Shown here: positions 1 through 64,000 of the stretch, one piece after another
How the letters are laid out: each line of letters opens with the position of its first letter
How positions within the stretch are numbered: the first letter of the stretch is position 1
Assembly (NCBI GenBank): GCA_934502625.1
Contig: CAKSUQ010000006.1
Location: forward strand, 36,355-100,354
Source: an uncultured Gemmiger sp.
Lineage (GTDB): Bacteria > Bacillota > Clostridia > Oscillospirales > Ruminococcaceae
Direction: 5' to 3'
Length of the DNA: 64,000 nucleotides
Notes under the pieces: generated by a model
What the model was told of the DNA's origin: nothing
The model's input: the letters and a program-made list of their open reading frames with translations, nothing else
The model's database searches: none
Program-made: the position numbers and the translations under genes

Positions 1-1307
1 TCTGTACCCGCAGGCGGGTCTTGGCTGATGACGACGCCCTGCGCCACCGTGTCGGACGGCTGCTCCACCATCACGATGCGGAAGCCGTCGTAGGCAGAGT
101 TACCCTTGATGTCAGTCGTATAGCGCAGCCCCACAAAGTTCGGCACCGTTTCAACGACGCTCCCGGCGCTCTGCCCTGCCTCGGCGGCGGTCGGCTGGGG
201 TGTGGCGGTCGAGGCCGCGCTGTCCTTATTGCCGCCCACCAGACTCCAGAGCAGCAGCACGACCAGCACAAAGATGACGACCAGCGACACCCCCATGATT
301 TTGCGGGTGCTGATCTGGTTGTCGCCCTTTTCAAACATGGCGTTTGCGACGTTCGGGTCGGTCAGGGCGCTCATCAGTTCCGGCACGGTCTGCATCCTCT
401 TTGCCGGGTCAAGGCGCAGCGCGCAGGCCAGCACCTGCGAGAACCACGTCGGCACGCCTGCTTCGAGGCTGTGCGCCGATTCCAGACTGTCCCGCACCTT
501 GCGCTGGGGCGCGGCCACCGGCGTCTGGCCTGTCACCATCTTGTAGCAGACGGCGGCCAGCGCGTAGACGTCAGTGTAGCGGCCGCTGAACTCGGCGGCA
601 GAGTACTGCTCCGGTGCAGCGTAGCCTGCGTAAAGCTGGCTTTTCAGCTCGCTGCCGCCGGTGCGCAGCGCCAGCGTACCATAGCCGGTCAGCCGTGCCG
701 TGCCGTCGATGGGCAGCAGGATGTTGTCCGGGCAGATGCCCCGGTGGATCAGCCCCGACTTGTGCAGCAGGGCGACGCCCTCCATGATGGGTTGCAGCAG
801 CGTGCGCGCCTCGGCGGGGGTCAGGGTGCGGCTGCGCAGGTGGAGGTAGTGGGACAGGGTCATCCCCTTCTCGCTCTCCTCCACGGCGTAGACCGTGTTG
901 TTTTCCTCCGTGACGTCCAAAATCGTCGACAGGCCGGTGGCCGGGGTCAGGCTTTTCAGGTCGTCGTACAGGTCTTTGAAGTCCATCCGGCTCGTTTTGA
1001 ACAGAACTTCCTTCTCCTCCTTGGGCATCAGCGCGCCGTCGGCGTTGCGGCCATTACAGAGGGTGACCGGGAAATATTCTTTGATGAGGACGAATTTTTT
1101 CTCGTCGTTCAGCACGCCGCGGTAGGCAAGGCCGTCGCCGTCGGCACTCAGGTATGCGCCGACGGTGTACTTGCCGCCGAGCTGCGTGCCGAAGGGCAGC
1201 GCGCCCTCCGGGTTATGGTTTTCCAGCGTGCGGCCGCAGTAGGGGCAGTCGCCGTGGTAACCGTCCTGCAGCGGCTGCAGGCAGTGCGGACAAAGGAGTT
1301 TAGGCAT
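1..1307 (-). CDS. Zinc-ribbon, kinase-like, PASTA membrane protein (partial, probable pseudokinase)
   Basis: The C-terminus runs off the left edge of the window. Reading from the ATG at 1305-1307 there is a zinc ribbon (CPHC, then CPYCG within the first 25 residues), a Ser/Thr-kinase-like domain, a transmembrane segment (around residues 330-350, rich in V and L) and the start of a PASTA domain (VPNFVGL). Such proteins in Firmicutes are usually membrane sensor kinases. Here the catalytic HRD is HRG (HRGICPDN) and the metal-binding DFG is replaced by TGYG, while the ATP-anchoring lysine (VLIKEYFP) is kept. That pattern suggests a pseudokinase or sensor scaffold. AGGAG lies just upstream of the start. 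Confidence 0.8.
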   Translation of the reverse strand, partial: MPKLLCPHCLQPLQDGYHGDCPYCGRTLENHNPEGALPFGTQLGGKYTVGAYLSADGDGLAYRGVLNDEKKFVLIKEYFPVTLCNGRNADGALMPKEEKEVLFKTSRMDFKDLYDDLKSLTPATGLSTILDVTEENNTVYAVEESEKGMTLSHYLHLRSRTLTPAEARTLLQPIMEGVALLHKSGLIHRGICPDNILLPIDGTARLTGYGTLALRTGGSELKSQLYAGYAAPEQYSAAEFSGRYTDVYALAAVCYKMVTGQTPVAAPQRKVRDSLESAHSLEAGVPTWFSQVLACALRLDPAKRMQTVPELMSALTDPNVANAMFEKGDNQISTRKIMGVSLVVIFVLVVLLLWSLVGGNKDSAASTATPQPTAAEAGQSAGSVVETVPNFVGLRYTTDIKGNSAYDGFRIVMVEQPSDTVAQGVVISQDPPAGT

Positions 1308-1340
1308 GGTTGAGGCTCCTTCTTGAATCGAAACACTCTT

Positions 1341-1373
1341 GGCGGGGCGTCGAGGACGCCGCCCCCTACAATA
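1341..1373. repeat. Palindromic intergenic repeat, family A, copy 1
   Basis: GC-rich palindrome GGGGCGTCGAGGACGCC followed by GCCCCCTACAAT. Near-identical copies occur at 31651, 39169 (inverted) and 44933, always between genes. Confidence 0.8.
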
Positions 1374-1376
1374 TCA

Positions 1377-1414
1377 AAAAAAGAGAGCAAAGTCGCCCTT
1401 CACTCTCTTTTTGC
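1377..1414 (-). terminator. Rho-independent terminator after yebC
   Basis: On the minus strand an AAAAAGAGAG arm, a 13-base loop and a CTCTCTTTTTTT arm directly follow the yebC stop codon, giving a stem with a T tract. Confidence 0.75.
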
Positions 1415-1424
1415 ATTCTGTGGT

Positions 1425-2162
1425 TTAGCGGTCGAGGTCTTCCTCGTTCTCCAGCGTGTGCCATGCGTTCTGGACGTCGTCGTCGTCGTCCAGCGCGTCC
1501 AGCAGCTTGCCCATCTGCACCAGCTGATCGGGGTCGGTCAGAGTCGTGGTGGTAGAGGGCACCTGCGCCACGTCGGCGGAGATGAACTTGTAGCCCTTCT
1601 TCTCCAGCGCCTCGCAGACGGCGGTGAAGTTCTCCGGGCTGGTGGTGACCTCAGCGGCGTCCTCACCGGCGTCGAAATCGTCCGCACCGGCATCCAGAGC
1701 GTCCATCATCAGCTCGTCGGGGTCTTTGTCCTCCAGATCGACGACGATAACGCCCTTCTGGGTGAACATGAAGCCGACACAGCCCATCTGGCCGAGGTTG
1801 CCGCCGAACTTATCGAAGTAGTGGCGCATGTTGGCCGCGGTACGGTTGCGGTTGTCGGTCAGGGTCTCGACCATGACCGCGATGCCGCCGGGGCCGTAGC
1901 CCTCGTAGGTCATTGCTTCGTACTCGGTCTTGTCGCCGCCCTCAGCGCGCTTGATGATGCGCTGGATGTTATCGTTGGGTACGCTGTTGGCCTTGGCCTT
2001 CGCGATCAGCGCGGCCAGCTTGGAGTTGGAGGCGGGGTTGCCGCCGCCCTCTTTAACAGCGACCGCGATCTCACGGCCGATCTTGGTGAAAACCTTGGCG
2101 CGGGCGCCGTCGGTCTTTTCCTTTTTGCGTTTAATGTTGTTCCATTTGCTATGTCCGGACAT
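1425..2162 (-). CDS. yebC: YebC/PmpR family protein
   Basis: A 245-residue protein starting MSGHSKWNNIKRKKEK, the signature N-terminus of the YebC/PmpR (TACO1) family, at the usual family length. Conserved blocks include GRE(I)AVAVKEGG and the acidic C-terminal domain. Members were long called transcriptional regulators; newer work links the family to relief of ribosome stalling at proline runs. Monocistronic: own promoter at 2229-2257 and a terminator at 1377-1414. A GGGGA ribosome site precedes the ATG. Confidence 0.95.
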   Translation of the reverse strand: MSGHSKWNNIKRKKEKTDGARAKVFTKIGREIAVAVKEGGGNPASNSKLAALIAKAKANSVPNDNIQRIIKRAEGGDKTEYEAMTYEGYGPGGIAVMVETLTDNRNRTAANMRHYFDKFGGNLGQMGCVGFMFTQKGVIVVDLEDKDPDELMMDALDAGADDFDAGEDAAEVTTSPENFTAVCEALEKKGYKFISADVAQVPSTTTTLTDPDQLVQMGKLLDALDDDDDVQNAWHTLENEEDLDR

Positions 2163-2228
2163 GGAATGATCCCCCTAATTTGTATTCACACAGGCAACGG
2201 CGTTTCAGCCGATAATTACCAGTAAAAT

Positions 2229-2257
2229 ATTATACCACAACAGGTCGTAGTTTTCAA
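2229..2257 (-). promoter_or_regulatory. Sigma-A promoter of yebC
   Basis: Minus strand TTGAAA, 17-base spacer, TATAAT (-35 at 2252-2257, -10 at 2229-2234), about 65 bases upstream of the yebC start. Confidence 0.75.
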
Positions 2258-2262
2258 GTGGG

Positions 2263-3636
2263 TTATTGCAGGTTCCGCAGCCCTTTCGGGTAGTGGTTTT
2301 TAATGCGGCCGCCGCTGACCTTGCCGCCCCCCAGCGGGAAGCCGTCCACCAGCACGGCGCACCAGCCGTTTTGGGCGGTGGCGGCGTCGATCTCCTCGCC
2401 CCGCAGCCACGCGGCGGTGCGCGGATCGGCAAGGGTCAGTTCCTCGCGGTTCGTGCACTGTGCGCCATACGCCATAAACAGCGCGTGGGCAGGCTGGAAG
2501 CGCTTTTTCAGCACGCTGCCCGCCAACACGCCGCCGCGCACGACACGCAGTTTGGCGGTGTTCAGTACTTCGCTGCCCTGTGCGGGCAGCAGCAGCCATT
2601 CCCCTGCCCCGGCCAGTGGGCGGGACGCCAGTGCCGGGAAATAGGTCTTGGCAAAATCGAGCCATTCCGCCGGTGCTTTCAGTGCCTTGGGCGGCTTGAC
2701 TTTCGGCGGGGCGGGCGCGTCGGCGTCGGGCGCTTTCTGCAGCTTTGCCATAAAGTGCCCCTCGCCGCCGTCCGCCGGCCAGATGCGGCGGGTGTATTCG
2801 GCGTGGAAATCCGGGTGCTCCGGCGCGCGGTTTGTTTCGCCCGGTCGGCCGAAACCGCAGCCGGACAGATCACAGAGCGAAAACTCCGGGTGCTGCGCGA
2901 GGAAGTGCGCGATCTGCGCCTCATCCTCGGCCGGGGCAAAGGTGCAGGTCGAGTAGACCAGCACGCCGCCGGGTGCCAGCAGCGCTGCCGCGTTTTCGAG
3001 GATCTCCGCGCCCAGCTCGGCGCAGTGCGCCACAAGAGCGTCGCTGTGCTGGGTCGCGGCGACGGCCTCCTTGCGGAACATTCCCTCGCCGGAGCAGGGC
3101 GCGTCGACAAGCACCCGGTCGAACTGGCCTGGCATGGCGGCAGCCAGCCGCGCGGTGTCCTCGTTCGTGACGACGGCGTTCGCGACGCCCATGCGCTCTA
3201 GATTCTGGCGCAGGATTTCGGCGCGGGCGGCGACGAACTCGTTTGCCAGCAGCACGCCCTGCCCCTGCAAAGCCGCCGCCAGCTGGCTGGTTTTGCCGCC
3301 GGGCGCGGCGCAGAGGTCGGCCACCCGCATACCGGGCTGCACGTCCAGCAGCGCGGCGGGGGCCGAGGCGCTCGGCTCCTGTGCATAGAGCACGCCCGCG
3401 TGGTGCCAGGCGTGCCGCCCCGGGCGGAAGTCCGCCGCCGTCGTAAAGGCCGTGGGGCAGAATTTGGACGGCTTTGCGTCAAAGTCCACCTGCTGCGCGA
3501 ACCATTCCGGCGTGCAGCGCAGCGCGTTGACCGTCACGCCGCGGGCAGGCTGCGGCGTGGCGTAGGCGTACAGCTCGTCAAAGCGCGCCCCCAGCAGTGC
3601 CCGCTCCCGCGCGGTAAAATCCTGTGGAAATTCCAT
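2263..3636 (-). CDS. RsmF/NOL1-NOP2-sun family rRNA m5C methyltransferase
   Basis: 457 residues. The SAM-dependent methyltransferase core covers about residues 15-300, with the SAM loop AAPGGKTSQLA and both family cysteines: VDAPCSGEGMF and STCTFAPAEDE, the pair used for catalysis and product release in 5-methylcytosine RNA methylases. The C-terminal 150 residues match the PUA-like tail seen in RsmF-type enzymes. It should methylate cytosines in rRNA or tRNA; the exact site is not predictable here. AGAGGGGG precedes the ATG. No convincing promoter was seen in the gap to the divergent small gene at 3738. Confidence 0.9.
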   Translation of the reverse strand: MEFPQDFTARERALLGARFDELYAYATPQPARGVTVNALRCTPEWFAQQVDFDAKPSKFCPTAFTTAADFRPGRHAWHHAGVLYAQEPSASAPAALLDVQPGMRVADLCAAPGGKTSQLAAALQGQGVLLANEFVAARAEILRQNLERMGVANAVVTNEDTARLAAAMPGQFDRVLVDAPCSGEGMFRKEAVAATQHSDALVAHCAELGAEILENAAALLAPGGVLVYSTCTFAPAEDEAQIAHFLAQHPEFSLCDLSGCGFGRPGETNRAPEHPDFHAEYTRRIWPADGGEGHFMAKLQKAPDADAPAPPKVKPPKALKAPAEWLDFAKTYFPALASRPLAGAGEWLLLPAQGSEVLNTAKLRVVRGGVLAGSVLKKRFQPAHALFMAYGAQCTNREELTLADPRTAAWLRGEEIDAATAQNGWCAVLVDGFPLGGGKVSGGRIKNHYPKGLRNLQ

Positions 3637-3737
3637 AGCAGCCCCCTCTGCATAAAAAAGCCATGGGCGGGCAAACTACCTTTGCAGTCCGAAAACGACT
3701 GTAGATCGTTTTTACTTGCGAAAGGAGCTTACCACCT

Positions 3738-3878
3738 ATGGCTAAGAATCAGACTAACAATTCGACGAACCGCACGACCAATCGCACGACGGACACGACC
3801 CAGAAAACCACGAACCGTACCCAGCAGAAAACCACCAACCGCACCACCAACACCACCGACAGCAAGAACTGTAAGTGA
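3738..3878 (+). CDS. Small Asn/Thr-rich protein (46 aa)
   Basis: Starts at the ATG at 3738, eight bases after a strong AAAGGAG site (3720-3727). The 46-residue product is almost only N, T, R, K, Q, built on repeats of the type TNRTT and QKTTNR, ending in DSKNCK. No hydrophobic segment, no recognisable domain. The reading frame is intact and its low-complexity composition resembles small acid-soluble or coat-like peptides of Firmicutes, but no function can be assigned. It is followed directly by a family C repeat. Confidence 0.6.
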   Translation: MAKNQTNNSTNRTTNRTTDTTQKTTNRTQQKTTNRTTNTTDSKNCK

Positions 3879-3887
3879 GGCAGGTTT

Positions 3888-4106
3888 CCTAAGGCTTCCC
3901 CCTTGGGGCTGCGCCCGCAGGCGCGTGTCGGAGCGCAACCGCCGTAGGCGGCTCTTAGCGCGGAGACTGAAGCTGCCGCCCGCAGGCGGCTGATGAGGGG
4001 CGGCCTTGCCACTACAACCCGTTACCAGGCAAATTGCGGAGGCTTTTCCCTCATCCGCCCTCGGGCGGGGCCTCGGCCACCTTCCCCCTCGGGGGAAGGC
4101 TTTTTA
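3888..4106. repeat. Palindromic intergenic repeat, family C, composite copy 1
   Basis: Two inverted halves: AAGGCTTCCCCCTTGGGG near 3890 and CCTTCCCCCTCGGGGGAAGG near 4082-4101, with GGCGG-type hairpins and the phrase CCCTCATCCG between. Related copies at 12622, 16886 (partial), 55319 and, inside a gene, 56619. No gene was found in the 3879-4110 gap. Confidence 0.75.
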
Positions 4107-4110
4107 CTTA

Positions 4111-4515
4111 TTACTCCGGCTTATACCCGTCCCACATCGCGTTGAACAATTCCTCAATGCGGTCGTTCTTGCCTTGCAGGTACAGCCAGCCCAGCAGGCA
4201 CTCAAAGCCGGTGGAGGCGCGGTACTCCTGCACGGTGGCGTGCTTGGCGACAGTGGCCTTGCTGGCGTTTTTGCCGCGGCGCAGCACGGCGGCCTCGGCG
4301 TCGGTCAGCATCGGCTCGATGATGTCCAGCTCCAGATTCTGCGCGTGGGCGCTGACGTAGTGCGTCGCCACGGTATGCAGACGGTTGGGCTGCAGCCGGG
4401 TCGTGCCCACCAGGCGGGCGCGGACGAGCAGCTCCAGCACGGCGTCGCCCACAAAGGCCAGCGCCAGCGGCGACATTTCGTGAATGTCGACTTCGGATTT
4501 TTGTGTAAACAGCAT
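4111..4515 (-). CDS. mrnC: Mini-ribonuclease III
   Basis: 134 residues, a catalytic RNase III domain without a dsRNA-binding domain. The nuclease signature FVGDAVLELLVR carries the acidic metal ligand, and GFECLLGWLY supplies the second conserved acidic residue. In Bacillus this enzyme trims 23S rRNA precursor ends. It sits 12 bases downstream of obgE at the end of the rplU-rpmA-obgE run and is probably cotranscribed with it. Confidence 0.93.
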   Translation of the reverse strand: MLFTQKSEVDIHEMSPLALAFVGDAVLELLVRARLVGTTRLQPNRLHTVATHYVSAHAQNLELDIIEPMLTDAEAAVLRRGKNASKATVAKHATVQEYRASTGFECLLGWLYLQGKNDRIEELFNAMWDGYKPE

Positions 4516-4527
4516 ATTTTCTACTAC

Positions 4528-5811
4528 TTAGTACAGATAATCGAATTCGTACTCGCCGATCTTGATCGTGTCCTCTTCCTCAACGCCCTGGGCGACCAGC
4601 TCGTCCAGAATGCCGGAATCACCCAGCTGCGTCTGGAAATACTGCAGGCTCTCGTAGTCCTCGACGTTCGTACCGGCGAGGATACGCTCCAGCCACGGGG
4701 CATCGACGGTGAACTCGTGGTCGCCGGTGCGCTCCACCGTGAACGGGCGGGTCGGCTGGGCGTTCTTGTCGGGGCGCTTGTACTCGGCCTCATAGACCTT
4801 GACCGGGGGCAGATCCTTCAGGCGGTTGTAGACCAGCGCGGGCAGGTTGTCCACACCCTGACGGGTCGCCGCGGAGATGGGCAGGAAGGTCAGACCCTTG
4901 GCCTCGACGTACTGCTTGAACTCCTCGACCTGCTCGGGGCTTGCAATGTCGCACTTGTTGCCCAGCACGATCTGCGGACGGTCCGCCAGCTCGGCACTGA
5001 ACCCGGCCAGCTCGTGGTTGATCTGCTCAAAGTCCGCCTTGGGGTCGCGGCCCTCGCAGCCGGAGACGTCAACGACGTGCAGCAGCAGGCGGCAGCGCTC
5101 AACATGGCGCAGGAAGTCGTGGCCGAGGCCGACGCCCTCCGCAGCACCCTCGATCAGACCGGGGATGTCGGCGCAGACAAAGCTCTGCTCCGGGCCGACG
5201 CGGACGACGCCCAGCACGGGGGTCAGCGTCGTGAAGTGGTAGTTGGCGATCTTGGGACGCGCGGCAGAAATAATGCTGATGAGCGTCGATTTGCCGACGT
5301 TCGGGAAGCCGATCAGGCCCACGTCCGCAATGACCTTCAGCTCGAGCTTGAGGTGCATATCCTCGCCGGGCAGACCGGGCTTGGCAAACTTGGGGATCTG
5401 GCGGGTCGGGGTCGCAAAATGGCTGTTGCCCCAGCCGCCGCGTCCGCCCTTGGCGACGACGACAGGCTCACTGCCCGTCAGATCGGCCACGACGAGGTCG
5501 GTCTCGGCCTCCTTCAGCACGGTGCCGCGGGGCACGCGGATGACCAGGTCGTCACCGTCCGCGCCGCTCATCCGCTTGGCGCGGCCATTCTCGCCGTCGG
5601 GCGCGGTGTACTTGCGCTTGTAGCGGAAGTCCATCAGGGTGGACAGGTTGTCGTCGGCCACAAAGATGATGTCGCCGCCGCGCCCGCCGTCACCGCCGTC
5701 GGGGCCGCCCGCCGCCACGAATTTTTCGCGGTGGAACGTCACCGCACCGTCGCCGCCCTTGCCGGCGTGCAGCCAGATCGTGGCGGTATCAATAAAATTA
5801 CTGGTTGCCAT
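4528..5811 (-). CDS. obgE: Obg family GTPase
   Basis: 427 residues from the ATG at 5809-5811, chosen over one four codons upstream because GAGG lies 7 bases before it and MATSNFID matches the family start. The Obg glycine-rich domain spans about 1-158 (GGRGGWGNSHF), the G domain follows (GFPNVGKST, DIPGLIEGA, NKCD), and a C-terminal OCT domain ends in the acidic tail. It is an essential ribosome-associated GTPase for 50S maturation and stress response. Lies in the ribosomal L21/L27 operon, the usual context. Confidence 0.97.
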   Translation of the reverse strand: MATSNFIDTATIWLHAGKGGDGAVTFHREKFVAAGGPDGGDGGRGGDIIFVADDNLSTLMDFRYKRKYTAPDGENGRAKRMSGADGDDLVIRVPRGTVLKEAETDLVVADLTGSEPVVVAKGGRGGWGNSHFATPTRQIPKFAKPGLPGEDMHLKLELKVIADVGLIGFPNVGKSTLISIISAARPKIANYHFTTLTPVLGVVRVGPEQSFVCADIPGLIEGAAEGVGLGHDFLRHVERCRLLLHVVDVSGCEGRDPKADFEQINHELAGFSAELADRPQIVLGNKCDIASPEQVEEFKQYVEAKGLTFLPISAATRQGVDNLPALVYNRLKDLPPVKVYEAEYKRPDKNAQPTRPFTVERTGDHEFTVDAPWLERILAGTNVEDYESLQYFQTQLGDSGILDELVAQGVEEEDTIKIGEYEFDYLY

Positions 5812-5879
5812 GTGGTACCTCATTTACAAAAAATCACAAAAAACGAGCGAGCCGCAAAGGCCCGCCCGTACCGGTTTTT

Positions 5880-6131
5880 TTACTGCTTGACCGTGCAGCG
5901 CTTGCGGTCACGGCCCATGCGCTCGAAGTGAACGCGGCCATCGACCAGAGCGAACAGGGTGTCATCGCTGCCGATGCCGACGCCCTCACCCGGATGGATG
6001 TGGGTGCCGCGCTGACGAACCAGGATGTTGCCGGCCAGAACGAACTGACCGTCGCCGCGCTTGACGCCGAGGCGCTTGGACTCGGAATCACGGCCGTTCT
6101 TGGTAGAACCTACGCCTTTTTTATGTGCCAT
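5880..6131 (-). CDS. rpmA: 50S ribosomal protein L27
   Basis: 83 residues beginning [16 protein letters not shown]. Most Firmicutes make L27 with a ~9-residue N-terminal extension that is removed by the Prp protease, whose gene lies between rplU and rpmA. Here the protein starts directly at the mature N-terminus and only 14 bases separate rplU and rpmA, so both the extension and prp are absent from this locus. AGGAGG lies upstream of the ATG. Confidence 0.98.
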
Positions 6132-6145
6132 TGTGATTTACCTCC

Positions 6146-6457
6146 TTAGCCGTTGATCGCGGTGATTTCCACCTTGGTGTAGGGCTGACGATGACCCTTG
6201 CGGACCATGCTGCCCTTCTTGGGACGATAGGTCAGGATGTTGAGCTTCTTGCCCTTGCCGGTCTTGACGACCTTGGCAACAACGGAAGCGCCCTCAACAA
6301 CGGGAGCGCCGACCTTGACAGAGCCCTCCTCGCCAACGGCGAGAACCTGATCGAAGGTGACTTCGCTGTTGTCCTCAGCGTTCAGCTTCTCGACGTAGAC
6401 GACGTCGCCGACCTTAACGCTGTACTGCTTGCCACCGGTTTTGATAACTGCGTACAT
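6146..6457 (-). CDS. rplU: 50S ribosomal protein L21
   Basis: 103 residues from the ATG at 6455-6457 ([12 protein letters not shown]), with AGAGGT 8 bases upstream; longer in-frame starts would read through the leader. Contains the conserved GGKQ start and the C-terminal [17 protein letters not shown] block. First gene of the rplU-rpmA-obgE-mrnC operon. Confidence 0.97.
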
Positions 6458-6550
6458 GTGGATAACCTCTTTCAATAAGTCTCGCTGGTCTGTAGGGCGT
6501 TGCACCGATAAATGCGCACACTTTCAGAGCCCATACCATGCGGCTCTAGT
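6458..6550 (-). promoter_or_regulatory. Probable L21 leader of the rplU operon
   Basis: The ~90-base untranslated leader between promoter and rplU contains a GAGCC...GGCTC hairpin and the phrase GACCAGCGAGACTT shortly before the ribosome site. Ribosomal protein leaders upstream of rplU are known in Firmicutes; assignment to the L21 leader class is from memory of the family and position, not from a covariance search. Confidence 0.5.
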
Positions 6551-6580
6551 ATCATACCACACAAGCGCAGGGCTTGTCAA
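6551..6580 (-). promoter_or_regulatory. Sigma-A promoter of the rplU operon
   Basis: Minus strand consensus TTGACA (6575-6580), 18-base spacer ending TGTGG, TATGAT (6551-6556). Confidence 0.85.
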
Positions 6581-6609
6581 GGGTTTTCACGCGTGGGAAG
6601 GTTAAAATT

Positions 6610-7461
6610 TTAGCGTGCCTGCCGCTTCGCCGCTTCCACCGTGTTCAGCATCAGCATGGCGCGGGTCATGGGGCCGACGCCGCCGGGAACCGGGGTGATG
6701 TAGGCAGCCTTCTCGGCGGCCTCGGCGTAGTTCACATCGCCGTGCAGCTTGCCGTCCGCGCCACGGTTGATGCCCACGTCGATAACGACTGCACCGGGCT
6801 TCACCATGTCGCCCGTCACAAAGCCCTCGCGGCCAACGGCGGCCACGAGAATATCCGCAGCGGCGCAGACCTCTTTCAGATTTCTCGTCTTAGAATGGCA
6901 GATCGTGACCGTGGCGTTCTTCGCCAGCAGCAACAGCGCCGCAGGCTTGCCCACAATGTTGGAGCGGCCGATGACAACGGCGTTCTTGCCCGCGATCTCG
7001 GTGCCCGTGGACTCGATCATGCGGATGCAGCCCGCCGGGGTGCAAGGCAGGTAGCACGGCTCGCCGATCTGCATACGACCGACGTTGATGGGTGAGAAAC
7101 CGTCCACGTCCTTCTCTGGCGGAATGGCGTCGATGACGGCCTTCTCGTCAATCTGTGCGGGCAGCGGCAGCTGCACCAGAATGCCGTGCACGGCGGCATC
7201 GTCCGCCAGCTTTTTCACCTCGGCCAGCAGCGCTTCCTGCGTCGTGTCGGCGGGCAGATTGATCGAACGGCTCTCGATGCCGCACTGTGCGCAGTCGTTG
7301 ATCTTGCCGCGCACATAGACCTGACTGGCAGGGTTCTCACCCACCAGAATGACCGCCAGACAGGGGTTGATGCCCTGCGCTTTCAGCTCCTTGACCTTCT
7401 CGGCGGCCTCGGCCTTGGTGGCGGCGGCCAGCGCCTTGCCGTCAATGATACTTGCTCCCAT
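6610..7461 (-). CDS. folD: Bifunctional methylenetetrahydrofolate dehydrogenase/cyclohydrolase
   Basis: 283 residues from the ATG at 7459-7461 (MGASIIDGKAL) with AGAGGGA upstream. Interconverts 5,10-methylene- and 10-formyl-tetrahydrofolate in cytosolic one-carbon metabolism. Visible family features: SQVYVRGKINDC with the catalytic lysine, the HGILVQLPLP signature, VVIGRSNIVGKP (nucleotide binding) and the C-terminal PVPGGVGPMT motif. Its neighbour lgt is upstream, with a ~100-base gap that holds a GCAGCGC/GCGCTGC hairpin but no clear terminator. Confidence 0.97.
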   Translation of the reverse strand: MGASIIDGKALAAATKAEAAEKVKELKAQGINPCLAVILVGENPASQVYVRGKINDCAQCGIESRSINLPADTTQEALLAEVKKLADDAAVHGILVQLPLPAQIDEKAVIDAIPPEKDVDGFSPINVGRMQIGEPCYLPCTPAGCIRMIESTGTEIAGKNAVVIGRSNIVGKPAALLLLAKNATVTICHSKTRNLKEVCAAADILVAAVGREGFVTGDMVKPGAVVIDVGINRGADGKLHGDVNYAEAAEKAAYITPVPGGVGPMTRAMLMLNTVEAAKRQAR

Positions 7462-7563
7462 GATAGTTCCCTCTTTCAAATATACTTTTTGTCCGCCGGG
7501 GCGGGCAAAACGGTGTCGGGTCTTACACCAGCAGCGCCTATCGCCGCGCTGCAAAGCGTTTGT

Positions 7564-8601
7564 TTATTCCTTCGGCGTCTCGATTTCCTCGATCTCAACC
7601 TCGTTCAGATCGAGGTCGGTCAGCCGCGCGTTCATCGCGTCGGTTGCCTTGACGAACTCGGCGTGGGGCGCGTTTGCGGGCAGCGTGTCGGGGGTAAAGC
7701 GATCCCCCGCCTCGGCCTGCTTCTTGATGTCCTTCACGGCCAGCGCGACGGTCAGCTGCTTGCCCTTGGCATTGCGCAAACCAATCACCATCAGCATCGC
7801 GGCCACAATGACCGAGCCGATGGCGACGAGCTGGCTGGCGCGCAGCCCCGTGTTGCCGATGAGCAGCGAGTCGGTGCGCAGCCCCTCGATCCAAGCGCGG
7901 CCAAGGCCGTACCAGATGATGTAGCCTAGGAAAATCTGCCCATTGAAACGCCGTTTTTTGAAGAAGTGTGACAGCACCAGAAAGCCCAGCAGGCACCAGA
8001 TGCTCTCGTACAGAAACGTCGGGTGTACCGGCGCGGTGGGGTCGACCGTCATGCCCGCAGGCAGCGTGACCTGCACAGACTTGAGATATGCCTCCGTGCC
8101 CTCGCTGTACATGCCCCAGGGCAGCGTCGTGTTCGTGCCGAAGGCCTCCTGATTGACAAAGTTGCCCCAGCGGCCAATCCCCTGCCCGATCAAAAAGCCC
8201 AGCGAGACCAAATCGAACAGCGGCAGCAGCGGCACCTTGCGCCACTTGGCGGCCAGAGCGCCAAAGACGAACGCGCCGATGACCGCACCGTAGATCGCGA
8301 TGCCGCCCTTGCGGATGTCGATCATCTCCCACAGGCTCTGATATTCAAAAGGTGCCATAGCCACGTAGTAAATGCGGGCGCAGACGATGGACATGACCGT
8401 GCCGACGGCCACGACGTCCACCAGTCGGTCGGAGTCGATGCCGTAGTCGACGGCATTGCGGAAGGCGTAGAGCATCGCCAGCAGCATACCCGCCGCGATG
8501 ATGACGCCGTACCAGTAGATGTTGAACCCACCGATGGACAGCGCCACGCGGTTCACAGTCAGGTCAAGCCCCAAACCGGGAAATTGCACATGATAGATCA
8601 T
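7564..8601 (-). CDS. lgt: Prolipoprotein diacylglyceryl transferase
   Basis: 345 residues with about seven membrane segments. Transfers diacylglycerol to the lipobox cysteine of prolipoproteins at the membrane. Signature GRWGNFVNQEAFG is present, as is HPTFLYESIW. The last ~65 residues form a soluble acidic tail (ending EIEEIETPKE), longer than in compact family members. It starts 16 bases after yfmH and is likely cotranscribed. Confidence 0.95.
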   Translation of the reverse strand: MIYHVQFPGLGLDLTVNRVALSIGGFNIYWYGVIIAAGMLLAMLYAFRNAVDYGIDSDRLVDVVAVGTVMSIVCARIYYVAMAPFEYQSLWEMIDIRKGGIAIYGAVIGAFVFGALAAKWRKVPLLPLFDLVSLGFLIGQGIGRWGNFVNQEAFGTNTTLPWGMYSEGTEAYLKSVQVTLPAGMTVDPTAPVHPTFLYESIWCLLGFLVLSHFFKKRRFNGQIFLGYIIWYGLGRAWIEGLRTDSLLIGNTGLRASQLVAIGSVIVAAMLMVIGLRNAKGKQLTVALAVKDIKKQAEAGDRFTPDTLPANAPHAEFVKATDAMNARLTDLDLNEVEIEEIETPKE

Positions 8602-8616
8602 TTTTACAGCCCCTCG

Positions 8617-9921
8617 TTACTTTTCCGCCGGATCGATCTGGACGTAGGCGCGGTTTTCCTCCCGCAGCGCCGTCTTCATCAGGGCGTTGGCGTCCTCGAC
8701 GGTCAGCTCGGCCAGTGCAGCGATCTCATCGGCCAGTGTGCGCCCCTTCAGGCAGGCGGCGGCAGCCTCCTCGGCTGCGTCGTCCACGGCCTCCACGTCG
8801 CCCAGCAGTTCTCCGTACATCTGGTTTTTCACCAGCATAAAGACCTCCGGGTCGACGCCGTCGCGGCGCATCCGCTCGATCTCCTCCTGCAGCAGCTCCA
8901 CGACTTTACGCGGGGTGTCGCTCTCGCCGGTGAAGGCCACAGCGCAGGCGCCGCGCACCGCGATAAAATCGCCGGAAAACTCCGGGTTGACGAGGGCTTC
9001 ATCGTACAAGCGGCGATAGAGCTTCGTCAGCCCACCGACGACGAGGTCGCCCAGCATGTCCAGCAGCAGCTCGCGCTTCAAGTCACCCTTTGCCAGCGGC
9101 TCCTCGCGGTAGGCCACGCCGAAGCAGGGCTTCGTGACGGGCATCGTGAAAAACGCCTCCTTGTGCGGCAGCGGGCCGGTCTGCGCAGGGATGTCCCACT
9201 CGACCTCGTGCGGGGCGCGGGTGCGGTAGAGCCCGTTGCGCTTGCAGGCGTCGACGGCCTGCGCCAGCGTGATCTTGCCCGCGACGCTGAGCACCATGTT
9301 GGACGGCGCATAGAATGCCTTCGTGCAGCTGTAAAGCATCTGCGGCGTCAACTCGGCGATGCTCTCCACCGTGCCCGCGATGTCATCGCGCAGCGGGTGG
9401 TCGGCGTACAGGCAGCGGAACAGTGCGTTCAGCAGCCGCCAGTCGGGGCTGTCGTCATACATCTTGATCTCCTGCCCGATGATGCCCTGCTCTTTCGCGA
9501 TTGTGGCCTTCGTGAACCACGGCTTGCCGACCATGCCCAGCAGAATATCGAGGTTTTCGTCGATTTTCTGTGTGGCCGAAAACAGGTAACAGGTGCGGTC
9601 GTAGCTGGTGAAAGCGTTGGCCGCTGCGCCGGTCTTGGCGTAGAAGGTGAAGGAGTCGCCCTTCGGCGTCTCGCACATTTTGTGTTCGAGGAAGTGCGCC
9701 GTGCCGGCGGGCAGCGTGATCGGCTTGCCGTCCAGCTTGAAGGTGCGGTGGATCGAGCCGAAGCCCGTGGCGTAGATCGCGTGGACGCTGCTGTAGCCCG
9801 GCATCGTGCGGCAGAGCACGGTCAGGCCGCTGGGCAGCACGACGCTCTCACAGCTTACGGCGGCGGCAGCGCGGCTTTGGGCGGCGGCGAAATTCTCGTG
9901 GTCGTTATTCAACATCCTCAC
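8617..9921 (-). CDS. M16 family metallopeptidase, YfmH-like active subunit
   Basis: 434 residues with the inverted zinc motif HFLEH and a downstream glutamate in EQGIIGQEI, the third zinc ligand. Paired M16 proteins YfmF/YfmH (YmfF/YmfH) are encoded together in Firmicutes and have been named EF-P 5-aminopentanol modification-associated. The start overlaps the end of the partner gene by 17 bases, indicating translational coupling. This one keeps catalytic residues; the partner does not. Confidence 0.9.
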   Translation of the reverse strand: MRMLNNDHENFAAAQSRAAAAVSCESVVLPSGLTVLCRTMPGYSSVHAIYATGFGSIHRTFKLDGKPITLPAGTAHFLEHKMCETPKGDSFTFYAKTGAAANAFTSYDRTCYLFSATQKIDENLDILLGMVGKPWFTKATIAKEQGIIGQEIKMYDDSPDWRLLNALFRCLYADHPLRDDIAGTVESIAELTPQMLYSCTKAFYAPSNMVLSVAGKITLAQAVDACKRNGLYRTRAPHEVEWDIPAQTGPLPHKEAFFTMPVTKPCFGVAYREEPLAKGDLKRELLLDMLGDLVVGGLTKLYRRLYDEALVNPEFSGDFIAVRGACAVAFTGESDTPRKVVELLQEEIERMRRDGVDPEVFMLVKNQMYGELLGDVEAVDDAAEEAAAACLKGRTLADEIAALAELTVEDANALMKTALREENRAYVQIDPAEK

Positions 9922-11230
9922 TGCCTCCTTTCCCCTGCGTGCCCGGCTCGGCGGTCACGGCGTAGCAGACCGAATAGCTGTAGCTGCGCAGCGTCTGGCG
10001 CACCTCGTCCAGCGTGACGGCGCTCGTCAGCACCTTGCCGTACTCCGGCGGGTAAAGTGGCTCGCCGCGGGTGATCTGGCCGTAGTACCAGTTTTCCAGC
10101 GCGTCCAGACTGTCGCCCAGCGCGTCCATGCTGGACAAAAGGCCGCGGCGGCAGTCGTCGACTTCCTCCTGCGTGATGGAGCCGTTTTTCAGCCCCTCCA
10201 GTTCGGCAAGGATGGCGGCCTCGGCCTGCTGCTCCTTGCCCGGCTCGACGCCGGAATCGATCATCATGACGCCGGTGGCGCGCTGTGCAGCGCTGCCGCA
10301 GTAGTAGCACAGCGACTGCTTTTCGCGCACGTTGCGGAACAGACGGCTCGTGGCCGAGCCGCCCAGCACACTCATCGCGACGCGCAGGATGCTGACGCTG
10401 GGCGGGTTGGGGTGCTCCTCCCCCGTCGTGAACAGCATGCAGAGCTTGGCCTGCGTCAGGGCGGGGATTTCCTCTTTAAAGTGGCGCAGCGGCGTCGCAG
10501 GCATGGCGATGGGCGCGGCGAAGGGGTGCGGATCGCGGCGGATGCCGTCGAGCTTTTTCAGCAGCATCTCGGCCACACGCCCCTCGTCGACGCCCTGCAC
10601 CATCACATCGATGGTGGCCGTCGAAAGAATGCGGTCGTACTCGGCCTTCAGGCTTTGGGGCGTGACGTTGACAAGCTCGCCGGGGTAGCCGCCCAGCTCG
10701 ATGCCCGCCGGGGCGTCACCGTAGAATTTGCGGCGCGCCTGCCGCACGCAGTAGAGCCGCTTCGAGTTGAACTCGGTCTCCAGACGACGCGCCTGCGTCT
10801 CAGTCTCGATGCGAACGGCCTCCGGGTCGAACGCACCGTCGACGAGGTACGGGTCAAAGATCGTGCCGAAAACGATGTCAGCGTAGGCATCGGTCAGGTT
10901 CTCGCCCGCCAGCGCGTAGGCGTCCTTGATGCCGCAGATATCGGCGGAGAGCACGCGGTCGGTGCCCGCGCTGGCAAGGTCGACGCCGAGGTCGGCGCCG
11001 TACAGCTCGGCCAGACGGCGGGACAGGGCGGTCATATCAGGGCAGGCCGCATAGCCGCGCTCCAGCACCAGCGCCAGCACGGCGGCGTCGGTGGCGGATT
11101 CGCGCCGCGCGGGGAAGCGCAAGTGCAGCGTAATGCGGCAGCGGTTGAATTTAGAAGCGTCCAGTGTCGTGATGCAGACGCCGGGCGCGAGTTGTTTCCG
11201 TTCCAAATCGTTATTCCTTTCAAACATCAA
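9905..11230 (-). CDS. M16 family protein, YfmF-like inactive subunit
   Basis: 441 residues with the M16 fold but no HxxEH motif: the position reads ATDAAVLALVLERG. The MRRR-type C-terminal half is kept (GGSATSRLFRNVREKQSLCYY). Inactive and active M16 subunits normally form a heterodimer, so this is the expected partner of the gene at 8617. A sigma-A-like promoter lies at 11242-11270, divergent from guaD. Confidence 0.9.
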   Translation of the reverse strand: MMFERNNDLERKQLAPGVCITTLDASKFNRCRITLHLRFPARRESATDAAVLALVLERGYAACPDMTALSRRLAELYGADLGVDLASAGTDRVLSADICGIKDAYALAGENLTDAYADIVFGTIFDPYLVDGAFDPEAVRIETETQARRLETEFNSKRLYCVRQARRKFYGDAPAGIELGGYPGELVNVTPQSLKAEYDRILSTATIDVMVQGVDEGRVAEMLLKKLDGIRRDPHPFAAPIAMPATPLRHFKEEIPALTQAKLCMLFTTGEEHPNPPSVSILRVAMSVLGGSATSRLFRNVREKQSLCYYCGSAAQRATGVMMIDSGVEPGKEQQAEAAILAELEGLKNGSITQEEVDDCRRGLLSSMDALGDSLDALENWYYGQITRGEPLYPPEYGKVLTSAVTLDEVRQTLRSYSYSVCYAVTAEPGTQGKGGSEDVE

Positions 11231-11241
11231 TAGATATTGAT

Positions 11242-11270
11242 ATTATACCGCTTTAGCGACACAAAGTAAA
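11242..11270 (-). promoter_or_regulatory. Promoter of the yfmF-yfmH-lgt run
   Basis: Minus strand TTTACT (11265-11270), 17-base spacer, TATAAT (11242-11247). Confidence 0.65.
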
Positions 11271-11278
11271 CAAAAACC

Positions 11279-11308
11279 TTGCAAGATATACTATATATTG
11301 TTTATAAT
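11279..11308 (+). promoter_or_regulatory. Promoter of guaD
   Basis: TTGCAA (11279-11284), 18-base AT-rich spacer, TATAAT (11303-11308), back to back with the yfmF promoter. AGGAG at 11326 serves the ATG at 11341. Confidence 0.75.
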
Positions 11309-11340
11309 AGATGTGAATAACCTACAGGAGAGATTTTCGT

Positions 11341-12621
11341 ATGAACACTTTTGCAATAAAAGGCACCTTCCTTGACACCCCCACCCCCGACGCGCTGCGC
11401 ACGCGGGAGGGGTATCTGCTGTGTGAAAACGGCCTGTGCGCCGGTTTTTCCGCTGCCGCCCCTGCCGGGGTGGAAATCCTCGACTACACGGGCAAGATCA
11501 TCACACCGGGGCTCGTCGACCTGCATCTGCACGCGCCGCAGTACAGCTATTGCGGCACGGCCATGGACTTGGAGCTGCTGGATTGGCTGCAGCAGTACAC
11601 CTACCCCGAAGAGTCCCACTACGCCGACCCTGCCTACGCAAAGCTGGGCTACCGCTACTTTGTGCACGATTTGAAAAACAGCGCCACGACCCGCGCCTGC
11701 ATCTTTGCGACGCTGCACACCGACGCCACGCTGGAACTGATGCACCAGCTGCGGGACGCCGGGCTTTCGGCCTTTGTCGGCAAGCTGGGCATGGATCGCA
11801 ACAGTCCCGACAGCTACCGTGAACCCTCCGCCGCCGCAGGTCTGGCCGAAACGCGCCGCTGGCTCGACGCCTGCAAAGCCGCGAACACCCTGCACAACGG
11901 CGCGGTGCGCCCGATGCTGACGCCGCGCTTTACCCCCAGCACCAGCGACGAATATATGCGCGGTCTGGGTGAGCTGGCCGCAGAATATAACGTACCTGCG
12001 CAAAGTCATCTATCCGAGAATCCCGGCGAGATCGCTTGGGTGGCCGAGCTTTGCCCCGGCACAAAGTTCTACGGCGAGAGCTACAGCCGGTTTGGCCTCT
12101 TCGGCGGGGAGGTGCCCACCGTCATGGCGCACTGCATCTACAGTCCTGACGACGAAGCCGCACTGATGAAACAAAACCGCGTCATGATCGCCCACTGCCC
12201 CACCAGCAACGAGAACGTCATTGCAGGCATCTGCCCCGCCGCCCACTACCTGCGCGGCGGCTGGCGCATCGGCATCGGCAGCGACGTGGCAGGCGGCCAC
12301 ACGCTTGACCTGTTCACCGTCATGGCGACGGCCGTGCAGGTCAGCAAGCTGCGCTGGCGGTACATCGACCAGAGCGAGCGCCCGCTGACGATGGTGGAAG
12401 CGCTCTACATGGCAACGGTCGGCGGCGGCGACTTCTGGGCAGACTTCGGCGAAAAGGTCGGCTTGTTCGAGGAAGGCTACGCCTTTGACGCGCTGGTGCT
12501 GGACGATGACCCGCTTAAAAATATGCGGGAGTTTACGGCAGCTGAGCGGCTGGAGCGGTATGCGTATCTCGGCAAGGGCAAGCTGACGGCGAAGTTTGCG
12601 GCGGGACGCAAGATTCTTTAA
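11341..12621 (+). CDS. guaD: Guanine deaminase (amidohydrolase)
   Basis: 426 residues of the metal-dependent amidohydrolase superfamily, at guanine deaminase length. Metal and substrate motifs in order: LVDLHLHAPQY, GKLGMDRNSP, QSHLSENPGEI, AHCIYSPDDE, HCPTSNENV and IGIGSDVAGGH. Guanine deaminase converts guanine to xanthine in purine salvage or catabolism. Transcribed alone, divergent from yfmF, and followed by a family C repeat and a GC-rich palindrome. Confidence 0.9.
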   Translation: MNTFAIKGTFLDTPTPDALRTREGYLLCENGLCAGFSAAAPAGVEILDYTGKIITPGLVDLHLHAPQYSYCGTAMDLELLDWLQQYTYPEESHYADPAYAKLGYRYFVHDLKNSATTRACIFATLHTDATLELMHQLRDAGLSAFVGKLGMDRNSPDSYREPSAAAGLAETRRWLDACKAANTLHNGAVRPMLTPRFTPSTSDEYMRGLGELAAEYNVPAQSHLSENPGEIAWVAELCPGTKFYGESYSRFGLFGGEVPTVMAHCIYSPDDEAALMKQNRVMIAHCPTSNENVIAGICPAAHYLRGGWRIGIGSDVAGGHTLDLFTVMATAVQVSKLRWRYIDQSERPLTMVEALYMATVGGGDFWADFGEKVGLFEEGYAFDALVLDDDPLKNMREFTAAERLERYAYLGKGKLTAKFAAGRKIL

Positions 12622-12762
12622 AGCCTTCCCCTGCGGGGGAAGGTGGCGCGCAGCGCCGGATGAGGGGCGGTGTTACCGCAACCACCCATGAGCGGGTAAT
12701 AACAGGAAGTTCGCCCCTCATCAGTCACCTTCGGTGACAGCTTCCCCTTCAGGGGAAGCCTT
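12622..12762. repeat. Palindromic intergenic repeat, family C, composite copy 2
   Basis: Begins AAGCCTTCCCCTGCGGGGGAAGG just after the guaD stop and ends in an inverted half, CTTCCCCTTCAGGGGAAGCC; the middle holds GGATGAGGGGCGG and its inverse CGCCCCTCATC. Confidence 0.75.
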
Positions 12763-12776
12763 TTTATAAACCACAA

Positions 12777-12818
12777 CGTCCCCCGTGCGCACCATCGCGC
12801 ACGGGGGACGACCCTTTT
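12777..12818. terminator. Bidirectional GC-rich palindrome between guaD and lysC
   Basis: Perfect 14-base arms (CGTCCCCCGTGCGC and its inverse) with a 6-base loop; ACCCTTTTCC follows on the plus strand. Likely ends transcripts from both convergent genes. Confidence 0.6.
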
Positions 12819-12842
12819 CCCTCTATTTAAAAGCTAAACGTC

Positions 12843-14048
12843 TCAGTTGATGAACGCATCATGGATAGCGGCAACGGCCTTGTCGGCGTCGGCCTCGTCG
12901 ATGATGACGCTGATCTTGATCTCGCTGGTGGAGATCATCTTGATGTTGATGTTCTGGTTGAACAGTGCCTCGAACATCGTGGACGCCACACCGGAATGGC
13001 TCTGCATGCCCGCGCCGACGATGGAGACCTTTGCGCAGGTCTTGTCGACGGTGATGTCACCGCCGCCGATGCGGGTGGTGGCGTTCTTCAGTGCGGAGAC
13101 AGCGCCCTCGGCGTCGCCCAGCGGCACGGTAAAGCTCATGTCCTTCTTGCCGTCGCGGCCGGTGGTCTGCAGAATGATGTCAACGTTGATGTTCTTCTGC
13201 GCCAGCAGGCTGAAAATTTTGAACGACATACCGGGCACATCCGGCACGTCCTTAACGGTCAAAACGGCGACGTCGGTGTCCTTCGCAACACCCTTGATGA
13301 GCATACCTTCCACTTTGGTCTCCTCCTTAACGACGGTGCCGGGCACCGGATTGATGCTGGAAATGACCTCCAGCTCGACATTGTACTTTTTCGCCAGCTC
13401 GACGCTGCGGTTGTTCAGCACCTGCGCGCCCAGAGATGCCAGCTCCAGCATCTCGTCGAACGTGATCTCCTTCAGCTTGGTAGCCTTGGGGATCTTGCGC
13501 GGGTCGGCGGTGTAGACGCCCTCGACGTCGGTGAAAATCTGGCAGCGGTCGGCGTGCAGCGCGGCAGCCAGCGCCACGGCGGAGGTATCACTGCCGCCGC
13601 GGCCTAAGGTCGTGATGTCGTCCGAGCGGTTCAGCCCTTGGAAGCCCGCCACGACGACGACACGGTTGCGCGCCAGCTCGCTCTCGACGCGCTCGGTGTC
13701 CAGACGCTTGATGCGCGCCTTGGAGTAGGCGCGGTCGGTGTTGAAGCCCGCCTGCCAGCCCGTCAGGCTGATGGCGGAGACGCCCAGCTCCTGCAAAGCC
13801 ATCGTCAGCAGGGAAATCGAAATCTCCTCGCCTGCGGCCAGCAGCATATCCATCTCGCGGTGGGACGGGTCGGAGGTGATCTCCGCCGCCTTGGCGATCA
13901 GGTCGTCGGTGGTGTCGCCCTGCGCCGAGACGACCACGACAACGTCGTTGCCGGCGTTGCGGGTGTTCATGACGATGCGCGCCACGTTGAAGATGCGGTC
14001 ACGGTCTTTGACCGAGGAGCCGCCGAATTTTTGTACGATCAAGCCCAT
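12843..14048 (-). CDS. lysC: Aspartate kinase
   Basis: 401 residues. Kinase domain motifs VQKFGGSSV (N-terminus) and TLGRGGSDTSAVALA, followed by two ACT domains (VAVLTVKDVPDVPGM and AKVSIVGAGMQSHSGVA), the usual site of allosteric control by lysine or threonine. Catalyses the first step of the aspartate pathway. Last gene of the ACT-hom-thrB-lysC operon, 25 bases after thrB. Confidence 0.96.
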   Translation of the reverse strand: MGLIVQKFGGSSVKDRDRIFNVARIVMNTRNAGNDVVVVVSAQGDTTDDLIAKAAEITSDPSHREMDMLLAAGEEISISLLTMALQELGVSAISLTGWQAGFNTDRAYSKARIKRLDTERVESELARNRVVVVAGFQGLNRSDDITTLGRGGSDTSAVALAAALHADRCQIFTDVEGVYTADPRKIPKATKLKEITFDEMLELASLGAQVLNNRSVELAKKYNVELEVISSINPVPGTVVKEETKVEGMLIKGVAKDTDVAVLTVKDVPDVPGMSFKIFSLLAQKNINVDIILQTTGRDGKKDMSFTVPLGDAEGAVSALKNATTRIGGGDITVDKTCAKVSIVGAGMQSHSGVASTMFEALFNQNINIKMISTSEIKISVIIDEADADKAVAAIHDAFIN

Positions 14049-14073
14049 TGGTTTCCTCTCCCCTGTTCCTGTA

Positions 14074-14964
14074 TCAGCTTACCACTGCGCCGACGTTGTC
14101 GGCCAGCAGGCGATGCACGGTGAAATGCTGCAGCGTCCCATCCGCTGCCAGCGCCGCCTCGGCTCGGGTGAAAAACTCGGTGTCGTCCTTGTGCACGACC
14201 GCCATGATGGTCGGTCCCGCGCCGGAGATGTAGACGGCCAGCGCGCCCAGATCCTGCGCCAGTTCAAAAACGTCGTCACCGCCCTCGATCAGCGGTAGGC
14301 GGTACTTCTGGTGCAGCACGTCTTTGGTGGCGACGCCCAGCAGCGCGTAGTTGCCCTCGCAGAAGGCCGCCGTTGCCAGCGCCGCGCGGGACAGGTTGTA
14401 GACAGCGTCCTTGTGGCTGACCATGGCGGGCAGCGCCGCACGTGCCTTGCTGGTCAGCAGGCGGAAGTCCGGCACAAAGGCCGCAAACGCCAGTTCGGGG
14501 TCGATGTCCTTCTTGACGCTGTAGACCTGCCCTTCGTCGATGACGCTTGTCACAAAGCCGCCCAGCATGGCCGGGGCGACATTGTCGGGATGCCCTTCGA
14601 TGGCGGTCGCCAGCGTCAGCATCTGGCGCTCGGTCAGCTTATCGCCCAGCAGGGCGTTCGCGCCCATGATGCCCGCCACGATGCAGGCCGAGCTGGAGCC
14701 CAAGCCGCGCGCCATGGGAATATCGTTGCGCTGGGTGATGCGCAGCCCCTTCAGGGGGATGCCCAGCTGGTCGTAGACGACCCGCGCCGAGCGGTAGACC
14801 AAGTTATTGCTGCCCGCCGGGACGTGGGTGCCGTCGACGGACGAAATCTGGATGCGGTCGGATTCCTCGAACGTGAACACGTTGTGCATCGAGACGGCCA
14901 AGCCCAGCGAGTCAAATCCGGCACCGACGTTGGCGCTGGTGGCCGGGACGGTCACGGTTACCAT
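14074..14964 (-). CDS. thrB: Homoserine kinase
   Basis: 296 residues, GHMP kinase family. N-terminal VPATSANVGAGFDSLG and the ATP loop MARGLGSSSACIVAG are present. Phosphorylates homoserine for threonine synthesis. Lies 16 bases after hom. No threonine synthase gene is in this window. Confidence 0.96.
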   Translation of the reverse strand: MVTVTVPATSANVGAGFDSLGLAVSMHNVFTFEESDRIQISSVDGTHVPAGSNNLVYRSARVVYDQLGIPLKGLRITQRNDIPMARGLGSSSACIVAGIMGANALLGDKLTERQMLTLATAIEGHPDNVAPAMLGGFVTSVIDEGQVYSVKKDIDPELAFAAFVPDFRLLTSKARAALPAMVSHKDAVYNLSRAALATAAFCEGNYALLGVATKDVLHQKYRLPLIEGGDDVFELAQDLGALAVYISGAGPTIMAVVHKDDTEFFTRAEAALAADGTLQHFTVHRLLADNVGAVVS

Positions 14965-14980
14965 ATTGCCCTGCCCCCTC

Positions 14981-16210
14981 TTAGTCTTCGAGTTTCTTCA
15001 TCGCCAGCGCGACCTTGCCGCCCAGCACTTCGATCTTCTGGGTGATGGCGGCCACATCGGCGGCGGTGGCGGCGTCGATCAGGTAGGCGGCCTGACCGAC
15101 CTCCTCAAACACAACATGTCCCGCACCGGCGACGCTGGGCAGCAGCGCAGCGGCCACGCCGGTCACGCGGAGATACCACGGGTAGCTGTTCTTGTCCTCC
15201 AGCTGGCCTTCCGGCTTTTCGGCGGGCTTCCAGAACAGCGAATCGTGGACGTTGACGCCCTCTTTCAGCGCGTCGATGACGTCGGCCACGACGGCGCTGG
15301 CGGTGGGCAGCTTGCCCGCGCCCTTGCCGTAGAAGACGACATCGCCGAGCATATCGCCCTTCATCAGCACGGCGTTGAAGACGTCGTCGACGCCCGCCAG
15401 CTGGTTGGAGTTGGTGACGAGCATTGGCTCGACACCGGCGGCCATCTGGCCGTTCTCGCCCTCGTCGTACCAAGCGATAAGCTTGATGGCGCTGTCGAGC
15501 TTTTCGGCGGCCTTGACGTCAGCGACCGTAATGTCGCGGATACCGCGCGCCGGGATGTTATCGGGGTAAACGTGGTGCCCGCAGGCGAGGCTGGCGAGAA
15601 TCGCGATCTTGCGGCAGGCGTCGCGGCCGTCCACATCATCGCCGGGATCTTTCGTCTCGGCGTAGCCGAGCTGCTGGGCAATTTTCAGGGCTTCGTCGAA
15701 GCCCATATTCTCGCGCTTCATCTTCGTCAGCATAAAGTTCGTTGTGCCGTTGACGATGCCGCGGATCTGGCTGATATGGTTGGCGGCAAGGCACTGGTGC
15801 ATGGGGGTGATGATCGGCGTGCCGCCGCCGACGCTGGCCTCAAACAGGAAGGCCGCGTTGTGCGCCTTGGCAAGGGCGAGCAGCTCTGCACCGTAGGTGG
15901 CGACCATCTCCTTGTTGGAGGTGCAGACGCTGCGGCCGCTTTCAAGGCACTGCCGCACATACGGGTAGGCGAACTTGGTGCCTCCGATGGTCTCGACCAC
16001 GACCTTGATCTCCGGGTCGTTCAGGATCGTATCGATGGATTTGGTGAAAAGTGCGGCGTCCGGGGAATCGGAAAAATCCCGGACATCCAGAATATATTTG
16101 ACCTCGACAGGCTCGCCGACGCGGCGCGCGATGGACGCCGCGTTGCGGCGGCAGACCTCCAGCACGCCGGAACCGACCGTGCCAAAGCCCATGATTGCAA
16201 TTTTAGCCAT
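14981..16210 (-). CDS. hom: Homoserine dehydrogenase
   Basis: 409 residues from the ATG at 16208-16210 (MAKIAIMGFGTVGSG), with AGGGGGA 7 bases upstream. N-terminal NAD(P)-binding fold (GFGTVGSGV), substrate domain with ASVGGGTPII and GYAETKDPGDDVDGRDA, and a C-terminal ACT domain (YLRVTGVAA). Reduces aspartate semialdehyde to homoserine. Confidence 0.96.
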   Translation of the reverse strand: MAKIAIMGFGTVGSGVLEVCRRNAASIARRVGEPVEVKYILDVRDFSDSPDAALFTKSIDTILNDPEIKVVVETIGGTKFAYPYVRQCLESGRSVCTSNKEMVATYGAELLALAKAHNAAFLFEASVGGGTPIITPMHQCLAANHISQIRGIVNGTTNFMLTKMKRENMGFDEALKIAQQLGYAETKDPGDDVDGRDACRKIAILASLACGHHVYPDNIPARGIRDITVADVKAAEKLDSAIKLIAWYDEGENGQMAAGVEPMLVTNSNQLAGVDDVFNAVLMKGDMLGDVVFYGKGAGKLPTASAVVADVIDALKEGVNVHDSLFWKPAEKPEGQLEDKNSYPWYLRVTGVAAALLPSVAGAGHVVFEEVGQAAYLIDAATAADVAAITQKIEVLGGKVALAMKKLED

Positions 16211-16246
16211 TCTATTTCCCCCTATTCTTACACGCACGTCACCACG

Positions 16247-16675
16247 TCACGCCCCGCGGTGGATCTCCACCACGCACGGCTGGTGGGACAGGCGGGTCAG
16301 CATCTCGTCCACCGGCATCTGCATCGTGCCGGTGCGGACGGTGACCTCGACCTGTGCCGCGCCGTTCTCCGGGCGGGACTGGGTGATCGTCACAATGGAT
16401 GCGCCCGCCGCCGAAATGCCGGACAGCAGGCTTTGCAGTGCGCCGGTCTTATCCAGCAGCGTCGCGACGACCGTGATGGACTCGCGCCCGGTCTCGGCGT
16501 CGAACACCGTATCCTTATATTTATAGAACGCGCTGCGCGAAATGCCCGCCTGCTTTGCGGCGGCGGAGATATTGCTCACCGCGCCGGACGCCAGCAGCTC
16601 CTTGGCCTGCAGCACCTTGACAAAGACTTCCGGCAGAACATCCGCATCTACCAGCAGAAAACGCCTCTCGGCCAT
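16247..16675 (-). CDS. ACT domain regulator, PheB/YszB-like
   Basis: 142 residues from the ATG at 16673-16675 with GGAGGG upstream. An N-terminal helix-turn-helix-like segment (ISAAAKQAGISRSAFYKYKD) precedes an ACT domain (ITVVATLLDKTGALQSLL). Such proteins stand next to hom or pheA in Clostridia and are thought to be amino-acid-sensing; here it heads the threonine operon, so threonine or aspartate-family feedback is a fair guess. Confidence 0.85.
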   Translation of the reverse strand: MAERRFLLVDADVLPEVFVKVLQAKELLASGAVSNISAAAKQAGISRSAFYKYKDTVFDAETGRESITVVATLLDKTGALQSLLSGISAAGASIVTITQSRPENGAAQVEVTVRTGTMQMPVDEMLTRLSHQPCVVEIHRGA

Positions 16676-16716
16676 TTGTGTTTCCCTCCCGTGTACAACT
16701 GTTCTCGATGTGTCCC

Positions 16717-16745
16717 ATGATACCACGCCAAAGGGGCGGTTGCAA
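16717..16745 (-). promoter_or_regulatory. Promoter of the ACT-hom-thrB-lysC operon
   Basis: Minus strand TTGCAA (16740-16745), 17-base spacer ending TGG, TATCAT (16717-16722). Confidence 0.75.
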
Positions 16746-16844
16746 GACTTTTTCAGCCGTTTTTGTGCATTTTGTCAAATTGCACAGCCAACCCGCCGGA
16801 AAAGTCAATATCTTTTGTCAGTGTACAGGTGTAGTTGATATAAA

Positions 16845-16885
16845 AACAACGCACCCCGACCGGGATACGGTCGGGGTGCGTTTTC
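16845..16885 (-). terminator. Terminator after the class A PBP gene
   Basis: GCACCCCGAC arm (16851-16860), 9-base loop, GTCGGGGTGC arm (16870-16879); T-rich on both flanks, so it may also stop plus-strand transcription. A partial family C repeat (16888-16912) lies between it and the PBP stop. Confidence 0.85.
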
Positions 16886-16913
16886 TATAAAGGCTTTTCC
16901 TTTGGGGGAAGGC

Positions 16914-19472
16914 TTATTCTGCTGCAACCCCTGCGGCAGCCGCTGCGTCCGCTGCGGCCTGCGCCAAAGCGGCGTAGGGGTCGTCCTCGGTCGTGGTGAC
17001 GGTGTAGCTGCTGTCGGGCAGGTTGTCCTCGGTGTAGTAGCCCACGGCACCGCCGCCGGAGACGATCGCGCCCGTCGAAGTGTCGAACCGCTTCTCGACG
17101 ACGTTCTCGCCCTTGGCAAACTCCTTGACAGGCAGGTCGGCCTGCAAGTCTTCCATCAGATACTTCCACGCGTATTGGATCGGGCTGGCGTTCTTGCCCG
17201 CCTTGCCCAGCGTGTCCATCTCGGTCGGGCGGTCACAACCCCACCAGATCGCGGTGACGTAGTACGGCGTCAGACCGGCGAAGGTGTAATCCTTGTAGTT
17301 ACTGGTCGTACCGGTCTTGGCGACGGAATCCATCTCGCCGTCGGGACCCTTGCCGTAGGCAGTACCCCTACTGCTGTGCAGGACGTTCCAGAGCATGCGG
17401 TTCATGATATACGCCGTGTCGGCGCTGATGGCCTGAGTAGTGTTGATATACTTGCTGTTGTCCAGCACCATATTGCCCTGATAGTCGGTGATCTCGGTGT
17501 AGTAGTGGGGCGTCGTGAAGGTGCCGGTGTTGAACATCGTGTACGCGCCCGCCAGCTGGACGACCGTCAGGCCGCTGCTCTGGGAGCCCAGCACCAAGGG
17601 GCCTAGATCCATATCGCTCTCGGCGTTGATATAGCTGCATTCCAGCGTGTCGTGTACGAAGTTGTACAGGTAATCGACGCCGACCATGTCGCCGACCCAG
17701 ACGGCGACGGTGTTGTAAGACTGCTGCAATGCGTCATAGACAAGCATCGGGTTGCCCTGACCGCCTGCGCCGCCGTAGTTCGTCGGCCAGGCGCGCCACA
17801 CATCGCTGCGGGACTGCGCCGCCTCGGAGTAGGGGCTCATGACACCGATATACTGATCCTTCAGTACCTTCTTGTCCTCGGCCGAGTAGTACGGGGAGTC
17901 CAAAATCTGCGAAGAATAGTTGATGAGCTTATAATCCAGCGCCAGCGCATAGGCGCCGATGGGCTTCATCGTAGAACCGGTCTGGTGCGGCGAAGTCGCG
18001 CGGTTGAAGCCCAGATCGTATTTCTTCTCGCCGATGCCGCCGCCGATGCCAAGGATGTTGCCGTCGTAGTCCAGCGTCGCCATGGCGGCCTGCGTGCGGA
18101 CTTTCTCGTACACGCAGAGGTACACGGTGGTGTCGTTGGGGTAATCCGGGTCGGTGGAGGTGCCGGTCTTGAGGGTCGTGCCCTCGTCATCGGCGTAGAC
18201 GGGGATAGCCTCCTGCCCGTATACGGCGTAACCGTCCTTCGTGATGGGCAGGCCGGTGGCCTCGTCGTACTGCACCTCGTCCCAGCTGCTGCTGTCGGCG
18301 GGATAGTCGCGCAGGCAGACAGGCTCCTCGTGCCACAGTGCGGGGATGAGGTCGTCCTCGTTGTACATCGTCTTCTCGATGCCCGCCTGCACGGTGGGGT
18401 CGACGGTGGAATAGATGCGCAATCCGCCGGAGAAGATCAGCTCCTGCGCCTCGTCCTTCGTGTAGTTCAGGTCTTCCTGCAGCTGGGTCAGCAGCTGGCT
18501 GTACAGGGCATCGGTGAACCACGAGTTGCTGGAGGAGCGGGTCGCATTCTCGGTCGTGCTGGACTTTTCAGCCAGCGTGATGGTCTCGGCCTTGGCGGAG
18601 TTGAACTCGTCCTCCGTGATATACCCCTGCGTATACATCTCGTACAGAACGTGGTTGCGGCGCTTCATCAGCTCCTCAGGGTTCGTCGCGGGATTATACT
18701 TTGTGGGGTTCTTCGTGATGGAAGCCAGCGTGGCGCACTCGGCCAAGGTCAGGTCTTCAACGTGCTTGCCGAAGTATTCCAGCGAGCCTGCCTCCATGCC
18801 GTGAATGATACCGGTCAGCGGGATGGTGTTCAGGTACGCTTCCAGAATGGTCTCTTTGCTGTACTTGTTGTCGAGGCCGAGGGCGCGGAAAATTTCGCGC
18901 ACCTTACGCATGTTATCCTGCTCGTTATCGCCGGTCAGGTTCTTGATGAGCTGCTGCTCCAACGTTGACGCACCGCGGTTCGTGCCCCAGATGCGGTTGC
19001 CGGTGAAGGCGTTCAGCGCCGCGCCGATGGTGCCCTTCAGGTTGATGCCGGGTTCGGTGCGGAAATTCTTATCCTCGATGGCGATGACGGCGTTCTGCAG
19101 ATTCTCCGGCATGGCGGAAAGTTCACGCCAGATGCGGTTTTCGCCGCGGGTCAGCGTGGCGTACTCGTCGCCGTTGATGTCGTAGATGATCGTCGTCTGC
19201 ATGTTTTTCTGGTTGTCCAGATCGAGGGTCTCGGCATCGTCCGCCGTGACCTGCACGATGTACATGGACAGCAGCACGCCGCCCACGCTGGCCGCCATAA
19301 CGCCCAGACAGAGCACACAGCCGATGAAGCCGAAGATCATACCGATGATGCTGCGGCGCTTTTTCGGTTTTTTCTTTTTATTATTGGGTGCGGGTGCGCC
19401 GGGCTGGCCGGTGGCACCTGCGGTCGTTTTTACGCTATCTGTAGAGATATGGCGTTGCTGCTTGGGTTCTAT
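16914..19472 (-). CDS. Class A penicillin-binding protein (probable ATA start)
   Basis: Bifunctional peptidoglycan glycosyltransferase/transpeptidase. The first ATG in frame (19338-19340) falls at the start of the membrane helix and has no ribosome site. Forty-four codons upstream an ATA at 19470-19472 lies 8 bases after AAAAGGAGG and restores the usual basic cytoplasmic tail (KKKKPKKRRSIIG); no ATG, GTG, TTG or CTG occurs between the preceding in-frame stop and that ATG. From ATA the protein is 852 residues. GT51 domain: EDKNFRTEPGIN and GASTLEQQL. Transpeptidase motifs: GSTMKP, QSYN and KTGTT. Acidic/alanine-rich C-terminus. Extended -10 promoter at 19557. Confidence 0.9.
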   Translation of the reverse strand: MEPKQQRHISTDSVKTTAGATGQPGAPAPNNKKKKPKKRRSIIGMIFGFIGCVLCLGVMAASVGGVLLSMYIVQVTADDAETLDLDNQKNMQTTIIYDINGDEYATLTRGENRIWRELSAMPENLQNAVIAIEDKNFRTEPGINLKGTIGAALNAFTGNRIWGTNRGASTLEQQLIKNLTGDNEQDNMRKVREIFRALGLDNKYSKETILEAYLNTIPLTGIIHGMEAGSLEYFGKHVEDLTLAECATLASITKNPTKYNPATNPEELMKRRNHVLYEMYTQGYITEDEFNSAKAETITLAEKSSTTENATRSSSNSWFTDALYSQLLTQLQEDLNYTKDEAQELIFSGGLRIYSTVDPTVQAGIEKTMYNEDDLIPALWHEEPVCLRDYPADSSSWDEVQYDEATGLPITKDGYAVYGQEAIPVYADDEGTTLKTGTSTDPDYPNDTTVYLCVYEKVRTQAAMATLDYDGNILGIGGGIGEKKYDLGFNRATSPHQTGSTMKPIGAYALALDYKLINYSSQILDSPYYSAEDKKVLKDQYIGVMSPYSEAAQSRSDVWRAWPTNYGGAGGQGNPMLVYDALQQSYNTVAVWVGDMVGVDYLYNFVHDTLECSYINAESDMDLGPLVLGSQSSGLTVVQLAGAYTMFNTGTFTTPHYYTEITDYQGNMVLDNSKYINTTQAISADTAYIMNRMLWNVLHSSRGTAYGKGPDGEMDSVAKTGTTSNYKDYTFAGLTPYYVTAIWWGCDRPTEMDTLGKAGKNASPIQYAWKYLMEDLQADLPVKEFAKGENVVEKRFDTSTGAIVSGGGAVGYYTEDNLPDSSYTVTTTEDDPYAALAQAAADAAAAAGVAAE

Positions 19473-19556
19473 GGGAACCGCCTCCTTTTGGGTTCATAAC
19501 GAAACAGTGCCCGGCACAAATGCCGTAACACGGAATTGCACAATGCTATAGAATGG

Positions 19557-19579
19557 ATTATACCACAAAACGGCGGTAA
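19557..19579 (-). promoter_or_regulatory. Extended -10 promoter of the PBP gene
   Basis: Minus strand TGGTATAAT with TATAAT at 19557-19562; the -35 region is weak (GTACTT), as is common with an extended -10. Confidence 0.55.
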
Positions 19580-19665
19580 AAGTACAGGGGCGGACGCAAA
19601 ATTCACAACTTTTAGTATTTTTGTACCGTATTGCGGCCATGCTACCCTGTAAGGGGGAAATTATT

Positions 19666-19977
19666 ATGCAAAACAGACAAAACGGGCACAGGGTCTATCT
19701 TTCGCTGCTGGCGGCGGTGGCCGTGCTCTGCATCGCGGCGGGGCTGGTTTGGTTCTGGCGCGGCAGGCAGGACGCCGCCGTGCCGCCCCGATATCTTTTA
19801 AAGGACAGCGGCGGCCATGTGGCGCTGTACACCATCGACGGCCTGGGGCCGCTGGCCGTCTACGATGACATCTACACCCGCCTTTTGCCCGAAAGCGACG
19901 TGCTGGCTCTGCAGCAGGGCGTCCCCGTCACCGACGAGGCGGAATTGCAGCGGCGGCTGGAGGATTACGGACTGTAA
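19666..19977 (+). CDS. Membrane-anchored protein with BofC-like C-terminal domain
   Basis: 103 residues from the ATG at 19666 with AAGGGGG upstream. One N-terminal transmembrane helix (LLAAVAVLCIAAGLVWFW), then a small domain with YLLKDSGGHVALY and LLPESDVLALQQGV, ending LQRRLEDYGL. This layout resembles the C-terminal domain of BofC, a forespore intercompartmental signalling factor; similarity is by eye only. It could also be a free-standing cell-envelope protein. Confidence 0.65.
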   Translation: MQNRQNGHRVYLSLLAAVAVLCIAAGLVWFWRGRQDAAVPPRYLLKDSGGHVALYTIDGLGPLAVYDDIYTRLLPESDVLALQQGVPVTDEAELQRRLEDYGL

Positions 19978-20010
19978 AATTCCATCTACTCACTTCTCTA
20001 CGTCTTAATC

Positions 20011-20039
20011 TTGCACCAACTCGCTTTTTATGGTATAGT
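20011..20039 (+). promoter_or_regulatory. Promoter of the ACP-MaoC-SDR-GNAT cluster
   Basis: TTGCAC (20011-20016), 17-base spacer ending ATGG, TATAGT (20034-20039). Confidence 0.75.
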
Positions 20040-20074
20040 ATAGGCAGCTACCATATTATAAAAGGAGTTTCAAT

Positions 20075-20314
20075 ATGAGCGAACAGGAAATTTTGAGCGC
20101 GGTACAGGATATTTTCCGCGATAATTTTGACGACGACTCTCTGGAGATCACCCGCAGCACCTGCGCGGACGACATCGAGGACTGGGACAGCTTGGAGCAG
20201 ATCAACCTGCTGACCGCCATCGAGAAGAAGTTCAACATCAAGTTCAAACTGGCGGACGTCCGCGGCCTGAAGGATGTCGGCGATCTGCTGGATCTCGTCG
20301 CACGGATGGTGTGA
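20075..20314 (+). CDS. Acyl carrier protein
   Basis: 79 residues, acidic four-helix ACP. The phosphopantetheine serine is in DWDSLEQINLL (DSL motif). AAAGGAG precedes the ATG. It does not sit with fatty-acid synthase genes; it heads a four-gene set with a dehydratase, a reductase and an acetyltransferase, suggesting a dedicated carrier for a special acyl chain rather than bulk fatty acids (inference). Confidence 0.92.
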   Translation: MSEQEILSAVQDIFRDNFDDDSLEITRSTCADDIEDWDSLEQINLLTAIEKKFNIKFKLADVRGLKDVGDLLDLVARMV

Positions 20315-20377
20315 TAAAATAACTTTATGAGGCGGCATCCTGCCGCCTTTTTTCAGATTCTGCCAAAGGAGCCTGCC

Positions 20378-20794
20378 ATGAACCACTATACGCTGGCACA
20401 GATGACCCCCGGCCTGACCGAGGAGTTCACTGTGACCGTCACGCCGGAGATGATGGACGCCTTTCGCGCCATCACGGGGGACATCTCCCCCATCCACATC
20501 GACGCCGACTACGCCAAGGGGCGCGGCTACCCCGGCCGGGTCGTCTACGGGATGCTGGGCGCGAGCTTTTTCTCGACGCTGGCGGGCGTCTATCTGCCCG
20601 GTGAGCACTGCCTGCTGCACGGCGTCGAGTGCAAGTTTGCGAAGCCCATTTTCATCGGCGACACGCTGACCGTCAAGGGCACCGTTGTCAATGTCAGCGA
20701 GATCGGCAGCGAGGCCGAGATCAAGGCCGTCATCACGAATCAGGACGGCAAGCGCGTCACCCGCGGCATCATCAAGGCCGGGCTGGCGAAATAA
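20378..20794 (+). CDS. MaoC-like (R)-specific enoyl hydratase/dehydratase
   Basis: 138 residues from the ATG at 20378 with AAAGGAG upstream. Single hot-dog domain carrying the MaoC hydratase motif around the catalytic Asp/His pair, GDISPIHIDADYA. Hydrates or dehydrates a 2-enoyl/3-hydroxyacyl thioester. Between ACP and the SDR reductase, it could supply two of the four steps of an acyl elongation cycle on the adjacent ACP. Confidence 0.88.
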   Translation: MNHYTLAQMTPGLTEEFTVTVTPEMMDAFRAITGDISPIHIDADYAKGRGYPGRVVYGMLGASFFSTLAGVYLPGEHCLLHGVECKFAKPIFIGDTLTVKGTVVNVSEIGSEAEIKAVITNQDGKRVTRGIIKAGLAK

Positions 20795-20824
20795 TCCCGC
20801 CGTTTCCGGCGTTTTCGGCTACCC

Positions 20825-20850
20825 TGTAGGGGCGGATTCCATATCCGCCC
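20825..20850. repeat. Palindromic intergenic repeat, family B, copy 1
   Basis: GGGCGGATTCCATATCCGCCC, an imperfect inverted repeat preceded by TGTAG; an inverse copy is at 55380-55409. Confidence 0.7.
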
Positions 20851-20875
20851 GAACCTATTGCTGAGGAGAAAAAAC

Positions 20876-21619
20876 ATGGCTTATACCTATCTTATCACCG
20901 GCGCGACCAGCGACGTCGGCCGCGCTTTGATCGAGCGGCTGCTCACCACCGCCCCCGCCGATACGATCGTGCTGGCGCAGGGCTGCGGCGATCTGGAAAA
21001 GCTCGCCGACCTCTGCGGCCGCTTCCCCGGTCAGGTGCGCCCATTTGACGTCGACCTGTCCGACCGCGCCAAGGTGGATACCTTCGTGCAGCTGCTGGCC
21101 TCCACTGCGCCCGCGCCGACCCACTTCATCCACCTGCCCGCGCTGCCCGTCGTCAACGCCAAGTTCAAGGCGTTCGACCAGACCCGCTTTGACCGCGACT
21201 TAGAGATTCAGGTGCACAGCGCCGTGCGCATCTGCCGCGCCGTGCTGCCCGCCATGGCCAAGGCAAAATTCGGCCGCGTGCTGTTCATCCAGACCAGCTA
21301 CACCATCGGCTGCCCGCCCAAGAACACCGCCGCCTACGTCATGGCGAAAAGCGCCATCGGCGGCCTTGTCAAGAGTCTGGCCGTTGAGTACGCCCGCTTC
21401 GGCGTCACGGTCAACTGCGTCGCCCCCAGTATGATGGAGACGAATTTCCTCAAGGACACGCCCGACCTCATCGTGCAGGCCGCCGCCGAGGAAAACCCCA
21501 TGGGGCGCAATGCCACCCCTGCCGATGTCGTCCCCGCCATGGCGTTCCTGCTCTCCGACGAGGCAGCCTTCATCACCGGCGTAACGCTGCCGGTCACGGG
21601 AGGTTCGGCCATTGTCTGA
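20876..21619 (+). CDS. Short-chain dehydrogenase/reductase
   Basis: 247 residues from the ATG at 20876, with GAGGAG upstream. Rossmann signature TGATSDVGRAL and the catalytic Y-x3-K in AAYVMAKSA with an upstream serine/threonine (QTSYT). Late-family motif GRNATPADVVPAMAFLLSDEA is FabG-like. With the neighbouring ACP and MaoC protein it most likely reduces a 3-oxoacyl-ACP. Ends with an 8-base overlap into the GNAT gene. Confidence 0.88.
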   Translation: MAYTYLITGATSDVGRALIERLLTTAPADTIVLAQGCGDLEKLADLCGRFPGQVRPFDVDLSDRAKVDTFVQLLASTAPAPTHFIHLPALPVVNAKFKAFDQTRFDRDLEIQVHSAVRICRAVLPAMAKAKFGRVLFIQTSYTIGCPPKNTAAYVMAKSAIGGLVKSLAVEYARFGVTVNCVAPSMMETNFLKDTPDLIVQAAAEENPMGRNATPADVVPAMAFLLSDEAAFITGVTLPVTGGSAIV

Positions 21620-22607
21620 CGTAACGTTCCGTCTGGCGCGTCTGAGTGAGGACGCCGCCATCATCGACTTCATCAACGAAAATTTTGACATGCGCCTGCC
21701 GCTGTTGAACCGGCCGGAGCTGTATCACCACTACTATGCCGGGCGCGGCGGCGTGCCGCAGTTTGCCGTCGCCGAGCAGGACGGCCAGTACGTCAGCGCG
21801 GCCGGATACATCCTAGCGAACACGAAGCGCCACCCCGACGTCTGGGTCAGCGTCTGGGTCGCGGCCAAGGGCCACAACGGCGTTGGGCTGGAACTGATGA
21901 ACGCCCTGCCGGGGCTGCTGCATGCCGACGTCGTCGCCTGCAACAACATCCGCCCCAACACCTGCACCTTCTATCAATTTTTGGGCTGGAAGGCCGAGCG
22001 TCTGCCGCACTACTACCGCCTTGGCCGCCGCCGCGCCTACTATCTGGCAAAGCCGCTGCGGTACTCCCTGCCCCCCGTCCAGCGCGATCTGGGGCTGGCA
22101 AAGATCGAGAACGCCGCCGACCTTATCCCGCTGGGGATGCCCGCTACGACCCACACGCCCCGCAAGGACGTGTGGTATATGCGGCGGCGGTATTTCCACT
22201 ATCCGCATTTCAAATACGACGTCTGGGCGGCGCAGGAGAACAACAAGCTGCTGGCCTATGTCGTGACCCGCACTGTCACCGCTGAGGAGACCGGCTGCGC
22301 CGCCGTCGTGCGGCTGGTGGACTTCATCGGCGAGGATCGCGTGCTGCCCCGCATCGGCGCGGCGCTGGACGCCATCCTGAACCACGCGGACGCTGAGTAC
22401 ATGGACTGCTACAACGCGGGCATCCCCGCCGATGTCTGGCTGGCCGCCGGCTTCACCGAGCGCCAGAAGGGCGACGGCTGCATCATCCCGAACTACCTGA
22501 CCCCGCCCCTGCACGAGAACACCGAGTATTACTATTTCACGAACAAACCCGATGGTTTTGTGATGTTCAAGGCCGACGGAGATCAGGATCGACCAAATTT
22601 GAAATAA
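21612..22607 (+). CDS. GNAT-like acyltransferase, TTG start
   Basis: 331 residues starting at TTG 21612-21614; GGGAGG at 21599 sits at the right distance and the 8-base overlap with the SDR gene implies coupling. The N-terminal third resembles a GNAT fold (AAGYILANTKRHPDVWVSVWVAAKG...VGLELM...FYQFLGW). The C-terminal half (from about residue 160, LGMPATTHTPRKDVWYMRRRYF) looks like a second, less clear acyltransferase-like domain. The acceptor is unknown; use of the acyl-ACP made by the upstream genes would fit. Confidence 0.75.
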   Translation: MSDVTFRLARLSEDAAIIDFINENFDMRLPLLNRPELYHHYYAGRGGVPQFAVAEQDGQYVSAAGYILANTKRHPDVWVSVWVAAKGHNGVGLELMNALPGLLHADVVACNNIRPNTCTFYQFLGWKAERLPHYYRLGRRRAYYLAKPLRYSLPPVQRDLGLAKIENAADLIPLGMPATTHTPRKDVWYMRRRYFHYPHFKYDVWAAQENNKLLAYVVTRTVTAEETGCAAVVRLVDFIGEDRVLPRIGAALDAILNHADAEYMDCYNAGIPADVWLAAGFTERQKGDGCIIPNYLTPPLHENTEYYYFTNKPDGFVMFKADGDQDRPNLK

Positions 22608-22617
22608 TTTAACATGG

Positions 22618-22661
22618 AACCAGCCCCGCAACGGAAACCGCTGCGGGGCTGGTTTGTTTTT
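22618..22661 (+). terminator. Terminator of the ACP-MaoC-SDR-GNAT cluster
   Basis: AACCAGCCCCGCA arm, short loop, TGCGGGGCTGGTT arm then TTGTTTTT, directly after the stop codon. Confidence 0.9.
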
Positions 22662-22826
22662 ATCGGAAGGCTGTATCGCGCCGTAGGGCGTTGCGGCAGA
22701 TACCACACTGCACGGGCGGAGCAGAGCCCCGCCCCTACGGCGTTGTAGGGGTCGGCGTCCCCAACGACCCGTGGAGCGTCGCGGCAACCGCAATGTCCCA
22801 CGGGCGCACACTGTGCGCCCCTACAA
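22662..22826. repeat. Intergenic block of decayed palindromes
   Basis: No gene seen. Contains GC-rich phrases repeated within the block (GTAGGGGTCGGCGTCCCC, similar to family A; CGGGCGCACACTGTGCGCCC, a perfect palindrome at 22801-22820; GGGCGGAGCAGAGCCCCGCCC). Confidence 0.5.
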
Positions 22827-22863
22827 ACAAAAAGACCCCCAGCCGAAAGCTGGAGGTCTTTTT
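22827..22863 (-). terminator. Terminator-like hairpin, duplicate of the tRNA-Pro terminator
   Basis: Minus strand AAAAAGACCTCCAGC, loop, GCTGGGGGTCTTTTTG. Almost the same sequence as the hairpin at 22975-23008. Confidence 0.75.
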
Positions 22864-22867
22864 ACCA

Positions 22868-22968
22868 AGTCGGAGTGACGGGATTTTCCCGCGGGCTGGC
22901 AAACTGTCCGCAGGACAGTTTACCCCGGCGCTGCGGCGCCGTCGCCCTGTTCAAACCCTCGTCACTCT
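22868..22968 (-). other. Stem-loop derived from the tRNA-Pro 3' end
   Basis: CGGAGTGACGGGATTT at 22871 repeats the 3' end of the adjacent tRNA-Pro (23013 onward). It pairs with CCCTCGTCACTC at 22956-22967 to form a long stem that encloses a second hairpin, AAACTGTCC/GGACAGTTT. The unit is followed by its own terminator, so it looks like a duplicated and remodelled tRNA tail. Confidence 0.55.
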
Positions 22969-22974
22969 AACGAC

Positions 22975-23008
22975 AAAAAAGACCCTCAGCCTAAGCTGAA
23001 GGTCTTTT
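22975..23008 (-). terminator. Terminator of the tRNA-Gln/tRNA-Pro transcript
   Basis: Minus strand AAAAAGACCTTCAGC, loop, GCTGAGGGTCTTTTTT immediately after the tRNA-Pro CCA. Confidence 0.85.
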
Positions 23009-23084
23009 TGGTCGGAGTGACGGGATTTGAACCCACGGCCTCTTGGTCCCGAACCAAGCGCGCTACCAACTGCGCTACACCCCG
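23009..23084 (-). tRNA. tRNA-Pro (anticodon CGG)
   Basis: Cloverleaf with acceptor CGGGGTG/CACTCCG, anticodon stem CTTGG/CCAAG and loop TTCGGGA (anticodon CGG), T loop TTCAAAT, discriminator A and encoded CCA. The T stem uses two G-U pairs. Confidence 0.95.
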
Positions 23085-23087
23085 TAA

Positions 23088-23118
23088 AGAAAAACCGCAG
23101 CAGCTGGGCTGCTGCGGT
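23088..23118 (-). terminator. Hairpin between tRNA-Gln and tRNA-Pro
   Basis: Minus strand ACCGCAGCAGC, CCA loop, GCTGCTGCGGT followed by TTTTTC. Could partly terminate or serve as a processing stem. Confidence 0.6.
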
Positions 23119-23119
23119 G

Positions 23120-23193
23120 TGGTTGGGGATGAGAGGATCGAACTCCCACGGGCGGAGTCAGAGTCCGCTGCACTACCATTATGCGAATCCCCA
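23120..23193 (-). tRNA. tRNA-Gln (anticodon CTG)
   Basis: Acceptor TGGGGAT/ATCCCCA, anticodon stem GCGGA/TCCGC with loop CTCTGAC (anticodon CTG), T loop TTCGATC, discriminator A and encoded CCA. Confidence 0.95.
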
Positions 23194-23234
23194 TCGGGTA
23201 TCTCGTATCGGGCATCTGCCCTCAACGCTCATAT

Positions 23235-23263
23235 ATTATAGCGTGCCCGGTGGGATTTGTCAA
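23235..23263 (-). promoter_or_regulatory. Consensus promoter of the tRNA-Gln/tRNA-Pro pair
   Basis: Minus strand TTGACA (23258-23263), 17-base spacer, TATAAT (23235-23240). Confidence 0.9.
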
Positions 23264-23316
23264 CGCCTTTTTTGAAAAAAGTTCAACTTTTTTCACGTTC
23301 GGCAAAAATGCACGGT

Positions 23317-23793
23317 TCAGCGCTCTGTGATCTGCTTGCCGGTCATCTGTTCCGGTGTCAAGGCAAGGCAAAGCACCCGCTCCTTGGCCGATGCGATCTC
23401 TCCCTCAATATACGCCGCGTCGTCGGTGAACTTCTCGGCCAGACGGCGGCAGACGGTCAGCGTCGCCGCCGCGTCCGTCACCGGCGCGATGCGGCCAAAC
23501 ACGATCACACTGCGGAAGTGCAGCGGCCACTCCCCTTCCACGCGCCAGCCCTCGTCGTGCACGCAGAAGGACGCCTTGTCGCACGCCTTGATGGCGTCCA
23601 CCTTGTGCCCCTCCCGCGCACCGTGGAAGTACAGCTTCCCGTCGGCCTCGTTGTACCAGAAGTCGATCGGCACACCGTAGGGGTATCCGTCCTCCCCCAG
23701 CAACGACAGCACCCCGCGCGGCTGGCTTTTTAAAAGCTCGACACATTCTTCCTTCGTAAGCTCCTGCTTGAAGCGGCGCATTTTTCTGAACAT
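23317..23793 (-). CDS. Pyridoxamine 5'-phosphate oxidase-like flavoprotein (Nim-like)
   Basis: 158 residues: MFRKMRRFKQELTKEE, then GVLSLLGEDGYPYGVPIDFWY and LYFHGAREGHKVDAIKACDKASFCV, the pattern of the 5-nitroimidazole-reductase-like (NimA) branch of the PNPOx split-barrel family. These bind FMN or F420-like cofactors; resistance is not implied by the fold alone. Single gene with no clear promoter in the AT-rich stretch upstream. Confidence 0.85.
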   Translation of the reverse strand: MFRKMRRFKQELTKEECVELLKSQPRGVLSLLGEDGYPYGVPIDFWYNEADGKLYFHGAREGHKVDAIKACDKASFCVHDEGWRVEGEWPLHFRSVIVFGRIAPVTDAAATLTVCRRLAEKFTDDAAYIEGEIASAKERVLCLALTPEQMTGKQITER

Positions 23794-23900
23794 TTTCGGT
23801 TTCCTCCCTGCTTTTTCCCTGATTGTAGCACAGAAGAGTGCGTTTGCAAAGTCCTTCCTTATATATAAACGCGGAGGAATAAGACGGCGGTTTTTTTGGC

Positions 23901-23922
23901 GAATTGTGCGCGGCGTTCCAAC
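23901..23922 (-). repeat. Outlying inverted iteron copy
   Basis: Reads GTTGGAACGCCGCGCACAATTC on the minus strand, matching the boxes at 24752 and 24932, 130 bases left of the main array and in the opposite direction. Between it and 24051 one degenerate box (TATCCGTGGGCATATTTT, about 24001) can be made out. Confidence 0.6.
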
Positions 23923-24050
23923 AGGGCGTGCGGCGGAAAATAAAAAATTTTCGTGGAAATTTTTCTTCCGCCCTTTGTATTTGCATGGCGGTCAGCCACT
24001 ATCCGTGGGCATATTTTGCGCTTTTCGCCACAATATAAAAGTTTTTGGGG

Positions 24051-24953
24051 TTGTTATCGACGGCACTTTTTTGGCGCAGCGGGTTGTTATCCACCGCACA
24101 ATTTCCGGGCAAAAGCATTGTTATCGGGGGCACATTTCCGGGGATTTTCGTTGTTATCAGCGGCACAATTTTCTACAGTATGTATTGTTATCGACGACAC
24201 AGTTCCCCGCAGATTTCCCAACAATTGCCCCGTCTGCGGTTGTTATCCGCCGCACATTTCCCCGCACGACGGCACCGCGCAGGCATTGTTATCCACGGCA
24301 CAATTCCCGGTTTTACAGGGATTTTTCCGCATTTTTTCAAAAGTTATCGGGTTGTTATCCGTAGCACAATTCGCGGTGGCGCTGGCTGCGCGGCCGGTGT
24401 TGTTATCATCGGCACTTTTTGCGGCATGGGTTGTTATCCGTGGCACATTTTCCATTTTGTAGATTTTTTGCAGCGCGTATTGTTATCCGCAGCACAGTTC
24501 CGAAAAAAGCCCCCTGCTGCGTTTTCCGGGGGTTGTTATCAACCGCACAATTTTTGCCGGACACGCCGCGGGTAGGGTTGTTATCCACAGCATAGTTTTG
24601 ACAGTGGGAATTTTTTCGTCCGGCGTTGTTACGCACGGCACATTTCGGAATTTCGCGCCCGGTGTTGTTATCAGCGGCACAATTCGCTGCTTTTCCGCTG
24701 GGGTTGTTATTCAGCACACAATTCCCCAAAAACTCCTATGCCGCGCAGGGTGTTGGAACGCACGGCACATTTCAAAAATCCTGTTTTGTGGGTTGTTATA
24801 GGCGGCACAATTTGATTTTTCCGCAAGAATCCTGCCGCAGAATTTTTGCGGAAAAAATATTTTTTTGCGTTGTTACACCCCCCACATGGTTATTTCCGGC
24901 ACAGCTTTGTGGTTATTCCCGGCACAATCGGGTTGGAACGCACGGCACATTTC
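24051..24953 (+). repeat. Iteron array, about 22 direct copies
   Basis: Box consensus TTGTTATCCRCGGCACAATT. Starts at 24051, 24084, 24118, 24151, 24185, 24240, 24286, 24352, 24400, 24431, 24480, 24533, 24578, 24626, 24665, 24704, 24752, 24793, 24870, 24888, 24910 and 24932. All point the same way. The first five are 33-34 bases apart and the last three 22 apart, so they recur close to whole helical turns; the middle ones are 31-77 apart with unrelated filler. The core TTATCCACR resembles a DnaA box and is a perfect TTATCCACA at 24581. No gene is credible in 23794-25140. Confidence 0.9.
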
Positions 24954-24954
24954 T

Positions 24955-25030
24955 ATTGTAATATTCGACATAGCTATACATATTTTCTAAATATATATAA
25001 ATATCTTATAAAAATCTCAAAAAGAAAAAA
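24955..25030. other. AT-rich stretch, candidate duplex-unwinding element
   Basis: Between the last iteron and the rep promoter lies the most AT-rich run of the neighbourhood (ATACATATTTTCTAAATATA and following to TCTCAAAAAGAAAAAA). The order iterons, AT-rich tract, rep gene is that of iteron-controlled theta origins. Confidence 0.6.
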
Positions 25031-25053
25031 CGCGGATTCCGGGCGAAGAAAAC

Positions 25054-25074
25054 GAAATGTGTCGAGCGTTACAA
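25054..25074 (-). promoter_or_regulatory. Inverted iteron abutting the rep promoter
   Basis: GAAATGTGTCGAGCGTTACAA is the inverse of the box variant TTGTTACGCACGGCACATTTC (24626). It ends 3 bases before the -35 TTGACA, a position suited to autorepression by the initiator. Confidence 0.65.
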
Positions 25075-25077
25075 TAA

Positions 25078-25106
25078 TTGACACTTGCAACACAATCTGC
25101 TATTAT
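25078..25106 (+). promoter_or_regulatory. Promoter of the rep gene
   Basis: TTGACA (25078-25083), 17-base spacer, TATTAT (25101-25106); GATGAGG ribosome site at 25127-25132. Confidence 0.85.
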
Positions 25107-25140
25107 ACGCTTATCGTGTTGTAAAGATGAGGTTTTGCAT

Positions 25141-27084
25141 ATGGCAACCAGAGACGCATTCCGGGAAGAAGCAGCCCAAACGGGAAATGTGCACCGGATA
25201 ACAACCCAGCCCAACGCCAAAAAATCCGCACAGCCCGCAAAGGTGCAGGCCGAAGCCCCGGTCGCAACCTTCAGCGAGCGCGGCAATCAGAATATCGTCC
25301 GCAAGTCCAACGACCTGATCCAGAACGCTATGTACAGCCTCTCGCTGAGCCAGCAGAAGCTGATGCTGCACATCTTCTCGATGATCAAGCCGTCGGACAC
25401 CGAACTGCCCCGCTACGAGATGTCGATCTACGAGTTCCTCAAGCTCTGCGGGGTCGACCCACACAACGGCTCGATGTACAAGCAGGTCAAGAAAAATATC
25501 GAGGACATTGCCAACGCCAAGGTGCAGTGGATCCGTCTGGCCGGTACCCAGAAGATCACGATGTTCCGCTGGCTGTCCAGCGCGACCATCGACGAGGGCA
25601 CCGGCAAGATCGTACTGACGCTGGATCAATCGCTGAAACCCCACCTGATCCAGTTAAAAGAGTTCTACACGACGATGAACATTACCTATACTTTGCCCAT
25701 GAAGAGCCAGTATAGTCTAAAAATTTACGAGCTGTGCAAGAGCTACCAGAATCTATACCTGACAAAGAAGGAAAAAGGCGAGCCGCTGGTCTGGAGCATC
25801 GAGACGCTGAAAAAGCAGGTGGACTGCAACGCCGCGAACTGGGCACACGTGCGCCGCACCGTACTGGACAAGGCGAAGAGCGAGATCAACGGCCACACCG
25901 ACATCTATTTCGACTACGAAGTCTACGAAAAAGATCGTCAGCGCGTCATTGCCATCGCTGTCACCATCGAGCCGGTGGACAAGCAGGTTGCCGACGACAA
26001 GCTCAACGAGATCACAAAATCCATGTCGCACAAGGTGCGCAGCAAGAAAAATAAGCTCACACTGGCCGAGACAGGCACGATCGACGACGACCCGAACGTC
26101 CTGACGCTGGAGTATGTCTCGGTGCCCGAAACGACGATCCCCTACTCCTACGGCGCGACGCCGGAGCTGCTGCGGCAGGAGTTGGAGGTCAAGGCAGAGC
26201 TGGACAAGCTCGTCAAGACACTGACCGCCGACGAGATGGAGGCCGTGCAGACGATGATCGGCGCGATGGTGAAGATGGCCGGCACCGCGCGCGGCAATGA
26301 CAAGATGATTGACGGCGGCAACGCGGCCTTCTTCCAGACGATGAACAACGTCATCGACAACTGCGGCGGCCTGCGCCGCTGGTTCGAGGGCGTGGCGTCC
26401 CGCTATGCCGCGCGGGTCATCCCGACGGCGCGCACCAAGAGTGCCCCCCTGCCCTACCTGTCCCGTGCGATTCTGGATGATCTGGAAAATTACCGTATCT
26501 ACGTTGTAAGCGGCGCGCCGGAGGAGCTGGTGGAGCAGGCACCCGCCAAGCCCGACCTGCTGGAAACCGAATTTGTCGAGACCGACGCCGAGCCGCTGAA
26601 CCAGTTGGAGCCCGCCGATGCGGCCACGAAGAAGCAGGTCACGGCGGCGCTGCTGCGTTACATCGACCGGGACGCCCTCTCGGCACGGCTGACGACCGGC
26701 CAGATGGAGGCCTTCGACGACATTCTGCAGATGACGGCCTATTTCTGCCGCCGCAACGTCAAAGGCAAGGACGACGGCATGATGGAGGGCAAGGCCAACA
26801 TGCAGTTCCTCAACCCGCTGAACAAGGTCATTGCCCGCTACGACGGCCTGACGCTGTTGTTTGAGGCGATGGCCGTGATGATGGACTACGACACCTACTG
26901 GAAGGACTTGATGAAGAACCCCAAGATCAAGAACCCGAAGCTGGTCTTCCAGTCCGAGGTCGAGAAGGCGCTGCTGATGCCGTCGGCGATCATTGGCGAG
27001 TACGCCGCCCGCAAGGCGCAGAACGAGGGCGACCGCCAGCCGAAAAAGGAGTACAACTGGACGAAGGCTTTCGACGAGGAGTAA
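25141..27084 (+). CDS. Rep_3/RepB-family replication initiator
   Basis: 647 residues from the ATG at 25141, the one spaced 8 bases from GAGG. After a ~50-residue flexible N-terminus comes a Rep_3 (initiator RepB/RepE type) region, about residues 52-290: IVRKSNDLIQNAMYSLSLSQQKL, YEFLKLCGV, then the second winged-helix half SQYSLKIYELCKSYQ. These proteins bind iterons to start theta replication and repress their own promoter. The remaining half is unusual: two copies of a ~75-residue module (about 360-430 and 515-590) sharing the pattern FxxxxNxVI...GLxxxFExxA. An inverted iteron lies inside its first codons (25184-25205). Confidence 0.88.
   Translation: MATRDAFREEAAQTGNVHRITTQPNAKKSAQPAKVQAEAPVATFSERGNQNIVRKSNDLIQNAMYSLSLSQQKLMLHIFSMIKPSDTELPRYEMSIYEFLKLCGVDPHNGSMYKQVKKNIEDIANAKVQWIRLAGTQKITMFRWLSSATIDEGTGKIVLTLDQSLKPHLIQLKEFYTTMNITYTLPMKSQYSLKIYELCKSYQNLYLTKKEKGEPLVWSIETLKKQVDCNAANWAHVRRTVLDKAKSEINGHTDIYFDYEVYEKDRQRVIAIAVTIEPVDKQVADDKLNEITKSMSHKVRSKKNKLTLAETGTIDDDPNVLTLEYVSVPETTIPYSYGATPELLRQELEVKAELDKLVKTLTADEMEAVQTMIGAMVKMAGTARGNDKMIDGGNAAFFQTMNNVIDNCGGLRRWFEGVASRYAARVIPTARTKSAPLPYLSRAILDDLENYRIYVVSGAPEELVEQAPAKPDLLETEFVETDAEPLNQLEPADAATKKQVTAALLRYIDRDALSARLTTGQMEAFDDILQMTAYFCRRNVKGKDDGMMEGKANMQFLNPLNKVIARYDGLTLLFEAMAVMMDYDTYWKDLMKNPKIKNPKLVFQSEVEKALLMPSAIIGEYAARKAQNEGDRQPKKEYNWTKAFDEE
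25184..25205 (-). repeat. Iteron copy inside the rep coding sequence
   Basis: GAAATGTGCACCGGATAACAAC, inverse of the array box, within codons 15-22 of rep. Confidence 0.7.
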
Positions 27085-27096
27085 TGTCCCACCCCC

Positions 27097-27120
27097 GAAA
27101 ATTATGCCGTGAATAACAAC
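27097..27120 (-). repeat. Inverted iteron downstream of rep
   Basis: Minus strand reads GTTGTTATTCACGGCATAATTTTC, 12 bases after the rep stop codon, so the whole gene is bracketed by boxes. Confidence 0.7.
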
Positions 27121-27121
27121 T

Positions 27122-27151
27122 CGCCCCCGCCGGAAAATTCCGGCGGGGGCG
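27122..27151. terminator. GC palindrome between rep and the CobW gene
   Basis: Perfect 12-base arms CGCCCCCGCCGG/CCGGCGGGGGCG with loop AAAATT; no T tract, but placed between convergent genes. Confidence 0.6.
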
Positions 27152-27165
27152 GTGCTGTACGGGGG

Positions 27166-28098
27166 TTACCCCTGTATCACTTTTTCAATGGCGTCCTTTT
27201 GCAGTCCCTCGCCAATGACGATCAGGACTTCCTGCCCGTTGGGGATGGGCCGGACTGTCATTGTGTCGCGGGCGGCGTTCAGCTCGACCCAGCCGCCGCC
27301 GTCGGGCACAAACCCCTTAATGCGCAGGATGTGCCCGTACTGTGCGCTGTGTAAAAGCGTCTGCGCGGCGGTTTTCAGCTGGTCGACGCTGCGCCCGGCT
27401 TCGAGGAAATACAACGAAGTGAAGGCCTCGTGCTCGTTGAAATGCAGCTTGACGTAGCTCGTCTGCCGCCAGCCGCAGCCGTCGATGCGGGCAAAGTCGG
27501 TGTCCGTCAAGGCCGCCCAGTCCTTGCACAGCACGTCCGCGCCAAAGCGGCGGTCGCAATGGCAGTACGCTAACGCGCGGTTCAAATGGTCGATCACGGC
27601 GGCGCACTCCCCTGCCCCGGCCTGCTGGACGCGGCTCATGACGACCAGCCCGGCGCTGGCGGCCTCCGACGCCAGCAGGTAGTCTGCCTGCAGCGAGAGC
27701 TCGTCCTCCAGCTTCGTGTCGACGATGGCGACGACGTTGCCCAAGGTGTACCAGCGGTCAAGCGGCTCGTCCCGCAGGATGTCGTAGAACTCGTCCACGT
27801 CGAAGATGCCGCTGGGTTCGATAACGACCCGGTCGAAGCCGCGCATCGCCATCGAGATCAGCTTGGTGCGCATCCGGCGCTGGTGGGTGTCACAGTCGCA
27901 GCCGCCGCTGATCGTTTCCAGATCGCAGTGCGCGCCGATCAAGTCCTGCAGCAGCATCGCGTCGACGTTCACCGCGCCGAAGTCGTTTTCCAAAATGCAG
28001 ACGTTATGCCCCTGCCGCACCAGATATTCCACATATCGGCGCAGAAAAGTTGTCTTGCCGGAGCCGAGGAAGCCCGTGATGAGATCGACCTGCACCAT
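27166..28098 (-). CDS. CobW/HypB/UreG-type GTPase
   Basis: 310 residues from the ATG at 28096-28098, two bases after the upstream gene's stop. P-loop ITGFLGSGKTTFL, then ILENDFGAVNVDAMLL and EPSGIFD typical of COG0523 metallochaperone-like GTPases. The family metal-binding CxCC site is here SGGCDCD, one cysteine short. C-terminal CobW domain: TSYVKLHFNEHEAF and HILRIKGFV. Likely a metal-insertion or zinc-homeostasis factor; client unknown. Confidence 0.85.
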   Translation of the reverse strand: MVQVDLITGFLGSGKTTFLRRYVEYLVRQGHNVCILENDFGAVNVDAMLLQDLIGAHCDLETISGGCDCDTHQRRMRTKLISMAMRGFDRVVIEPSGIFDVDEFYDILRDEPLDRWYTLGNVVAIVDTKLEDELSLQADYLLASEAASAGLVVMSRVQQAGAGECAAVIDHLNRALAYCHCDRRFGADVLCKDWAALTDTDFARIDGCGWRQTSYVKLHFNEHEAFTSLYFLEAGRSVDQLKTAAQTLLHSAQYGHILRIKGFVPDGGGWVELNAARDTMTVRPIPNGQEVLIVIGEGLQKDAIEKVIQG

Positions 28099-28100
28099 CG

Positions 28101-29072
28101 TTACTCCTCCTCCGGGTAGGTCATGCCCCACTGGCGGCGGATGTCGGTCATGATGCGCATGACGTCGCGGGTGTAGTCGAGGTGCATCGTGTTCTGCCCC
28201 TCAATGGCGCGCTCCATGTCCTCGACCTCGTAGCGCAGCGCGTCGGCGGTGCTGCCGCTGCGCAGCGTCTCCTTGCGGCCGTCCGCCGTGTAGGTGATGA
28301 CGGCCTCCTGCCCGCGGGGGTACTCGTAGATCTCGACATAGCCCTTGTCGAAGGAGACGGTGCCGCGCTTGGGCTGCTTGGCGTGCAGCGAGAGGATGAC
28401 CGAGGCCATCTCCTCCTCCTTGTTTTTCAGCAGGATGCCCGCCTGCTCGTCGACGCCGGTGGGCGCGTACTTGACCTGCGAGACGACCTGATCGGGCGCG
28501 GAGGCCATGAACCATCGCACAAAGGACAGCGCATAGATGCCAATGTCCAGCAGCGCGCCGCCGGCGAGATTGCGGTTGAAGAAGCGGTTGGACATGTCGT
28601 AGGGCTTGTAGCTGCCGAAGTTCATCTGGATCAGCCGCAGCTCGCCCAGATCACCGGCGTCGATCTTCTCCTGCAGCGTCTTGTAGATGGGCATGTGGTA
28701 GAGGGTCATCGCCTCGGCCAGCACGACGTGGTTTTCCTCGGCCAGACGGATGGCCTCCTCCAGCTCGTCGGAGTTCAGCGTGATGGACTTTTCGCACAGG
28801 ACGTGCTTACCCGCCGCCAGCGCCCGGCGCAGGTACTGCATGTGGGTGTTGTGGGGCGTCGAGATATAGATGACGTCGACGTTTTCATCGGTGAAGATGT
28901 CGTCGATGCTGTCGTAGACCTTCCCGATGCCGTACTTTTCGGCGAAGGCGACGGCCTTGGAATGGGTGCGGTTGGCGACGGCGTAGAGCGTCTGCCCGCG
29001 GGTAGCCAGCGCCTGCGCGAGTTCGTTCGCGATGACGCCGCAGCCGAGGGTAGCCCAGCGGTAGTTTTTCAT
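28101..29072 (-). CDS. Gfo/Idh/MocA family NAD(P)-dependent oxidoreductase
   Basis: 323 residues. N-terminal Rossmann fold WATLGCGVIANELAQAL, followed by the family block DVIYISTPHNTHMQYLRRALAAGKHVLCEKS with the EK motif, and the C-terminal substrate domain (GGALLDIGIYALSF). Substrate is probably a sugar or trans-dihydrodiol-like compound. Promoter at 29102-29130. Cotranscribed with the CobW gene. Confidence 0.9.
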   Translation of the reverse strand: MKNYRWATLGCGVIANELAQALATRGQTLYAVANRTHSKAVAFAEKYGIGKVYDSIDDIFTDENVDVIYISTPHNTHMQYLRRALAAGKHVLCEKSITLNSDELEEAIRLAEENHVVLAEAMTLYHMPIYKTLQEKIDAGDLGELRLIQMNFGSYKPYDMSNRFFNRNLAGGALLDIGIYALSFVRWFMASAPDQVVSQVKYAPTGVDEQAGILLKNKEEEMASVILSLHAKQPKRGTVSFDKGYVEIYEYPRGQEAVITYTADGRKETLRSGSTADALRYEVEDMERAIEGQNTMHLDYTRDVMRIMTDIRRQWGMTYPEEE

Positions 29073-29101
29073 AGTCAGGAGTCCTTTCTGAATTTGGTTT
29101 C

Positions 29102-29130
29102 AGTATAGCCGATTTTCCGGGAAATGTCCA
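29102..29130 (-). promoter_or_regulatory. Promoter of the oxidoreductase-CobW pair
   Basis: Minus strand TGGACA (29125-29130), 17-base spacer, TATACT (29102-29107). Confidence 0.7.
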
Positions 29131-29300
29131 CCGGTCAGCGTGAATCAAAACAAAAACCGCCCGCCGCACGGCCAAACGGCATAGTGGCGGGTGGGGGTGC
29201 TATTTCAGGGCGGCATCCTTCGCGGAAAAAGTTGTGAGGCTTCTGAGATGAGTATATCATATTTACTTGCAAAAACCACAGTGCTGCTGTGTCTCCCTGT

Positions 29301-29329
29301 TTGCAAATCCCCTGCCCGCTTGCTATAAT
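29301..29329 (+). promoter_or_regulatory. Promoter of the Nudix gene
   Basis: TTGCAA (29301-29306), 17-base spacer, TATAAT (29324-29329). The ~170 bases to the left hold an inverted GC repeat (CCGCCCGCCGC... GGCGGGTGGGGG) and nothing else recognisable. Confidence 0.8.
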
Positions 29330-29356
29330 GAAGAAAAAACGAAGGAGCAAGAGCCT

Positions 29357-29938
29357 ATGACACGGTGGGAGCAGATCGAACAAATCGCGGCCTACGCGCC
29401 CTATAACGCGCAGGAGGCGGCAGATAAGGCGCTGATTCTGCGCTGGCTGGAAGCGAACGAGGACGCGTTCTGCCGCGAGAATCCGGTCGCGCATATGACG
29501 GCCTCGGCGTGGGTGGTAAGTCCGGATCGCCGCAGGGTGCTGATGGCCTACCACAATATCTACCGCTCGTGGTCATGGCTGGGCGGCCATGCCGACGGCG
29601 AGACCGACCTTTTGGCCGTCGCCCTGCGCGAGGTGCGGGAGGAAGCGGGTGTGACCCATGTGCGCCCGGTATCGCAGGAAATTTTCTCGGTCGAGTCGCT
29701 GACGGTGGACGGCCACGTGAAGCGCGGGCAGTATGTGTCGAGCCATCTGCACCTCAACGTGACCTACCTGCTGGAGGCTGACCCCGCCGAGGCCGTCCAC
29801 ACCAAGGCGGACGAAAACAGCGGCGTGGCGTGGTTTACCCCCGACGAGGCGCTGGCGCGCTCCACCGAGCCGTGGTTCGTTGAGCGGGTGTACAAAAAAT
29901 TGATCGAAAAGGCCGCTGCGCAGGCGGCAGAAGCATAA
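29357..29938 (+). CDS. Nudix hydrolase
   Basis: 193 residues from the ATG at 29357 with AAGGAG upstream. Complete Nudix box in GHADGETDLLAVALREVREEAGV (pattern Gx5Ex7REUxEExGU), about residues 82-104. Hydrolyses a nucleoside diphosphate linked to another moiety; the length with an N-terminal helical region resembles IPP-isomerase-like/unclassified Nudix enzymes. Ends with an alanine-rich tail. Confidence 0.9.
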   Translation: MTRWEQIEQIAAYAPYNAQEAADKALILRWLEANEDAFCRENPVAHMTASAWVVSPDRRRVLMAYHNIYRSWSWLGGHADGETDLLAVALREVREEAGVTHVRPVSQEIFSVESLTVDGHVKRGQYVSSHLHLNVTYLLEADPAEAVHTKADENSGVAWFTPDEALARSTEPWFVERVYKKLIEKAAAQAAEA

Positions 29939-29976
29939 AAAACGGAGCCTGTTTGTACGGCAGGCTGGATGAGTTT

Positions 29977-30045
29977 ATGGGTGCGCTGAAAGAAGCAAAG
30001 CCGGAATTGTATGCAGAACTGCTTCATAATTTGCGCAAAAAATAA
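29977..30045 (+). pseudogene. C-terminal fragment of an unidentified gene
   Basis: After the Nudix stop an open frame encodes GRLDEFMGALKEAKPELYAELLHNLRKK and stops at 30043-30045, without a ribosome site. It reads like the tail of a longer helical protein. It is followed by GTGTGTACTAAAGTGTGTACT and a tRNA, so it may mark an old integration scar. Confidence 0.35.
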
Positions 30046-30077
30046 GCAAGTGTGTACTAAAGTGTGTACTGCATAAA

Positions 30078-30116
30078 GAAAACAGCGTAGATTTCAACAA
30101 ATCTACGCTGTTTTTA
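30078..30116. terminator. Terminator next to tRNA-Val
   Basis: AACAGCGTAGATTT, CAAC loop, AAATCTACGCTGTTTTT; T tract on the plus strand, and an A/T tract on the minus strand after the tRNA. Confidence 0.75.
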
Positions 30117-30117
30117 T

Positions 30118-30194
30118 TGGTGGAGGATGGGGGACTCGAACCCTCGACCTCTGCGATGTGAACGCAGCGCTCTAACCAGCTGAGCTAATCATCC
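30118..30194 (-). tRNA. tRNA-Val (anticodon CAC), with stem mismatches
   Basis: Anticodon stem CTGCG/CGCAG, loop TTCACAT, T loop TTCGAGT, encoded CCA. Acceptor GGATGAT/ATCCTCC has one T-C mismatch and the T stem GAGGG/CCCCC one A-C mismatch, unlike the other tRNAs here. Either a weak but working gene or one in decay. Confidence 0.8.
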
Positions 30195-30315
30195 ATATGC
30201 GATTGACAAATGATATTATAGCGGATACGGGGGCATTTGTCAAGCATGAATTTTTAGCGCAGTCTGCATTTTACAGGGCAGTTCCCCATGGCGCGGCTTT
30301 GGCAGGGCTTTTTCA

Positions 30316-30364
30316 AAACGACCCCGTCCCAGACCGCGAGAAAGCGGTCTGGGACGGGGCTTTG
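30316..30364 (-). terminator. Terminator after the flavodiiron gene
   Basis: 16-base perfect arms CCCCGTCCCAGACCGC and inverse, 6-base loop, T-rich on the minus-strand exit (GTCGTTTTG). Confidence 0.8.
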
Positions 30365-30375
30365 CTGTCAGGATA

Positions 30376-31530
30376 TTACTTGCTCAGTTCGTCTGCCAGC
30401 GCGGCGATCTGGGCCTCGCTGGCGTCGCTCAGCGCACCCTTGACGGTGACGGTCGTCTCGGCGAAGGCCAGGTTCTTGCTGGCCTCCAGCATCTTGCGCA
30501 TGACCTTGGCGGCCATCGGCGCCCAAGAACCATTCTCGATAAACGCGACGGTGCGGTTCTGGTAGTTGCGCTCGGTCAGGTGGTTGAGGAAGTCCTTCAT
30601 GAAGGGGAACACATCGGCGTTGTAGGTCGGCGTCGCCAGCACCAGCTTGCTGAAGCGGAATGCCTGCGCAACGGCCTCGGCCATGTCGCAGCGCGCCAGA
30701 TCCATCGCGACGGTCTCGACGCCCTTTTCGCGCAGCGCCTCGGCCAGACGGTTTGCAGCTTCGGCGGTGTGGCCGTAGATGCTGCTGTAGGCGACGAGCG
30801 CGCCCTCGGTCTCCGGGCGGTAAGCGCTCCACGTGTCATAGGCGGCCAGCACGTCGGCCAGCTGCTCCTTGTGCAGGACGGGGCCGTGCAGGCTGCAGAC
30901 GATCTCGACGTCGAGCGCGGCGGCCTTCTTCAGCACGGCCTGCACCTGCACGCCGTACTTGCCCACGATGCCGATGAAGTAACGGCGGGCTTCGGGCAGC
31001 CACGGTTCCTCGACGTCCAGCGCGCCAAACTTGCCGAAGGCGTCGGCGCTGAACAGCACCTTATCCGCGTCGTCATAGGTCATGATGACCTCCGGCCAGT
31101 GTACCATCGGCGCGGTGACAAAGTGCAGCGTGTGGCGGCCGAGCGGCAGGGTGTCCCCTTCCTTCACGACGAGGCGGCGGTCGGCGTAGTCGGTGCCGAA
31201 GTAGGCCTTCATCATGTTGAACGCCTGCGCCGACGCGACGATGGTCGTCTGCGGGTAGGCCTGCGCAAAGGCAGCCACCGAGCCGGAGTGGTCGGGCTCC
31301 ATGTGCTGCACGACGAAGTAGTCGGGCGCGCGCTCGCCCAGCGCGGCGGCGATCTTGGTGATCCATTCGTCGGTGAAGTGGGCGTCGACCGAGTCCATGA
31401 CGGCGGTCTTGTCATCGCAGATCAGATAGGAGTTGTACGCCATGCCGTTGGGCACGTCGTACTGGCCTTCAAACAGGTCAACGAGGTGGTCGTTGACGCC
31501 GAGATACAAAATATCGTTGGTGATTTCCAT
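30376..31530 (-). CDS. Flavodiiron protein (A-type flavoprotein)
   Basis: 384 residues from the ATG at 31528-31530 with AGGAGG upstream. N-terminal metallo-beta-lactamase-like diiron domain with HMEPDHSG and later ligands (SADAFG, CSLHGPVL), then a C-terminal flavodoxin domain beginning ALVAYSSIYGHTAEAANRLAEAL. Reduces O2 to water or NO to N2O in anaerobes, protecting oxygen-sensitive enzymes such as the Rnf complex encoded next door. An iteron-like box overlaps its promoter. Confidence 0.93.
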   Translation of the reverse strand: MEITNDILYLGVNDHLVDLFEGQYDVPNGMAYNSYLICDDKTAVMDSVDAHFTDEWITKIAAALGERAPDYFVVQHMEPDHSGSVAAFAQAYPQTTIVASAQAFNMMKAYFGTDYADRRLVVKEGDTLPLGRHTLHFVTAPMVHWPEVIMTYDDADKVLFSADAFGKFGALDVEEPWLPEARRYFIGIVGKYGVQVQAVLKKAAALDVEIVCSLHGPVLHKEQLADVLAAYDTWSAYRPETEGALVAYSSIYGHTAEAANRLAEALREKGVETVAMDLARCDMAEAVAQAFRFSKLVLATPTYNADVFPFMKDFLNHLTERNYQNRTVAFIENGSWAPMAAKVMRKMLEASKNLAFAETTVTVKGALSDASEAQIAALADELSK

Positions 31531-31561
31531 TGTGCAAACCTCCTGATAATTCTGGTTAAGG

Positions 31562-31582
31562 TTGTTATTCTGGACACAGTAT
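31562..31582 (+). promoter_or_regulatory. Iteron-like box at the flavodiiron promoter
   Basis: TTGTTATTCTGGACACAGTA resembles array boxes at 24185 and 24704 and covers the -10 region. Single site, so chance similarity is possible. Confidence 0.35.
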
Positions 31583-31606
31583 AGCATAGATTTAGGAATT
31601 TGTCTC
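31578..31606 (-). promoter_or_regulatory. Promoter of the flavodiiron gene
   Basis: Minus strand GAGACA (31601-31606), 17-base spacer, TATACT (31578-31583). Confidence 0.65.
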
Positions 31607-31650
31607 GGTTTTCGGAAAAATAATTTGGAAAAAATTTTGTGGGCGGAAAA

Positions 31651-31680
31651 CGGGGCGTCGGAGACGCCGCCCCCCTACAG
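31651..31680. repeat. Palindromic intergenic repeat, family A, copy 2
   Basis: CGGGGCGTCGGAGACGCCGC then CCCCCTACAG. Confidence 0.8.
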
Positions 31681-31699
31681 AGCGAGATGAGAGAGCGGC

Positions 31700-31735
31700 A
31701 AAACAAAAGCTCCCCGCCGATAAGGCGGGGAGCGC
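31700..31735 (-). terminator. Terminator of the rnf operon
   Basis: Minus strand GCTCCCCGCC, TTATC loop, GGCGGGGAGC then TTTTGTTTT, just after rnfB. Confidence 0.9.
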
Positions 31736-31754
31736 AGGGGTGCTTACCTAAAAA

Positions 31755-32603
31755 TCACACGCGCGTCTTCAGCACTTCGTGCTCCGGCACGGGGGCGTCG
31801 ATGGGACGGGGCGCACCCTCGACCCATTGGATCGCTTTCTTCGGGCACTTGCTGACGCAGGTGCCGCAGCCGTTACACTTGGTGTAGTCGATGACGGCGA
31901 CATTGTCCTTCAGGAAGATCGCCTGATTCGGGCAGTTGCGCACGCAGAGGCCGCAGGCAATGCAGCCGACCTTGCAGGTCTTGTTGACCAGCGCGCCCTT
32001 GTCCTTGTTGGAGCACTTGACCGCGGGCTGCGGGGCAATGGGCTTCATCTGGATGACGTGGCGCGGGCAGGTCACGGTGCAGGCCGTGCAGCCGGTACAC
32101 TTTTTGCGGTCCACGACGGCCACGCCGTTGATGACGTGGATGGCGTCAAACTTGCACGCGCGGGTGCAGTCGCCCAGACCCAGGCAGCCATAGGCGCAGG
32201 CGCTGGGGCCGCCCGCGATGGAGGCCGCAGCAGCGCAGGTCTGGATGCCCTGGTAGTCAAACCGCTTGCCGCAGTTCTCGCCGCCCGCACAGATGACGGT
32301 GGCGCGCAGGCTGGGGCGGTCGTCGGTGGCATTGCCCATGATGGTGTTGATGGCGTCGGCAGTCTTGTCGCCGCCCGGGGCACACTTGAAGGTGGGGGCA
32401 CCGTTCTCCACGATGGCCTTGGCGTAGTCGGCACAGCCGGCGTAGCCGCAGCCGCCGCAGTTGGCGCCGGCCAGACATTCCGTGATCTGCGCGATGCGCG
32501 GGTCCTCATACACAGCCATGAACTTGGAGGCCAGCACAAGGATCACGCCGCCGGCCAGGCCCAGCACCACCACGACAACGATAGCAAATACGATCGGGTT
32601 CAT
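31755..32603 (-). CDS. rnfB: Rnf complex subunit RnfB
   Basis: 282 residues from the ATG at 32601-32603 (MNPIVFAIVVVVVLG), preferred to one three codons upstream that abuts its own ribosome site. One N-terminal membrane helix, then the 4Fe-4S motif CGGCGYAGCADYA, and at least three ferredoxin-type clusters (CTGCTACTVTCP, CIACGLCVRNCP, CNGCGTCVSKCP). Takes electrons from ferredoxin for Rnf-driven ion pumping with NAD reduction. Last gene of rnfCDGEAB. Confidence 0.95.
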   Translation of the reverse strand: MNPIVFAIVVVVVLGLAGGVILVLASKFMAVYEDPRIAQITECLAGANCGGCGYAGCADYAKAIVENGAPTFKCAPGGDKTADAINTIMGNATDDRPSLRATVICAGGENCGKRFDYQGIQTCAAAASIAGGPSACAYGCLGLGDCTRACKFDAIHVINGVAVVDRKKCTGCTACTVTCPRHVIQMKPIAPQPAVKCSNKDKGALVNKTCKVGCIACGLCVRNCPNQAIFLKDNVAVIDYTKCNGCGTCVSKCPKKAIQWVEGAPRPIDAPVPEHEVLKTRV

Positions 32604-32621
32604 TCTCTCCATTCCCCTTTC

Positions 32622-33263
32622 TTAGAATATCGCGTTGATGATGTTTTCGACCAGACCGCCAAAGCCCATGAAGCTCATGGAGGTGATAGCGGCAGAAACC
32701 AGCGTGATGGGCAGGCCCTTGAAGCTCTCCGGCGGGTTGGCGGCCTCGACGCGGGAACGCACGCCGCAGAACAGCAGCATGGCGACCAGGAAGCCGACGC
32801 CCGCACCGGCGGCGCAGACAAGCGCCTCGGCGTAGGCCAGGCCGAAGCCGAACTCGGCCACAACGGCGGAGTAGTCCTGCACGGCCAGAATGGTGACGCC
32901 CAGCACGCAGCAGTTGGTCGTGATCAGCGGCAGGTAGACGCCCAGGGACTGATACAGCGCCGGGACGTACTTTTTCAGCGTGATCTCAATCAGCTGGACC
33001 AGAACAGCGATGACGAGGATGAAGATGATCGTCTGCAGGTAGCCCAGGTTATAGGCATCCAGCAGGAAGATCTGCAGCGGGAAGGTCACAGCCGTGGCAA
33101 TGACCATGACGACGATAACAGCAGCGCCCATGCCCACGGAGGAATCCAGCTTTTTGGAAACGCCGAGGAACGGGCAGATACCCAGAAACTGCACCAGCAC
33201 GTAGTTGTTGACCAGGATCATGCTGAAGAAGATGGTGGCAAACGTTGCGATCTGAGAACTCAT
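32622..33263 (-). CDS. rnfA: Rnf complex subunit RnfA
   Basis: 213 residues, six predicted membrane helices, homologous to RnfE/NqrD-E. Contains NNYVLVQFLGICPFLGVSKK and TNCCVLGVTI, the conserved membrane cysteines that hold an in-membrane iron-sulphur cluster between RnfA and RnfE. Overlaps rnfE by 4 bases. Confidence 0.95.
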   Translation of the reverse strand: MSSQIATFATIFFSMILVNNYVLVQFLGICPFLGVSKKLDSSVGMGAAVIVVMVIATAVTFPLQIFLLDAYNLGYLQTIIFILVIAVLVQLIEITLKKYVPALYQSLGVYLPLITTNCCVLGVTILAVQDYSAVVAEFGFGLAYAEALVCAAGAGVGFLVAMLLFCGVRSRVEAANPPESFKGLPITLVSAAITSMSFMGFGGLVENIINAIF

Positions 33264-33952
33264 TGTGCAGCACCCTCCTTCTGTTCTTCCTTGGCGGCGT
33301 CGATCTTCTCGAGCATGACGTCGCCGCAGCTCTTGCGCTCAATGGGCTTGTTCAGCTTGCGCTCCAGCCAGACACAGCCGGCCATCAGGCAGCCAAAGAC
33401 GAAGAAGCCGCCCGGCGCGGAGTTCATGACGGTCATGCGGTCCACGCTCTCGGGGATGATGGTAATGCCCATCCAGGTGCCGCTGCCGATGATCTCACGG
33501 ATGGAGGACATGAGCAGCATGGTCAGGATGTAGCCGATGCCCATGCCCAGACCGTCCAGCGCAGAGTCCACGATGGTGTTCTTGCAGGCGAACATCTCGG
33601 CACGGCCCAGAATGATGCAGTTGACGACGATCAGCGCCAGATACACGCCCAGCGCCTTGTACAGGTCGGGCACGAACGCCTGCAGCACCATCTGCACGAC
33701 GGTGACAAACGTGGCGATGATGACGATGTAGCACGGCAGATGCACCTTGGCCGGGATGACCTTGCGCAGTGCCGAGATAACGATGTTGGAGCAGACCAGA
33801 ACGAACGTCATGGCCAGGCCCATGCCCACAGCGCCGGAAACGGTGGTGGTGACAGCCAGTGCGGAGCAGCAGCCCAGCACCAGGCGCAGAACGGGGTTCT
33901 CACGGATGATGCCCGCGGTAAAAACCTTCCACTTGCTCGGTTTTTCGTTCAT
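33260..33952 (-). CDS. rnfE: Rnf complex subunit RnfE
   Basis: 230 residues, six helices, with ENPVLRLVLGCCSALAVTTT and VNCIILGRAEMFA, the cysteine motifs that pair with those of RnfA. A charged tail follows the last helix (ERKSCGDVMLEKIDAAKEEQKEG). Two bases separate it from rnfG. Confidence 0.95.
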   Translation of the reverse strand: MNEKPSKWKVFTAGIIRENPVLRLVLGCCSALAVTTTVSGAVGMGLAMTFVLVCSNIVISALRKVIPAKVHLPCYIVIIATFVTVVQMVLQAFVPDLYKALGVYLALIVVNCIILGRAEMFACKNTIVDSALDGLGMGIGYILTMLLMSSIREIIGSGTWMGITIIPESVDRMTVMNSAPGGFFVFGCLMAGCVWLERKLNKPIERKSCGDVMLEKIDAAKEEQKEGAAQ

Positions 33953-33954
33953 CG

Positions 33955-34530
33955 TTACTGCACCCCCTTGATCTCATTGTTGTAGCAGTCGATGGCTGCG
34001 TTGATGGCGTTGAACGCGCCGTTGCTGGAATACGTTGCACCGGCAATGCTGTCCACGGGGCTGCCGGAAGCGACCTCTCCCCCGTTCCAGCCGATGAAGC
34101 CGGCGGCGAAGGAATCGTCGGAGACCTTGGAGCCGATGCCGGTGGTCTGGGTGGAGCCGTCGATGGAGATACCGGAAATGGCACCCTCGGCGTCAAAGGC
34201 AACGTAGACCGTGACGTCCTTGCCGGAGTAACCGGAGGCCGCAGCCTTGACGGCGACATCGCCGTTCGCGGTCCTGACAGCACCCTCGACGCTGGCGGTG
34301 GTCAGACCGTCGATGGCAGTCATGCTGTCGGTGGTCGTGCCCTCGGGCAGGACGGAGACATAGGCGGCCAGGGTCTCGGCCTGGGTGTTTTCCGCAATGA
34401 TGGGGGCGGTGATGTCGTTCAGCACAGCCAGCAGCGCGCTGCAGACCAGGCAGATGACGACGAGCACGATGACGGGCAGCACAAGCTCCTTGAAAGTGCT
34501 CTGCTTCTCGGTGGTTTGCTTTTCAGCCAT
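33955..34530 (-). CDS. rnfG: Rnf complex subunit RnfG (FMN-binding)
   Basis: 191 residues from the ATG at 34528-34530, sharing one base with the rnfD stop (TAATG). One N-terminal membrane helix, then an extracytoplasmic FMN-binding domain with the flavinylation motif AGATYSSNGA, whose threonine carries covalently bound FMN in the family. Confidence 0.95.
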   Translation of the reverse strand: MAEKQTTEKQSTFKELVLPVIVLVVICLVCSALLAVLNDITAPIIAENTQAETLAAYVSVLPEGTTTDSMTAIDGLTTASVEGAVRTANGDVAVKAAASGYSGKDVTVYVAFDAEGAISGISIDGSTQTTGIGSKVSDDSFAAGFIGWNGGEVASGSPVDSIAGATYSSNGAFNAINAAIDCYNNEIKGVQ

Positions 34531-35486
34531 TATTCCGCACCGCCTTTCTTGGCTTTTTTGGGCTTTTTGTAGCCCAGCGGCGTCTGGTGGCCCCAGGCGT
34601 TGAACCACGGGGTCATCAGGTTGCCCAGCAGGATGGCGTAGCTCATGCCCTCATTCATCGAGCCGAAGTGGCGGATGAGGAAGGTGATGAGGCCGATAAA
34701 CACGCCGTAGAACAGCTTGCCCCTGGTGGTGAACGGGCTGGTCACGTAGTCCGTCGCCATAAAGACGGCACCGAACAAAAGACCGCCGGACATGCACTCG
34801 ATCAGGGCGGTGTAGGCACTGCCGGTGTTGAGCGCAGTCAGCACAAAGACCGTGGCAACGATGGTCACGGGGATGGTGGCCTGGATGGTCCGGGTGGCAA
34901 CCAGGTAGGCGAAGCCCAGCAGGATGGCCAGCACGCAGACCTCGCCCATCATGCCGCCGCGGAAGCCCAAAAAGACGTCCAGCAGGGGCAGCGTGGTCTT
35001 GTCGGCCACGGCCAACGGCGTGGCGGAGGCCAGCGCGTCAACGGCCATGTCGGGGTAGACGTAGGCGGTCATGCGGGAGGTGAAGCCGAGGAACAGTACG
35101 ATACGGCCCACCAGCGCGGGGTTGGCGAAGTTGTAGCCAAGGCCGCCGAACAGCTGTTTCGTGATGACGATGGCGACGAACGCGCCGACAACGGCGATCC
35201 AGAGCGGCATGCCCACGGGCATGTTCAGCGCCAGAATGATGCCGGTGACAACGGCGGACAGATCACCCGCGGTGTTCGGCTTTTTCAGCAGCATTTCATA
35301 TAAGTATTCAAACGCCACACAGGCCAGAGTGGTCACAGCGACCAGCACCAGCGCCTGCACGCCGAAGATCAGACCCGCGGCCAGCACGGCGGGCAGCAGC
35401 GCAATGACAACATTGCCCATCAGCCCGCGGGTGGTGGATGCTTCGCGGATATGCGGCGAGGCGGTAACGATCAGACGATCTTCCAT
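34530..35486 (-). CDS. rnfD: Rnf complex subunit RnfD
   Basis: 318 residues, multiple membrane helices. The covalent FMN site SATPLA is present in DALASATPLAVADKTT. Basic C-terminal tail KKPKKAKKGG. Three bases after rnfC. Confidence 0.95.
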   Translation of the reverse strand: MEDRLIVTASPHIREASTTRGLMGNVVIALLPAVLAAGLIFGVQALVLVAVTTLACVAFEYLYEMLLKKPNTAGDLSAVVTGIILALNMPVGMPLWIAVVGAFVAIVITKQLFGGLGYNFANPALVGRIVLFLGFTSRMTAYVYPDMAVDALASATPLAVADKTTLPLLDVFLGFRGGMMGEVCVLAILLGFAYLVATRTIQATIPVTIVATVFVLTALNTGSAYTALIECMSGGLLFGAVFMATDYVTSPFTTRGKLFYGVFIGLITFLIRHFGSMNEGMSYAILLGNLMTPWFNAWGHQTPLGYKKPKKAKKGGAE

Positions 35487-35489
35487 GGG

Positions 35490-36827
35490 TTATTTGCCTC
35501 CTTTCCGCAGCTCGGCCATGTACCAGCCCTTTGCCAGACCCATCGTCTGACTGACGGGGCGCTTGGCGGGGCAGGCGTAGGTACAGCTGCCGCAGGCCAC
35601 GCACAGATCGACGCAGCGTGCTTTCAGCGCAGCAAAGTCCTTGTTGGCGAAGTCCTGCGCGATGACGACGGGTTCCAGACCCATCGGGCAGGCTTCGATG
35701 CAGCGGCCGCAGCGGATGCAGGCAGACGCCTCCGGCAGGGCGGCGGCCTTCTTGCTGAAGAGCAGCAGGCCGTTGTTCTGCTTGAGCACCGGGAAGTCCG
35801 CGCTGGGCGCGGCAGCACCCATCATGGGGCCGCCGAAGATGATCTTGCCCAGCTCGACGCCCTCCTTGACGCCGCCGCAGGCGTCGATGACGTCGCGGTA
35901 CAGCGTGCCGATGGGGACCTCGATGTTCTGGGGCTTGGCGATGGCGTCGCCCTCGACAGTGACGCGCTTCGACACCAGAGGGATGCCGGTCTTGAGGAAC
36001 TTGCCCAAGGTCGAGACGGAGGTCACGTTCATGATGACGCAGCCTGCGTCGGCAGGCAGACCCGGCTTGCCGGAGGGGCCGACCTGCGGCACTTCGCGGC
36101 CGGTGCAGGTCTCGACGAGCGTTTTCTCGGCACCCTGCGGGTAGCGCATGGGCAGACCCTTGACCTCGACGCCCTTCATCTCGCGGGTCAGCGAGGCCAG
36201 CAGGTCGATGCACTCCGGCTTGTTGCGCTCGATGCCAATGATGCAGTGCGGGATCTCGCAGTACTTCATGACAGCGGCGATGCCGGAGATGATCGTGTCG
36301 CTGCACTCCAGCATCTCGCGGCAGTCGGTCGTCAGGTAGGGCTCGCACTCGGCTGCGTTGATGAGCAGCGTGTCAATGGTGTTGGCCGCCAGCTTGACGT
36401 GCGTCGGGAAGCCTGCGCCGCCGACGCCGACGAGGCCGCAGGCCTGCACGGCTTCCATCAGGCTGGCCTTGTCGGTGACGACGGGCGGCACGCAGGCCGG
36501 GTCGACCGTCTGCTGCCCGTCGGTCTTGATGGCGACGGCCGTTGCCATACTGCCGTTTGCCATGCGCAGCGGGGCGACATCCTGCACGACGCCGGACACG
36601 CTGGAGTAGATGTTGGCGGAGACAAAACCGCCGGCCTTGCCGATCATGGTACCGACCATGACCGCGTCGCCTTTTTTGACGACAGGCTCTGCGGGCGCGC
36701 CGATGTGCATCGACATGGGAATGACAACGTGCTCAGGCACCGGCATTTTGTTGGTCGGCTGCCCGGCGGTCGCCTTCGTGTGCGGCACAGCCGCACCCTT
36801 AGCAGAGCGCTTTAGGGACTTGAACAA
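35490..36827 (-). CDS. rnfC: Rnf complex subunit RnfC
   Basis: 445 residues. Soluble NADH/FMN-binding module (GLVGVGGAGFPTHVK and NAAECEPYLTTDCREML), SLBB-like segment, and two 4Fe-4S clusters: CIRCGRCIEACPMG and CVACGSCTYACPAKRP. NAD-reducing end of the Rnf ferredoxin:NAD oxidoreductase. First gene of the operon, with promoter and a ~75-base leader upstream. Confidence 0.95.
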   Translation of the reverse strand: MFKSLKRSAKGAAVPHTKATAGQPTNKMPVPEHVVIPMSMHIGAPAEPVVKKGDAVMVGTMIGKAGGFVSANIYSSVSGVVQDVAPLRMANGSMATAVAIKTDGQQTVDPACVPPVVTDKASLMEAVQACGLVGVGGAGFPTHVKLAANTIDTLLINAAECEPYLTTDCREMLECSDTIISGIAAVMKYCEIPHCIIGIERNKPECIDLLASLTREMKGVEVKGLPMRYPQGAEKTLVETCTGREVPQVGPSGKPGLPADAGCVIMNVTSVSTLGKFLKTGIPLVSKRVTVEGDAIAKPQNIEVPIGTLYRDVIDACGGVKEGVELGKIIFGGPMMGAAAPSADFPVLKQNNGLLLFSKKAAALPEASACIRCGRCIEACPMGLEPVVIAQDFANKDFAALKARCVDLCVACGSCTYACPAKRPVSQTMGLAKGWYMAELRKGGK

Positions 36828-36877
36828 TCTAATTTCCCCCGTTTCTCCTTTTTCTCACCGTGCGGGCAATCTGCTCC

Positions 36878-36897
36878 CCCGCGCGGTGGATAACAAT
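36878..36897 (-). promoter_or_regulatory. Iteron-like box in the rnf leader
   Basis: Minus strand TTGTTATCCACCGCGCGGGG; the first 14 bases equal array box 24084. It lies just downstream of the expected rnf transcription start. Confidence 0.4.
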
Positions 36898-36905
36898 ACA
36901 GATTC

Positions 36906-36933
36906 ATTGTACCATTTTTGGGTGTCAAGTCAA
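36906..36933 (-). promoter_or_regulatory. Promoter of the rnf operon
   Basis: Minus strand TTGACT (36928-36933), 16-base spacer ending TGG, TACAAT (36906-36911); a second TTGACA follows immediately but is too close to the -10. Confidence 0.7.
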
Positions 36934-37042
36934 GCAATCTGATGAGACAAACAGGCGATTTTGCACCGAACGCGCAAGATTTGCAACAATTTTCGCAATC
37001 GTTGCAGGGTGCGAGAATTGTGTAAAAATTAACAAAGCTACA

Positions 37043-37074
37043 AAGAAAATCCCGGCAGGGTCACTGCCGGGATG
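37043..37074 (-). terminator. Terminator of the PepV-like gene
   Basis: Minus strand ATCCCGGCAG, TGACC loop, CTGCCGGGAT then TTTCTTTG. Confidence 0.85.
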
Positions 37075-37129
37075 TGGGATACAATATTGTGTTCGAGTGG
37101 CGGTGTCCACTTTGTTTGCAAAGAAGGAA

Positions 37130-38533
37130 TTACAGCTCGATCTCCTGCAGACGCAGCAGCGCCAGAATGTAAATTTTCAGCGCCTCGATAAGCTTTTCAA
37201 ACGGGGTGCCCTCGTTGGCGCCGTGCATCGGACCCGCGAAATCGGGGATCTTGATGTCGGTGTGCTCCGGGCCGAAGCTGACGGCATACGGGAAGTGCCG
37301 CGCGTAGGTGCCGCCGCCCATCGTGAAGGGGCGTTTGCCCTCGCCGGTCACGTCATTGTAGGTGGTGATCAGCGTCTGGATGGCCGGGCTGTCCGCGTCG
37401 ATGTAGAAGGGCACGCGGCTCGTCACATTCTCGATTTTTGCCGATGTGCCGCAGACTTTCTCCATAGCCGCCGTCATCTTTTCGGGGTCGGTGTTCGTGG
37501 GGTAACGGCAGTCGAAGCTCTGGCGGATGACGCCATCCTGCATCTCGATCGTGCCGCCGATGATCGTCAGCGGGTCAAACAGGCCGTCGTCCGCTGCGAT
37601 GCCCAGCGCACTGCCGTCGGTGGAGGCGTGCAGCGTGTGCAGCACCTGCAGGTAGGCTTCCTCCTGCGGGGTGCAAACACCGCTCTTGAGCAGGCAGTCA
37701 ACGATGAGGCCGATGGCGTTGACGGTGCCCTCCGGCATGGCGGCGTGGCCGCTCTTACCCCAGCCGCGGATGACGGTCGCGCCGCCCTCCCCAGCCTCGA
37801 AGGTCACGCCCTCGCAGGGAACCAGCGTGCCCGCGCCGACCTGCACCGTGCAGGAGGCGCGGTCTGGCACAGCGTTGTGGGCGACGCCGCCCTCGAACGC
37901 CGTGATGATGCCGCCCTCAAACTTCGGGCTGACGATCTCGCCGTTGAAGCCGCCCTTCTCGCCGTTGCAGACCGGGAACTCGGCGTCGGGGGTGAAGCAG
38001 AACGCGGGCATCGGGAAATGCTCGGCGTAGTAGTCTACGTCGTGCATGTTGGTCTCCTCGTTAGCGCCCAGCAGTGCGCGGACGGGGTATTTCAGCGCAA
38101 CACCGTTGTCCTTCAGGTATTTCAGCGCGTACAGGCAGAGGATGCTGGGGCCTTTGTCGTCGGCGACACCGCGGCCAAGCAGCCAGCCGTCCCGCACGCG
38201 GACGGTGTAGGGGTCGGCGTCCCAGCCGTTGCCTTCGGGTACGACGTCGGTGTGGGTGATGGTCGCCAGAAACTTCTGGCCGTCGGCGATCTCGCCGGTC
38301 TGCGCCCAGCCGATGTAGCTGTCGGCGTTGTAGGTGGCAAGGCCGAGCTCCTCGGCAATCTCCAGCGCCTTCGCCAGCGCGGCCTTGGGGCCGGGGCCGA
38401 ACGGCGCGCCCGGCTCCGGCGTGCCTTCGACGCTGGGCACAGCTACCAGACGGGTGATGTCGCGCAGGATGTTCTCACGGTTTTCTTCGGCAAAAGCGTC
38501 GATCGACGCCCAGCGCGGGTCGTTTGCGTTCAT
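37130..38533 (-). CDS. M20 family dipeptidase, PepV/Sapep-like
   Basis: 467 residues from the ATG at 38531-38533 with AGGAGG upstream. Metal ligand motifs of the M20 family in order: THTDVVPEG, GVADDKGP (bridging Asp), GANEETN (Glu-Glu) and TPDAEFP, with a lid domain inserted. Length and motifs fit the Mn/Zn-dependent dipeptidase PepV group. Cytosolic peptide turnover. Confidence 0.92.
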   Translation of the reverse strand: MNANDPRWASIDAFAEENRENILRDITRLVAVPSVEGTPEPGAPFGPGPKAALAKALEIAEELGLATYNADSYIGWAQTGEIADGQKFLATITHTDVVPEGNGWDADPYTVRVRDGWLLGRGVADDKGPSILCLYALKYLKDNGVALKYPVRALLGANEETNMHDVDYYAEHFPMPAFCFTPDAEFPVCNGEKGGFNGEIVSPKFEGGIITAFEGGVAHNAVPDRASCTVQVGAGTLVPCEGVTFEAGEGGATVIRGWGKSGHAAMPEGTVNAIGLIVDCLLKSGVCTPQEEAYLQVLHTLHASTDGSALGIAADDGLFDPLTIIGGTIEMQDGVIRQSFDCRYPTNTDPEKMTAAMEKVCGTSAKIENVTSRVPFYIDADSPAIQTLITTYNDVTGEGKRPFTMGGGTYARHFPYAVSFGPEHTDIKIPDFAGPMHGANEGTPFEKLIEALKIYILALLRLQEIEL

Positions 38534-38562
38534 AAAGGGAATCCTCCTGAGGTTTTTCTTTA

Positions 38563-38590
38563 AGTATACCACATTGGCGGAATTTGTAAA
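38563..38590 (-). promoter_or_regulatory. Promoter of the PepV-like gene
   Basis: Minus strand TTTACA (38585-38590), 16-base spacer ending TGTGG, TATACT (38563-38568). Confidence 0.65.
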
Positions 38591-38596
38591 CAGTAT

Positions 38597-39022
38597 TCAC
38601 CGCATACTTCCCTCCCCGCCCATCAACGAAGTCATTTCCTCAATGCGTTCCAGCGGGAACGGCGGCGCGCAGAGCGGGCGCATCGCGATGCTCATCAGCA
38701 TCATCGGATTGTCGTCGGCGGCAATGCGGTTTGACGCCAACTTGCCGCACAGGCGGCAGCGGTGGATGATCGCCCACTCGCCGCTTTTGCGCACCCAGAC
38801 GGCGATCGGCTCCATCTGGCCGCCGCAGTCGGCGGCGCGGTCGCCGGGTTCGTCGTCCAGATGCAGGCTGGTCAGACAGTTGGGGCAATGGTTGCGGTGC
38901 TGTGTGCCCGCCCCGATGGGCACGACGACCCGCCCGCAGTGCTTGCAGGTGAAAGTGTCGTCGCAGCGATGGGTTTTATAGTAGTTGTTTTGATATTGCT
39001 TGCGTTTGTTTTCGCGGTTCAT
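38597..39022 (-). CDS. RNHCP domain zinc-ribbon protein
   Basis: 141 residues with FTCKHCGRVV and HRNHCPNCLTSLH; the RNHCP string is the signature that names the domain. Two further CxxC knuckles (CRLCGK and DCGG) suggest a second zinc site. Members are small and uncharacterised, thought to bind RNA or DNA. Reads toward the PepV-like gene; its stop overlaps the PepV promoter region. Confidence 0.85.
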   Translation of the reverse strand: MNRENKRKQYQNNYYKTHRCDDTFTCKHCGRVVVPIGAGTQHRNHCPNCLTSLHLDDEPGDRAADCGGQMEPIAVWVRKSGEWAIIHRCRLCGKLASNRIAADDNPMMLMSIAMRPLCAPPFPLERIEEMTSLMGGEGSMR

Positions 39023-39168
39023 GGATTGTCCTCCCGAATTTCAGAAAGTGAATACGAAATCCGTATGGGAGGAACGCGGTTTTGTGAGCAAACAGCGCGA
39101 CCTCCCGGTCAGCGCACAAGCTCCAAAGCACCTAGTTTCAAAAAGCAGTTCTCCTTATGGTTGTATGA

Positions 39169-39198
39169 TGTAGGGGGCGGCGTCCCCGACGCCCCGCG
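39169..39198. repeat. Palindromic intergenic repeat, family A, copy 3 (inverted)
   Basis: TGTAGGGGGCGGCGTCCCCG then ACGCCCCGC. Confidence 0.8.
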
Positions 39199-39203
39199 TT
39201 GCG

Positions 39204-39227
39204 CGGCGGCATGAGGGCATGCCGCCG
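39204..39227. terminator. Palindrome after sdaAA
   Basis: CGGCGGCATG/CATGCCGCCG with an AGGG loop, downstream of the sdaAA stop; lacks a long T tract. Confidence 0.5.
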
Positions 39228-39252
39228 TACAGATAGTTGTACCGGCGCGCCG

Positions 39253-40143
39253 TTAATCTTCCTCTTCCACACTGTTCATCGTCACGATGTCGCAGATGGC
39301 GCGGCCGGTCGGGGTGCCCGCCAAGCCGCCGATGCCCGTCTCGCGCAGATCCTTGCTCATGGCGTTGCCGACCTCGGCCATCGCGTCGATGACCTCGTCG
39401 GCGGGGATGTGCCCCACGACGCCCGCCAGTGCCATATCGGCGGCGGACACGGCGTTCATTGCGCCGATGACGTTGCGCTTGATGCAGGGAATTTCCACCA
39501 GCCCCGCCACGGGGTCGCAGACAAGCCCTTCGAGGTTCGTCAGCGCCATGGCGAAGGCCTCGGCGCACTGCTCGGCTGTGCCGCCCTTGATGTCGACGAG
39601 CGCGGCGGCGGCCATGGCACTGGCGGCACCGACCTCAGCCTGACAGCCGCCCTCCGCCCCGGCCAGCGTGGCGCGGGCGGCCACGACCTGCCCGAACCCG
39701 GCGGCGATGTAGAGTGCGCGGTGTATGGCGGGCTCGTCGGCCAGCCCGCGCCGCCACAGCGGCAGCAGCACCGCCGGCAGCACGCCGCAGCTGCCCGCCG
39801 TGGGCGCGGCGACAATGCGCTTCATGCAGGCGTTGCACTCGGCGGTTTTCAGCGCCTCGGCCATGACGTCGGCGAAAAAGCCGTCAGCGTACAGCGCCCC
39901 GCGGGCAGCCGCCACGCTGATCTTCGCCGCGTCGCCGCCCGCAAAGCCGCTCATCGAGCGGTCGGTCCCGCAGTAGCCGTCGCTGGTGGCGCACATGACT
40001 GACCACAGCCGGTGCATCTCAGCTTCGCTTTCGGCGCGGGTCAGGCCGCTTTCAGCCAAGTCGCTTTCGAGAATGACCTCGTACAGCGGGCGGCCGCTAT
40101 CCTTGCAGACCTCGACCATATCGCGAACAGAGGCAAAAGCCAT
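39253..40143 (-). CDS. sdaAA: L-serine ammonia-lyase, alpha subunit
   Basis: 296 residues. The iron-sulphur ligands of the family appear in CNACMKRIVAAPTAGSCG and in the later CDPVAGLVEIPC block. Deaminates L-serine to pyruvate. Paired with the beta subunit gene 13 bases upstream, the two-gene form usual in Firmicutes. Confidence 0.95.
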   Translation of the reverse strand: MAFASVRDMVEVCKDSGRPLYEVILESDLAESGLTRAESEAEMHRLWSVMCATSDGYCGTDRSMSGFAGGDAAKISVAAARGALYADGFFADVMAEALKTAECNACMKRIVAAPTAGSCGVLPAVLLPLWRRGLADEPAIHRALYIAAGFGQVVAARATLAGAEGGCQAEVGAASAMAAAALVDIKGGTAEQCAEAFAMALTNLEGLVCDPVAGLVEIPCIKRNVIGAMNAVSAADMALAGVVGHIPADEVIDAMAEVGNAMSKDLRETGIGGLAGTPTGRAICDIVTMNSVEEED

Positions 40144-40156
40144 CTCCTCATCCCCT

Positions 40157-40822
40157 TTACAAATTCAAAATTGTGACCTTAACGATGCCCGGCTGGCTGC
40201 GCAGCTGCCCGGCGATCTCGTCGGGGATCGGCTCGTCGCATTCCAGCACCATGACGGCGTAGCCGCCTGCCGTCGAGCGGTACAGCTGCATCGTTGCGAT
40301 GTTGACGCCGTGCTCGCTCAGGCAGGTGGTGACGGCGGCCACATGGCCGGGCGTGTCTTGGTTGTGGACGATCAGCGTGTTGTGGTCGCCGCCAAAATTC
40401 GTCGTGATGCCGTCGATCTGGCAGATGTTGATGCGCCCGCCGCCGATGGATGCGCCCACGACCTCCAGCTTGCGCCCCGATGCGCCGGTTAGGCGCAGCA
40501 CGGCGGTGTTGGGGTGCGCGCCGCGCAGATTGATCGTACCAATGTGAAAATGCAGCCCGATCTCCTTGGCGATGGCAAAGCTGTTCGGGATGCGGTCGTC
40601 GTCGGGCTGCATCGCCAGCAGCCCGGCCACCAGCGCCCGGTCGGTGCCGTGGCCGCGCCCCGTGGCGGCAAAGCTGCCGTAGAGCAGGATCTCGGCCTCG
40701 GCGGGCTGCTCGCCCAGCAGGCGGCGCGCCGTGCTGCCAATGCGCACCGCGCCCGCCGTATGGCTGCTGGAAGGGCCGGTCATCACAGGCCCCAGCACAT
40801 CAAATAACCGCATCGCGGACAC
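40157..40822 (-). CDS. sdaAB: L-serine ammonia-lyase, beta subunit
   Basis: 221 residues: FDVLGPVMTGPSSSHTAGAVRIG, the family signature, then GHGTDRALVAGLLAM, and a C-terminal ACT domain (NTLIVHNQDTPGHVAAVTTCL). Promoter at 40914-40942 with a ~90-base leader. Confidence 0.95.
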   Translation of the reverse strand: MSAMRLFDVLGPVMTGPSSSHTAGAVRIGSTARRLLGEQPAEAEILLYGSFAATGRGHGTDRALVAGLLAMQPDDDRIPNSFAIAKEIGLHFHIGTINLRGAHPNTAVLRLTGASGRKLEVVGASIGGGRINICQIDGITTNFGGDHNTLIVHNQDTPGHVAAVTTCLSEHGVNIATMQLYRSTAGGYAVMVLECDEPIPDEIAGQLRSQPGIVKVTILNL

Positions 40823-40913
40823 CTCACTTTATAAATATGGTAGAAAAATTCAGGGCACGGCCTGCATCAACTCCCGCAGCCACGCAGGGTGGGGCGGCCT
40901 TGTGTATAAAGTC

Positions 40914-40942
40914 AGTATAGCCGATTCGCTTTGGGATTGCAA
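40914..40942 (-). promoter_or_regulatory. Promoter of sdaAB-sdaAA
   Basis: Minus strand TTGCAA (40937-40942), 17-base spacer, TATACT (40914-40919). Confidence 0.75.
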
Positions 40943-40982
40943 GGCGCAGAGAAAATGCAAAAAAATGTAAATAAAAAGACCA

Positions 40983-41019
40983 AAACCCCTGACGAATCAA
41001 AGATTCATCAGGGGTTTTG
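40983..41019 (-). terminator. Terminator after the tRNA-Ser remnant
   Basis: Minus strand AAAACCCCTGATGAATC, TTT loop, GATTCGTCAGGGGTTTTG. Confidence 0.85.
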
Positions 41020-41020
41020 T

Positions 41021-41085
41021 TGGCGGAGTAAGAGAGATTTGAACTCTCGCGGCGGTTTCCCACCCTACGCCCTTAGCAGGGGCGC
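41021..41085 (-). pseudogene. 3' part of tRNA-Ser (GCT), left attachment site of the element
   Basis: Minus strand carries the anticodon arm CGCCC-CTGCTAA-GGGCG (anticodon GCT), the long variable arm, T arm with TTCAAAT, and ACTCCG plus CCA, but the acceptor 5' strand and D arm are missing: upstream of the anticodon stem the sequence is unrelated. The tRNA terminator is intact. A tyrosine recombinase gene starts 75 bases away, so this is the chromosome-element junction with crossover in the anticodon arm. Confidence 0.88.
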
Positions 41086-41159
41086 ATGAGTGTTGAACTA
41101 TTGACGATGTATCGAAGAAATATATTTGCTTGTACACACTGAGAACACACCAAGAAACG

Positions 41160-42281
41160 TTATACAGGAAGACGGTTCACAGCGTCGAGCTTGACGGCAA
41201 GGGAGATGTGACCGTAGCTGTTGGCGAGGGCAAGGTTCTTGCCGTTGGAGTGACCAATAATGGAATTTATAACGACCTCGGACACGGAGGGGACAAGCTC
41301 TTGCAGACGGGTATAGCAGGTGTGGCGCTGGCAGTAGCTGCCCAAGGGGCGGATGCCTGCACGCTGGCACATAATTTTCCAGTTGGAGTAGTAGTCGTTT
41401 TCGTCGTAGGCGACAAGTCCGTACCGCGCTTTGGGCAGGACGGAACGAACGACGGGGACAATACAGTCTGCAATGGGGATTTCGCGGTTTTTGCCCGCGG
41501 CGGTCTTAATGCCGCCGACAATGACCTGCCCGGTGGGGTCCACATCGGCAGGGTTCTGGGCGAACAACTCGCCGGTGCGCATACCTGTGTATGCCATAAT
41601 AAGCGCGTAGCCGGTCATAGGGTCCTGCGTAGCGCGCCAATCTGACCAAAGGGCTTGCATTTCCTCCGGCGTGCGGGCATCCTTGGCCGTGGGCGGCTTG
41701 CTGGGCAATTCAAGACAGCGGATCATATTAGAGGATTCGTGCGGGCAGACCTTTTCCAGCACGGCGGCGTCCACAATTTTTTGCAGCAGGGTTTTTGCGT
41801 CGCGCTTGGGGTAAAACGCGCCCTCTATGCCGTCCAGAAGGTTTTGCAGCTCAAAATAACGCAGGCTGGAAACGTCGCGCTCGTAAAGGGGTTCCAGACG
41901 TTTATAGGCGGTAAGGTAGTGGCTGCGCTTGTCGGGGGAGATTTCGTTCCATTTGCTGGATTTTTGCACCTGATCGAACATCTGGGCAACGGTATAAGAC
42001 CTTGTGCCGCCGTTTTGCACCGTGCGGAGCTGGGGCAGGTAGTTGATGGCATCGGCGCGGGTGGCGAAACCGCCCTTTGTGCGCTCGGACACAATGACAC
42101 CGTGGCGCTTGACACGCACACGGCACGACCAAGTGCGGCCGCGCTTGAAAACCGTGCCGGTGCCGTTGGGGTTGCGGGGCTTTTTGACGGGGGCAGCGGA
42201 GGTGGACACCTGCTTTTTACCGCAGAACATGCAGTAGACGGAAATATCCGGGATTTCCTGTTTACATTTTATGCAGAGCAC
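41160..42281 (-). CDS. int: Tyrosine recombinase/integrase with N-terminal zinc ribbon
   Basis: 373 residues from GTG 42279-42281, placed 7 bases after AGGAGG. Starts with a zinc ribbon (CIKCKQEI...CMFCGKK), then an AP2-like arm-binding segment (GTGTVFKRGRTWSCRVRVKRHG), a core-binding domain, and the catalytic domain: arginine in TGMRTGEL, RHT in YCQRHTCYTRL, His in IIGHSN and the tyrosine in NSYGHIS. The first histidine of the usual HxxR is replaced (GSYCQR). It should carry out integration at the adjacent tRNA-Ser. Confidence 0.92.
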   Translation of the reverse strand: MLCIKCKQEIPDISVYCMFCGKKQVSTSAAPVKKPRNPNGTGTVFKRGRTWSCRVRVKRHGVIVSERTKGGFATRADAINYLPQLRTVQNGGTRSYTVAQMFDQVQKSSKWNEISPDKRSHYLTAYKRLEPLYERDVSSLRYFELQNLLDGIEGAFYPKRDAKTLLQKIVDAAVLEKVCPHESSNMIRCLELPSKPPTAKDARTPEEMQALWSDWRATQDPMTGYALIMAYTGMRTGELFAQNPADVDPTGQVIVGGIKTAAGKNREIPIADCIVPVVRSVLPKARYGLVAYDENDYYSNWKIMCQRAGIRPLGSYCQRHTCYTRLQELVPSVSEVVINSIIGHSNGKNLALANSYGHISLAVKLDAVNRLPV

Positions 42282-42311
42282 GGGGGCACCTCCTGACATG
42301 AAAAGATAGAT

Positions 42312-42395
42312 GCAAGTTATAAGCAAGTTAAAATGCGCATGGCAACGAGAAAAACGCAATTAGCTTGAAGCTAAACGCAAGTTAGACGCAAGATT
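42312..42395. promoter_or_regulatory. Candidate integrase arm-type sites
   Basis: GCAAGTTA at 42312, 42323 and 42377, with a GCAAGATT at 42388: two pairs, each spaced 11 bases. Between the pairs is the palindrome TTAGCTTGAAGCTAA. Position just upstream of int suits arm sites or an excision-factor region. Confidence 0.45.
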
Positions 42396-42430
42396 GTGGT
42401 GTTTAGCTTTGGGAGAATATAACTTATAGG

Positions 42431-42916
42431 TTATAATGCGTTGAAAACATCCAGCACGGATTGCGGCAGATCGCCGTCAGTACAGAGCATGGCAAGGCCG
42501 TCATGAACATAAGCGGGGATCGTGCCGAAGCCGTCCATCGTGACGGCGTTGTCGGAAACGGCCTGCTTGTAGGCATCGGAATCCGGGTCAAACTGGTACA
42601 GTTCTATATTGCAGCCATCTGTTTTATATTTGTACCCGGTCTTTGCGCCGATATACTCCGCGGCCATGGTGACGCGCTCATAGGTGATGCCGAGAGAATC
42701 AAGGCCGGATTCAAACGCAGCAAAAGCATCCGCCGATGCAGGCGGTGCGGCGGTGGGTTCAGGCGTAGGCTCTGCCGTGGCGGCAGGGGCAGCGGTAGCC
42801 GTGGGTGCTTCCGCTGTGCTGGGAGCGGCGGAAGATGCGGCAGAGCCGCAGGCGGACAGGGAGACGGCGCAGATCAGCGCAAGGGCAACGAGGGTTTTAT
42901 TCTGCAAGATTTTCAT
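42431..42916 (-). CDS. Putative lipoprotein
   Basis: 161 residues with a signal peptide ending in the lipobox LSAC (Cys at about 23), an Ala/Thr/Pro/Glu-rich linker, and a ~100-residue unrecognised domain (TYERVTMAAEYIGAKTGYKY...). AAGGAG upstream. A lipoprotein next to the integrase may alter the host surface, for example as superinfection exclusion; that is a guess from context. Confidence 0.75.
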   Translation of the reverse strand: MKILQNKTLVALALICAVSLSACGSAASSAAPSTAEAPTATAAPAATAEPTPEPTAAPPASADAFAAFESGLDSLGITYERVTMAAEYIGAKTGYKYKTDGCNIELYQFDPDSDAYKQAVSDNAVTMDGFGTIPAYVHDGLAMLCTDGDLPQSVLDVFNAL

Positions 42917-42927
42917 AAAAATACTCC

Positions 42928-42956
42928 TTGCAAAGTGAAATTACAAATTGTATAAT
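42928..42956 (+). promoter_or_regulatory. Rightward promoter for the 42994-43953 genes
   Basis: TTGCAA (42928-42933), 17-base spacer, TATAAT (42951-42956). Confidence 0.8.
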
Positions 42957-42993
42957 ATAGAGAATACAAACCGTAAACGGGAGGAATGGGTAC

Positions 42994-43323
42994 ATGGAAC
43001 AGATGCAGGAGTTAGAGAAGCTGACCCCAGCGGAAAAAATGAAGCTGGCGTGGAAGCTGTACGATGAAGCAATCCATGAACTGCCGATGCCGGAAAAGGG
43101 CGCAGAGATCGCGCTGACGGAAGCGGACATTGCGGATGCACTGAATGAAAGCACAACTCCCCCGGCGGAAACCACAGGCGGCATCTGGCTGGGAACGACA
43201 GACGAAAAAGAAATAACGGCGTTTGCGGCAGATGGCGGGAACATCTGCTTTAAGGATGCGCAGGAAGTAAAGCGGTTCTGCAACAATGCGCATATGTTAT
43301 TGAAGATAATCCACGCTGTCTAA
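42994..43323 (+). CDS. Hypothetical protein (109 aa)
   Basis: GGGAGGAATGGG precedes the ATG. Acidic, helical N-terminal half (MEQMQELEKLTPAEKMKLAWKL) and a compact second half. No family recognised. Confidence 0.65.
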   Translation: MEQMQELEKLTPAEKMKLAWKLYDEAIHELPMPEKGAEIALTEADIADALNESTTPPAETTGGIWLGTTDEKEITAFAADGGNICFKDAQEVKRFCNNAHMLLKIIHAV

Positions 43324-43384
43324 GACGGGAACACGGCATGGAGTTAACCTTTTCGGCAATCGTAGTATGGGAAAGCAAGGTGAA

Positions 43385-43753
43385 ATGATGGACAAGGAAC
43401 CGATTTACAAGGGAGCCATGATGCGCGGAATGCGTGAATGGTTTGAAGACGGAATGAAGTGGGCACGTGAGAAACTGGAACCCGTCCACTTGGAAGAAGG
43501 GCGGTACTGTATGCTGTACGAGCTTGCGGGAATGCTGGATGTGGACAAGAAATGCAGAATCGTGATAGAGTACGACCCGAATCACCCTAAGATTGCGGCG
43601 TACAGAGAACCGCTGGCGGGAGAAGTAAAGCAGTTTACGGACGTGCGCGGTACATTCTGGCCGGAAGATGTGCCGGAAAGCAGGAATGTTCAATCCGGCT
43701 TGCCGATGCAGGAAATTACAGAACACCCGGCGGGAGAATACTGTGTGAAATGA
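43385..43753 (+). CDS. Hypothetical protein (122 aa)
   Basis: Start uncertain between the tandem ATGs at 43385 and 43388, both just after AAGGTG; a further in-frame ATG at 43367 lacks a ribosome site. Rich in charged residues, includes VIEYDPNHPKIAAYRE. Not recognised. Confidence 0.6.
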   Translation: MMDKEPIYKGAMMRGMREWFEDGMKWAREKLEPVHLEEGRYCMLYELAGMLDVDKKCRIVIEYDPNHPKIAAYREPLAGEVKQFTDVRGTFWPEDVPESRNVQSGLPMQEITEHPAGEYCVK

Positions 43754-43761
43754 GGTAAGCT

Positions 43762-43953
43762 ATGGCACAGGAAAACAAGACACCCCCGGCGGATGAGATG
43801 GAAGAAATGCGCGGGAAAATCAAGGGGCTGAACAGGAGCATTTCAATCCTGACCGTGACCGTATTCATTCAGACACTTATGATTATCAGGATCAACGGAA
43901 GAATTGACCTGATCTTTAGGTTCATCGAAGCAATTGCGGGTCACTTTGTATGA
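43762..43953 (+). CDS. Small membrane protein (63 aa)
   Basis: GAGGTAAGC precedes the ATG. Polar N-terminus then a single hydrophobic segment (SILTVTVFIQTLMII) and a second weak one. Function unknown. Confidence 0.55.
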   Translation: MAQENKTPPADEMEEMRGKIKGLNRSISILTVTVFIQTLMIIRINGRIDLIFRFIEAIAGHFV

Positions 43954-43968
43954 GGGCGGCAGGGCGTA

Positions 43969-44742
43969 TCATTCATCAAAGGAAACGTCATACAGAGTTG
44001 GGAACGTGTAGTCGACGCCATCCCACACATAGCGGCAGATAAAGTTAGTGCGGAGCATTGCACCGAAACCGTTCTGCGAATCAACATAGGATTTTACATA
44101 GAAGTAGTCGGAATCACGAACAACGATCCAGTCGTTACCGAGAACATCCGGGTACACGGCGGTGGAGGGAGACTTCAAATAATTGGAAACATCGGACTGA
44201 GCGGAGTTGCAGAGAGTGGCGTATTGCATGGACGACACGAGAATGTCGTTCACGTCGCCGACAACGGCACCGTCGTTGTAAATATCTGTATCACCGGCAT
44301 AGATGCGACAGACCTTATAATCGGCATCGAAACGAATTGTTACGACAGAGCGACCCCAATTACAGAAGGCCTCGTTTGAGCCGAGAGATTTAACAAGACG
44401 GATGGTGGTTTCATCAAAACCGCAGTCAAGCATAGTCTGCTTCATATCGAGATACTGCTCCAACGGATAGCCGACGAGATCGGCATCGGCCTGATCCGGG
44501 CTTTCTGTGGGTTCCGGCGTGGGACTTGGCGTAGGCGCTGCCGTTGCGGTGGCGACGGGCGTTGCTGTTGGCTCGACAGCCGCCTCTATTGCAGATGCGG
44601 GAGTGAACACGGCAACAACGAACTTGAAAAGGAAAACAAGAATTGCAATAAAAATAGCAAGTTCGAAAATGTAAGTGGCACAGCCGCCGATGGGTGAGTT
44701 TTGCGGTGGCTGCGGGGCTTGCTGGTTCTGCTGGTTGTCCAT
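43969..44742 (-). CDS. Membrane-anchored protein with Pro/Thr-rich stalk
   Basis: 257 residues from the ATG at 44740-44742, with AAGGATG upstream. Proline/glutamine N-terminus, one helix (YIFELAIFIAILVFLFKFVVAVF), a PT-rich linker, then an exported ~170-residue domain with few features. Layout resembles the lipoprotein at 42431 (linker plus compact domain). Not recognised. Confidence 0.7.
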   Translation of the reverse strand: MDNQQNQQAPQPPQNSPIGGCATYIFELAIFIAILVFLFKFVVAVFTPASAIEAAVEPTATPVATATAAPTPSPTPEPTESPDQADADLVGYPLEQYLDMKQTMLDCGFDETTIRLVKSLGSNEAFCNWGRSVVTIRFDADYKVCRIYAGDTDIYNDGAVVGDVNDILVSSMQYATLCNSAQSDVSNYLKSPSTAVYPDVLGNDWIVVRDSDYFYVKSYVDSQNGFGAMLRTNFICRYVWDGVDYTFPTLYDVSFDE

Positions 44743-44885
44743 AGTGTTACACATCCTTGTAAAAGAAAGGCGGCAGGGTTTCCCCTGCCGTGGTGAAATG
44801 AGGCGCGGGCCGGAGGAAACGGAACTGCGGCGCGCACCTGTATTGATTTAAGAACATAGTAACACACAAAAGAATAAATTGCAAC

Positions 44886-44926
44886 ATAAAAGGCCGGAGC
44901 CTGTGAGGGTTCCGGCCTTTATTTTG
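44886..44926 (-). terminator. Terminator after the repressor gene
   Basis: Minus strand AAAGGCCGGA, 12-base loop, TCCGGCCTTTT; T-rich on both sides. Confidence 0.8.
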
Positions 44927-44932
44927 TTGGTG

Positions 44933-44964
44933 GGCGGGGCGTCGAGGACGCCGCCCCCTACAAT
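44933..44964. repeat. Palindromic intergenic repeat, family A, copy 4
   Basis: GGCGGGGCGTCGAGGACGCC then GCCCCCTACAAT, within the integrated element, the same sequence as the chromosomal copy at 1341. Confidence 0.85.
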
Positions 44965-44981
44965 GTGCCCGGCGGATTAGG

Positions 44982-45395
44982 TTATGCGCCGGACGAAGAT
45001 GCGGTAGCGGATTCTTTTTTTGGGGGGTCAGGCGGGACTTCGGCGAATTTTTCGACCATGCTGTCCATGTAACGCAGGATGGCGGCGCGATCCTGCGGGG
45101 GCAGGTCGACAAAGGCGGAGACGATGGCCTGTTCCCGCGGGGTGAGCTGCTTTTCCTCGGCCAAGCGGGCGAGGATGGACGGCTTGGAATCATCCAGCAT
45201 GGGGCCGGTGCCGGTGCGGAGCCAAAGTTCGTTGACGTTGAACTCGCGGCAGATAGATGTAATGGTCTGTTCGGTTGTGCCGTTCTCTCCGCGTTCTACT
45301 TTACTAAGGCCGGATTTTGTCATGCCGATGCGGTTGCCAAACTCTGCAAGAGTGAGTTTGAAATACTGGCGGACTTCCTTTATACGTTCATTCAA
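44982..45395 (-). CDS. XRE-family repressor (CI-like), TTG start
   Basis: 137 residues starting at TTG 45393-45395, 7 bases after AAGGAGGTG. N-terminal helix-turn-helix (LTLAEFGNRIGMTKSGLSKVERGENG) and a short C-terminal helical domain without the LexA-type protease motif. Probably the lysogeny repressor of the element, controlling the divergent promoter at 45473. Confidence 0.88.
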   Translation of the reverse strand: MNERIKEVRQYFKLTLAEFGNRIGMTKSGLSKVERGENGTTEQTITSICREFNVNELWLRTGTGPMLDDSKPSILARLAEEKQLTPREQAIVSAFVDLPPQDRAAILRYMDSMVEKFAEVPPDPPKKESATASSSGA

Positions 45396-45423
45396 TGTGT
45401 TTCACCTCCTTATCTCTATCGCC

Positions 45424-45452
45424 AGTATAGGCCGAAAAGTGTCGAAAGTCAA
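45424..45452 (-). promoter_or_regulatory. Repressor maintenance promoter
   Basis: Minus strand TTGACT (45447-45452), 17-base spacer, TATACT (45424-45429). GTGTCGAAAG lies in the spacer. Confidence 0.8.
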
Positions 45453-45492
45453 CTTCTTTTTGCAAAAAAGTGTTGACAAGGTGTCGAGAGGG
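45439..45492. promoter_or_regulatory. Candidate repressor operators
   Basis: Three related half-sites: AAGTGTCGAAAG (45438), AAGTGTTGACAAG (45469) and AGGTGTCGAGAG (45479), covering both divergent promoters. Confidence 0.55.
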
Positions 45493-45501
45493 TGCTATTA
45501 T
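45473..45501 (+). promoter_or_regulatory. Rightward early promoter
   Basis: TTGACA (45473-45478), 17-base spacer, TATTAT (45496-45501). Confidence 0.8.
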
Positions 45502-45602
45502 GATGATGCAAGGTGTAGACAGTACACGAAAGCGCGTAAAGAAATACACCTACGACACACGCGGGAGGTGAAGCAAGCACGGACGAACATTTTAAGTGGG
45601 CC

Positions 45603-45722
45603 ATGCTGGAAACGGACGGCGTGGTACAGATACGGCCCATGCAAGGTGACTGCATTACCCTGCATGGGCCGGAGGAAGCAAAGATGTTCTGTGAGTGCCT
45701 TATGAATCTATTCCAAAAATAG
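45603..45722 (+). CDS. Possible small protein (39 aa)
   Basis: First gene candidate after the early promoter: ATG at 45603, 39 residues. The frame stays open to 45535 without a standard start, and GGGAGGTGA at 45562-45570 is not matched by a start codon in this frame, so the true N-terminus is unclear. Could be a Cro-like or leader peptide; not recognised. Confidence 0.35.
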   Translation: MLETDGVVQIRPMQGDCITLHGPEEAKMFCECLMNLFQK

Positions 45723-45897
45723 TATAGACGACGCCGCAGCCTTTTGCGGGGAGCTTGGACAGCTTATAGGTCTGCAAATACAGGTCAACGGCGAGACGAC
45801 ATTCTACTTTTGAGAGTATGCGGTAGCCATAGGCGCGGAGCGTGAAACCGCCAACGCGGATTGTGGTTACTACCTTAGGCAATGGAACATCACACAT
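45700..45897 (-). CDS. Hypothetical protein (65 aa)
   Basis: Strong AAGGAGGTG site before the ATG and its own promoter (TTGTCT, 17 bases, TACAAT at 45922-45950). Beta-rich small protein beginning MCDVPLPKVVTTIRVGGFTL. Runs against the early genes; may be a regulatory or host-modulating product. Confidence 0.65.
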   Translation of the reverse strand: MCDVPLPKVVTTIRVGGFTLRAYGYRILSKVECRLAVDLYLQTYKLSKLPAKGCGVVYTIFGIDS

Positions 45898-45921
45898 GAT
45901 AACACCTCCTTCCTTGTGGAT

Positions 45922-45950
45922 ATTGTAGCACGGGAAAGCGAAGGAGACAA
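45922..45950 (-). promoter_or_regulatory. Promoter of the 65-aa leftward gene
   Basis: Minus strand TTGTCT, 17-base spacer ending CCCGTGC, TACAAT. The unit at 46424 has the same CCCGTGCTACAAT. Confidence 0.7.
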
Positions 45951-45985
45951 CACACGCCGCGTGTATAAAAGGTGGTGAAAAAGGC

Positions 45986-46216
45986 GTGAGCGATTATTCG
46001 GAAAGTTTGATTGAAGAAATGAAGATGCGCCAGCCGGAGGAATTGGAAATCAACGGTGTGAGACTGCTGACCAAAAACGGCGTGACGCAGGCGCAGGAAA
46101 GTCAACGCTGGGCGCGGGAGAACGCAGAGCGGAAGATCAAGCGCTTTGCCGCGATCTGGTCGGTGCTGAACTCTGCCGCCATCATTGCGCTTGCCATAGC
46201 GCTATTAAGAAGGTGA
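45986..46216 (+). CDS. Small membrane protein (76 aa), GTG start
   Basis: GTG 45986 follows AAAGGTGG. Helical charged N-terminal part and a C-terminal transmembrane helix (AIWSVLNSAAIIALAIALL). Not recognised. Confidence 0.6.
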   Translation: MSDYSESLIEEMKMRQPEELEINGVRLLTKNGVTQAQESQRWARENAERKIKRFAAIWSVLNSAAIIALAIALLRR

Positions 46217-46270
46217 GTACAGCGAAACATTTTATAAGCGGCGCGATCGCGCGGTGCATTATTGCGGACA

Positions 46271-46318
46271 CAAAAAGAAAGGGAAAGCGCCCGCCGCCCT
46301 TTGAGGGCACACGGGCGT
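46271..46318 (-). terminator. Terminator of the small leftward unit
   Basis: Minus strand CGCCCG...CCCT, TTG loop, AGGG...CGGGCG then CTTTCCCTTTCTTTTTG. Confidence 0.65.
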
Positions 46319-46345
46319 TGGTGGAACAACAAAGCTGGAAGAAGA

Positions 46346-46414
46346 TCATTTACCTTTCAGCAAAAAGCCTTTGGCTGTTTCTACGGCAACGGCTTTGGCG
46401 ATTTCGATAACCAC
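46346..46414 (-). CDS. Possible 22-aa peptide or small RNA unit
   Basis: Between a good promoter (46424-46452) and a terminator (46271-46318) a minus-strand transcript of ~150 bases would carry only this frame: GTG start, VIEIAKAVAVETAKGFLLKGK, TGA. AGGGGA touches the GTG, so translation initiation would be close to the 5' end. An amphipathic peptide or a regulatory RNA are both possible. Confidence 0.4.
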   Translation of the reverse strand: MVIEIAKAVAVETAKGFLLKGK

Positions 46415-46423
46415 TCCCCTGCC

Positions 46424-46452
46424 ATTGTAGCACGGGGGCGGAGAGAAAACAA
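46424..46452 (-). promoter_or_regulatory. Promoter of the small leftward unit
   Basis: Minus strand TTGTTT (46447-46452), 17-base spacer ending CCCGTGC, TACAAT (46424-46429). Confidence 0.6.
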
Positions 46453-46467
46453 AGAGGTGAATTAAGA

Positions 46468-46623
46468 ATGAGCGAGAAAGAGAACGACACCAAGAAGATG
46501 CTGGAAACGCTGCGCAAGCTGCCGGAGAAAGCGCAGGAGAAGATCGGGTATATGATCGAGGGTGCGGCGCTGGTGAGCGGTGCGCACGAGGACGAACCGA
46601 AGAAGGACGGCGGCGCGGCGTGA
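46468..46623 (+). CDS. Hypothetical protein (51 aa)
   Basis: GAGGTG lies 8 bases before the ATG. Charged helical peptide (MSEKENDTKKMLETLRKLPEKAQEKIGYMIEG...). Overlaps the next gene (GTGA). The start resembles small phage proteins annotated near HTH genes; no function assigned. Confidence 0.6.
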   Translation: MSEKENDTKKMLETLRKLPEKAQEKIGYMIEGAALVSGAHEDEPKKDGGAA

Positions 46624-47321
46624 CGCGCCGGGGCGACATTGACGCGCTGAAATATGCGCTGGCCGCCGCGGCAGGAATACCGCCGGAGTGGATGGACAAC
46701 CCAAACGGGCTTGAACCGCTGCGGAGGGCGATGGAAAGGACAAGAGCTATGCTGAATGTGAAAGGCATTGATGAAGCTGTTTTGCTGGCGGCGCTGTACA
46801 ATGCGGCGAAGCCGGACACGGAAGACGTGATGTACAGCAGGCACGAGAGCATGACGAAAGAAGAGGCGGCGGAACTGCTGGCAGAGCTGCGCGGGGAGCG
46901 CGTGAACGAGCCGGTGTTCATCCAAAAAGTGTACGGCAGGAGTATTTACAGTCATTTTTGGCCGGGCATGAAGAAGATTGACGGCATCCAGTACGACAAT
47001 GACAACGGGCATGGCAAGGACGCCGAGATGGTGGCCGCACTGTACAAGGAGATCGCCACGAAGAAGAACGCCGAGCGGAAAGCGGAGCGGGCAAAGCGGC
47101 ACCGGGTTGCCGTGTACTGGCATGATGACAGCAGCAAAATGGGCGTTGTGGCAGACTACAAGGACAAACGATGTCTGGATGCCACAATTGCACTGTTAAG
47201 CGTGATACTTGCGCAAATTCCGAGCGACGGTAGGGATTTGGTACTGCGCAGGATGCTGAGAGACGCCGCTGCGCTGGCAGAAAAATATGAGGAGCAAGGT
47301 AGATGTTTGAACGATACGTAA
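46620..47321 (+). CDS. Hypothetical protein (233 aa), GTG start
   Basis: GTG 46620 overlaps the stop of the previous gene. Mixed alpha/beta, strongly charged, with KKNAERKAERAKRHRVAVYW in the middle and a helical C-terminus. Overlaps the next gene by 19 bases. Not recognised. Confidence 0.65.
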   Translation: MTRRGDIDALKYALAAAAGIPPEWMDNPNGLEPLRRAMERTRAMLNVKGIDEAVLLAALYNAAKPDTEDVMYSRHESMTKEEAAELLAELRGERVNEPVFIQKVYGRSIYSHFWPGMKKIDGIQYDNDNGHGKDAEMVAALYKEIATKKNAERKAERAKRHRVAVYWHDDSSKMGVVADYKDKRCLDATIALLSVILAQIPSDGRDLVLRRMLRDAAALAEKYEEQGRCLNDT

Positions 47322-47572
47322 AGGTTTCGTGGAAGATCGACACGAAAACCGGAGAAGCGAAGGACGTCAAAATTAGCAAGCGGGCAAGCGCGATGGAAGA
47401 AACGACGGCGGCCTGCCTTATGGTGCGCCACGCTTTTGAAACCATTGCACCGAGCTGCGGCAAGGAAAAAGCAAGAAAATGCCTGCTGGACACGGTGACA
47501 TTGGCGCTGGATGTGACGGAAGAAGAAATTGAAGCACACGACAAGGCGCGGGGCGTTGTGACACAGCAGTGA
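47303..47572 (+). CDS. Hypothetical protein (89 aa), paralogue of the next gene
   Basis: Begins MFERYVKVSWKIDTKTGEAK. Aligns by eye with the next product along its length: KVSW/KVTW start, a TxxxxxxxVxRxxxxxI/VxP/E block and a CLLDTVTLAL/MLNLIREIL helix. A tandem duplication that has diverged. Confidence 0.65.
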   Translation: MFERYVKVSWKIDTKTGEAKDVKISKRASAMEETTAACLMVRHAFETIAPSCGKEKARKCLLDTVTLALDVTEEEIEAHDKARGVVTQQ

Positions 47573-47588
47573 AAGGACAGCGGAGACA

Positions 47589-47864
47589 ATGAATGAGAAC
47601 TTTATCAAGGTGACATGGCAGACGGGCACGGGCGGGAATACGCAGTCGGGGTTTGCCGTGATGGCAAAAGGCAACACGCGTGAATCCATGGTGGCGGCAG
47701 CCGTTGTAGCGCGCAGCGTTGTGAGCGTAATGGAAAAGCATACAGGCCGGGAACGCGCAAAGGAAGATATGCTGAACCTGATCCGGGAGATACTGGAACA
47801 GGACGATGAAGAAGTACAGAGCGTGGGCGTGACGATCACTTTGCCGGAAAACCGAAAGGGATAA
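47589..47864 (+). CDS. Hypothetical protein (91 aa), paralogue of the previous gene
   Basis: Begins MNENFIKVTWQTGTGGNTQSG; AAAGGACAGCGGAG upstream. Probable alpha/beta fold of unknown role, followed by the long non-coding gap. Confidence 0.65.
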   Translation: MNENFIKVTWQTGTGGNTQSGFAVMAKGNTRESMVAAAVVARSVVSVMEKHTGRERAKEDMLNLIREILEQDDEEVQSVGVTITLPENRKG

Positions 47865-47992
47865 CTCCCCGGCGGGAGACCGCCGGAATATGGGCGGGGC
47901 GTTGGCGCTGTTGCTCCTTGCGCTGGCGGCGCGTGAGCCGCAGCCCCGCAGGTGCTTTTTTCTCCATACTTATCCCCCAAGACAAGCTGACA
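47865..47992. other. Left part of the 470-base non-coding gap
   Basis: No credible gene. Opens with hairpin CCGGCGG/CCGCCGG (47869-47886) and holds GCTGGCGGC/GCCGCAGC pairing (about 47921-47943). Probably belongs to the structured RNA that follows. Confidence 0.45.
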
Positions 47993-48308
47993 GCCGGGAA
48001 AGACCGGCACTTTATAGGCCGCCGCTCGTCCGCATGAGGTCGGGCGGGGCATACTCTCCGAGGAACTGTCGGGTTGCCGAGCCTCACACAAGGAGAGCAT
48101 TTTCTTATCCCGTGGCCGTATGCGGGTAAGTTGTACGGCACCCGGCACGGGTAAAGTGCAGGGGCAAGGGCGATGTGAAACGGACAGAGCCTGCACCCCG
48201 CCCCGGTAGCCTGTTCACGCCGGGGTTTATATGAGCCGCGCCGAGGTCGGCGTGCAGGGATTGGGCATTTGCCCTGCACGGCTGGTTCGATACCAGCGCG
48301 CGGCACCA
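47993..48308 (+). ncRNA. Structured RNA candidate with a tRNA-like 3' end
   Basis: A gap of 470 bases in a region where genes otherwise touch. Local pairings, left to right: GCCGG/CCGGC (47993-48008); a nested stack CTCTCC-GAGG-TCGG closed by CCGA-CCTC-GGAGAG (48054-48097); CTTATCCCG/CGGGTAAG (48104-48130); GTGCAGG/CCTGCAC (48156-48196); CCCCGG/CCGGGG (48201-48225); then the tRNA-like domain. GTGCAGGG and CCCTGCAC occur twice (48156/48190 and 48252/48272), so alternative pairing is possible. It may be one of the large phage-borne structured RNAs (ROOL- or GOLLD-like in context) or something new. Confidence 0.55.
48235..48308 (+). ncRNA. tRNA-like domain with encoded CCA
   Basis: Acceptor GCCGCGC/GCGCGGC (7 bp), T stem GCTGG/CCAGC with 7-base loop TTCGATA, discriminator A and CCA at 48306-48308: exact tRNA geometry. 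Instead of normal D and anticodon arms there are 39 bases: a short CGAGGTCG element keeping GG, and an 8-bp hairpin GTGCAGGG/CCCTGCAC with a 12-base loop. No standard anticodon arm, so not a normal tRNA; it resembles the tRNA-like domain of tmRNA in its reduced D arm. Confidence 0.6.
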
Positions 48309-48336
48309 GAGAGAAAAAAGAAAGGCGGTGCGCAGT

Positions 48337-48567
48337 ATGCGGATCGAGGATGTGAAAACCCCTACCCTGCCGCTGGCGGATGCCTGCGAGATTTTGCGGT
48401 GCGAGGGATACCGCATGAGCGTGGACAAGCTGAAAGCGGGAATTTTTGGCGGGGTGTATCCGTTCGGTGAAGTGATCGACCGTGTGGAAGGGCTGACAAA
48501 GAACGACTGCTACACGGTTTACACAGCGTTTTTACAGAAGTGGATCGAAGAAAGGCGGGTTGGATGA
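48337..48567 (+). CDS. Hypothetical protein (76 aa)
   Basis: ATG 48337 preceded by AAAGGCGGTG. Begins MRIEDVKTPTLPLADACEILRCEGYRMSV; the pattern of a short helix-turn-helix/excisionase-like protein (ADACEILRCEG...LKAGIFGGVYPFG) is faint. Overlaps the next start (ATGA). Confidence 0.6.
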   Translation: MRIEDVKTPTLPLADACEILRCEGYRMSVDKLKAGIFGGVYPFGEVIDRVEGLTKNDCYTVYTAFLQKWIEERRVG

Positions 48568-48893
48568 TGGAGAAGCTGCGGAAAAAGCGGGCGTGGTGGA
48601 CGCTTGGCGCGAAGGTGTGCGGGCTGGGCGGCACATGGATGATGATCGTGACGATTTGCCAGATCGTGAGCAGCGCCGAGCGCGTCAGCGTGGGCGGCTT
48701 TGTGGCCGGGATGCTGGCGGCGCTGGCGTATGGGGCGTGTGCCATGCTTTTGTGGAGTTACAGCTACGACCTGACGACCGCCGCAAAGCGGGCAACGCGC
48801 CGGTTGGCGAAGATGGAGGCCGAGGAAGTGTATGCGGCAATGCACGGCATGGCACCGATGAAACCCGACAAGATGTGGAAGAAATGCGGGTGA
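48564..48893 (+). CDS. Membrane protein (109 aa)
   Basis: ATG 48564 overlaps the previous stop. Two transmembrane helices (GTWMMIVTICQIV and VAGMLAALAYGACAMLLW) followed by a charged cytoplasmic tail. Not recognised. Confidence 0.65.
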   Translation: MMEKLRKKRAWWTLGAKVCGLGGTWMMIVTICQIVSSAERVSVGGFVAGMLAALAYGACAMLLWSYSYDLTTAAKRATRRLAKMEAEEVYAAMHGMAPMKPDKMWKKCG

Positions 48894-48899
48894 TGCGGC

Positions 48900-49073
48900 G
48901 TGGATTACTGGCAATGGGTGCGCGAGCCGTGGGTGCCGCCGGAAAGGCCGGAGAAGCTGCGCGGTTTGCGGCAGTACGGGCCGGCGCGGGTGGTGACAGA
49001 GCCGCCCGGCGGGGTGCTTTACTTAAAATGTTCACGGCGTTTTAAGAAGGGTGCAAGAAGCGAACCCACTTAG
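48900..49073 (+). CDS. Hypothetical protein (57 aa), GTG start
   Basis: Open frame from GTG 48900, MDYWQWVREPWVPPERPEKLRG..., Trp/Pro-rich N-terminus and basic C-terminus. Its stop is followed at once by the AGGAGG of the next gene, as expected for packed genes, but its own ribosome site is weak. Confidence 0.5.
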   Translation: MDYWQWVREPWVPPERPEKLRGLRQYGPARVVTEPPGGVLYLKCSRRFKKGARSEPT

Positions 49074-49082
49074 GAGGACTGT

Positions 49083-49325
49083 ATGCAGCAATGCAGGTTT
49101 GTTTATACCATCACGCGGGCGGACTGCCGCGCCTGTAACGGGCTGGACGCGGGGTGCAGGAGCTACGAGCCGAACCCCGACCCGAAGGCTTGGCGCGAAA
49201 CGGATGCAGAAGCGAAGCGGCAGCTGCCGAAGAAGCTATTTCCGCCGTGTGAAGTGAACAGCCTGAAACTGCAAGAGGAACGGTACAGGCCGCTGGAGGG
49301 CACAAACGCCCGGCGGAAACCGTGA
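49083..49325 (+). CDS. Cysteine-containing small protein (80 aa)
   Basis: AGGAGG lies 6 bases before the ATG. Contains C-x9-CRAC-x6-C spacing in the N-terminal third (TRADCRACNGLDAGC), suggesting metal binding. Not recognised. Confidence 0.65.
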   Translation: MQQCRFVYTITRADCRACNGLDAGCRSYEPNPDPKAWRETDAEAKRQLPKKLFPPCEVNSLKLQEERYRPLEGTNARRKP

Positions 49326-49372
49326 AATACTACCCTGCTGAGTGCTAACAGCGGGGGTGCAAAAATACTAAA

Positions 49373-49413
49373 GTGGGGCGGCGGTGAGAGTGGAGCCGCT
49401 GCCCCATTTTGTT
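49373..49413 (+). terminator. Terminator inside the early region
   Basis: TGGGGCGGCGG, loop, CCGCTGCCCCA then TTTTGTT. The ~100 bases after it to 49490 contain no gene. Confidence 0.75.
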
Positions 49414-49511
49414 ATAGGGCGGGTGGCGCTTGCAGATGCAGGCGCAGAGAGCAGGGCCGGACCCTGCACCCGGCACAAGATGGATAAATTTTGAAAGGGG
49501 CAGTGTTGAGG

Positions 49512-49748
49512 ATGATTACGGCGGTGGTGATCGCGGTATCGGTGCTGGGCGTATGCGCGGCGTGGTGCTGCGGACGGGATGCAGGATGGCGGGAAGCGAT
49601 GCGGGCACACACGCACCGCTTGGGCGTGTACAAAGACTGGGTGTGGCACCTTGCGGAGAAATCCCGCGACCTGAACGATTTTAAGGCCCGGTACGCCGTG
49701 GCCCTGACGCTGGACGAGGGAGAGGCGGACGATGAGATGGGTATTTGA
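49512..49748 (+). CDS. Small membrane-anchored protein (78 aa)
   Basis: ATG 49512 after GAAAGGGG; TTG 49506 is an alternative. One N-terminal helix (ITAVVIAVSVLGVCAAWCC), then a soluble helical domain. Position and shape recall an Rz/holin-like or anchoring protein but nothing specific. Overlaps the methyltransferase start by 17 bases. Confidence 0.55.
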   Translation: MITAVVIAVSVLGVCAAWCCGRDAGWREAMRAHTHRLGVYKDWVWHLAEKSRDLNDFKARYAVALTLDEGEADDEMGI

Positions 49749-51859
49749 CACACACCCGGCGGATTCACGGGTCGTGGGGCCGGTGAAGGTGGCCGGATGT
49801 GTGGTTGCGAGATACGGCACAGGGGGGGGGCAATGCGCCGATGGTAGTGGATGTTTTGTGCAGGGCAAGCACGCAGTCAGGTGCAGAAAGCATGATGAAC
49901 ACGGCAACAACGCTGACGACAAACTATGACAGAACGATCATAGCACATGAAAATGAGTGCATCTGCCTTGCAGGGAATTTTTGCGACCGGGAGACGAACC
50001 AGAACGGAACCGGGATGCGGGAAGGAGCGAGCTTTACCTTGAACACGGTGGACAGGCACGGGGTAGCGTATACATTCGGAAAAACAGGCAGGCCACATTT
50101 TAAGGGTGATGCGCCTACATACAAACAGCTGGACACAGCCAACACCTTGAACACATTTGACAAGGGAGAATCGCGGGCGAACGAGATTGCCGTGCAGGGT
50201 GTGCCACCGCGCTACATTGTGCGCAGGCTGATGCCGGTGGAGTGCGGCAGATTGCAGGGGTTCCCGGATGGATGGGGCGAGATCGAGCAGCTGGCGGCGG
50301 ATATGCCGGAGGAAACGGCGGCGTTCTGGCGGCAGGTGTACACAACGGACTGCGCCGTTAAGGGCAAGAAGCCGCAGAAAAGCATACTGGAAAAGCCGGA
50401 GAAGCTGGCGGCGTGGCACAACGGGTTACATACCGACAGCGCCGAGTACAAGATGTGGGGCAACGGGATGGCACTGCCGAACGCGCTGTTTTTTGTGCAG
50501 CGTGCCGTGGCGCGGGTTGCCATTGACACGGGCAAGGGCGCGGCGAATGTGAAGCTGGGCAGCATGTTTGACGGGTCCGGCACGATGCCGCTGTGCGCGG
50601 CGATGTGCGGTGCGCAGCCTGTTTGGGCCAGCGAGGTGGAGCCCTACCCTATCGCCGTGACAAAGACGCATCTGCAGGGCATGAAGCATCTGGGCAGTGT
50701 TACCGACATTTGCGGCGGGAACATCGAGCCGGTGGACATCATCACCTTTGGCAGCCCGTGTCAGGATTTGAGTATTGCAGGAAAGCGCGCCGGGCTGGAC
50801 GGAAACCGCTCCGGGCTGTTCCGGGAAGCGATACGCATTATTTTGGAGATGCTGGAAGCGACGGGGTGGAAATACCCGCGGTTCGTGATCTGGGAGAATG
50901 TGCCGGGGGCTTTATCATCGAACGGAGGGAAAGATTTTGAAACCGTACTCAACGAATTGCTGCGACTTACCGGGACAGACCAGTTTATTCGACAGTTTGG
51001 AATGTGGGGCAAATTTGGGGGCTACGGAACTGTTGCCTACCGACTTGTCAATGCGCAATACTGGGGAGTGCCCCAACGCAGACGCAGAGTATACGCTTGC
51101 TGCGATACTGGCGGACGATCCGCCGACCAGATACTTTTTGAGCGTAAGGGCCATGGATGGCATTTTGAACCGTGCATCCCGGCGGGGCAAACAGTTGCCG
51201 GAATTGCTGGTGACGGCTATAAATGGCATGAAAGAATGGTGGCGGCAGAACGCACAGGGGGGCAAACCGCCTACACCATGAAAATACGATCGGGATGCGA
51301 GGGCGGCGGAAAAGGACCGCTGGTGCAGAATGATTTATCCGCCACGCTGGCAACACATCAGAATCAGACAGTGTTTGCACCGAGGGCGTTTAGCTTTGAC
51401 AGTTTGGCGAGCAACAGTATGAAAAGCGCGAACCCGCACAGCGGATGCAGAGAGGTAGACACGGCGAAAACGCTGGATTGCGGAGCGCCGGACCCGAATA
51501 GGAATCAGGGCGGGATTGCGATTATACAGAAAGGGACGAGCATGAAAAAAGTAATTGCGATTGATTTTGATGGGACGCTGTTTGAGAACAAGTGGCCGGA
51601 GATCGGGATGCCGATTGCGCCGAATATCAACCGCGCGAAGAATGAGAAGGCAAACGGCGCGGTGCTGATCCTGTGGACCTGCCGAGAGGGCGAGAAGCTG
51701 GCCGAGGCGCTGGCCGCCTGCAAGGCCGTGGGTCTGGAATTTGACTATGTGAACGAGAACGCGGACGAGCTGAAAGCGGCGTTTGGCACGGACCCGCGCA
51801 AGATCGCGGCAACGGAATACTGGGATGATAAAAATGTGTGCATGGGGCGCTGTTTATGA
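49732..51859 (+). CDS. Permuted cytosine-5 DNA methyltransferase fused to a HAD domain, frame broken at a G9 tract
   Basis: Starts at ATG 49732 (TRD-like THPADSRV...RYGTGGG), goes out of frame at nine G's (49822-49830); with eight G's it would continue as GGGNAPMVV in the frame open from 49799 to 51859. Numbering from 49799: motif IX RRLMPVECGRLQGF about 140, motif X MWGNGMALPN about 218, then motif I GSMFDGSGT about 253, the PCQ catalytic motif about 319, ENVPG about 364, QYWGVPQRRRR about 419, a second target-recognition segment, and from 581 (ATG 51542) a HAD-like hydrolase IDFDGTLFENKWPEIG. The order IX-X-I-VIII is a circular permutation. Translation from 49799 alone would omit only the first ~30 residues. 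Confidence 0.8.
50898..51281 (+). CDS. Overlapping reading frame with phage-family C-terminal domain
   Basis: In a different frame inside the methyltransferase, 127 codons are open and the last ~90 encode NTGECPNADAEYTLAAIL, PPTRYFLSVRAMDGILNRASRRGKQLPELL. This resembles a recurrent small phage protein of Firmicutes with the pattern STGE...LSxIL...KYYLSxxAxxGILxRAxxRGKxLP (recalled, not searched). The DNA for NTGECPN is the same that encodes QYWGVPQ of methyltransferase motif VIII. No good ribosome site was found, so expression is uncertain. Confidence 0.4.
   Translation: MCRGLYHRTEGKILKPYSTNCCDLPGQTSLFDSLECGANLGATELLPTDLSMRNTGECPNADAEYTLAAILADDPPTRYFLSVRAMDGILNRASRRGKQLPELLVTAINGMKEWWRQNAQGGKPPTP
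51542..51859 (+). other. HAD-like hydrolase domain, possible independent start
   Basis: 105 residues MKKVIAIDFDGTLFENKWPEIG... ILWTCREGEKL...YWDDKNVCMG. Stand-alone phage homologues of this size are common (BT0820-like). GAAAGGGACG sits before ATG 51542, so it could be made both as a fusion tail and alone. No stop separates it from the methyltransferase. Confidence 0.6.
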
Positions 51860-52035
51860 ATGACATGGTGAATGTGGTACGGTGCAGGTATTGTGAGTTT
51901 TGGACGGGCAATGCTGGAAATGAGTACGGAGGTTGCAGGGCGTGGAGCCAAAACATAGAACATCCAGAAGCTATCGTAAAGTTTGACGGCTTTTGCAATT
52001 TCGCTGTAAAAAAGATTGAATCGGAGGAAGTGTAA
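51856..52035 (+). CDS. Cysteine-rich small protein (59 aa)
   Basis: ATG 51856 overlaps the previous stop (ATGA). CRYCEFWTGN...GGCRAW...CNFAVKK, a small zinc-knuckle-like product typical of phage early regions. Confidence 0.6.
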   Translation: MNDMVNVVRCRYCEFWTGNAGNEYGGCRAWSQNIEHPEAIVKFDGFCNFAVKKIESEEV

Positions 52036-52037
52036 CG

Positions 52038-52457
52038 ATGAATGTAATGCTGGACGAAGGGGCGATTATGCCGACGAGGGCGCACAGCGCAGATGCCGGA
52101 CTGGATTTGTACACGCCGGAGGGTTTTATGCTGCTGTCATTCGGTGAAATTGACAACTATACGGTGGACACGGGCGTACACATGGAAATCCCGGAAGGGT
52201 ATGTTGGGATGCTGAAAAGCAAAAGCGGGCTGAATGTGAACCGGGGCGTTATCACAGAGGGCGTGATCGACGCCGGGTATACCGGCAGTATCAAGGTGAA
52301 GCTGTACAATTTGGGCAAGGATATACAATATTTCCAGCGCGGCGACAAGATCGCGCAGCTGGTGATCCTGCCGATCGTGACGCCGACGCCGAAGCTGGTG
52401 GACAAGTTTGCAGAGACAGAGCGTGGCGACAACGGATTTGGCAGCACGGGGAGGTAA
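52038..52457 (+). CDS. dut: dUTPase
   Basis: 139 residues, trimeric dUTP diphosphatase. All five motifs visible: SADAGLDLY, SKSGLNV, GVIDAGYTGSI, RGDKIAQLVI and RGDNGFGSTGR. Lowers dUTP and makes dUMP for thymidylate synthesis, common in phages. GGAGGAAGTG upstream. Confidence 0.96.
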   Translation: MNVMLDEGAIMPTRAHSADAGLDLYTPEGFMLLSFGEIDNYTVDTGVHMEIPEGYVGMLKSKSGLNVNRGVITEGVIDAGYTGSIKVKLYNLGKDIQYFQRGDKIAQLVILPIVTPTPKLVDKFAETERGDNGFGSTGR

Positions 52458-52462
52458 AAACC

Positions 52463-53059
52463 ATGAATATGCAGAAGATGGGCAAGCTGTGCAAGGAAAA
52501 TATGCGCATGAAGCTGTACCGCAAGGGCTGCACGCAGTACATAAGCGACGGGATCACGATGGTGGAGATACCGCGGAACTTCCCTGCGTTGAACGACGAG
52601 AACGAAGCGGCGGCGGTGTTCGGCTGGACAGACAAGCAGCTGGAAGAAATCAGCTGCGAGGTGGAGGAGCTGGATGTTATCAACGACCTGTACGAGGTGA
52701 CGGGCATCAGCATGGACGATGTGAGCGGAGAGGAAATCCCATGCAAGAGAGCACCGATCGGGTTTATCTATGCCGGGATGCACCTGCTTGTGTTGCGGGA
52801 TGAGCGCGGCGGGATTGCCGGAATCGACACAAAGCAGATGGAACCGATCATGGACGAGCAGAAAAACGGGCAGTACATGGTGTGGTACAGGCGGACGATG
52901 AACAACGGAAACCCGTACTATGTACTGAAATGCGGGATGTACCTGCGCATGGCAGTGCTGCCGATTGTGTTTGATGATGTGTTTGCGGCGGCGCTGGATG
53001 CAATTAGAGCCGGGATGGCGGAAGACAGACTGATGCGGACGGAGGAGGAAGAAAAATGA
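52463..53059 (+). CDS. Hypothetical protein (198 aa)
   Basis: GGGAGG before the ATG. Acidic N-terminal half and a C-terminal half with GFIYAGMHLLVLRDERGGIAGID. No motif recognised. Overlaps the next gene by 4 bases. Confidence 0.65.
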   Translation: MNMQKMGKLCKENMRMKLYRKGCTQYISDGITMVEIPRNFPALNDENEAAAVFGWTDKQLEEISCEVEELDVINDLYEVTGISMDDVSGEEIPCKRAPIGFIYAGMHLLVLRDERGGIAGIDTKQMEPIMDEQKNGQYMVWYRRTMNNGNPYYVLKCGMYLRMAVLPIVFDDVFAAALDAIRAGMAEDRLMRTEEEEK

Positions 53060-53205
53060 GTGTGCCGTATTGCAAAACGTGTTTGTACTGGGATGAATAC
53101 AGATGGGTGTGCTGCAACGGAGAAAGCCCATACTGCGCTGACTTTACGGAGCCGGGTGGTGGATGCCAGTATTGGAAACAGAAGGAGCAGGAAAATGGAA
53201 ATTGA
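53056..53205 (+). CDS. Cysteine-rich small protein (49 aa)
   Basis: ATG 53056 overlaps the previous stop (ATGA) after GGAGGAGG. Eight-residue-spaced cysteines: CKTCLYW...CCNGESPYC...CQYW. Likely zinc binding. Overlaps the next gene by 11 bases. Confidence 0.6.
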   Translation: MSVPYCKTCLYWDEYRWVCCNGESPYCADFTEPGGGCQYWKQKEQENGN

Positions 53206-53509
53206 GCAGGCGGCGGAAATACTTTTCGATGAAAGTATGATTATTGGGCGTGGAGACAGAAAGGTGCTGAACGAAGCGTGCAGACTGGGCGGAGAAGCGC
53301 TGGGGAAACTGGTAAAGAAATCGCCGTTCCCGGATGGCGACAAGAGCATTTATGCCTGCGCCTGCTGCGGGAGCGGTGAATACCTGTTCAACGAGGATGG
53401 AAACTACAACCGTTATTGCGGGAACTGCGGGCAGGCTATTGATTGGAGCGCAGAGTTTGACGACGGCGGAGACAGGCTGGAGGATTACATGCGGGAGGAA
53501 ACGACATGA
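53195..53509 (+). CDS. Zinc-ribbon protein (104 aa)
   Basis: ATG 53195 with GAAGGAG upstream. Helical N-terminal half, then a zinc ribbon CACCGSGEYLF...RYCGNCGQAIDW. Role unknown. Confidence 0.65.
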   Translation: MEIEQAAEILFDESMIIGRGDRKVLNEACRLGGEALGKLVKKSPFPDGDKSIYACACCGSGEYLFNEDGNYNRYCGNCGQAIDWSAEFDDGGDRLEDYMREETT

Positions 53510-53754
53510 GCGAAGTTGTGCTGAAACCGTGCCCGTTCTGCGGTGAGGTGCCGGGAATCGAGCAAACGCAAAGCGGGTACAGCGGTACGGAAGATGCGAT
53601 TACGGCAACATTTCAGGTGCGTTGCGAGATATGCGGTGTAGGGTTTGAAAGAGAAACAAGGGTAACACTGGACAAGGACGGCAAACCAAAAGTCTTGTCG
53701 GACGGACGCAAGGAAGTAATCGGGCTGTGGAATATGAGATCGAAAAGGCAATAG
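53506..53754 (+). CDS. Lar-like zinc-ribbon protein (82 aa)
   Basis: LKPCPFCGEVP start and CEICGVGFE, with a C-terminal GLWNMRSKR: the pattern of the Lar/restriction-alleviation family. In phages such proteins are linked to modulation of host type I restriction. ATGA overlap with the previous gene. Confidence 0.75.
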   Translation: MSEVVLKPCPFCGEVPGIEQTQSGYSGTEDAITATFQVRCEICGVGFERETRVTLDKDGKPKVLSDGRKEVIGLWNMRSKRQ

Positions 53755-53773
53755 CATTTGGCGGAAGATGCAG

Positions 53774-53817
53774 TGCCTACAAATTTGTAGGCAGTTGCTG
53801 ACGGAATGTAAGCAACT
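53774..53817. promoter_or_regulatory. Tandem palindromes before the HD gene
   Basis: A perfect 20-base palindrome (53774-53793, half-site TGCCTACAAA) followed by GTTGCT...AGCAAC. Could be an operator or a processing hairpin. Confidence 0.55.
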
Positions 53818-53837
53818 GACAGAAAGCGAGGTTGACG

Positions 53838-54380
53838 ATGGAAAAGAGCGCGGCGCAGGACATGAAAAGCCTACTGGTGACAAACGGCATGACGAGCAGG
53901 GCGGCGGGCCTGGTTGTGGAAATCTTGGAACCGATGGGGTATTTTGAGATCCCGGCAAGCATGACATACCATGGTGCATGGCCCGGCGGGCTGTTTGAGC
54001 ACAGCTGGGCGGTGACAAAGCAGCTTGTGTGCCTGACCGAAAAGCTGGGGCTGAAATGGCAGATGCGCCGCTCCCCTGTTCTGGTAGGAATGCTGCACGA
54101 CCTGTGCAAGGTAGAGGAATACGAAAAAGACGGCGACGGGTGGAAGCACTACAAGCTGAAAGGCCACGGGGAGCGAAGCGCGGCGCTGGCAGAAGAACTT
54201 CTGAACGATGCCGGGGCGCTGTCGCTGACGGAAGAAGAAATGCTGTGCATCCGCTGGCACATGGGATTTGCAGACGACAAGGAAAACTGGAATTGTTACG
54301 GCGCGGCCATTGAGAAATACCAGAATGTGCTGTGGACGCACACGGCGGACATGGTGGCAAGCAGAGTGCTGGGGGTGTGA
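53838..54380 (+). CDS. HD-domain phosphohydrolase
   Basis: 180 residues from ATG 53838, six bases after GAGG. His in GLFEHSWAV, HD pair in GMLHDLCKVEEY, later His in IRWHMGF and Asp in HTADMVAS. Phage HD hydrolases act on nucleotides or nucleic-acid ends; context with dUTPase suggests nucleotide metabolism. Confidence 0.85.
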   Translation: MEKSAAQDMKSLLVTNGMTSRAAGLVVEILEPMGYFEIPASMTYHGAWPGGLFEHSWAVTKQLVCLTEKLGLKWQMRRSPVLVGMLHDLCKVEEYEKDGDGWKHYKLKGHGERSAALAEELLNDAGALSLTEEEMLCIRWHMGFADDKENWNCYGAAIEKYQNVLWTHTADMVASRVLGV

Positions 54381-54383
54381 GAG

Positions 54384-54668
54384 ATGGAAGATGCAAGGAT
54401 CAAAGCGCAGAAGGATGCGCAGGGCTGGGCCAGTGTGATGGCCGGGAATGTGTACCGGCATTTTAAAGGCGGGCTGTATGTGGTGCAGGGCGTGGCTGTG
54501 CATAGCGAGACGGCGGAGCTGCTGGTGATCTACACAAGCAAGGACGAACCGCAGAAGATGTGGGCAAGGCCACTGGAAATGTTCTTGTCGCCGGTGGACA
54601 AGAAGAAATACCCGATGGCAAAGCAGAAAAAGCGGTTTGAAAAGGTAAAGGTGGTCAGGAATGAATAG
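54384..54668 (+). CDS. DUF1653-like protein
   Basis: 94 residues: YRHFKGGLYVVQGVAVHSETAELLVIYTS and MWARPLEMFLSPV, matching the DUF1653 pattern (barrel-like small domain). Basic C-terminus. Overlaps the next gene by 8 bases. Confidence 0.75.
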   Translation: MEDARIKAQKDAQGWASVMAGNVYRHFKGGLYVVQGVAVHSETAELLVIYTSKDEPQKMWARPLEMFLSPVDKKKYPMAKQKKRFEKVKVVRNE

Positions 54669-54855
54669 TTGCTACCACTGCACCCGGAGGAAACCGGGCT
54701 GCCACAGCGTATGCGAGGACTACAAGCGGGACTGTGAGGAGTACGAGCAGCGGCGGGCGTATGAGCGCAGGTTTGCCAGCGTGGACAGTATGCCGCAAAC
54801 ACAGACTATATACAAAATAATCTATAAGCAGAAGAAACGGGGCGGGAAGCAGTGA
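54661..54855 (+). CDS. Cysteine-rich small protein (64 aa)
   Basis: MNSCYHCTRRKPGCHSVCEDYKRDCEEYE, a zinc-knuckle-like N-terminus common in phage early regions, then a basic tail. Overlaps the next gene by 4 bases. Confidence 0.65.
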   Translation: MNSCYHCTRRKPGCHSVCEDYKRDCEEYEQRRAYERRFASVDSMPQTQTIYKIIYKQKKRGGKQ

Positions 54856-55085
54856 AGCGGAAGAAGGAAAAGCCCATTGCGGCGGGAGATGCCGTGACGG
54901 TGCTGCGGCAGTGTGCAGACGGCGGTGTGCGGATGGCGCGGGGCAAGGTGGTATTTGCGGCCAAGGGCGGACGGTTTTTTGTGGTGGATGTGGAGCTTGC
55001 GCCGTGTGCGTTCCGGCATGCGGCGATCACAATGCGGGAAACATTTTGGCCGGAGAGCGTGAGCCGGGAGGTGAAACGGAAATGA
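54852..55085 (+). CDS. Hypothetical protein (77 aa), GTG start
   Basis: GTG 54852 overlaps the previous stop. Small beta-rich domain (DAVTVLRQCADGG...FFVVDVELAP). Not recognised. Confidence 0.6.
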   Translation: MKRKKEKPIAAGDAVTVLRQCADGGVRMARGKVVFAAKGGRFFVVDVELAPCAFRHAAITMRETFWPESVSREVKRK

Positions 55086-55297
55086 AGCGATTGAAGGTAC
55101 TGGTCGTGCTGTTTGTGTCCATGGCGGTGATGGTCGTGTGGCTGGCGATGGCGTTGCTGACCGATGTGCTGGGACTGTTGGCGGCGCTGCTGAATGCAGC
55201 GGCAAAGCTGCTGAACGACACGGGGATCGCCGTGCAGCGGGCCGCAATCGACTTATCCAACACGGCGCGCGGCTGGATACGCTGGGCGGTGCGGTGA
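55082..55297 (+). CDS. Small membrane protein (71 aa)
   Basis: ATG 55082 overlaps the previous stop; GGGAGGTG upstream. Strong N-terminal helix (VLVVLFVSMAVMVVWLAMALL), then an amphipathic helix. Function unknown. Confidence 0.6.
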   Translation: MKRLKVLVVLFVSMAVMVVWLAMALLTDVLGLLAALLNAAAKLLNDTGIAVQRAAIDLSNTARGWIRWAVR

Positions 55298-55318
55298 AGG
55301 GATGAACGGCAGGTAAGG

Positions 55319-55409
55319 GCAAGGCTGCCCCTCATCCGGCCCTGCGGGGCCACCTTCCCCCACGGGGGAAGGCTTGGGGCGGGCGGATATGGAATCCGCC
55401 CCTACGGGG
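55319..55409. repeat. Family C repeat joined to a family B repeat
   Basis: CCCCTCATCCGGCCCTGCGG...CCTTCCCCCACGGGGGAAGG (to 55374) runs into GGGCGGATATGGAATCCGCC (55380-55409, inverse of 20825). The rest of the 55298-55601 gap holds an AT-rich patch with TATATATAAT and CCCGGCGGGTGCCGGG/GCGGCCTGCGGGCCGC palindromes, but no gene. Confidence 0.75.
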
Positions 55410-55601
55410 AACGGGTGGCTTGGGGTCTACTTATATATAATACATAGTTACCACCCGGCGGGTGCCGGGAATTTTTTAGCGGCCTGCGGGCCGCTGGGGG
55501 GCTTGTATACGGTTTTATCTTTTCCCCCATTCTCTAATATTTACCAAATTCCAAACGATAGGACCTGACGGCGGGCAGGATGTGAACGGGAGGGCGTGAA
55601 C

Positions 55602-56525
55602 GTGAAGGCAAGGTATGTGCGGGAGCAGAAAACCATCTGCGGGAAAGAGTACATGGAAGTGGACTTGCTGAACGTCTCCCCTGCCGAGCACCGGGCGAGT
55701 GTGCGGGCGAAGAAGCAGTTTGCAAGCAGTCTTGCGATGCAGCAGTGCAACGAGCGGTACAGCAAGCGCAAGCTGAATCAGATGGTTGCAGAAAATTTTA
55801 CAGAGAGAAAAAACCAGACGTGGCTTGTGCACATGACGTACAGTGTAGCGTGGCTGCCGTACTATGACGAGGACGCAGAGAACAATGTGACGAACCTGTT
55901 GAAAAAGCTGAACCGAAAGCAGGAAAAAAAATACAGGGCGGCGATCAAGAAAAATCCGGCAAACCCCGGCGGGGTGCTGCCGAAGGTGAAATACATAGTC
56001 GTGACGGAATTTCAGCACAAAGACGAGGTAAAAGGGCTGAAAGAGGTACGCTATCATCACCACGCGATTTTGGAGTGCGATTTGAGCATTGACGAGATCA
56101 AGAGCTGCTGGGGCGTGGGGCGCGGGAAAAACTGGGAGTCGCTGGGGCTGGTGAAATGTGACCGCGCCGAGTTTGACAAGGGCAGTTTGGAAGCATACTG
56201 CGAGTACATAACGAAAAATCCGAAGCGCAAGCGTCGTTGGCGGCAAAGTCAGGGCTTGCGCAAGCCGACGCAACCGAAACCGAACGACACGCGGTACACG
56301 CAGCGAAAGTTGGCCGAGGCGGCCACGATGTACATTGACGACAGAAAGTTTTGGGAAGAACGGTATGGTGCTTTGAAGCTGGGCGACGGAAGCACCCGGC
56401 AGTATGCCTTTGTGGGGGCAGAAGCAAGATTTAACGAGATCACGGCGGAATGGCACGTGATCGCGAAGTTTTGGGCTGACCCGCGGCGGCAGGCGCAGAA
56501 AAAGGCGGTACGCAAATGGGGGTAA
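55602..56525 (+). CDS. HUH-type replication initiation protein (REP_ORF2-G2P-like)
   Basis: 307 residues from GTG 55602, eight bases after GGGAGG; GTG 55596 is too close. A HUH nuclease core: beta strand VVTEFQHKD, metal-binding HHH in EVRYHHHAILE, and the nucleophile region AYCEYITKNPKR with two tyrosines. This is the layout of rolling-circle Rep proteins seen in Firmicute phages and plasmids. Overlaps the next gene by 10 bases. Confidence 0.8.
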   Translation: MKARYVREQKTICGKEYMEVDLLNVSPAEHRASVRAKKQFASSLAMQQCNERYSKRKLNQMVAENFTERKNQTWLVHMTYSVAWLPYYDEDAENNVTNLLKKLNRKQEKKYRAAIKKNPANPGGVLPKVKYIVVTEFQHKDEVKGLKEVRYHHHAILECDLSIDEIKSCWGVGRGKNWESLGLVKCDRAEFDKGSLEAYCEYITKNPKRKRRWRQSQGLRKPTQPKPNDTRYTQRKLAEAATMYIDDRKFWEERYGALKLGDGSTRQYAFVGAEARFNEITAEWHVIAKFWADPRRQAQKKAVRKWG

Positions 56526-57007
56526 GGCTGGAACTGGAAGATTTGCCGCCGCGATACCGGGCGCAGGCCGAAATGCAGATTGCGGAGCGGAAGAAACGAG
56601 CCGGAAAAGGTAGGAAAAGGCAAGGCTGCCCCTCATCCGGCCCTGAGGGGCCACCTTCCCCCACGGGGGAAGGCTTGGGGAGGACGCCAGAGAGCGAAAG
56701 ACGGTATTACAGGGATGTGATATTGCCGAAGGTGGCGTGCGGGTTGGTCGTGAAGGTGCAGGAGCAGATCGTGTTTGAGCTGCTGCCGGAAAAGTCGTAT
56801 TGCGGGCTGAAACTGCCGAAAGCGCGCTACAAGCCGGACTTTGTGCTGACCTATGCGGACGGGACTGTGGAGATCGTGGAGATTAAGTCGAAATTCACCC
56901 GGCGGATGCAGCGGGACTATATCTACCGCAGGCGGTTGTTTATAGACCTTGTGGCAGAGCCGCGCGGGTGGAAATTTACGGAATGGTACGCAGACAAGGA
57001 GGACTGA
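56516..57007 (+). CDS. DUF1064-like nuclease-fold protein carrying an in-frame repeat
   Basis: 163 residues. The C-terminal ~100 match the DUF1064 (VSR/PDDEXK-like) pattern: VFELLPEK, YKPDFVLTYADGTVEIVEIKSKF (D...ExK catalytic pattern) and YIYRRRLFIDLV. Between the N-terminal helix and this core, residues about 35-56 are encoded by a family C palindromic repeat (56619-56675), read in frame as GCPSSGPEGPPSPTGEGLG. No stop was created, so the protein has a new Pro/Gly linker. Confidence 0.75.
   Translation: MGVRLELEDLPPRYRAQAEMQIAERKKRAGKGRKRQGCPSSGPEGPPSPTGEGLGRTPESERRYYRDVILPKVACGLVVKVQEQIVFELLPEKSYCGLKLPKARYKPDFVLTYADGTVEIVEIKSKFTRRMQRDYIYRRRLFIDLVAEPRGWKFTEWYADKED
56619..56675. repeat. Family C repeat inside a coding sequence
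   Basis: AAGGCTGCCCCTCATCCGGC...CCACCTTCCCCCACGGGGGA, about 95% identical by eye to the intergenic copy at 55319. Confidence 0.85.
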
Positions 57008-57010
57008 AGG

Positions 57011-57631
57011 ATGAAGCGAGTACCTAACTTTTACCGCAGGAACGCGGCGCAGGGCGTGGCGCGGCGGGTCGTGACGGGAAAAAAGGCGACGCCGGAAGAA
57101 ATGCGGGATTCTGTGGGGCAGGTCGTGGCGTGGTGCTATCTGGTAGCGCTGCGCAGTGTGACAGGCTGGAACACGCAGAAGATGGACAGTTTTTTGGAGA
57201 AAGCAACGCGCAATGCCGAGGATTACATGATTCGTGTGCGGGTGAGCACCAGCGACAAGGCGGCCTGCAAGTGGCTGGACGGCGTTGTGGAGCACCTGAC
57301 GTTTGTACTGCCTGCGGACAAGCCGATGAAAAAGCAGGCAGACCGGGACGAGCTGGCGCAGAAGCGGATCGGCGCGGATATGGCGTGGAAGATCATGTCG
57401 GCAGCGCTGGTGCGCAAAGAACCGTGGGGATGCGCCGAAAGTGAAGCGCTGGCGCAGAACGTGTTGGACGAGACGCGGGACTACTACGAAAACCGCTTTC
57501 TGGATTGGGCAAAAGAGGGCGACGCCTACGGCATGGAGCGGTTGAAGCGTGACGTTGAAAGCGTGCTGGGCGAGGCTGTGGAAGTGTTTGACGACGGGCG
57601 CGGCGCAGTGTTTGCGAAAACGATCTACTAA
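57011..57631 (+). CDS. Hypothetical protein (206 aa)
   Basis: GGAGG upstream of the ATG. Helical protein beginning MKRVPNFYRRNAAQGVARRVV. Present between DUF1064-like and ArpU-like genes; not recognised. Confidence 0.65.
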   Translation: MKRVPNFYRRNAAQGVARRVVTGKKATPEEMRDSVGQVVAWCYLVALRSVTGWNTQKMDSFLEKATRNAEDYMIRVRVSTSDKAACKWLDGVVEHLTFVLPADKPMKKQADRDELAQKRIGADMAWKIMSAALVRKEPWGCAESEALAQNVLDETRDYYENRFLDWAKEGDAYGMERLKRDVESVLGEAVEVFDDGRGAVFAKTIY

Positions 57632-57643
57632 GGGGGTGCTGTT

Positions 57644-58129
57644 GTGACGGCGGCAGAAGCGGAAACGATCATCAGGTACTATGCAGACATTGCGGGGCAG
57701 CAGCGCACCATTGCGCGGGAACGTGCGGCGCTGGAAGCGAGCTATGACCCGCTGCACGGCAATGCGCCGGATGGGATGCCGCACGCTGCAGGAAACGGTG
57801 ACAGCACCGCAGAAAAGGCGTTGAAAATGGCGGAAACGGACACAGCCCGGCGGTTGTGTGAACTGGACGTGCGGGCGGGGATTCTGGCGGAGGACGGGGC
57901 GGTGATCCGCGCCGCGATGGACAGGCTGAACAGTAAACACAAAACGCTGCTTGTGACGCGCTATATCGACGGCCACAACTGGGAGTTTACGGCGTGCCGG
58001 GTCGGGTTGTCACGGCGGCAGACGATCCGGGTCAGCGTGGTGGCGTTGACCCGGCTTGGCGCGTTGTTGCAGGACGAGCCGCAGGCGGGAGAAATCCTCG
58101 CGCGGGCGCGTGATGCGTGCGCGGTATAA
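57644..58129 (+). CDS. ArpU/sigma-70 region 4-like phage regulator
   Basis: 161 residues from GTG 57644. The last third has KHKTLLVTRYIDGHNWEFTACRVGLSRRQTIRVSVVALTRLG, a helix-turn-helix like sigma region 4 and ArpU/RinA late regulators. Such genes usually sit just before the packaging genes and switch on late transcription. Here no terminase follows in the window. Confidence 0.75.
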   Translation: MTAAEAETIIRYYADIAGQQRTIARERAALEASYDPLHGNAPDGMPHAAGNGDSTAEKALKMAETDTARRLCELDVRAGILAEDGAVIRAAMDRLNSKHKTLLVTRYIDGHNWEFTACRVGLSRRQTIRVSVVALTRLGALLQDEPQAGEILARARDACAV

Positions 58130-58144
58130 AGGCGGGGCGGATCG

Positions 58145-58189
58145 TTTACGCTGAATTTACGCGGAAAGTCAGCGTAAAAAACGCTGAAT
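58145..58189. promoter_or_regulatory. Repeated ACGCTGAAT site with inverted arms
   Basis: TTTACGCTGA (58145) faces TCAGCGTAAA (58169), and ACGCTGAAT recurs at 58148 and 58181. The rest of the 58130-58329 gap is GC-rich with no gene. Candidate regulator or packaging site. Confidence 0.5.
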
Positions 58190-58329
58190 CAGGCCCGGCG
58201 GGACGGTTGCGTGCGCGTGCGTTGTCTTGATTTTTTGGCGGCGGTAAATTTGTGCGGGCGCGCCTGATTTCCGAATACGGAAAAGGGCCGGGAGAAAAAC
58301 AAACTTGCGAAAGAAGCAAAGGACGGAAG

Positions 58330-58485
58330 ATGAAGCTGATCGAGTTTACACGGAACGGCAAGAGAGAAGTGGCGTTTGTGCTGGGAAATGTGGCAATGTG
58401 GGCGGAACAAAACGCACTGGGGCGAGTGGTGAACTGCGCAGCGCCGGTAAGAGAGCTGAAAGATGTGAAAGTGATACGGAAATAA
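58330..58485 (+). CDS. Small protein (51 aa)
   Basis: AAAGGACGG upstream of the ATG. MKLIEFTRNGKREVAFVLGN..., beta-rich. Last plus-strand gene before the leftward module. Not recognised. Confidence 0.55.
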   Translation: MKLIEFTRNGKREVAFVLGNVAMWAEQNALGRVVNCAAPVRELKDVKVIRK

Positions 58486-58556
58486 AAATATCCCCCGGCG
58501 GGTCGTTGTTGCGGCCTGCCGGGGGTGTTGTGTTTTACAGCATGGGCGGGCGTGAG

Positions 58557-58928
58557 TTATTCAGCCCTGACGAAAAAGACGATGCCCTCCGAGTAGAAAA
58601 CACTGAAACGGCCCGTTATTGTTTCGGATACAGTGTCGCCGCAGTCGTAGTCATAGATGGAGAACTGGCCGGAAAGCAAGGTGAAGAAGTGGAGATCGGC
58701 AGTGCTGATCTTGTCGGCGTCAAGCTCTGCCTGCGTGTAGATGCAGTAGGCCGATTCACCGTCACCGTCGCCAGTGGGAATCAAAACAGAAAAACTGTCG
58801 TTGCCGACCTTGACACTGCCTGCATCGCTGATCGTGCCGTGCCGATGCAGGAGCGTTTTAAGCCAGAGGTCCGGGATGGACTGGCTGCCGAGGAAAACGT
58901 CGGAAAGATCGTTGTTGGATTTCTTCAT
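58557..58928 (-). CDS. Hypothetical acidic protein (123 aa)
   Basis: ATG 58926-58928 with GAGG 10 bases upstream. Acidic, beta-rich (YCIYTQAELDADKISTADLHFF). Follows the ribbon-helix-helix gene by 11 bases and is likely cotranscribed. Could be a small inhibitor-like protein; no family recognised. Confidence 0.6.
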   Translation of the reverse strand: MKKSNNDLSDVFLGSQSIPDLWLKTLLHRHGTISDAGSVKVGNDSFSVLIPTGDGDGESAYCIYTQAELDADKISTADLHFFTLLSGQFSIYDYDCGDTVSETITGRFSVFYSEGIVFFVRAE

Positions 58929-58939
58929 AGCTGAAAACC

Positions 58940-59164
58940 TCATTTCGTTGTGTAGTCGGGCCAGAGGTCCGATGTGGGGGTGAAACCGTCGCGGGTCATG
59001 CGCTCGCGGACGGCTTGCAGGAAATACGCCTGCACGCTCTGCCCTGCCTCGGCGGCAGCGGAGCGGATGTCGGAGCCGACGGGCTTTTGCGGGCGGATGT
59101 TGATGTTGTCGCACTTGGCGTTGTAGGCGTCATTGTTACGGCGCTTGGTTTCAGATATGGGCAT
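58940..59164 (-). CDS. Ribbon-helix-helix protein, paralogue 1
   Basis: 74 residues from ATG 59162-59164 with AAAGGTGG upstream. MPISETKRRNNDAYNAKCDNINIRPQKPVG, then AAAEAGQSVQAYFLQAVRERM: Arc/CopG-like fold. Shares roughly two thirds of its positions with the protein at 63582. Own promoter at 59195-59223 and a CAACCGT operator-like palindrome upstream. Confidence 0.8.
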   Translation of the reverse strand: MPISETKRRNNDAYNAKCDNINIRPQKPVGSDIRSAAAEAGQSVQAYFLQAVRERMTRDGFTPTSDLWPDYTTK

Positions 59165-59194
59165 TTTGAAAACCACCTTTCTGTTGGTATCTTG

Positions 59195-59254
59195 ATTATA
59201 ACACGCAAGAGTGCGGCGGGCAAGAGAAAATGTGCGGAATATAACAACCGTTGT
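59195..59254 (-). promoter_or_regulatory. Promoter and operator of RHH paralogue 1
   Basis: Minus strand TTGCCC (59218-59223), 17-base spacer, TATAAT (59195-59200). Upstream, AACAACCGTTGTT (59242-59254) is a near-perfect palindrome holding the CAACCGT core found at 63433-63523. Confidence 0.65.
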
Positions 59255-59322
59255 TGCGGGTGGCTCCCGCGACCTTGCCCGGCGGGCTGCCGGGTGGTTT
59301 CGGCCCGTGCCGGGGGCCATCG

Positions 59323-60966
59323 TCAGGCGGGGTTGTGGGCGGCAAGCTGCATAAGTGCTGCGGTGGTGGGGATCAGGTGGCGGGCCATCGTGTCGTTGTA
59401 GGAAGTTTCTCCCTCGAAGCTGTCCACGACGGCGCGGTCTGCCGTGCTCATGTCGTGGTAGGTCTTTTTGCCGTAGGTAGGCGGGAGCCAGCCCTTTTTC
59501 TGGCTTGCGAAGATGTTGAAGGATTTGAGCACGTCCGCGTTGGTGAACTCGATGTGGCAGGTGCCCTTCTTGTAGAACGTGGCGTTGAAGTAGTGCAGCT
59601 TGATCTTTGCGGTCTGGCCGCTGTCCTCGGCGGCTTTGAGAGCGGCGCGGAGGTCGTCGCCGTTGTAGGCGGTGCCGTTGGTGTCGAGGAAGTGAAGCGT
59701 TTTCTCGATGTTGGCGAGATCGTCTGCTGCGCAGGTGGGGCGGAGTTTGTCGGACCAGTACGACCAGACGTTGCAGCGGAAAATGACGCGCTTATCGACC
59801 TTGTAGGCGGAGTTTGTGCACCACCCGTTGTAGTAGTGGACATTTTTGCTGTACTCGCTGTTGTAGTGGAGGTTGGTCCAGTCGTCGAACAGCTTGATAA
59901 TCTCGGATTCGATGTTTGCAACGATGTTGCGGGAGACTTCCTCGCGGATCGTGAGGATGTTGTAGGGGGTGAAATCGTAGTGGCGAAGGTCGTTCAGGCG
60001 CTTGTGGTAGTCGTTCTGCATCGTCTGCGTCATGGCGTCGCGGATTTGGGGCAGGTCGAAAAGCTGCTCCCAGTAGAGGGCGCGGAGGTCGCACAGCGCG
60101 TCGTTGTAGCCTTTGCTGAGGGAGACACAGGGCGCGGGGGTGCTGCTGCCTTGCTTTTTCGGCAGGGTGAACAGCGAGGAAATACCGTCGTATTCTTCAT
60201 ACAGGCGGGCGAGACCGTCGGCGGCGGCGTTGTAGCGCTCGACTGCTGCCGTGATGGGGTCGGAGCTGACGAGGGCGGCCAGATCGGGCGCGGCCTTGTA
60301 GCGCTGTGTCGTCTCGGCGTTGAGGTCAAGCCGGATGCGGGAGACCGGCGGCGCGGGCGGGATCGTGACGGCGACAAGCGCGACCTCGACCGACGTTTTG
60401 CGGGCGGCGTGGGTGAAAGCGCCCTGCTTGTAGGTGATCCGGGCGCTGTACTTGGAAAGCAGGGCGGCAAGCTCCTTGCGCTCGTTGGTGCAGGGGTTGC
60501 GGATCGTCTCGGCGTTGAGGATGCAGCGGACTTCCCCGCCCCGCTGCATGATGTGCAGGGCGTGCAGCAGGTGCCGCGCCCCCTCGGAGAATGGCGGGTT
60601 CATGATGATTGCCCGATAGTGGGCGCGGGGCGTGAAGGTGAGGAAGTCGTCGTGGATGACGCGGAAACCGCCTTGTTTGAGGGTGGCGCGGAGGGCGGCG
60701 GACTGCTCGATGCAATCCAGCTGCAGGCGCGTGAGGGTGTCGTTGTTGGTGTTGGCGTGGTAGTCGCTGGCGCGTTTATTGCCGACGTACCAGCACCCGG
60801 CGGCTTTTTCGATGGCGCGGGCGAGATCGCCGGAACCGGCGGACGGCTCCAAGATGGGGCCGGCGGCGTGGGCGAGGTCGAAACCGCCGATTTTGAGATT
60901 GGCGAGAAGTTCGGCGGCCAGCGCGGGCGGCGTTGGGTAGTAGTCTTTGCTGTCGTTGGGGATCAT
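59323..60966 (-). CDS. N6-adenine methyltransferase-like protein with DUF4942 domain
   Basis: 547 residues from ATG 60964-60966, with AGGAGGT upstream. N-terminal class I methyltransferase: motif I ILEPSAGSGDLARAI (about residue 40) and the NPPF motif in IIMNPPFSEGARH. The C-terminal ~250 residues (CDLRALYWEQLFDL...FRCNVWSYWSDKL...GTCHIEFTN) look like DUF4942, a domain often attached to such methylases on plasmids and integrative elements, probably for protection from restriction. Confidence 0.8.
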   Translation of the reverse strand: MIPNDSKDYYPTPPALAAELLANLKIGGFDLAHAAGPILEPSAGSGDLARAIEKAAGCWYVGNKRASDYHANTNNDTLTRLQLDCIEQSAALRATLKQGGFRVIHDDFLTFTPRAHYRAIIMNPPFSEGARHLLHALHIMQRGGEVRCILNAETIRNPCTNERKELAALLSKYSARITYKQGAFTHAARKTSVEVALVAVTIPPAPPVSRIRLDLNAETTQRYKAAPDLAALVSSDPITAAVERYNAAADGLARLYEEYDGISSLFTLPKKQGSSTPAPCVSLSKGYNDALCDLRALYWEQLFDLPQIRDAMTQTMQNDYHKRLNDLRHYDFTPYNILTIREEVSRNIVANIESEIIKLFDDWTNLHYNSEYSKNVHYYNGWCTNSAYKVDKRVIFRCNVWSYWSDKLRPTCAADDLANIEKTLHFLDTNGTAYNGDDLRAALKAAEDSGQTAKIKLHYFNATFYKKGTCHIEFTNADVLKSFNIFASQKKGWLPPTYGKKTYHDMSTADRAVVDSFEGETSYNDTMARHLIPTTAALMQLAAHNPA

Positions 60967-61291
60967 GGTGTTAATACCTCCTGTTTTTTGGGGTGATGGC
61001 GGCGGGCCGTTGTGCAGCTGGCCCGCTGGGCGCTGCTGCCGTTGTGGGCTGCCGTGTGGTCTTATGCCCGGCGGCGGGTGGTGCCGTTCACGCACGGCGG
61101 GCGGGGCGCTGTTGTTGTGGAGGGGTCCGGCCCCCATTGCCGGAGACGACCGGCGGCGGGTGCAATCTGTTTTGTGGGGAGGTGCACCGGCTCCCGTTGG
61201 GCTTATGCCGCTCCCCCGGCGGGACGGCTGCCATTGTTGGCGATGGGTGCGCGTTGTCTGGATCGTTGCCGGGGCTCGTGTTGTGTTGTTA
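60967..61291. other. GC-rich gap, no gene seen
   Basis: About 325 bases between the DUF4942 gene start and the first post-stop repeat. Several short inverted repeats (GGTCCGGCCCCC...GCCGGAGACGACCGGC, GCCGCTCCCCCGGCGGGACGGC) but no frame with a ribosome site on either strand. Confidence 0.45.
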
Positions 61292-61366
61292 CCCATGAGC
61301 GCCCGCCGCTGTTGTGGCGGCGGCCGGGCTTGCACCAGCGGCGGCGGATGCCGTCGGCCTTGCGGG
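61292..61366 (-). repeat. Post-stop repeat, copy 1
   Basis: Minus strand begins at the stop codon of the 65-aa gene: ACCCGCAAGGCCGACGGCAT, CCGCCGCCGCTGGTGCAAGC, then GGCGGGCGCTCATGGGT. Near-identical copies at 61608 and 62406. Confidence 0.85.
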
Positions 61367-61564
61367 TCATTCAGAGATACAGAGCAGGTAGCCGCGCTTG
61401 GCGCAGATGATCGCAAGGCGGTTGAACTCCATGTAGCGGCGCAGGGTGTCGGGGCTGCGGGTGTCGGCAAGTTCTGCCCGGTGGCGCTGCATGTAGCGGC
61501 GCTGTTGGGCAAGTTCTTTTTGCGCTTGGATGGCAGAAAGGCGGAAAAGCGTGTAAGTGGTCAT
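61367..61564 (-). CDS. Hypothetical protein (65 aa)
   Basis: AGGAGG before ATG 61562-61564. Basic helical peptide MTTYTLFRLSAIQAQKELAQQRRYMQRHRAE... Not recognised. Confidence 0.6.
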   Translation of the reverse strand: MTTYTLFRLSAIQAQKELAQQRRYMQRHRAELADTRSPDTLRRYMEFNRLAIICAKRGYLLCISE

Positions 61565-61607
61565 AGTGTGCGGCCTCCTGTTGTGTTGTGGGTGGGTGAT
61601 CTTGTAC

Positions 61608-61690
61608 CCATGAGCGCCCGCCGCGTTGTGGCGGCGGCTGGGCTTGCACCAGCGGCGGCGGATGCCGTCGGCCTTGCGGGTCGTGGCAGG
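61608..61690 (-). repeat. Post-stop repeat, copy 2
   Basis: Begins a few bases after the stop of the ArdC-like gene and ends before the ribosome site of the 65-aa gene. Confidence 0.85.
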
Positions 61691-62353
61691 TCATGCGAGG
61701 ACCTGCGCGGCGAGGGTGGCGAAATCGAGCTGCACCGGCTCCATCGTGGGGGCGTCGTCGTGCAGGGTGTGATGTTCGACGACTGCGACGGCGGCGGGCT
61801 TGCTGGGGGTCGTTGTGGGGGCGGTGGCTGGGATCGTGGGCGCTGCCGTTGTGGCGGCCTGCTGGGCGGCGCGGCGTGCCTTGCGGGCGGCCATGAGCGC
61901 GGCGTTCTGGGCGGCGATCTCCTCCGGCGTTTTGACGTGGACGGGGGTCGGGCGCTCGACCTGTGCGGCGCTGAACAGGTAGCAACGCTTCATGTAGTAG
62001 TGGGGGTCGGGGTTGTCGTTGTTGCTGTCGGCGTTCTCTGCCCGGCGGGCCTTGCTGGGCTTGTCCGTCCAGCGCCAGAGCATGACGGAAAGAAGCGCTT
62101 TTTCGCCGCCCTTGACTTGCAAGCCCTGCGCCTTCCAAGTGTTGTAAGTGTGCAGGTTGTCGGCGAGGATCAGACGCTCGGCGGTGGGCGTGGGGTCGGC
62201 GGTGGTGCCGTCGGCGTTGTGGACGGTGAGCAGCGCCGCGCGGGCGGCGATCTGCTCCGGCGTGGAGACGGTGACGGCGAGCGCGTGGATTTCGTCGGGG
62301 GTGAGGTTGTGGGCGATGGCGTCGAAAATGAGGGTGTTGTTGTCGCGGGTCAT
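61691..62353 (-). CDS. ArdC N-terminal-like protein
   Basis: 220 residues from ATG 62351-62353, AGGAGGT upstream. Central LHTYNTWKAQGLQVKGGEKALLSVMLWRW and YYMKRCYLFSAAQVE follow the pattern of the ArdC N-terminal single-strand DNA-binding domain (antirestriction). The C-terminal metalloprotease domain of full ArdC is absent; instead there is an Ala/Thr/Pro-rich tail. Confidence 0.7.
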   Translation of the reverse strand: MTRDNNTLIFDAIAHNLTPDEIHALAVTVSTPEQIAARAALLTVHNADGTTADPTPTAERLILADNLHTYNTWKAQGLQVKGGEKALLSVMLWRWTDKPSKARRAENADSNNDNPDPHYYMKRCYLFSAAQVERPTPVHVKTPEEIAAQNAALMAARKARRAAQQAATTAAPTIPATAPTTTPSKPAAVAVVEHHTLHDDAPTMEPVQLDFATLAAQVLA

Positions 62354-62405
62354 GGTGTTACCTCCTGTGGTGTTGTTGTGGGTGTTGTGGGTGGTGGATC
62401 GGGTG

Positions 62406-62484
62406 GACCCATGAGCGCCCGCCCCGATGTTGTGGGGGCGGCTGGGCTTGCACCAGCGGCGGCGGATGCCGTCGGCCTTGCGGG
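62406..62484 (-). repeat. Post-stop repeat, copy 3
   Basis: Starts at the stop codon of the 101-aa gene and runs to shortly before the ArdC-like gene. Confidence 0.85.
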
Positions 62485-62790
62485 TCATGATACATAACCG
62501 CTATAGCGGTACTGTGTTATAACGTCGTCGGTCACGTCGTCCGGCGTGCCGCTGTCGGACATCGTGCAGGCGATCACGTCGCCCGGCGTCCAGTCGTCGC
62601 AACCGGTCAGGCTGTACAGGTGGCCGCCCCCGGTGCGGAAGGTGACGAGATCGGCGGCGCGGTCGACCGTGACGACGACCCCGGCGGCCGGGTAGGTGTT
62701 GGACGGGGCCGGCGTGATGATCTGGCCGGACTTGATGCCGACGACCAGAGCGGCGGCGACGTATGCCGCGATGATGGTAGTTTTGTGCAT
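62485..62790 (-). CDS. Exported or membrane-anchored protein (101 aa)
   Basis: ATG 62788-62790, 8 bases after GAGGGGG. N-terminal helix (TTIIAAYVAAALVVGI), then a beta-rich domain (VVVTVDRAADLVTFRTGGGHLYSLTG). Not recognised. Confidence 0.65.
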   Translation of the reverse strand: MHKTTIIAAYVAAALVVGIKSGQIITPAPSNTYPAAGVVVTVDRAADLVTFRTGGGHLYSLTGCDDWTPGDVIACTMSDSGTPDDVTDDVITQYRYSGYVS

Positions 62791-62803
62791 GATCGGCACC
62801 CCC

Positions 62804-63040
62804 TCAGCACTGGCCGCGGCGGCTGTAGACCAGTTCGCCGTTGATGCGGGTTTCGATCAGAGCGTAGGACCAGGGGCCGCGCTCGGTGTGCTCGTAGGTG
62901 TCGCCGTTGGCGTATTCGATGCGGTTGACGTAGTAGCCGCCGACGCCGTGCGGATCGTCGCAGGCGTCGCAGTGGGAGTACAGGACGGGAGCGGCGGCGT
63001 GCGCGGCGCACCATGCAAAAATCTGTTCGCGGGTCATCAT
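62804..63040 (-). CDS. Hypothetical protein (78 aa)
   Basis: AGGAGG before tandem ATGs (63035-63040). MMTREQIFAWCAAHAAAPVLYSHCDACDD..., with a CDACDD pair and aromatic C-terminal half. Not recognised. Confidence 0.65.
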   Translation of the reverse strand: MMTREQIFAWCAAHAAAPVLYSHCDACDDPHGVGGYYVNRIEYANGDTYEHTERGPWSYALIETRINGELVYSRRGQC

Positions 63041-63161
63041 GGGGAAACCTCCTGAAATTTTTATGTTTTTGTCCCCGGCGGGCTTGCGGCGCGGCGGGCG
63101 GATGCGCTATAATAAAGGCGGCAAGCGCGGCGGCGAACTCACCGCGCAAGCCTTGGACAGA

Positions 63162-63201
63162 AGCGCCGGGGGAGGTTTAAAGCGTCACCCCCGGCGCTTT
63201 T
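63162..63201. terminator. Hairpin after the 46-aa gene
   Basis: AGCGCCGGGGG, 17-base loop, CCCCCGGCGCTTTT; T tract on the plus strand, weaker on the minus strand. Confidence 0.65.
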
Positions 63202-63340
63202 ACTGCCTGTTGGTCAGCTCCTGCAACCGCTGGCGGAACTCTTCCAGCGTTTTGCACTCGTTCGCGAGTAGCAAAAGCCGGAGGCGTTCGGCGGTGCGGG
63301 CTTCTTGTACAAGCAGCTCGCCCGTGTTCGGCGTGGACAT
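63200..63340 (-). CDS. Small protein (46 aa)
   Basis: ATG 63338-63340 with GGGGAGGTG upstream. MSTPNTGELLVQEARTAERLRLLLLANECKTLEEF..., helical. First gene of the leftward module, directly under the RHH-controlled promoter. Confidence 0.65.
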   Translation of the reverse strand: MSTPNTGELLVQEARTAERLRLLLLANECKTLEEFRQRLQELTNRQ

Positions 63341-63425
63341 GTTCACCTCCCCTTTCGTGGACGCCTTGCGGCGGTTCGCTGGGCAAGCGGTGGGCGGCGT
63401 GTGCCGTGGCGCTTGCTGTGTCTGC

Positions 63426-63454
63426 ATTGTACTCAACCGTACACCGGATGTCAA
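63426..63454 (-). promoter_or_regulatory. Leftward promoter of the module
   Basis: Minus strand TTGACA (63449-63454), 17-base spacer, TACAAT (63426-63431). TCAACCGTACA (63433-63443) fills the spacer. Confidence 0.8.
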
Positions 63455-63523
63455 GCCCTCAACCGTACATTCGGCGCTTTGCACAAATTGCACGGTTGAG
63501 GATTGTGCAGAATGTACGGTTGA
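63433..63523. promoter_or_regulatory. Four-copy operator between divergent promoters
   Basis: TCAACCGTACA at 63433 and 63459 (26 apart), inverse copies TGCACGGTTGA at 63489 and TGTACGGTTGA at 63513 (24 apart). The outer copies cover the leftward spacer and the rightward -35. Confidence 0.8.
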
Positions 63524-63548
63524 AGATGCCGCAAAAATGTGCTATTTT
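63520..63548 (+). promoter_or_regulatory. Rightward promoter of RHH paralogue 2
   Basis: TTGAAG (63520-63525), 17-base spacer, TATTTT (63543-63548). Confidence 0.6.
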
Positions 63549-63581
63549 ATATAAATAATAAATAAAACAGGGGGTATTATA

Positions 63582-63791
63582 ATGCCAGTATCAGAGGCAC
63601 GGCGACGTACAAACGACGCCTATAACAAGAAATGCGATTATATAAACATCCGCCCGCTTAAGCCGGAGGGCGCAGCGATCCGCGCCGCCGCCGCAGCAGC
63701 AGGCCAGAGCTTACAGGGGTACATCCTCCAAGCCTGCGCCGAACGGATGCAACGCGACGGCCAGCCCACCGACCCACCCGCCGCAGAATAA
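63582..63791 (+). CDS. Ribbon-helix-helix protein, paralogue 2
   Basis: 69 residues from ATG 63582, with AGGGGG upstream. MPVSEARRRTNDAYNKKCDYINIRPLKPEG, then AAAAAAGQSLQGYILQACAERMQRDG. Close paralogue of the protein at 58940; likely binds the four TCAACCGTACA sites just upstream and represses both divergent promoters. Confidence 0.85.
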   Translation: MPVSEARRRTNDAYNKKCDYINIRPLKPEGAAIRAAAAAAGQSLQGYILQACAERMQRDGQPTDPPAAE

Positions 63792-63799
63792 CGACAACA

Positions 63800-63840
63800 G
63801 CCCATGCAGGCCGCCCGCCTGCATGGGCTTATTTTTTTTT
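63800..63840 (+). terminator. Terminator of RHH paralogue 2
   Basis: GCCCATGCAGGC, CGCCC loop, GCCTGCATGGGC then TTATTTTTTTTT. Confidence 0.95.
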
Positions 63841-63844
63841 GCCC

Positions 63845-64000
63845 AGCTGCCCACCCAGCCAGCCGCCGCCCGCCTGACCAGATCGCCGCCCACCTGCCCG
63901 GCCGCCGCCCACCTGCCCAGCCAGCCGCCCACCTGCCCAGCCAGCCGCCCACCTGCCCAGCCAGCCGCCCACCTGCCCAGCCAGCCGCCCACCTGCCCAG
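63845..64000. repeat. 20-bp tandem repeat running off the window
   Basis: Unit CCAGCCGCCCACCTGCCCAG, perfect from about 63906 to the end (about 4.5 copies), degenerate before that. Unit length is not a multiple of three and no gene is credible across it. Confidence 0.9.

Follow-up and report, generated by a model that had tools for sequence, protein, structure and literature searches.

The stretch of Gemmiger DNA analysed here (the window, 64,000 nucleotides) carries at 23,902-27,119 an intact Rep_3 initiator gene with an upstream box array, an origin core, an AT-rich tract and a promoter. This unit probably represents a plasmid-type replication origin that the Gemmiger chromosome acquired and that selection has preserved intact. 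Its complete anatomy is conserved over eight loci in two sub-lineages, is present or absent as one unit and coexists with dnaA. A domesticated plasmid origin was among the possibilities raised by the initial annotation, and it is supported by this conservation, by selection on Rep and by a presence/absence site (genome G327 vs genome G226).

Organization of the probable replication unit

The features of the unit are as follows (window coordinates):
23902..23921, minus strand: left-edge inverted Rep box TTGGAACGCCGCGCACAATT, from reading of the sequence
24051..24812, plus strand: upstream array of 18 direct boxes TTGTTAT-N6-CACA, irregularly spaced at 31-66 bp, from motif and PWM scans
24870..24975, plus strand: origin core of five boxes at 24870, 24887, 24910, 24933 and 24956, spaced 17-23-23-23 bp
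24976..25030, plus strand: AT-rich tract directly after the fifth core box, presumed duplex-unwinding element
25058..25094, no strand: palindromic operator TGTG-N10-CAATAATTG-N10-CACA, two facing boxes over the rep -35 and spacer
25078..25106, plus strand: rep promoter TTGACA-17-TATTAT, sigma-70-type, 11 of 12 consensus positions
25141..27084, plus strand: rep, Rep_3 initiator (RepE/Pi type) of 647 aa, from domain and fold matches
25185..25204, minus strand: inverted Rep box within the rep start, from motif scan and relatives
27100..27119, minus strand: inverted Rep box after the rep stop, ahead of the hairpin, from motif and PWM scans
27122..27151, no strand: strong G+C hairpin after rep

The search with TTGTTATCCNCGGCACAATT at up to 3 mismatches gave 19 matches in the 64 kb, all inside 24,051-27,119 (0.00 expected from 100 shuffles). 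The layout first proposed (iterons, AT-rich tract, promoter and Rep_3 initiator between chromosomal flanks) was correct. The PWM scan found 24 boxes scoring at least 8 in 23,900-27,130, inverted boxes included. Direct boxes (10-18) were present at the position equivalent to the upstream array in L001, L002, L003, L005 and G327, and we read the array as putative titration or copy-control sites.

As in iteron origins, direct boxes lie next to the initiator gene at intervals of about two helical turns, here as the five-box core, with 18 further boxes. The core spacing was 17-23-23-23 in six of the eight loci and 17-24-23-23 in the other two, and this geometry was common to both sub-lineages although their Reps are only ~60% identical. 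The core spacing had a summed score of 353, whereas 400 random spacings had a mean of -112 (sd 59) and reached at most 192, in a test where the pattern had been spotted beforehand in the same loci and the matrix was built from the boxes of those loci. Upstream boxes outscored core boxes, and in G327 the first three of the core were poor (1.5, -0.3 and -10.9). An AT-rich tract, the presumed unwinding region, adjoined the iterons directly at core box 5 in the eight loci compared. The inverted-repeat operator overlapped the rep promoter in 8/8 loci. Promoter-like sites in the whole region numbered 4 vs 1.9 in shuffles.

The four inverted boxes said to bracket the unit were all found (23,902, 25,055, 25,185 and 27,100). 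Left-edge inverted boxes were also present in L002, L005 and G327, and the box after the rep stop was found in five of five clade A loci. The box within the rep start was absent from some relatives and is not general, and the box at the rep -35 is one arm of the two-arm palindromic operator. The G+C hairpin is a possible terminator; the hairpin/terminator scan of the whole region gave 4 hits, not above shuffles (4.9). The sole matches of the Rfam search were two tRNAs.

Rep protein

Rep matched Rep3_N (1.4e-31, 110.2 bits) and then Rep3_C (4.8e-9, 36.8 bits), each exceeding the curated cut-off, so that WH1 and WH2 of the Rep_3 family stand in order at about residues 46-300. The C-terminus carries two related helical repeats (~340-455 and ~490-630, blastp). 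Foldseek matched the Pi-iteron structure 2nra (E 4.7e-9) and the RepE-operator structure 2z9o (E 8.7e-8), and the similarity to RepE/Pi was also seen by sequence. The names read among the best 50 of 202 Foldseek matches were RepE/Pi/RepA-type proteins, RctB and one WH1 entry. The layout of operator and iterons suits the predicted binding of Rep, as monomer on the iterons and as dimer on the operator.

Rep is under strong purifying selection, with dN/dS values of 0.025, 0.048 and 0.030 in the DNA-binding domains (residues 46-300) against L001, L002 and L041. The values for the whole protein were 0.105, 0.141 and 0.118, respectively. The 120 relatives listed of 1,220 were all 630-769 aa long, and one of them represents 3,062 member sequences.

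DnaA boxes and GC skew

All seven rep genomes contained dnaA. The resemblance of the box core to a DnaA box, pointed out in the initial annotation, was incidental: TTATCCACA occurred once in the window array and was absent from the 7 other loci. In G001 and G006, TTTTCCACA was clustered near dnaA (within 5 kb); it was found 0 times in the 7 arrays counted (the count left out G327). DnaA boxes are present in the origins of F, P1 and R6K; they are not known to be universal among iteron origins, so this result is not decisive. A DnaA-dependent oriC was considered for the locus and rejected, as no cluster of DnaA boxes was found.

The cumulative GC-skew minimum of the first 42 kb of the window was at 26,151, inside rep. 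The minimum was at 108,441 on contig G001:C43 (rep 105,065-106,924) and at 69,474 on G002:C90, 5 kb right of rep. The best skew change point of G001:C43 was at 95 kb (t 7.9), followed by 110 kb (7.6) and 105 kb (7.4). At dnaA, the contigs of G001, G002 and G006 that carry this gene showed no clear skew switch, and G327 showed no switch at the rep locus. The skew was weak and noisy across the genus.

Aligned blocks of G001:C43 and G327 were compared. Right of rep, the values were +0.023 and +0.004 in same-orientation blocks (G-for-C 1011, C-for-G 856) and +0.024 and +0.029 in inverted blocks (373, 375). Left of rep, they were -0.026 and -0.036 in the same orientation (812, 761) and -0.021 and -0.047 in inverted blocks (392, 353). 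The window and G327 gave +0.038 and +0.003 on the right (252, 196) and -0.007 and -0.034 on the left (552, 495). These blocks showed that much of the skew pattern is gene content. As a sign of firing in some species, GC skew is suggestive and not decisive.

Rep boxes away from the array

Outside the array, the PWM gave three matches in the window, at 31,562 (21.8), 37,016 (17.0) and 59,228 (28.0). The site at 31,562 lies upstream of a flavoprotein gene and is ambiguous, because the surrounding promoter is conserved in full. The solo boxes G001:C1:439,887, G002:C55:20,754 and G003:C68:2,780 fall inside ORFs. Sites resembling TTGTTATGCTCCGCACAGTT were seen at G002:C58:19,521, in G006:C32 and G006:C88, and at G327:383,986. 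Five boxes at the end of G004:C52 could have broken off from the G004 array.

A consensus-quality box was found upstream of mraZ in three of three clade A genomes (scores 35.1, 34.5 and 35.4). Its columns were invariant at 18 of 20 positions, vs 25% and 45% over the 60 flanking columns of each side, and the variable ones correspond to the degenerate iteron positions 8 and 18. At a score of at least 20, the background was 1 match across the G327 and G006 pieces (1.28 Mb), 1 elsewhere on the 315-kb contig G001:C43 and 2 in the window outside the array. This box gives some support to the earlier suggestion of a regulator that kept its sites, in which Rep would be an autoregulated DNA-binding protein that no longer initiates, the array would buffer Rep and outlying sites would control host genes, chiefly the mraZ-led cell-division operon of clade A. 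The box was absent upstream of mraZ in the nine other genomes checked, however, four of which carry rep. A five-box geometry beside an AT-rich tract would also be unneeded by a pure regulator, yet it is conserved in both sub-lineages. We regard this reading as unlikely.

Distribution and plasmid and phage relatives

Gemmiger is a common gut bacterium. Rep matches were found in 7 of 35 genus genomes; the 28 genomes with no match include draft assemblies and may be incomplete. In clade A, the Rep tree conflicts with the MraZ+DnaA tree, so descent there may not have been purely vertical. The phage collection gave seven matches, of which one was long (MT839673.1, 4,112 bp, labelled Bacteriophage sp.). 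A free or phage form was considered for this record and rejected: it showed no terminal redundancy of 10-200 bases and includes the neighbouring cobW gene, and is therefore read as a chromosomal fragment. IMG/VR gave two pattern matches, neither a relative of the unit.

Large site arrays with a Rep source exclude like plasmids in iteron systems. By analogy, the chromosomal Rep and its many boxes might keep out plasmids that belong to the same iteron group. G001 and G006 contain further Rep_3 genes with long iteron-like repeats, so like replicons probably circulate in the host; another Rep_3 gene in G001 adjoins a ParA gene. However, none of 72,556 plasmid records matched Rep across 80% of its length or at 60% identity, and the four further Rep_3 loci (~3.5 kb each) had different repeats, with no box of the Rep type above 8.7. 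An incompatibility or exclusion device is quite improbable as the main role; exclusion and gene regulation may be secondary roles of the unit.

Chromosomal location and synteny

The unit in the window is flanked by tRNA-Pro and tRNA-Gln (23,009-23,193), tRNA-Val (30,118-30,194) and pyridoxamine-oxidase-like and cobW-like genes. The check proposed with the initial annotation, a search of relatives for the same rep and array at the same place, was run and was positive. The clade A loci of the window, L001, L002, L006 and L041 share one site beside cobW, near tRNA-Pro/Gln where that side is covered; the largest Gemmiger contig with the unit at this site is 315 kb (L001). In clade B, one site is common to G327 and G003 (left flank) and to G327 and G004 (right flank). 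G327 is a single contig of 3,244,954 bp with a ~60%-identical rep and dnaA both on board, which does not fit a separate replicon (plasmid or chromid). We infer from the core-gene flanks and the contigs of relatives that the window unit is chromosomal.

No parA/parB, partition or transfer gene was found in the three rep neighbours scanned with Pfam, and no integrase, excision or transfer gene was noticed within the unit. A phage-type integrase (41,163-42,359) lies 14 kb from rep within a separate island. A tRNA attachment site was also considered and rejected, as the 3'-terminal 15-30 bases of these tRNAs (Pro, Gln and Val) had no exact second copy in the window.

The sister genome of G327, G226 (a single contig of 2,991,239 bp), is collinear on both sides and has 225 bp replacing 3.9 kb. 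This clean absence and the 28 of 35 genomes without a match indicate that the unit is dispensable for the genus as a whole. Such a patchy spread, with the unit in 7 of 35 genomes and missing in G226, is what a decaying leftover of an integrated plasmid with no present function could leave. Against such decay, most of Rep is under purifying selection, the operator and core geometry are conserved and full-length relatives are many; we consider it very improbable. A plasmid wrongly joined to chromosomal contigs, the refuting case named in the initial annotation, is so unlikely as to be negligible: assemblies do break here (the L004 contig begins in the array, L006 begins inside rep and L003 ends just past rep), but the same neighbours recur in several separate assemblies, contigs reach 315 kb (L001) and 1.73 Mb (the relative P0051), and the 60%-identical copy lies on a single-contig genome of 3.24 Mb.

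Proposed working and significance

The captured plasmid-type unit is most likely origin-competent and restrained by its extra boxes. By inference from RepE/Pi-type systems, Rep dimers would bind the palindromic operator and repress rep. Rep monomers on the five-box core beside the AT-rich tract would lead to melting and loading of the host helicase. Titration of Rep and pairing of origins would fall to the strong upstream boxes and to the inverted boxes at the flanks, making firing rare or conditional. We speculate that in clade A the module may serve the main chromosome as a second functioning origin, with its timing tied to cell division via the Rep box upstream of the mraZ/dcw operon, although this seems improbable. 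If true, this would be a naturally occurring case of two unlike origins on one bacterial chromosome, stably maintained in several species. If Rep acts at mraZ, an initiator from a mobile element would be wired into division control.

To our knowledge, bacterial chromosomes are generally held to have a single DnaA-driven origin. Natural exceptions include fused replicons such as V. cholerae NSCV1 (PMC6284228). The Gemmiger locus makes it directly testable whether a bacterial chromosome can have an additional origin of plasmid style. An intact plasmid-type origin in several Gemmiger species provides a natural test system for whether a second origin is stably used, silenced or re-purposed, and G327 and G226, as a single-contig presence/absence pair, allow an easy comparison.

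Comparison with known systems

Salmonella genomic island 1 is reported to be a chromosomally integrated element with plasmid-like replication (PMC7826253). The Gemmiger unit is likewise a chromosomal element with plasmid-type replication features. SGI1 is a mobile island relying on IncC helpers, whereas the Gemmiger unit showed no integrase gene and none for excision or transfer.

Gemmiger Rep shares the WH1-WH2 initiator with RepE of the F plasmid (mini-F), a member of the Rep_3 family. In the F oriV, direct iterons adjoin an AT-rich tract and an inverted operator overlaps the rep promoter, and the Gemmiger unit has the same elements. Unlike mini-F, it is chromosomal, has an irregular 18-box upstream array and has no par genes seen alongside, and its Rep, unlike F RepE, carries an extra C-terminal ~350 residues with an internal duplication. 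The P1 RepA origin with incA, and F incC, combine a phased iteron core with a second set of iterons thought to limit initiation. The Gemmiger unit also has a phased core and a second box set, but its extra set is upstream of the core, larger and irregularly spaced, and the unit is chromosomal.

Vibrio cholerae RctB, with ori2 and the remote crtS, is similar in having a plasmid-type initiator on a chromosome and control sites that lie apart from the origin. Domains 2-3 of RctB (5ubf) gave a weak fold match to Rep (rank 48, E 2.5e-3). RctB drives a separate chromosome, whereas the Gemmiger module shares its chromosome with dnaA. In the naturally fused V. cholerae strains NSCV1 and NSCV2, both origins are carried and, reportedly, either both are active or one is silenced (PMC6284228).

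Rep Protein and Rep Boxes

The Rep_3-family initiator proposed in the initial annotation was borne out by two conserved domains and by sequence similarity to RepE and Pi.
25,141-27,081: rep, Rep_3 initiator (Rep3_N, 1.4e-31; Rep3_C, 4.8e-9)

Six rep-bearing loci were found in the genome collection, all in Gemmiger. Two clades were defined: the window-like clade A (the window, the genomes G001, G002 and G006 with loci L001, L002 and L006, and L041, a metagenome piece) and clade B, which is 60% identical to it (the genomes G003, G004 and G005 with loci L003, L004 and L005, and the genome G327). The dN/dS of Rep residues 46–300 was 0.025, 0.048 and 0.030 against L001, L002 and L041, and that of the whole protein was 0.105, 0.141 and 0.118 (dS 0.65–0.92). 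Constraint is poor over the 45-residue N-terminal tail.

The array of repeated boxes described in the same annotation was confirmed: TTGTTATCCNCGGCACAATT with at most 3 mismatches had 19 matches in the 64-kb window, all of them within 24,051–27,119, and none in 100 shuffles of the window. A position matrix for the Rep box (TTGTTAT-N6-CACA), made from 68 boxes out of nine sequence pieces, found 24 boxes with a score of at least 8 in 23,900–27,130 and 3 in the remainder of the window. The position-matrix scan gave the following upstream array.
Window, upstream array: 18 direct boxes, spacing 31-66 bp

The upstream array has 18 direct boxes in L002, 15 each in L001 and L003, 12 in L005 and 10 in G327 (cut-off score 9 for the window and L001, 11 for the other loci). 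Arrays are incomplete in L004 and L041, which meet contig ends, and in G006, whose contig begins within rep. An inverted box follows the rep stop codon in all five clade A loci. The Rfam scan of 22,900–28,200 showed two tRNAs and nothing else.

Operator and Five-Box Core

The palindromic operator TGTG-N10-CAATAATTG-N10-CACA is present in all eight loci compared (window, L001, L002, L041, L003, L004, L005 and G327). It consists of two facing boxes, 3 bp apart, which overlap the -35 and the spacer of the rep promoter. Five further boxes abut the AT-rich tract as a core, spaced 17-23-23-23 in the window, L001, L002, L041, L003 and L004, and 17-24-23-23 in L005 and G327. The 17-23-23-23 pattern, noticed before the test was run, had a summed score of 353 across the eight loci; 400 random spacing patterns had a mean of -112 (sd 59) and a maximum of 192, the latter from a near-register pattern (16,17,23,23). 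Several core boxes are weak, the weakest being the first three in G327.

Chromosomal Setting

The same cobW-like gene adjoins the unit in all five clade A loci, and tRNA-Pro/tRNA-Gln lie to its left in the three that cover that side (window, L001, L002). MT839673.1 (L041), labelled Bacteriophage sp., has this rep and its cobW neighbour and looks like a Gemmiger chromosomal fragment.

In clade B, the left flank of G327 is common to G003 and its right flank to G004. G005 has the rep region alone in common with G327, with tRNA-Asp, -Thr and -Trp upstream. The single contig of G327 (3,244,954 bp, equal to the reported genome size) carries both rep (at 300,711) and dnaA (at 1,481,350), and the locus is therefore chromosomal in this genome. 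The homoserine dehydrogenase gene lies about 43 kb from rep in G327 and 9 kb in the window, which places rep in the same general region in both clades, with rearrangement between them.

Further Rep_3 genes (505–531 aa) occur in G001 and G006 (G001 contig C39:15,001–35,000, L211; L013–L016). They have their own long iteron-like repeats, unlike those of the window. A ParA gene adjoins one of them, so these loci are probably plasmid-like replicons.

Presence, Absence and Descent

A close relative was found in 7 of 35 genus genomes. Among 297 family genomes sampled, 11 had a match, close in G001 and distant in the other ten. Both flanks of the G327 locus align to the single-contig genome G226 (2,991,239 bp), in which 225 bp replace the 3.9 kb of G327 299,217–303,134; these 225 bp hold no Rep box with a score of at least 12. 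G226 groups with clade B by MraZ identity (0.99), so loss of the unit in G226 is a simpler reading than separate gains.

The core tree (MraZ and DnaA) and the Rep tree show the same two clades. They conflict within clade A, where the core tree pairs G001 with G002 and the Rep tree pairs G001 with G006, whose Rep is partial. Rep is the least conserved between clades (identity about 0.60; MraZ 0.93–0.95; DnaA 0.84–0.89), and the partial G006 Rep gave 0.49–0.53.

Rep Boxes Outside the Locus

The exact sequence TTGTTATN6CACANTT occurred 18 times in the whole genome of G001 (15 at the rep locus) and 19 times in G002 (16 at the rep locus), and was absent from the whole genomes G226, G157 and G280. 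A box lies between the upstream gene and mraZ, the first gene of the division operon, in all three clade A genomes examined, and was absent there in the nine other genomes examined. In these three clade A genomes, the boxes ahead of mraZ and its division/cell-wall operon are as follows.
L097: 10,185 and 10,438
L099: 10,095
L098: 9,779 and 10,032

The second, inverted box of this region scored 26.5 in G001 and 28.6 in G006 and was weaker in G002 (16.1). In G001 and G006 it overlaps repeats which we take, from the motif, to be MraZ repeats.

A flavoprotein-like gene has a box-like site, TTGTTATTCTGGACACAGTA (window 31,562–31,581, +), in its promoter region. The site is present in all four clade A loci examined (window, G001, G002 and G006), where the surrounding stretch is conserved as a whole. 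In G004, two solo boxes of opposite orientation (L101:3,282–3,484) lie between ORFs named by eye as deformylase-like and uracil-DNA-glycosylase-like. A strong solo box, TTGTTATATTCCGCACATTT (window 59,228–59,247, -; score 28.0), possibly upstream of a short gene, lies inside an integrated-element-like island (41,163–62,488) with strong GC skew and lower G+C across much of its span. Four of the 10 island ORFs scanned had a match.
41,163-42,359, -: phage-type integrase
49,799-51,856, +: C-5 DNA methylase
59,326-61,512, -: DUF4942 protein
61,694-62,488, -: ArdC match, slightly below the cut-off

Proposed Role and Comparison with Known Systems

RepE, Pi and P1 RepA provide the model for the proposed steps. 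By analogy with them and from the anatomy of the unit, Rep dimers would repress rep at the operator, and Rep monomers would load on the five-box core and open the AT-rich tract. The upstream boxes would titrate Rep and limit firing.

All seven rep genomes have dnaA, and TTTTCCACA clusters lie within 5 kb of it in G001 (7 boxes in 0.3 kb) and G006 (4 in 0.2 kb). On present evidence, the module is thus an addition to dnaA and not a replacement. We favor the reading that it is a domesticated module still competent as an origin; it may also be in routine use as a second origin, although the boldest form of that reading seems unlikely. Fused V. cholerae chromosomes that have two origins are the subject of PMC6284228, and RctB and crtS that of PMC11711613. 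A search for papers on plasmid replication initiation proteins in Gemmiger found none, and the literature covered, which was incomplete, did not describe any conserved iteron origin standing alone on the main chromosome of a bacterium.

The predicted structure of Rep (mean pLDDT 67.6, pTM 0.39) matched the Pi–iteron and RepE complexes. Its C-terminal part has two related helical repeats (31% identity across 68 columns, E 9e-5), which lie outside the known Rep_3 core.
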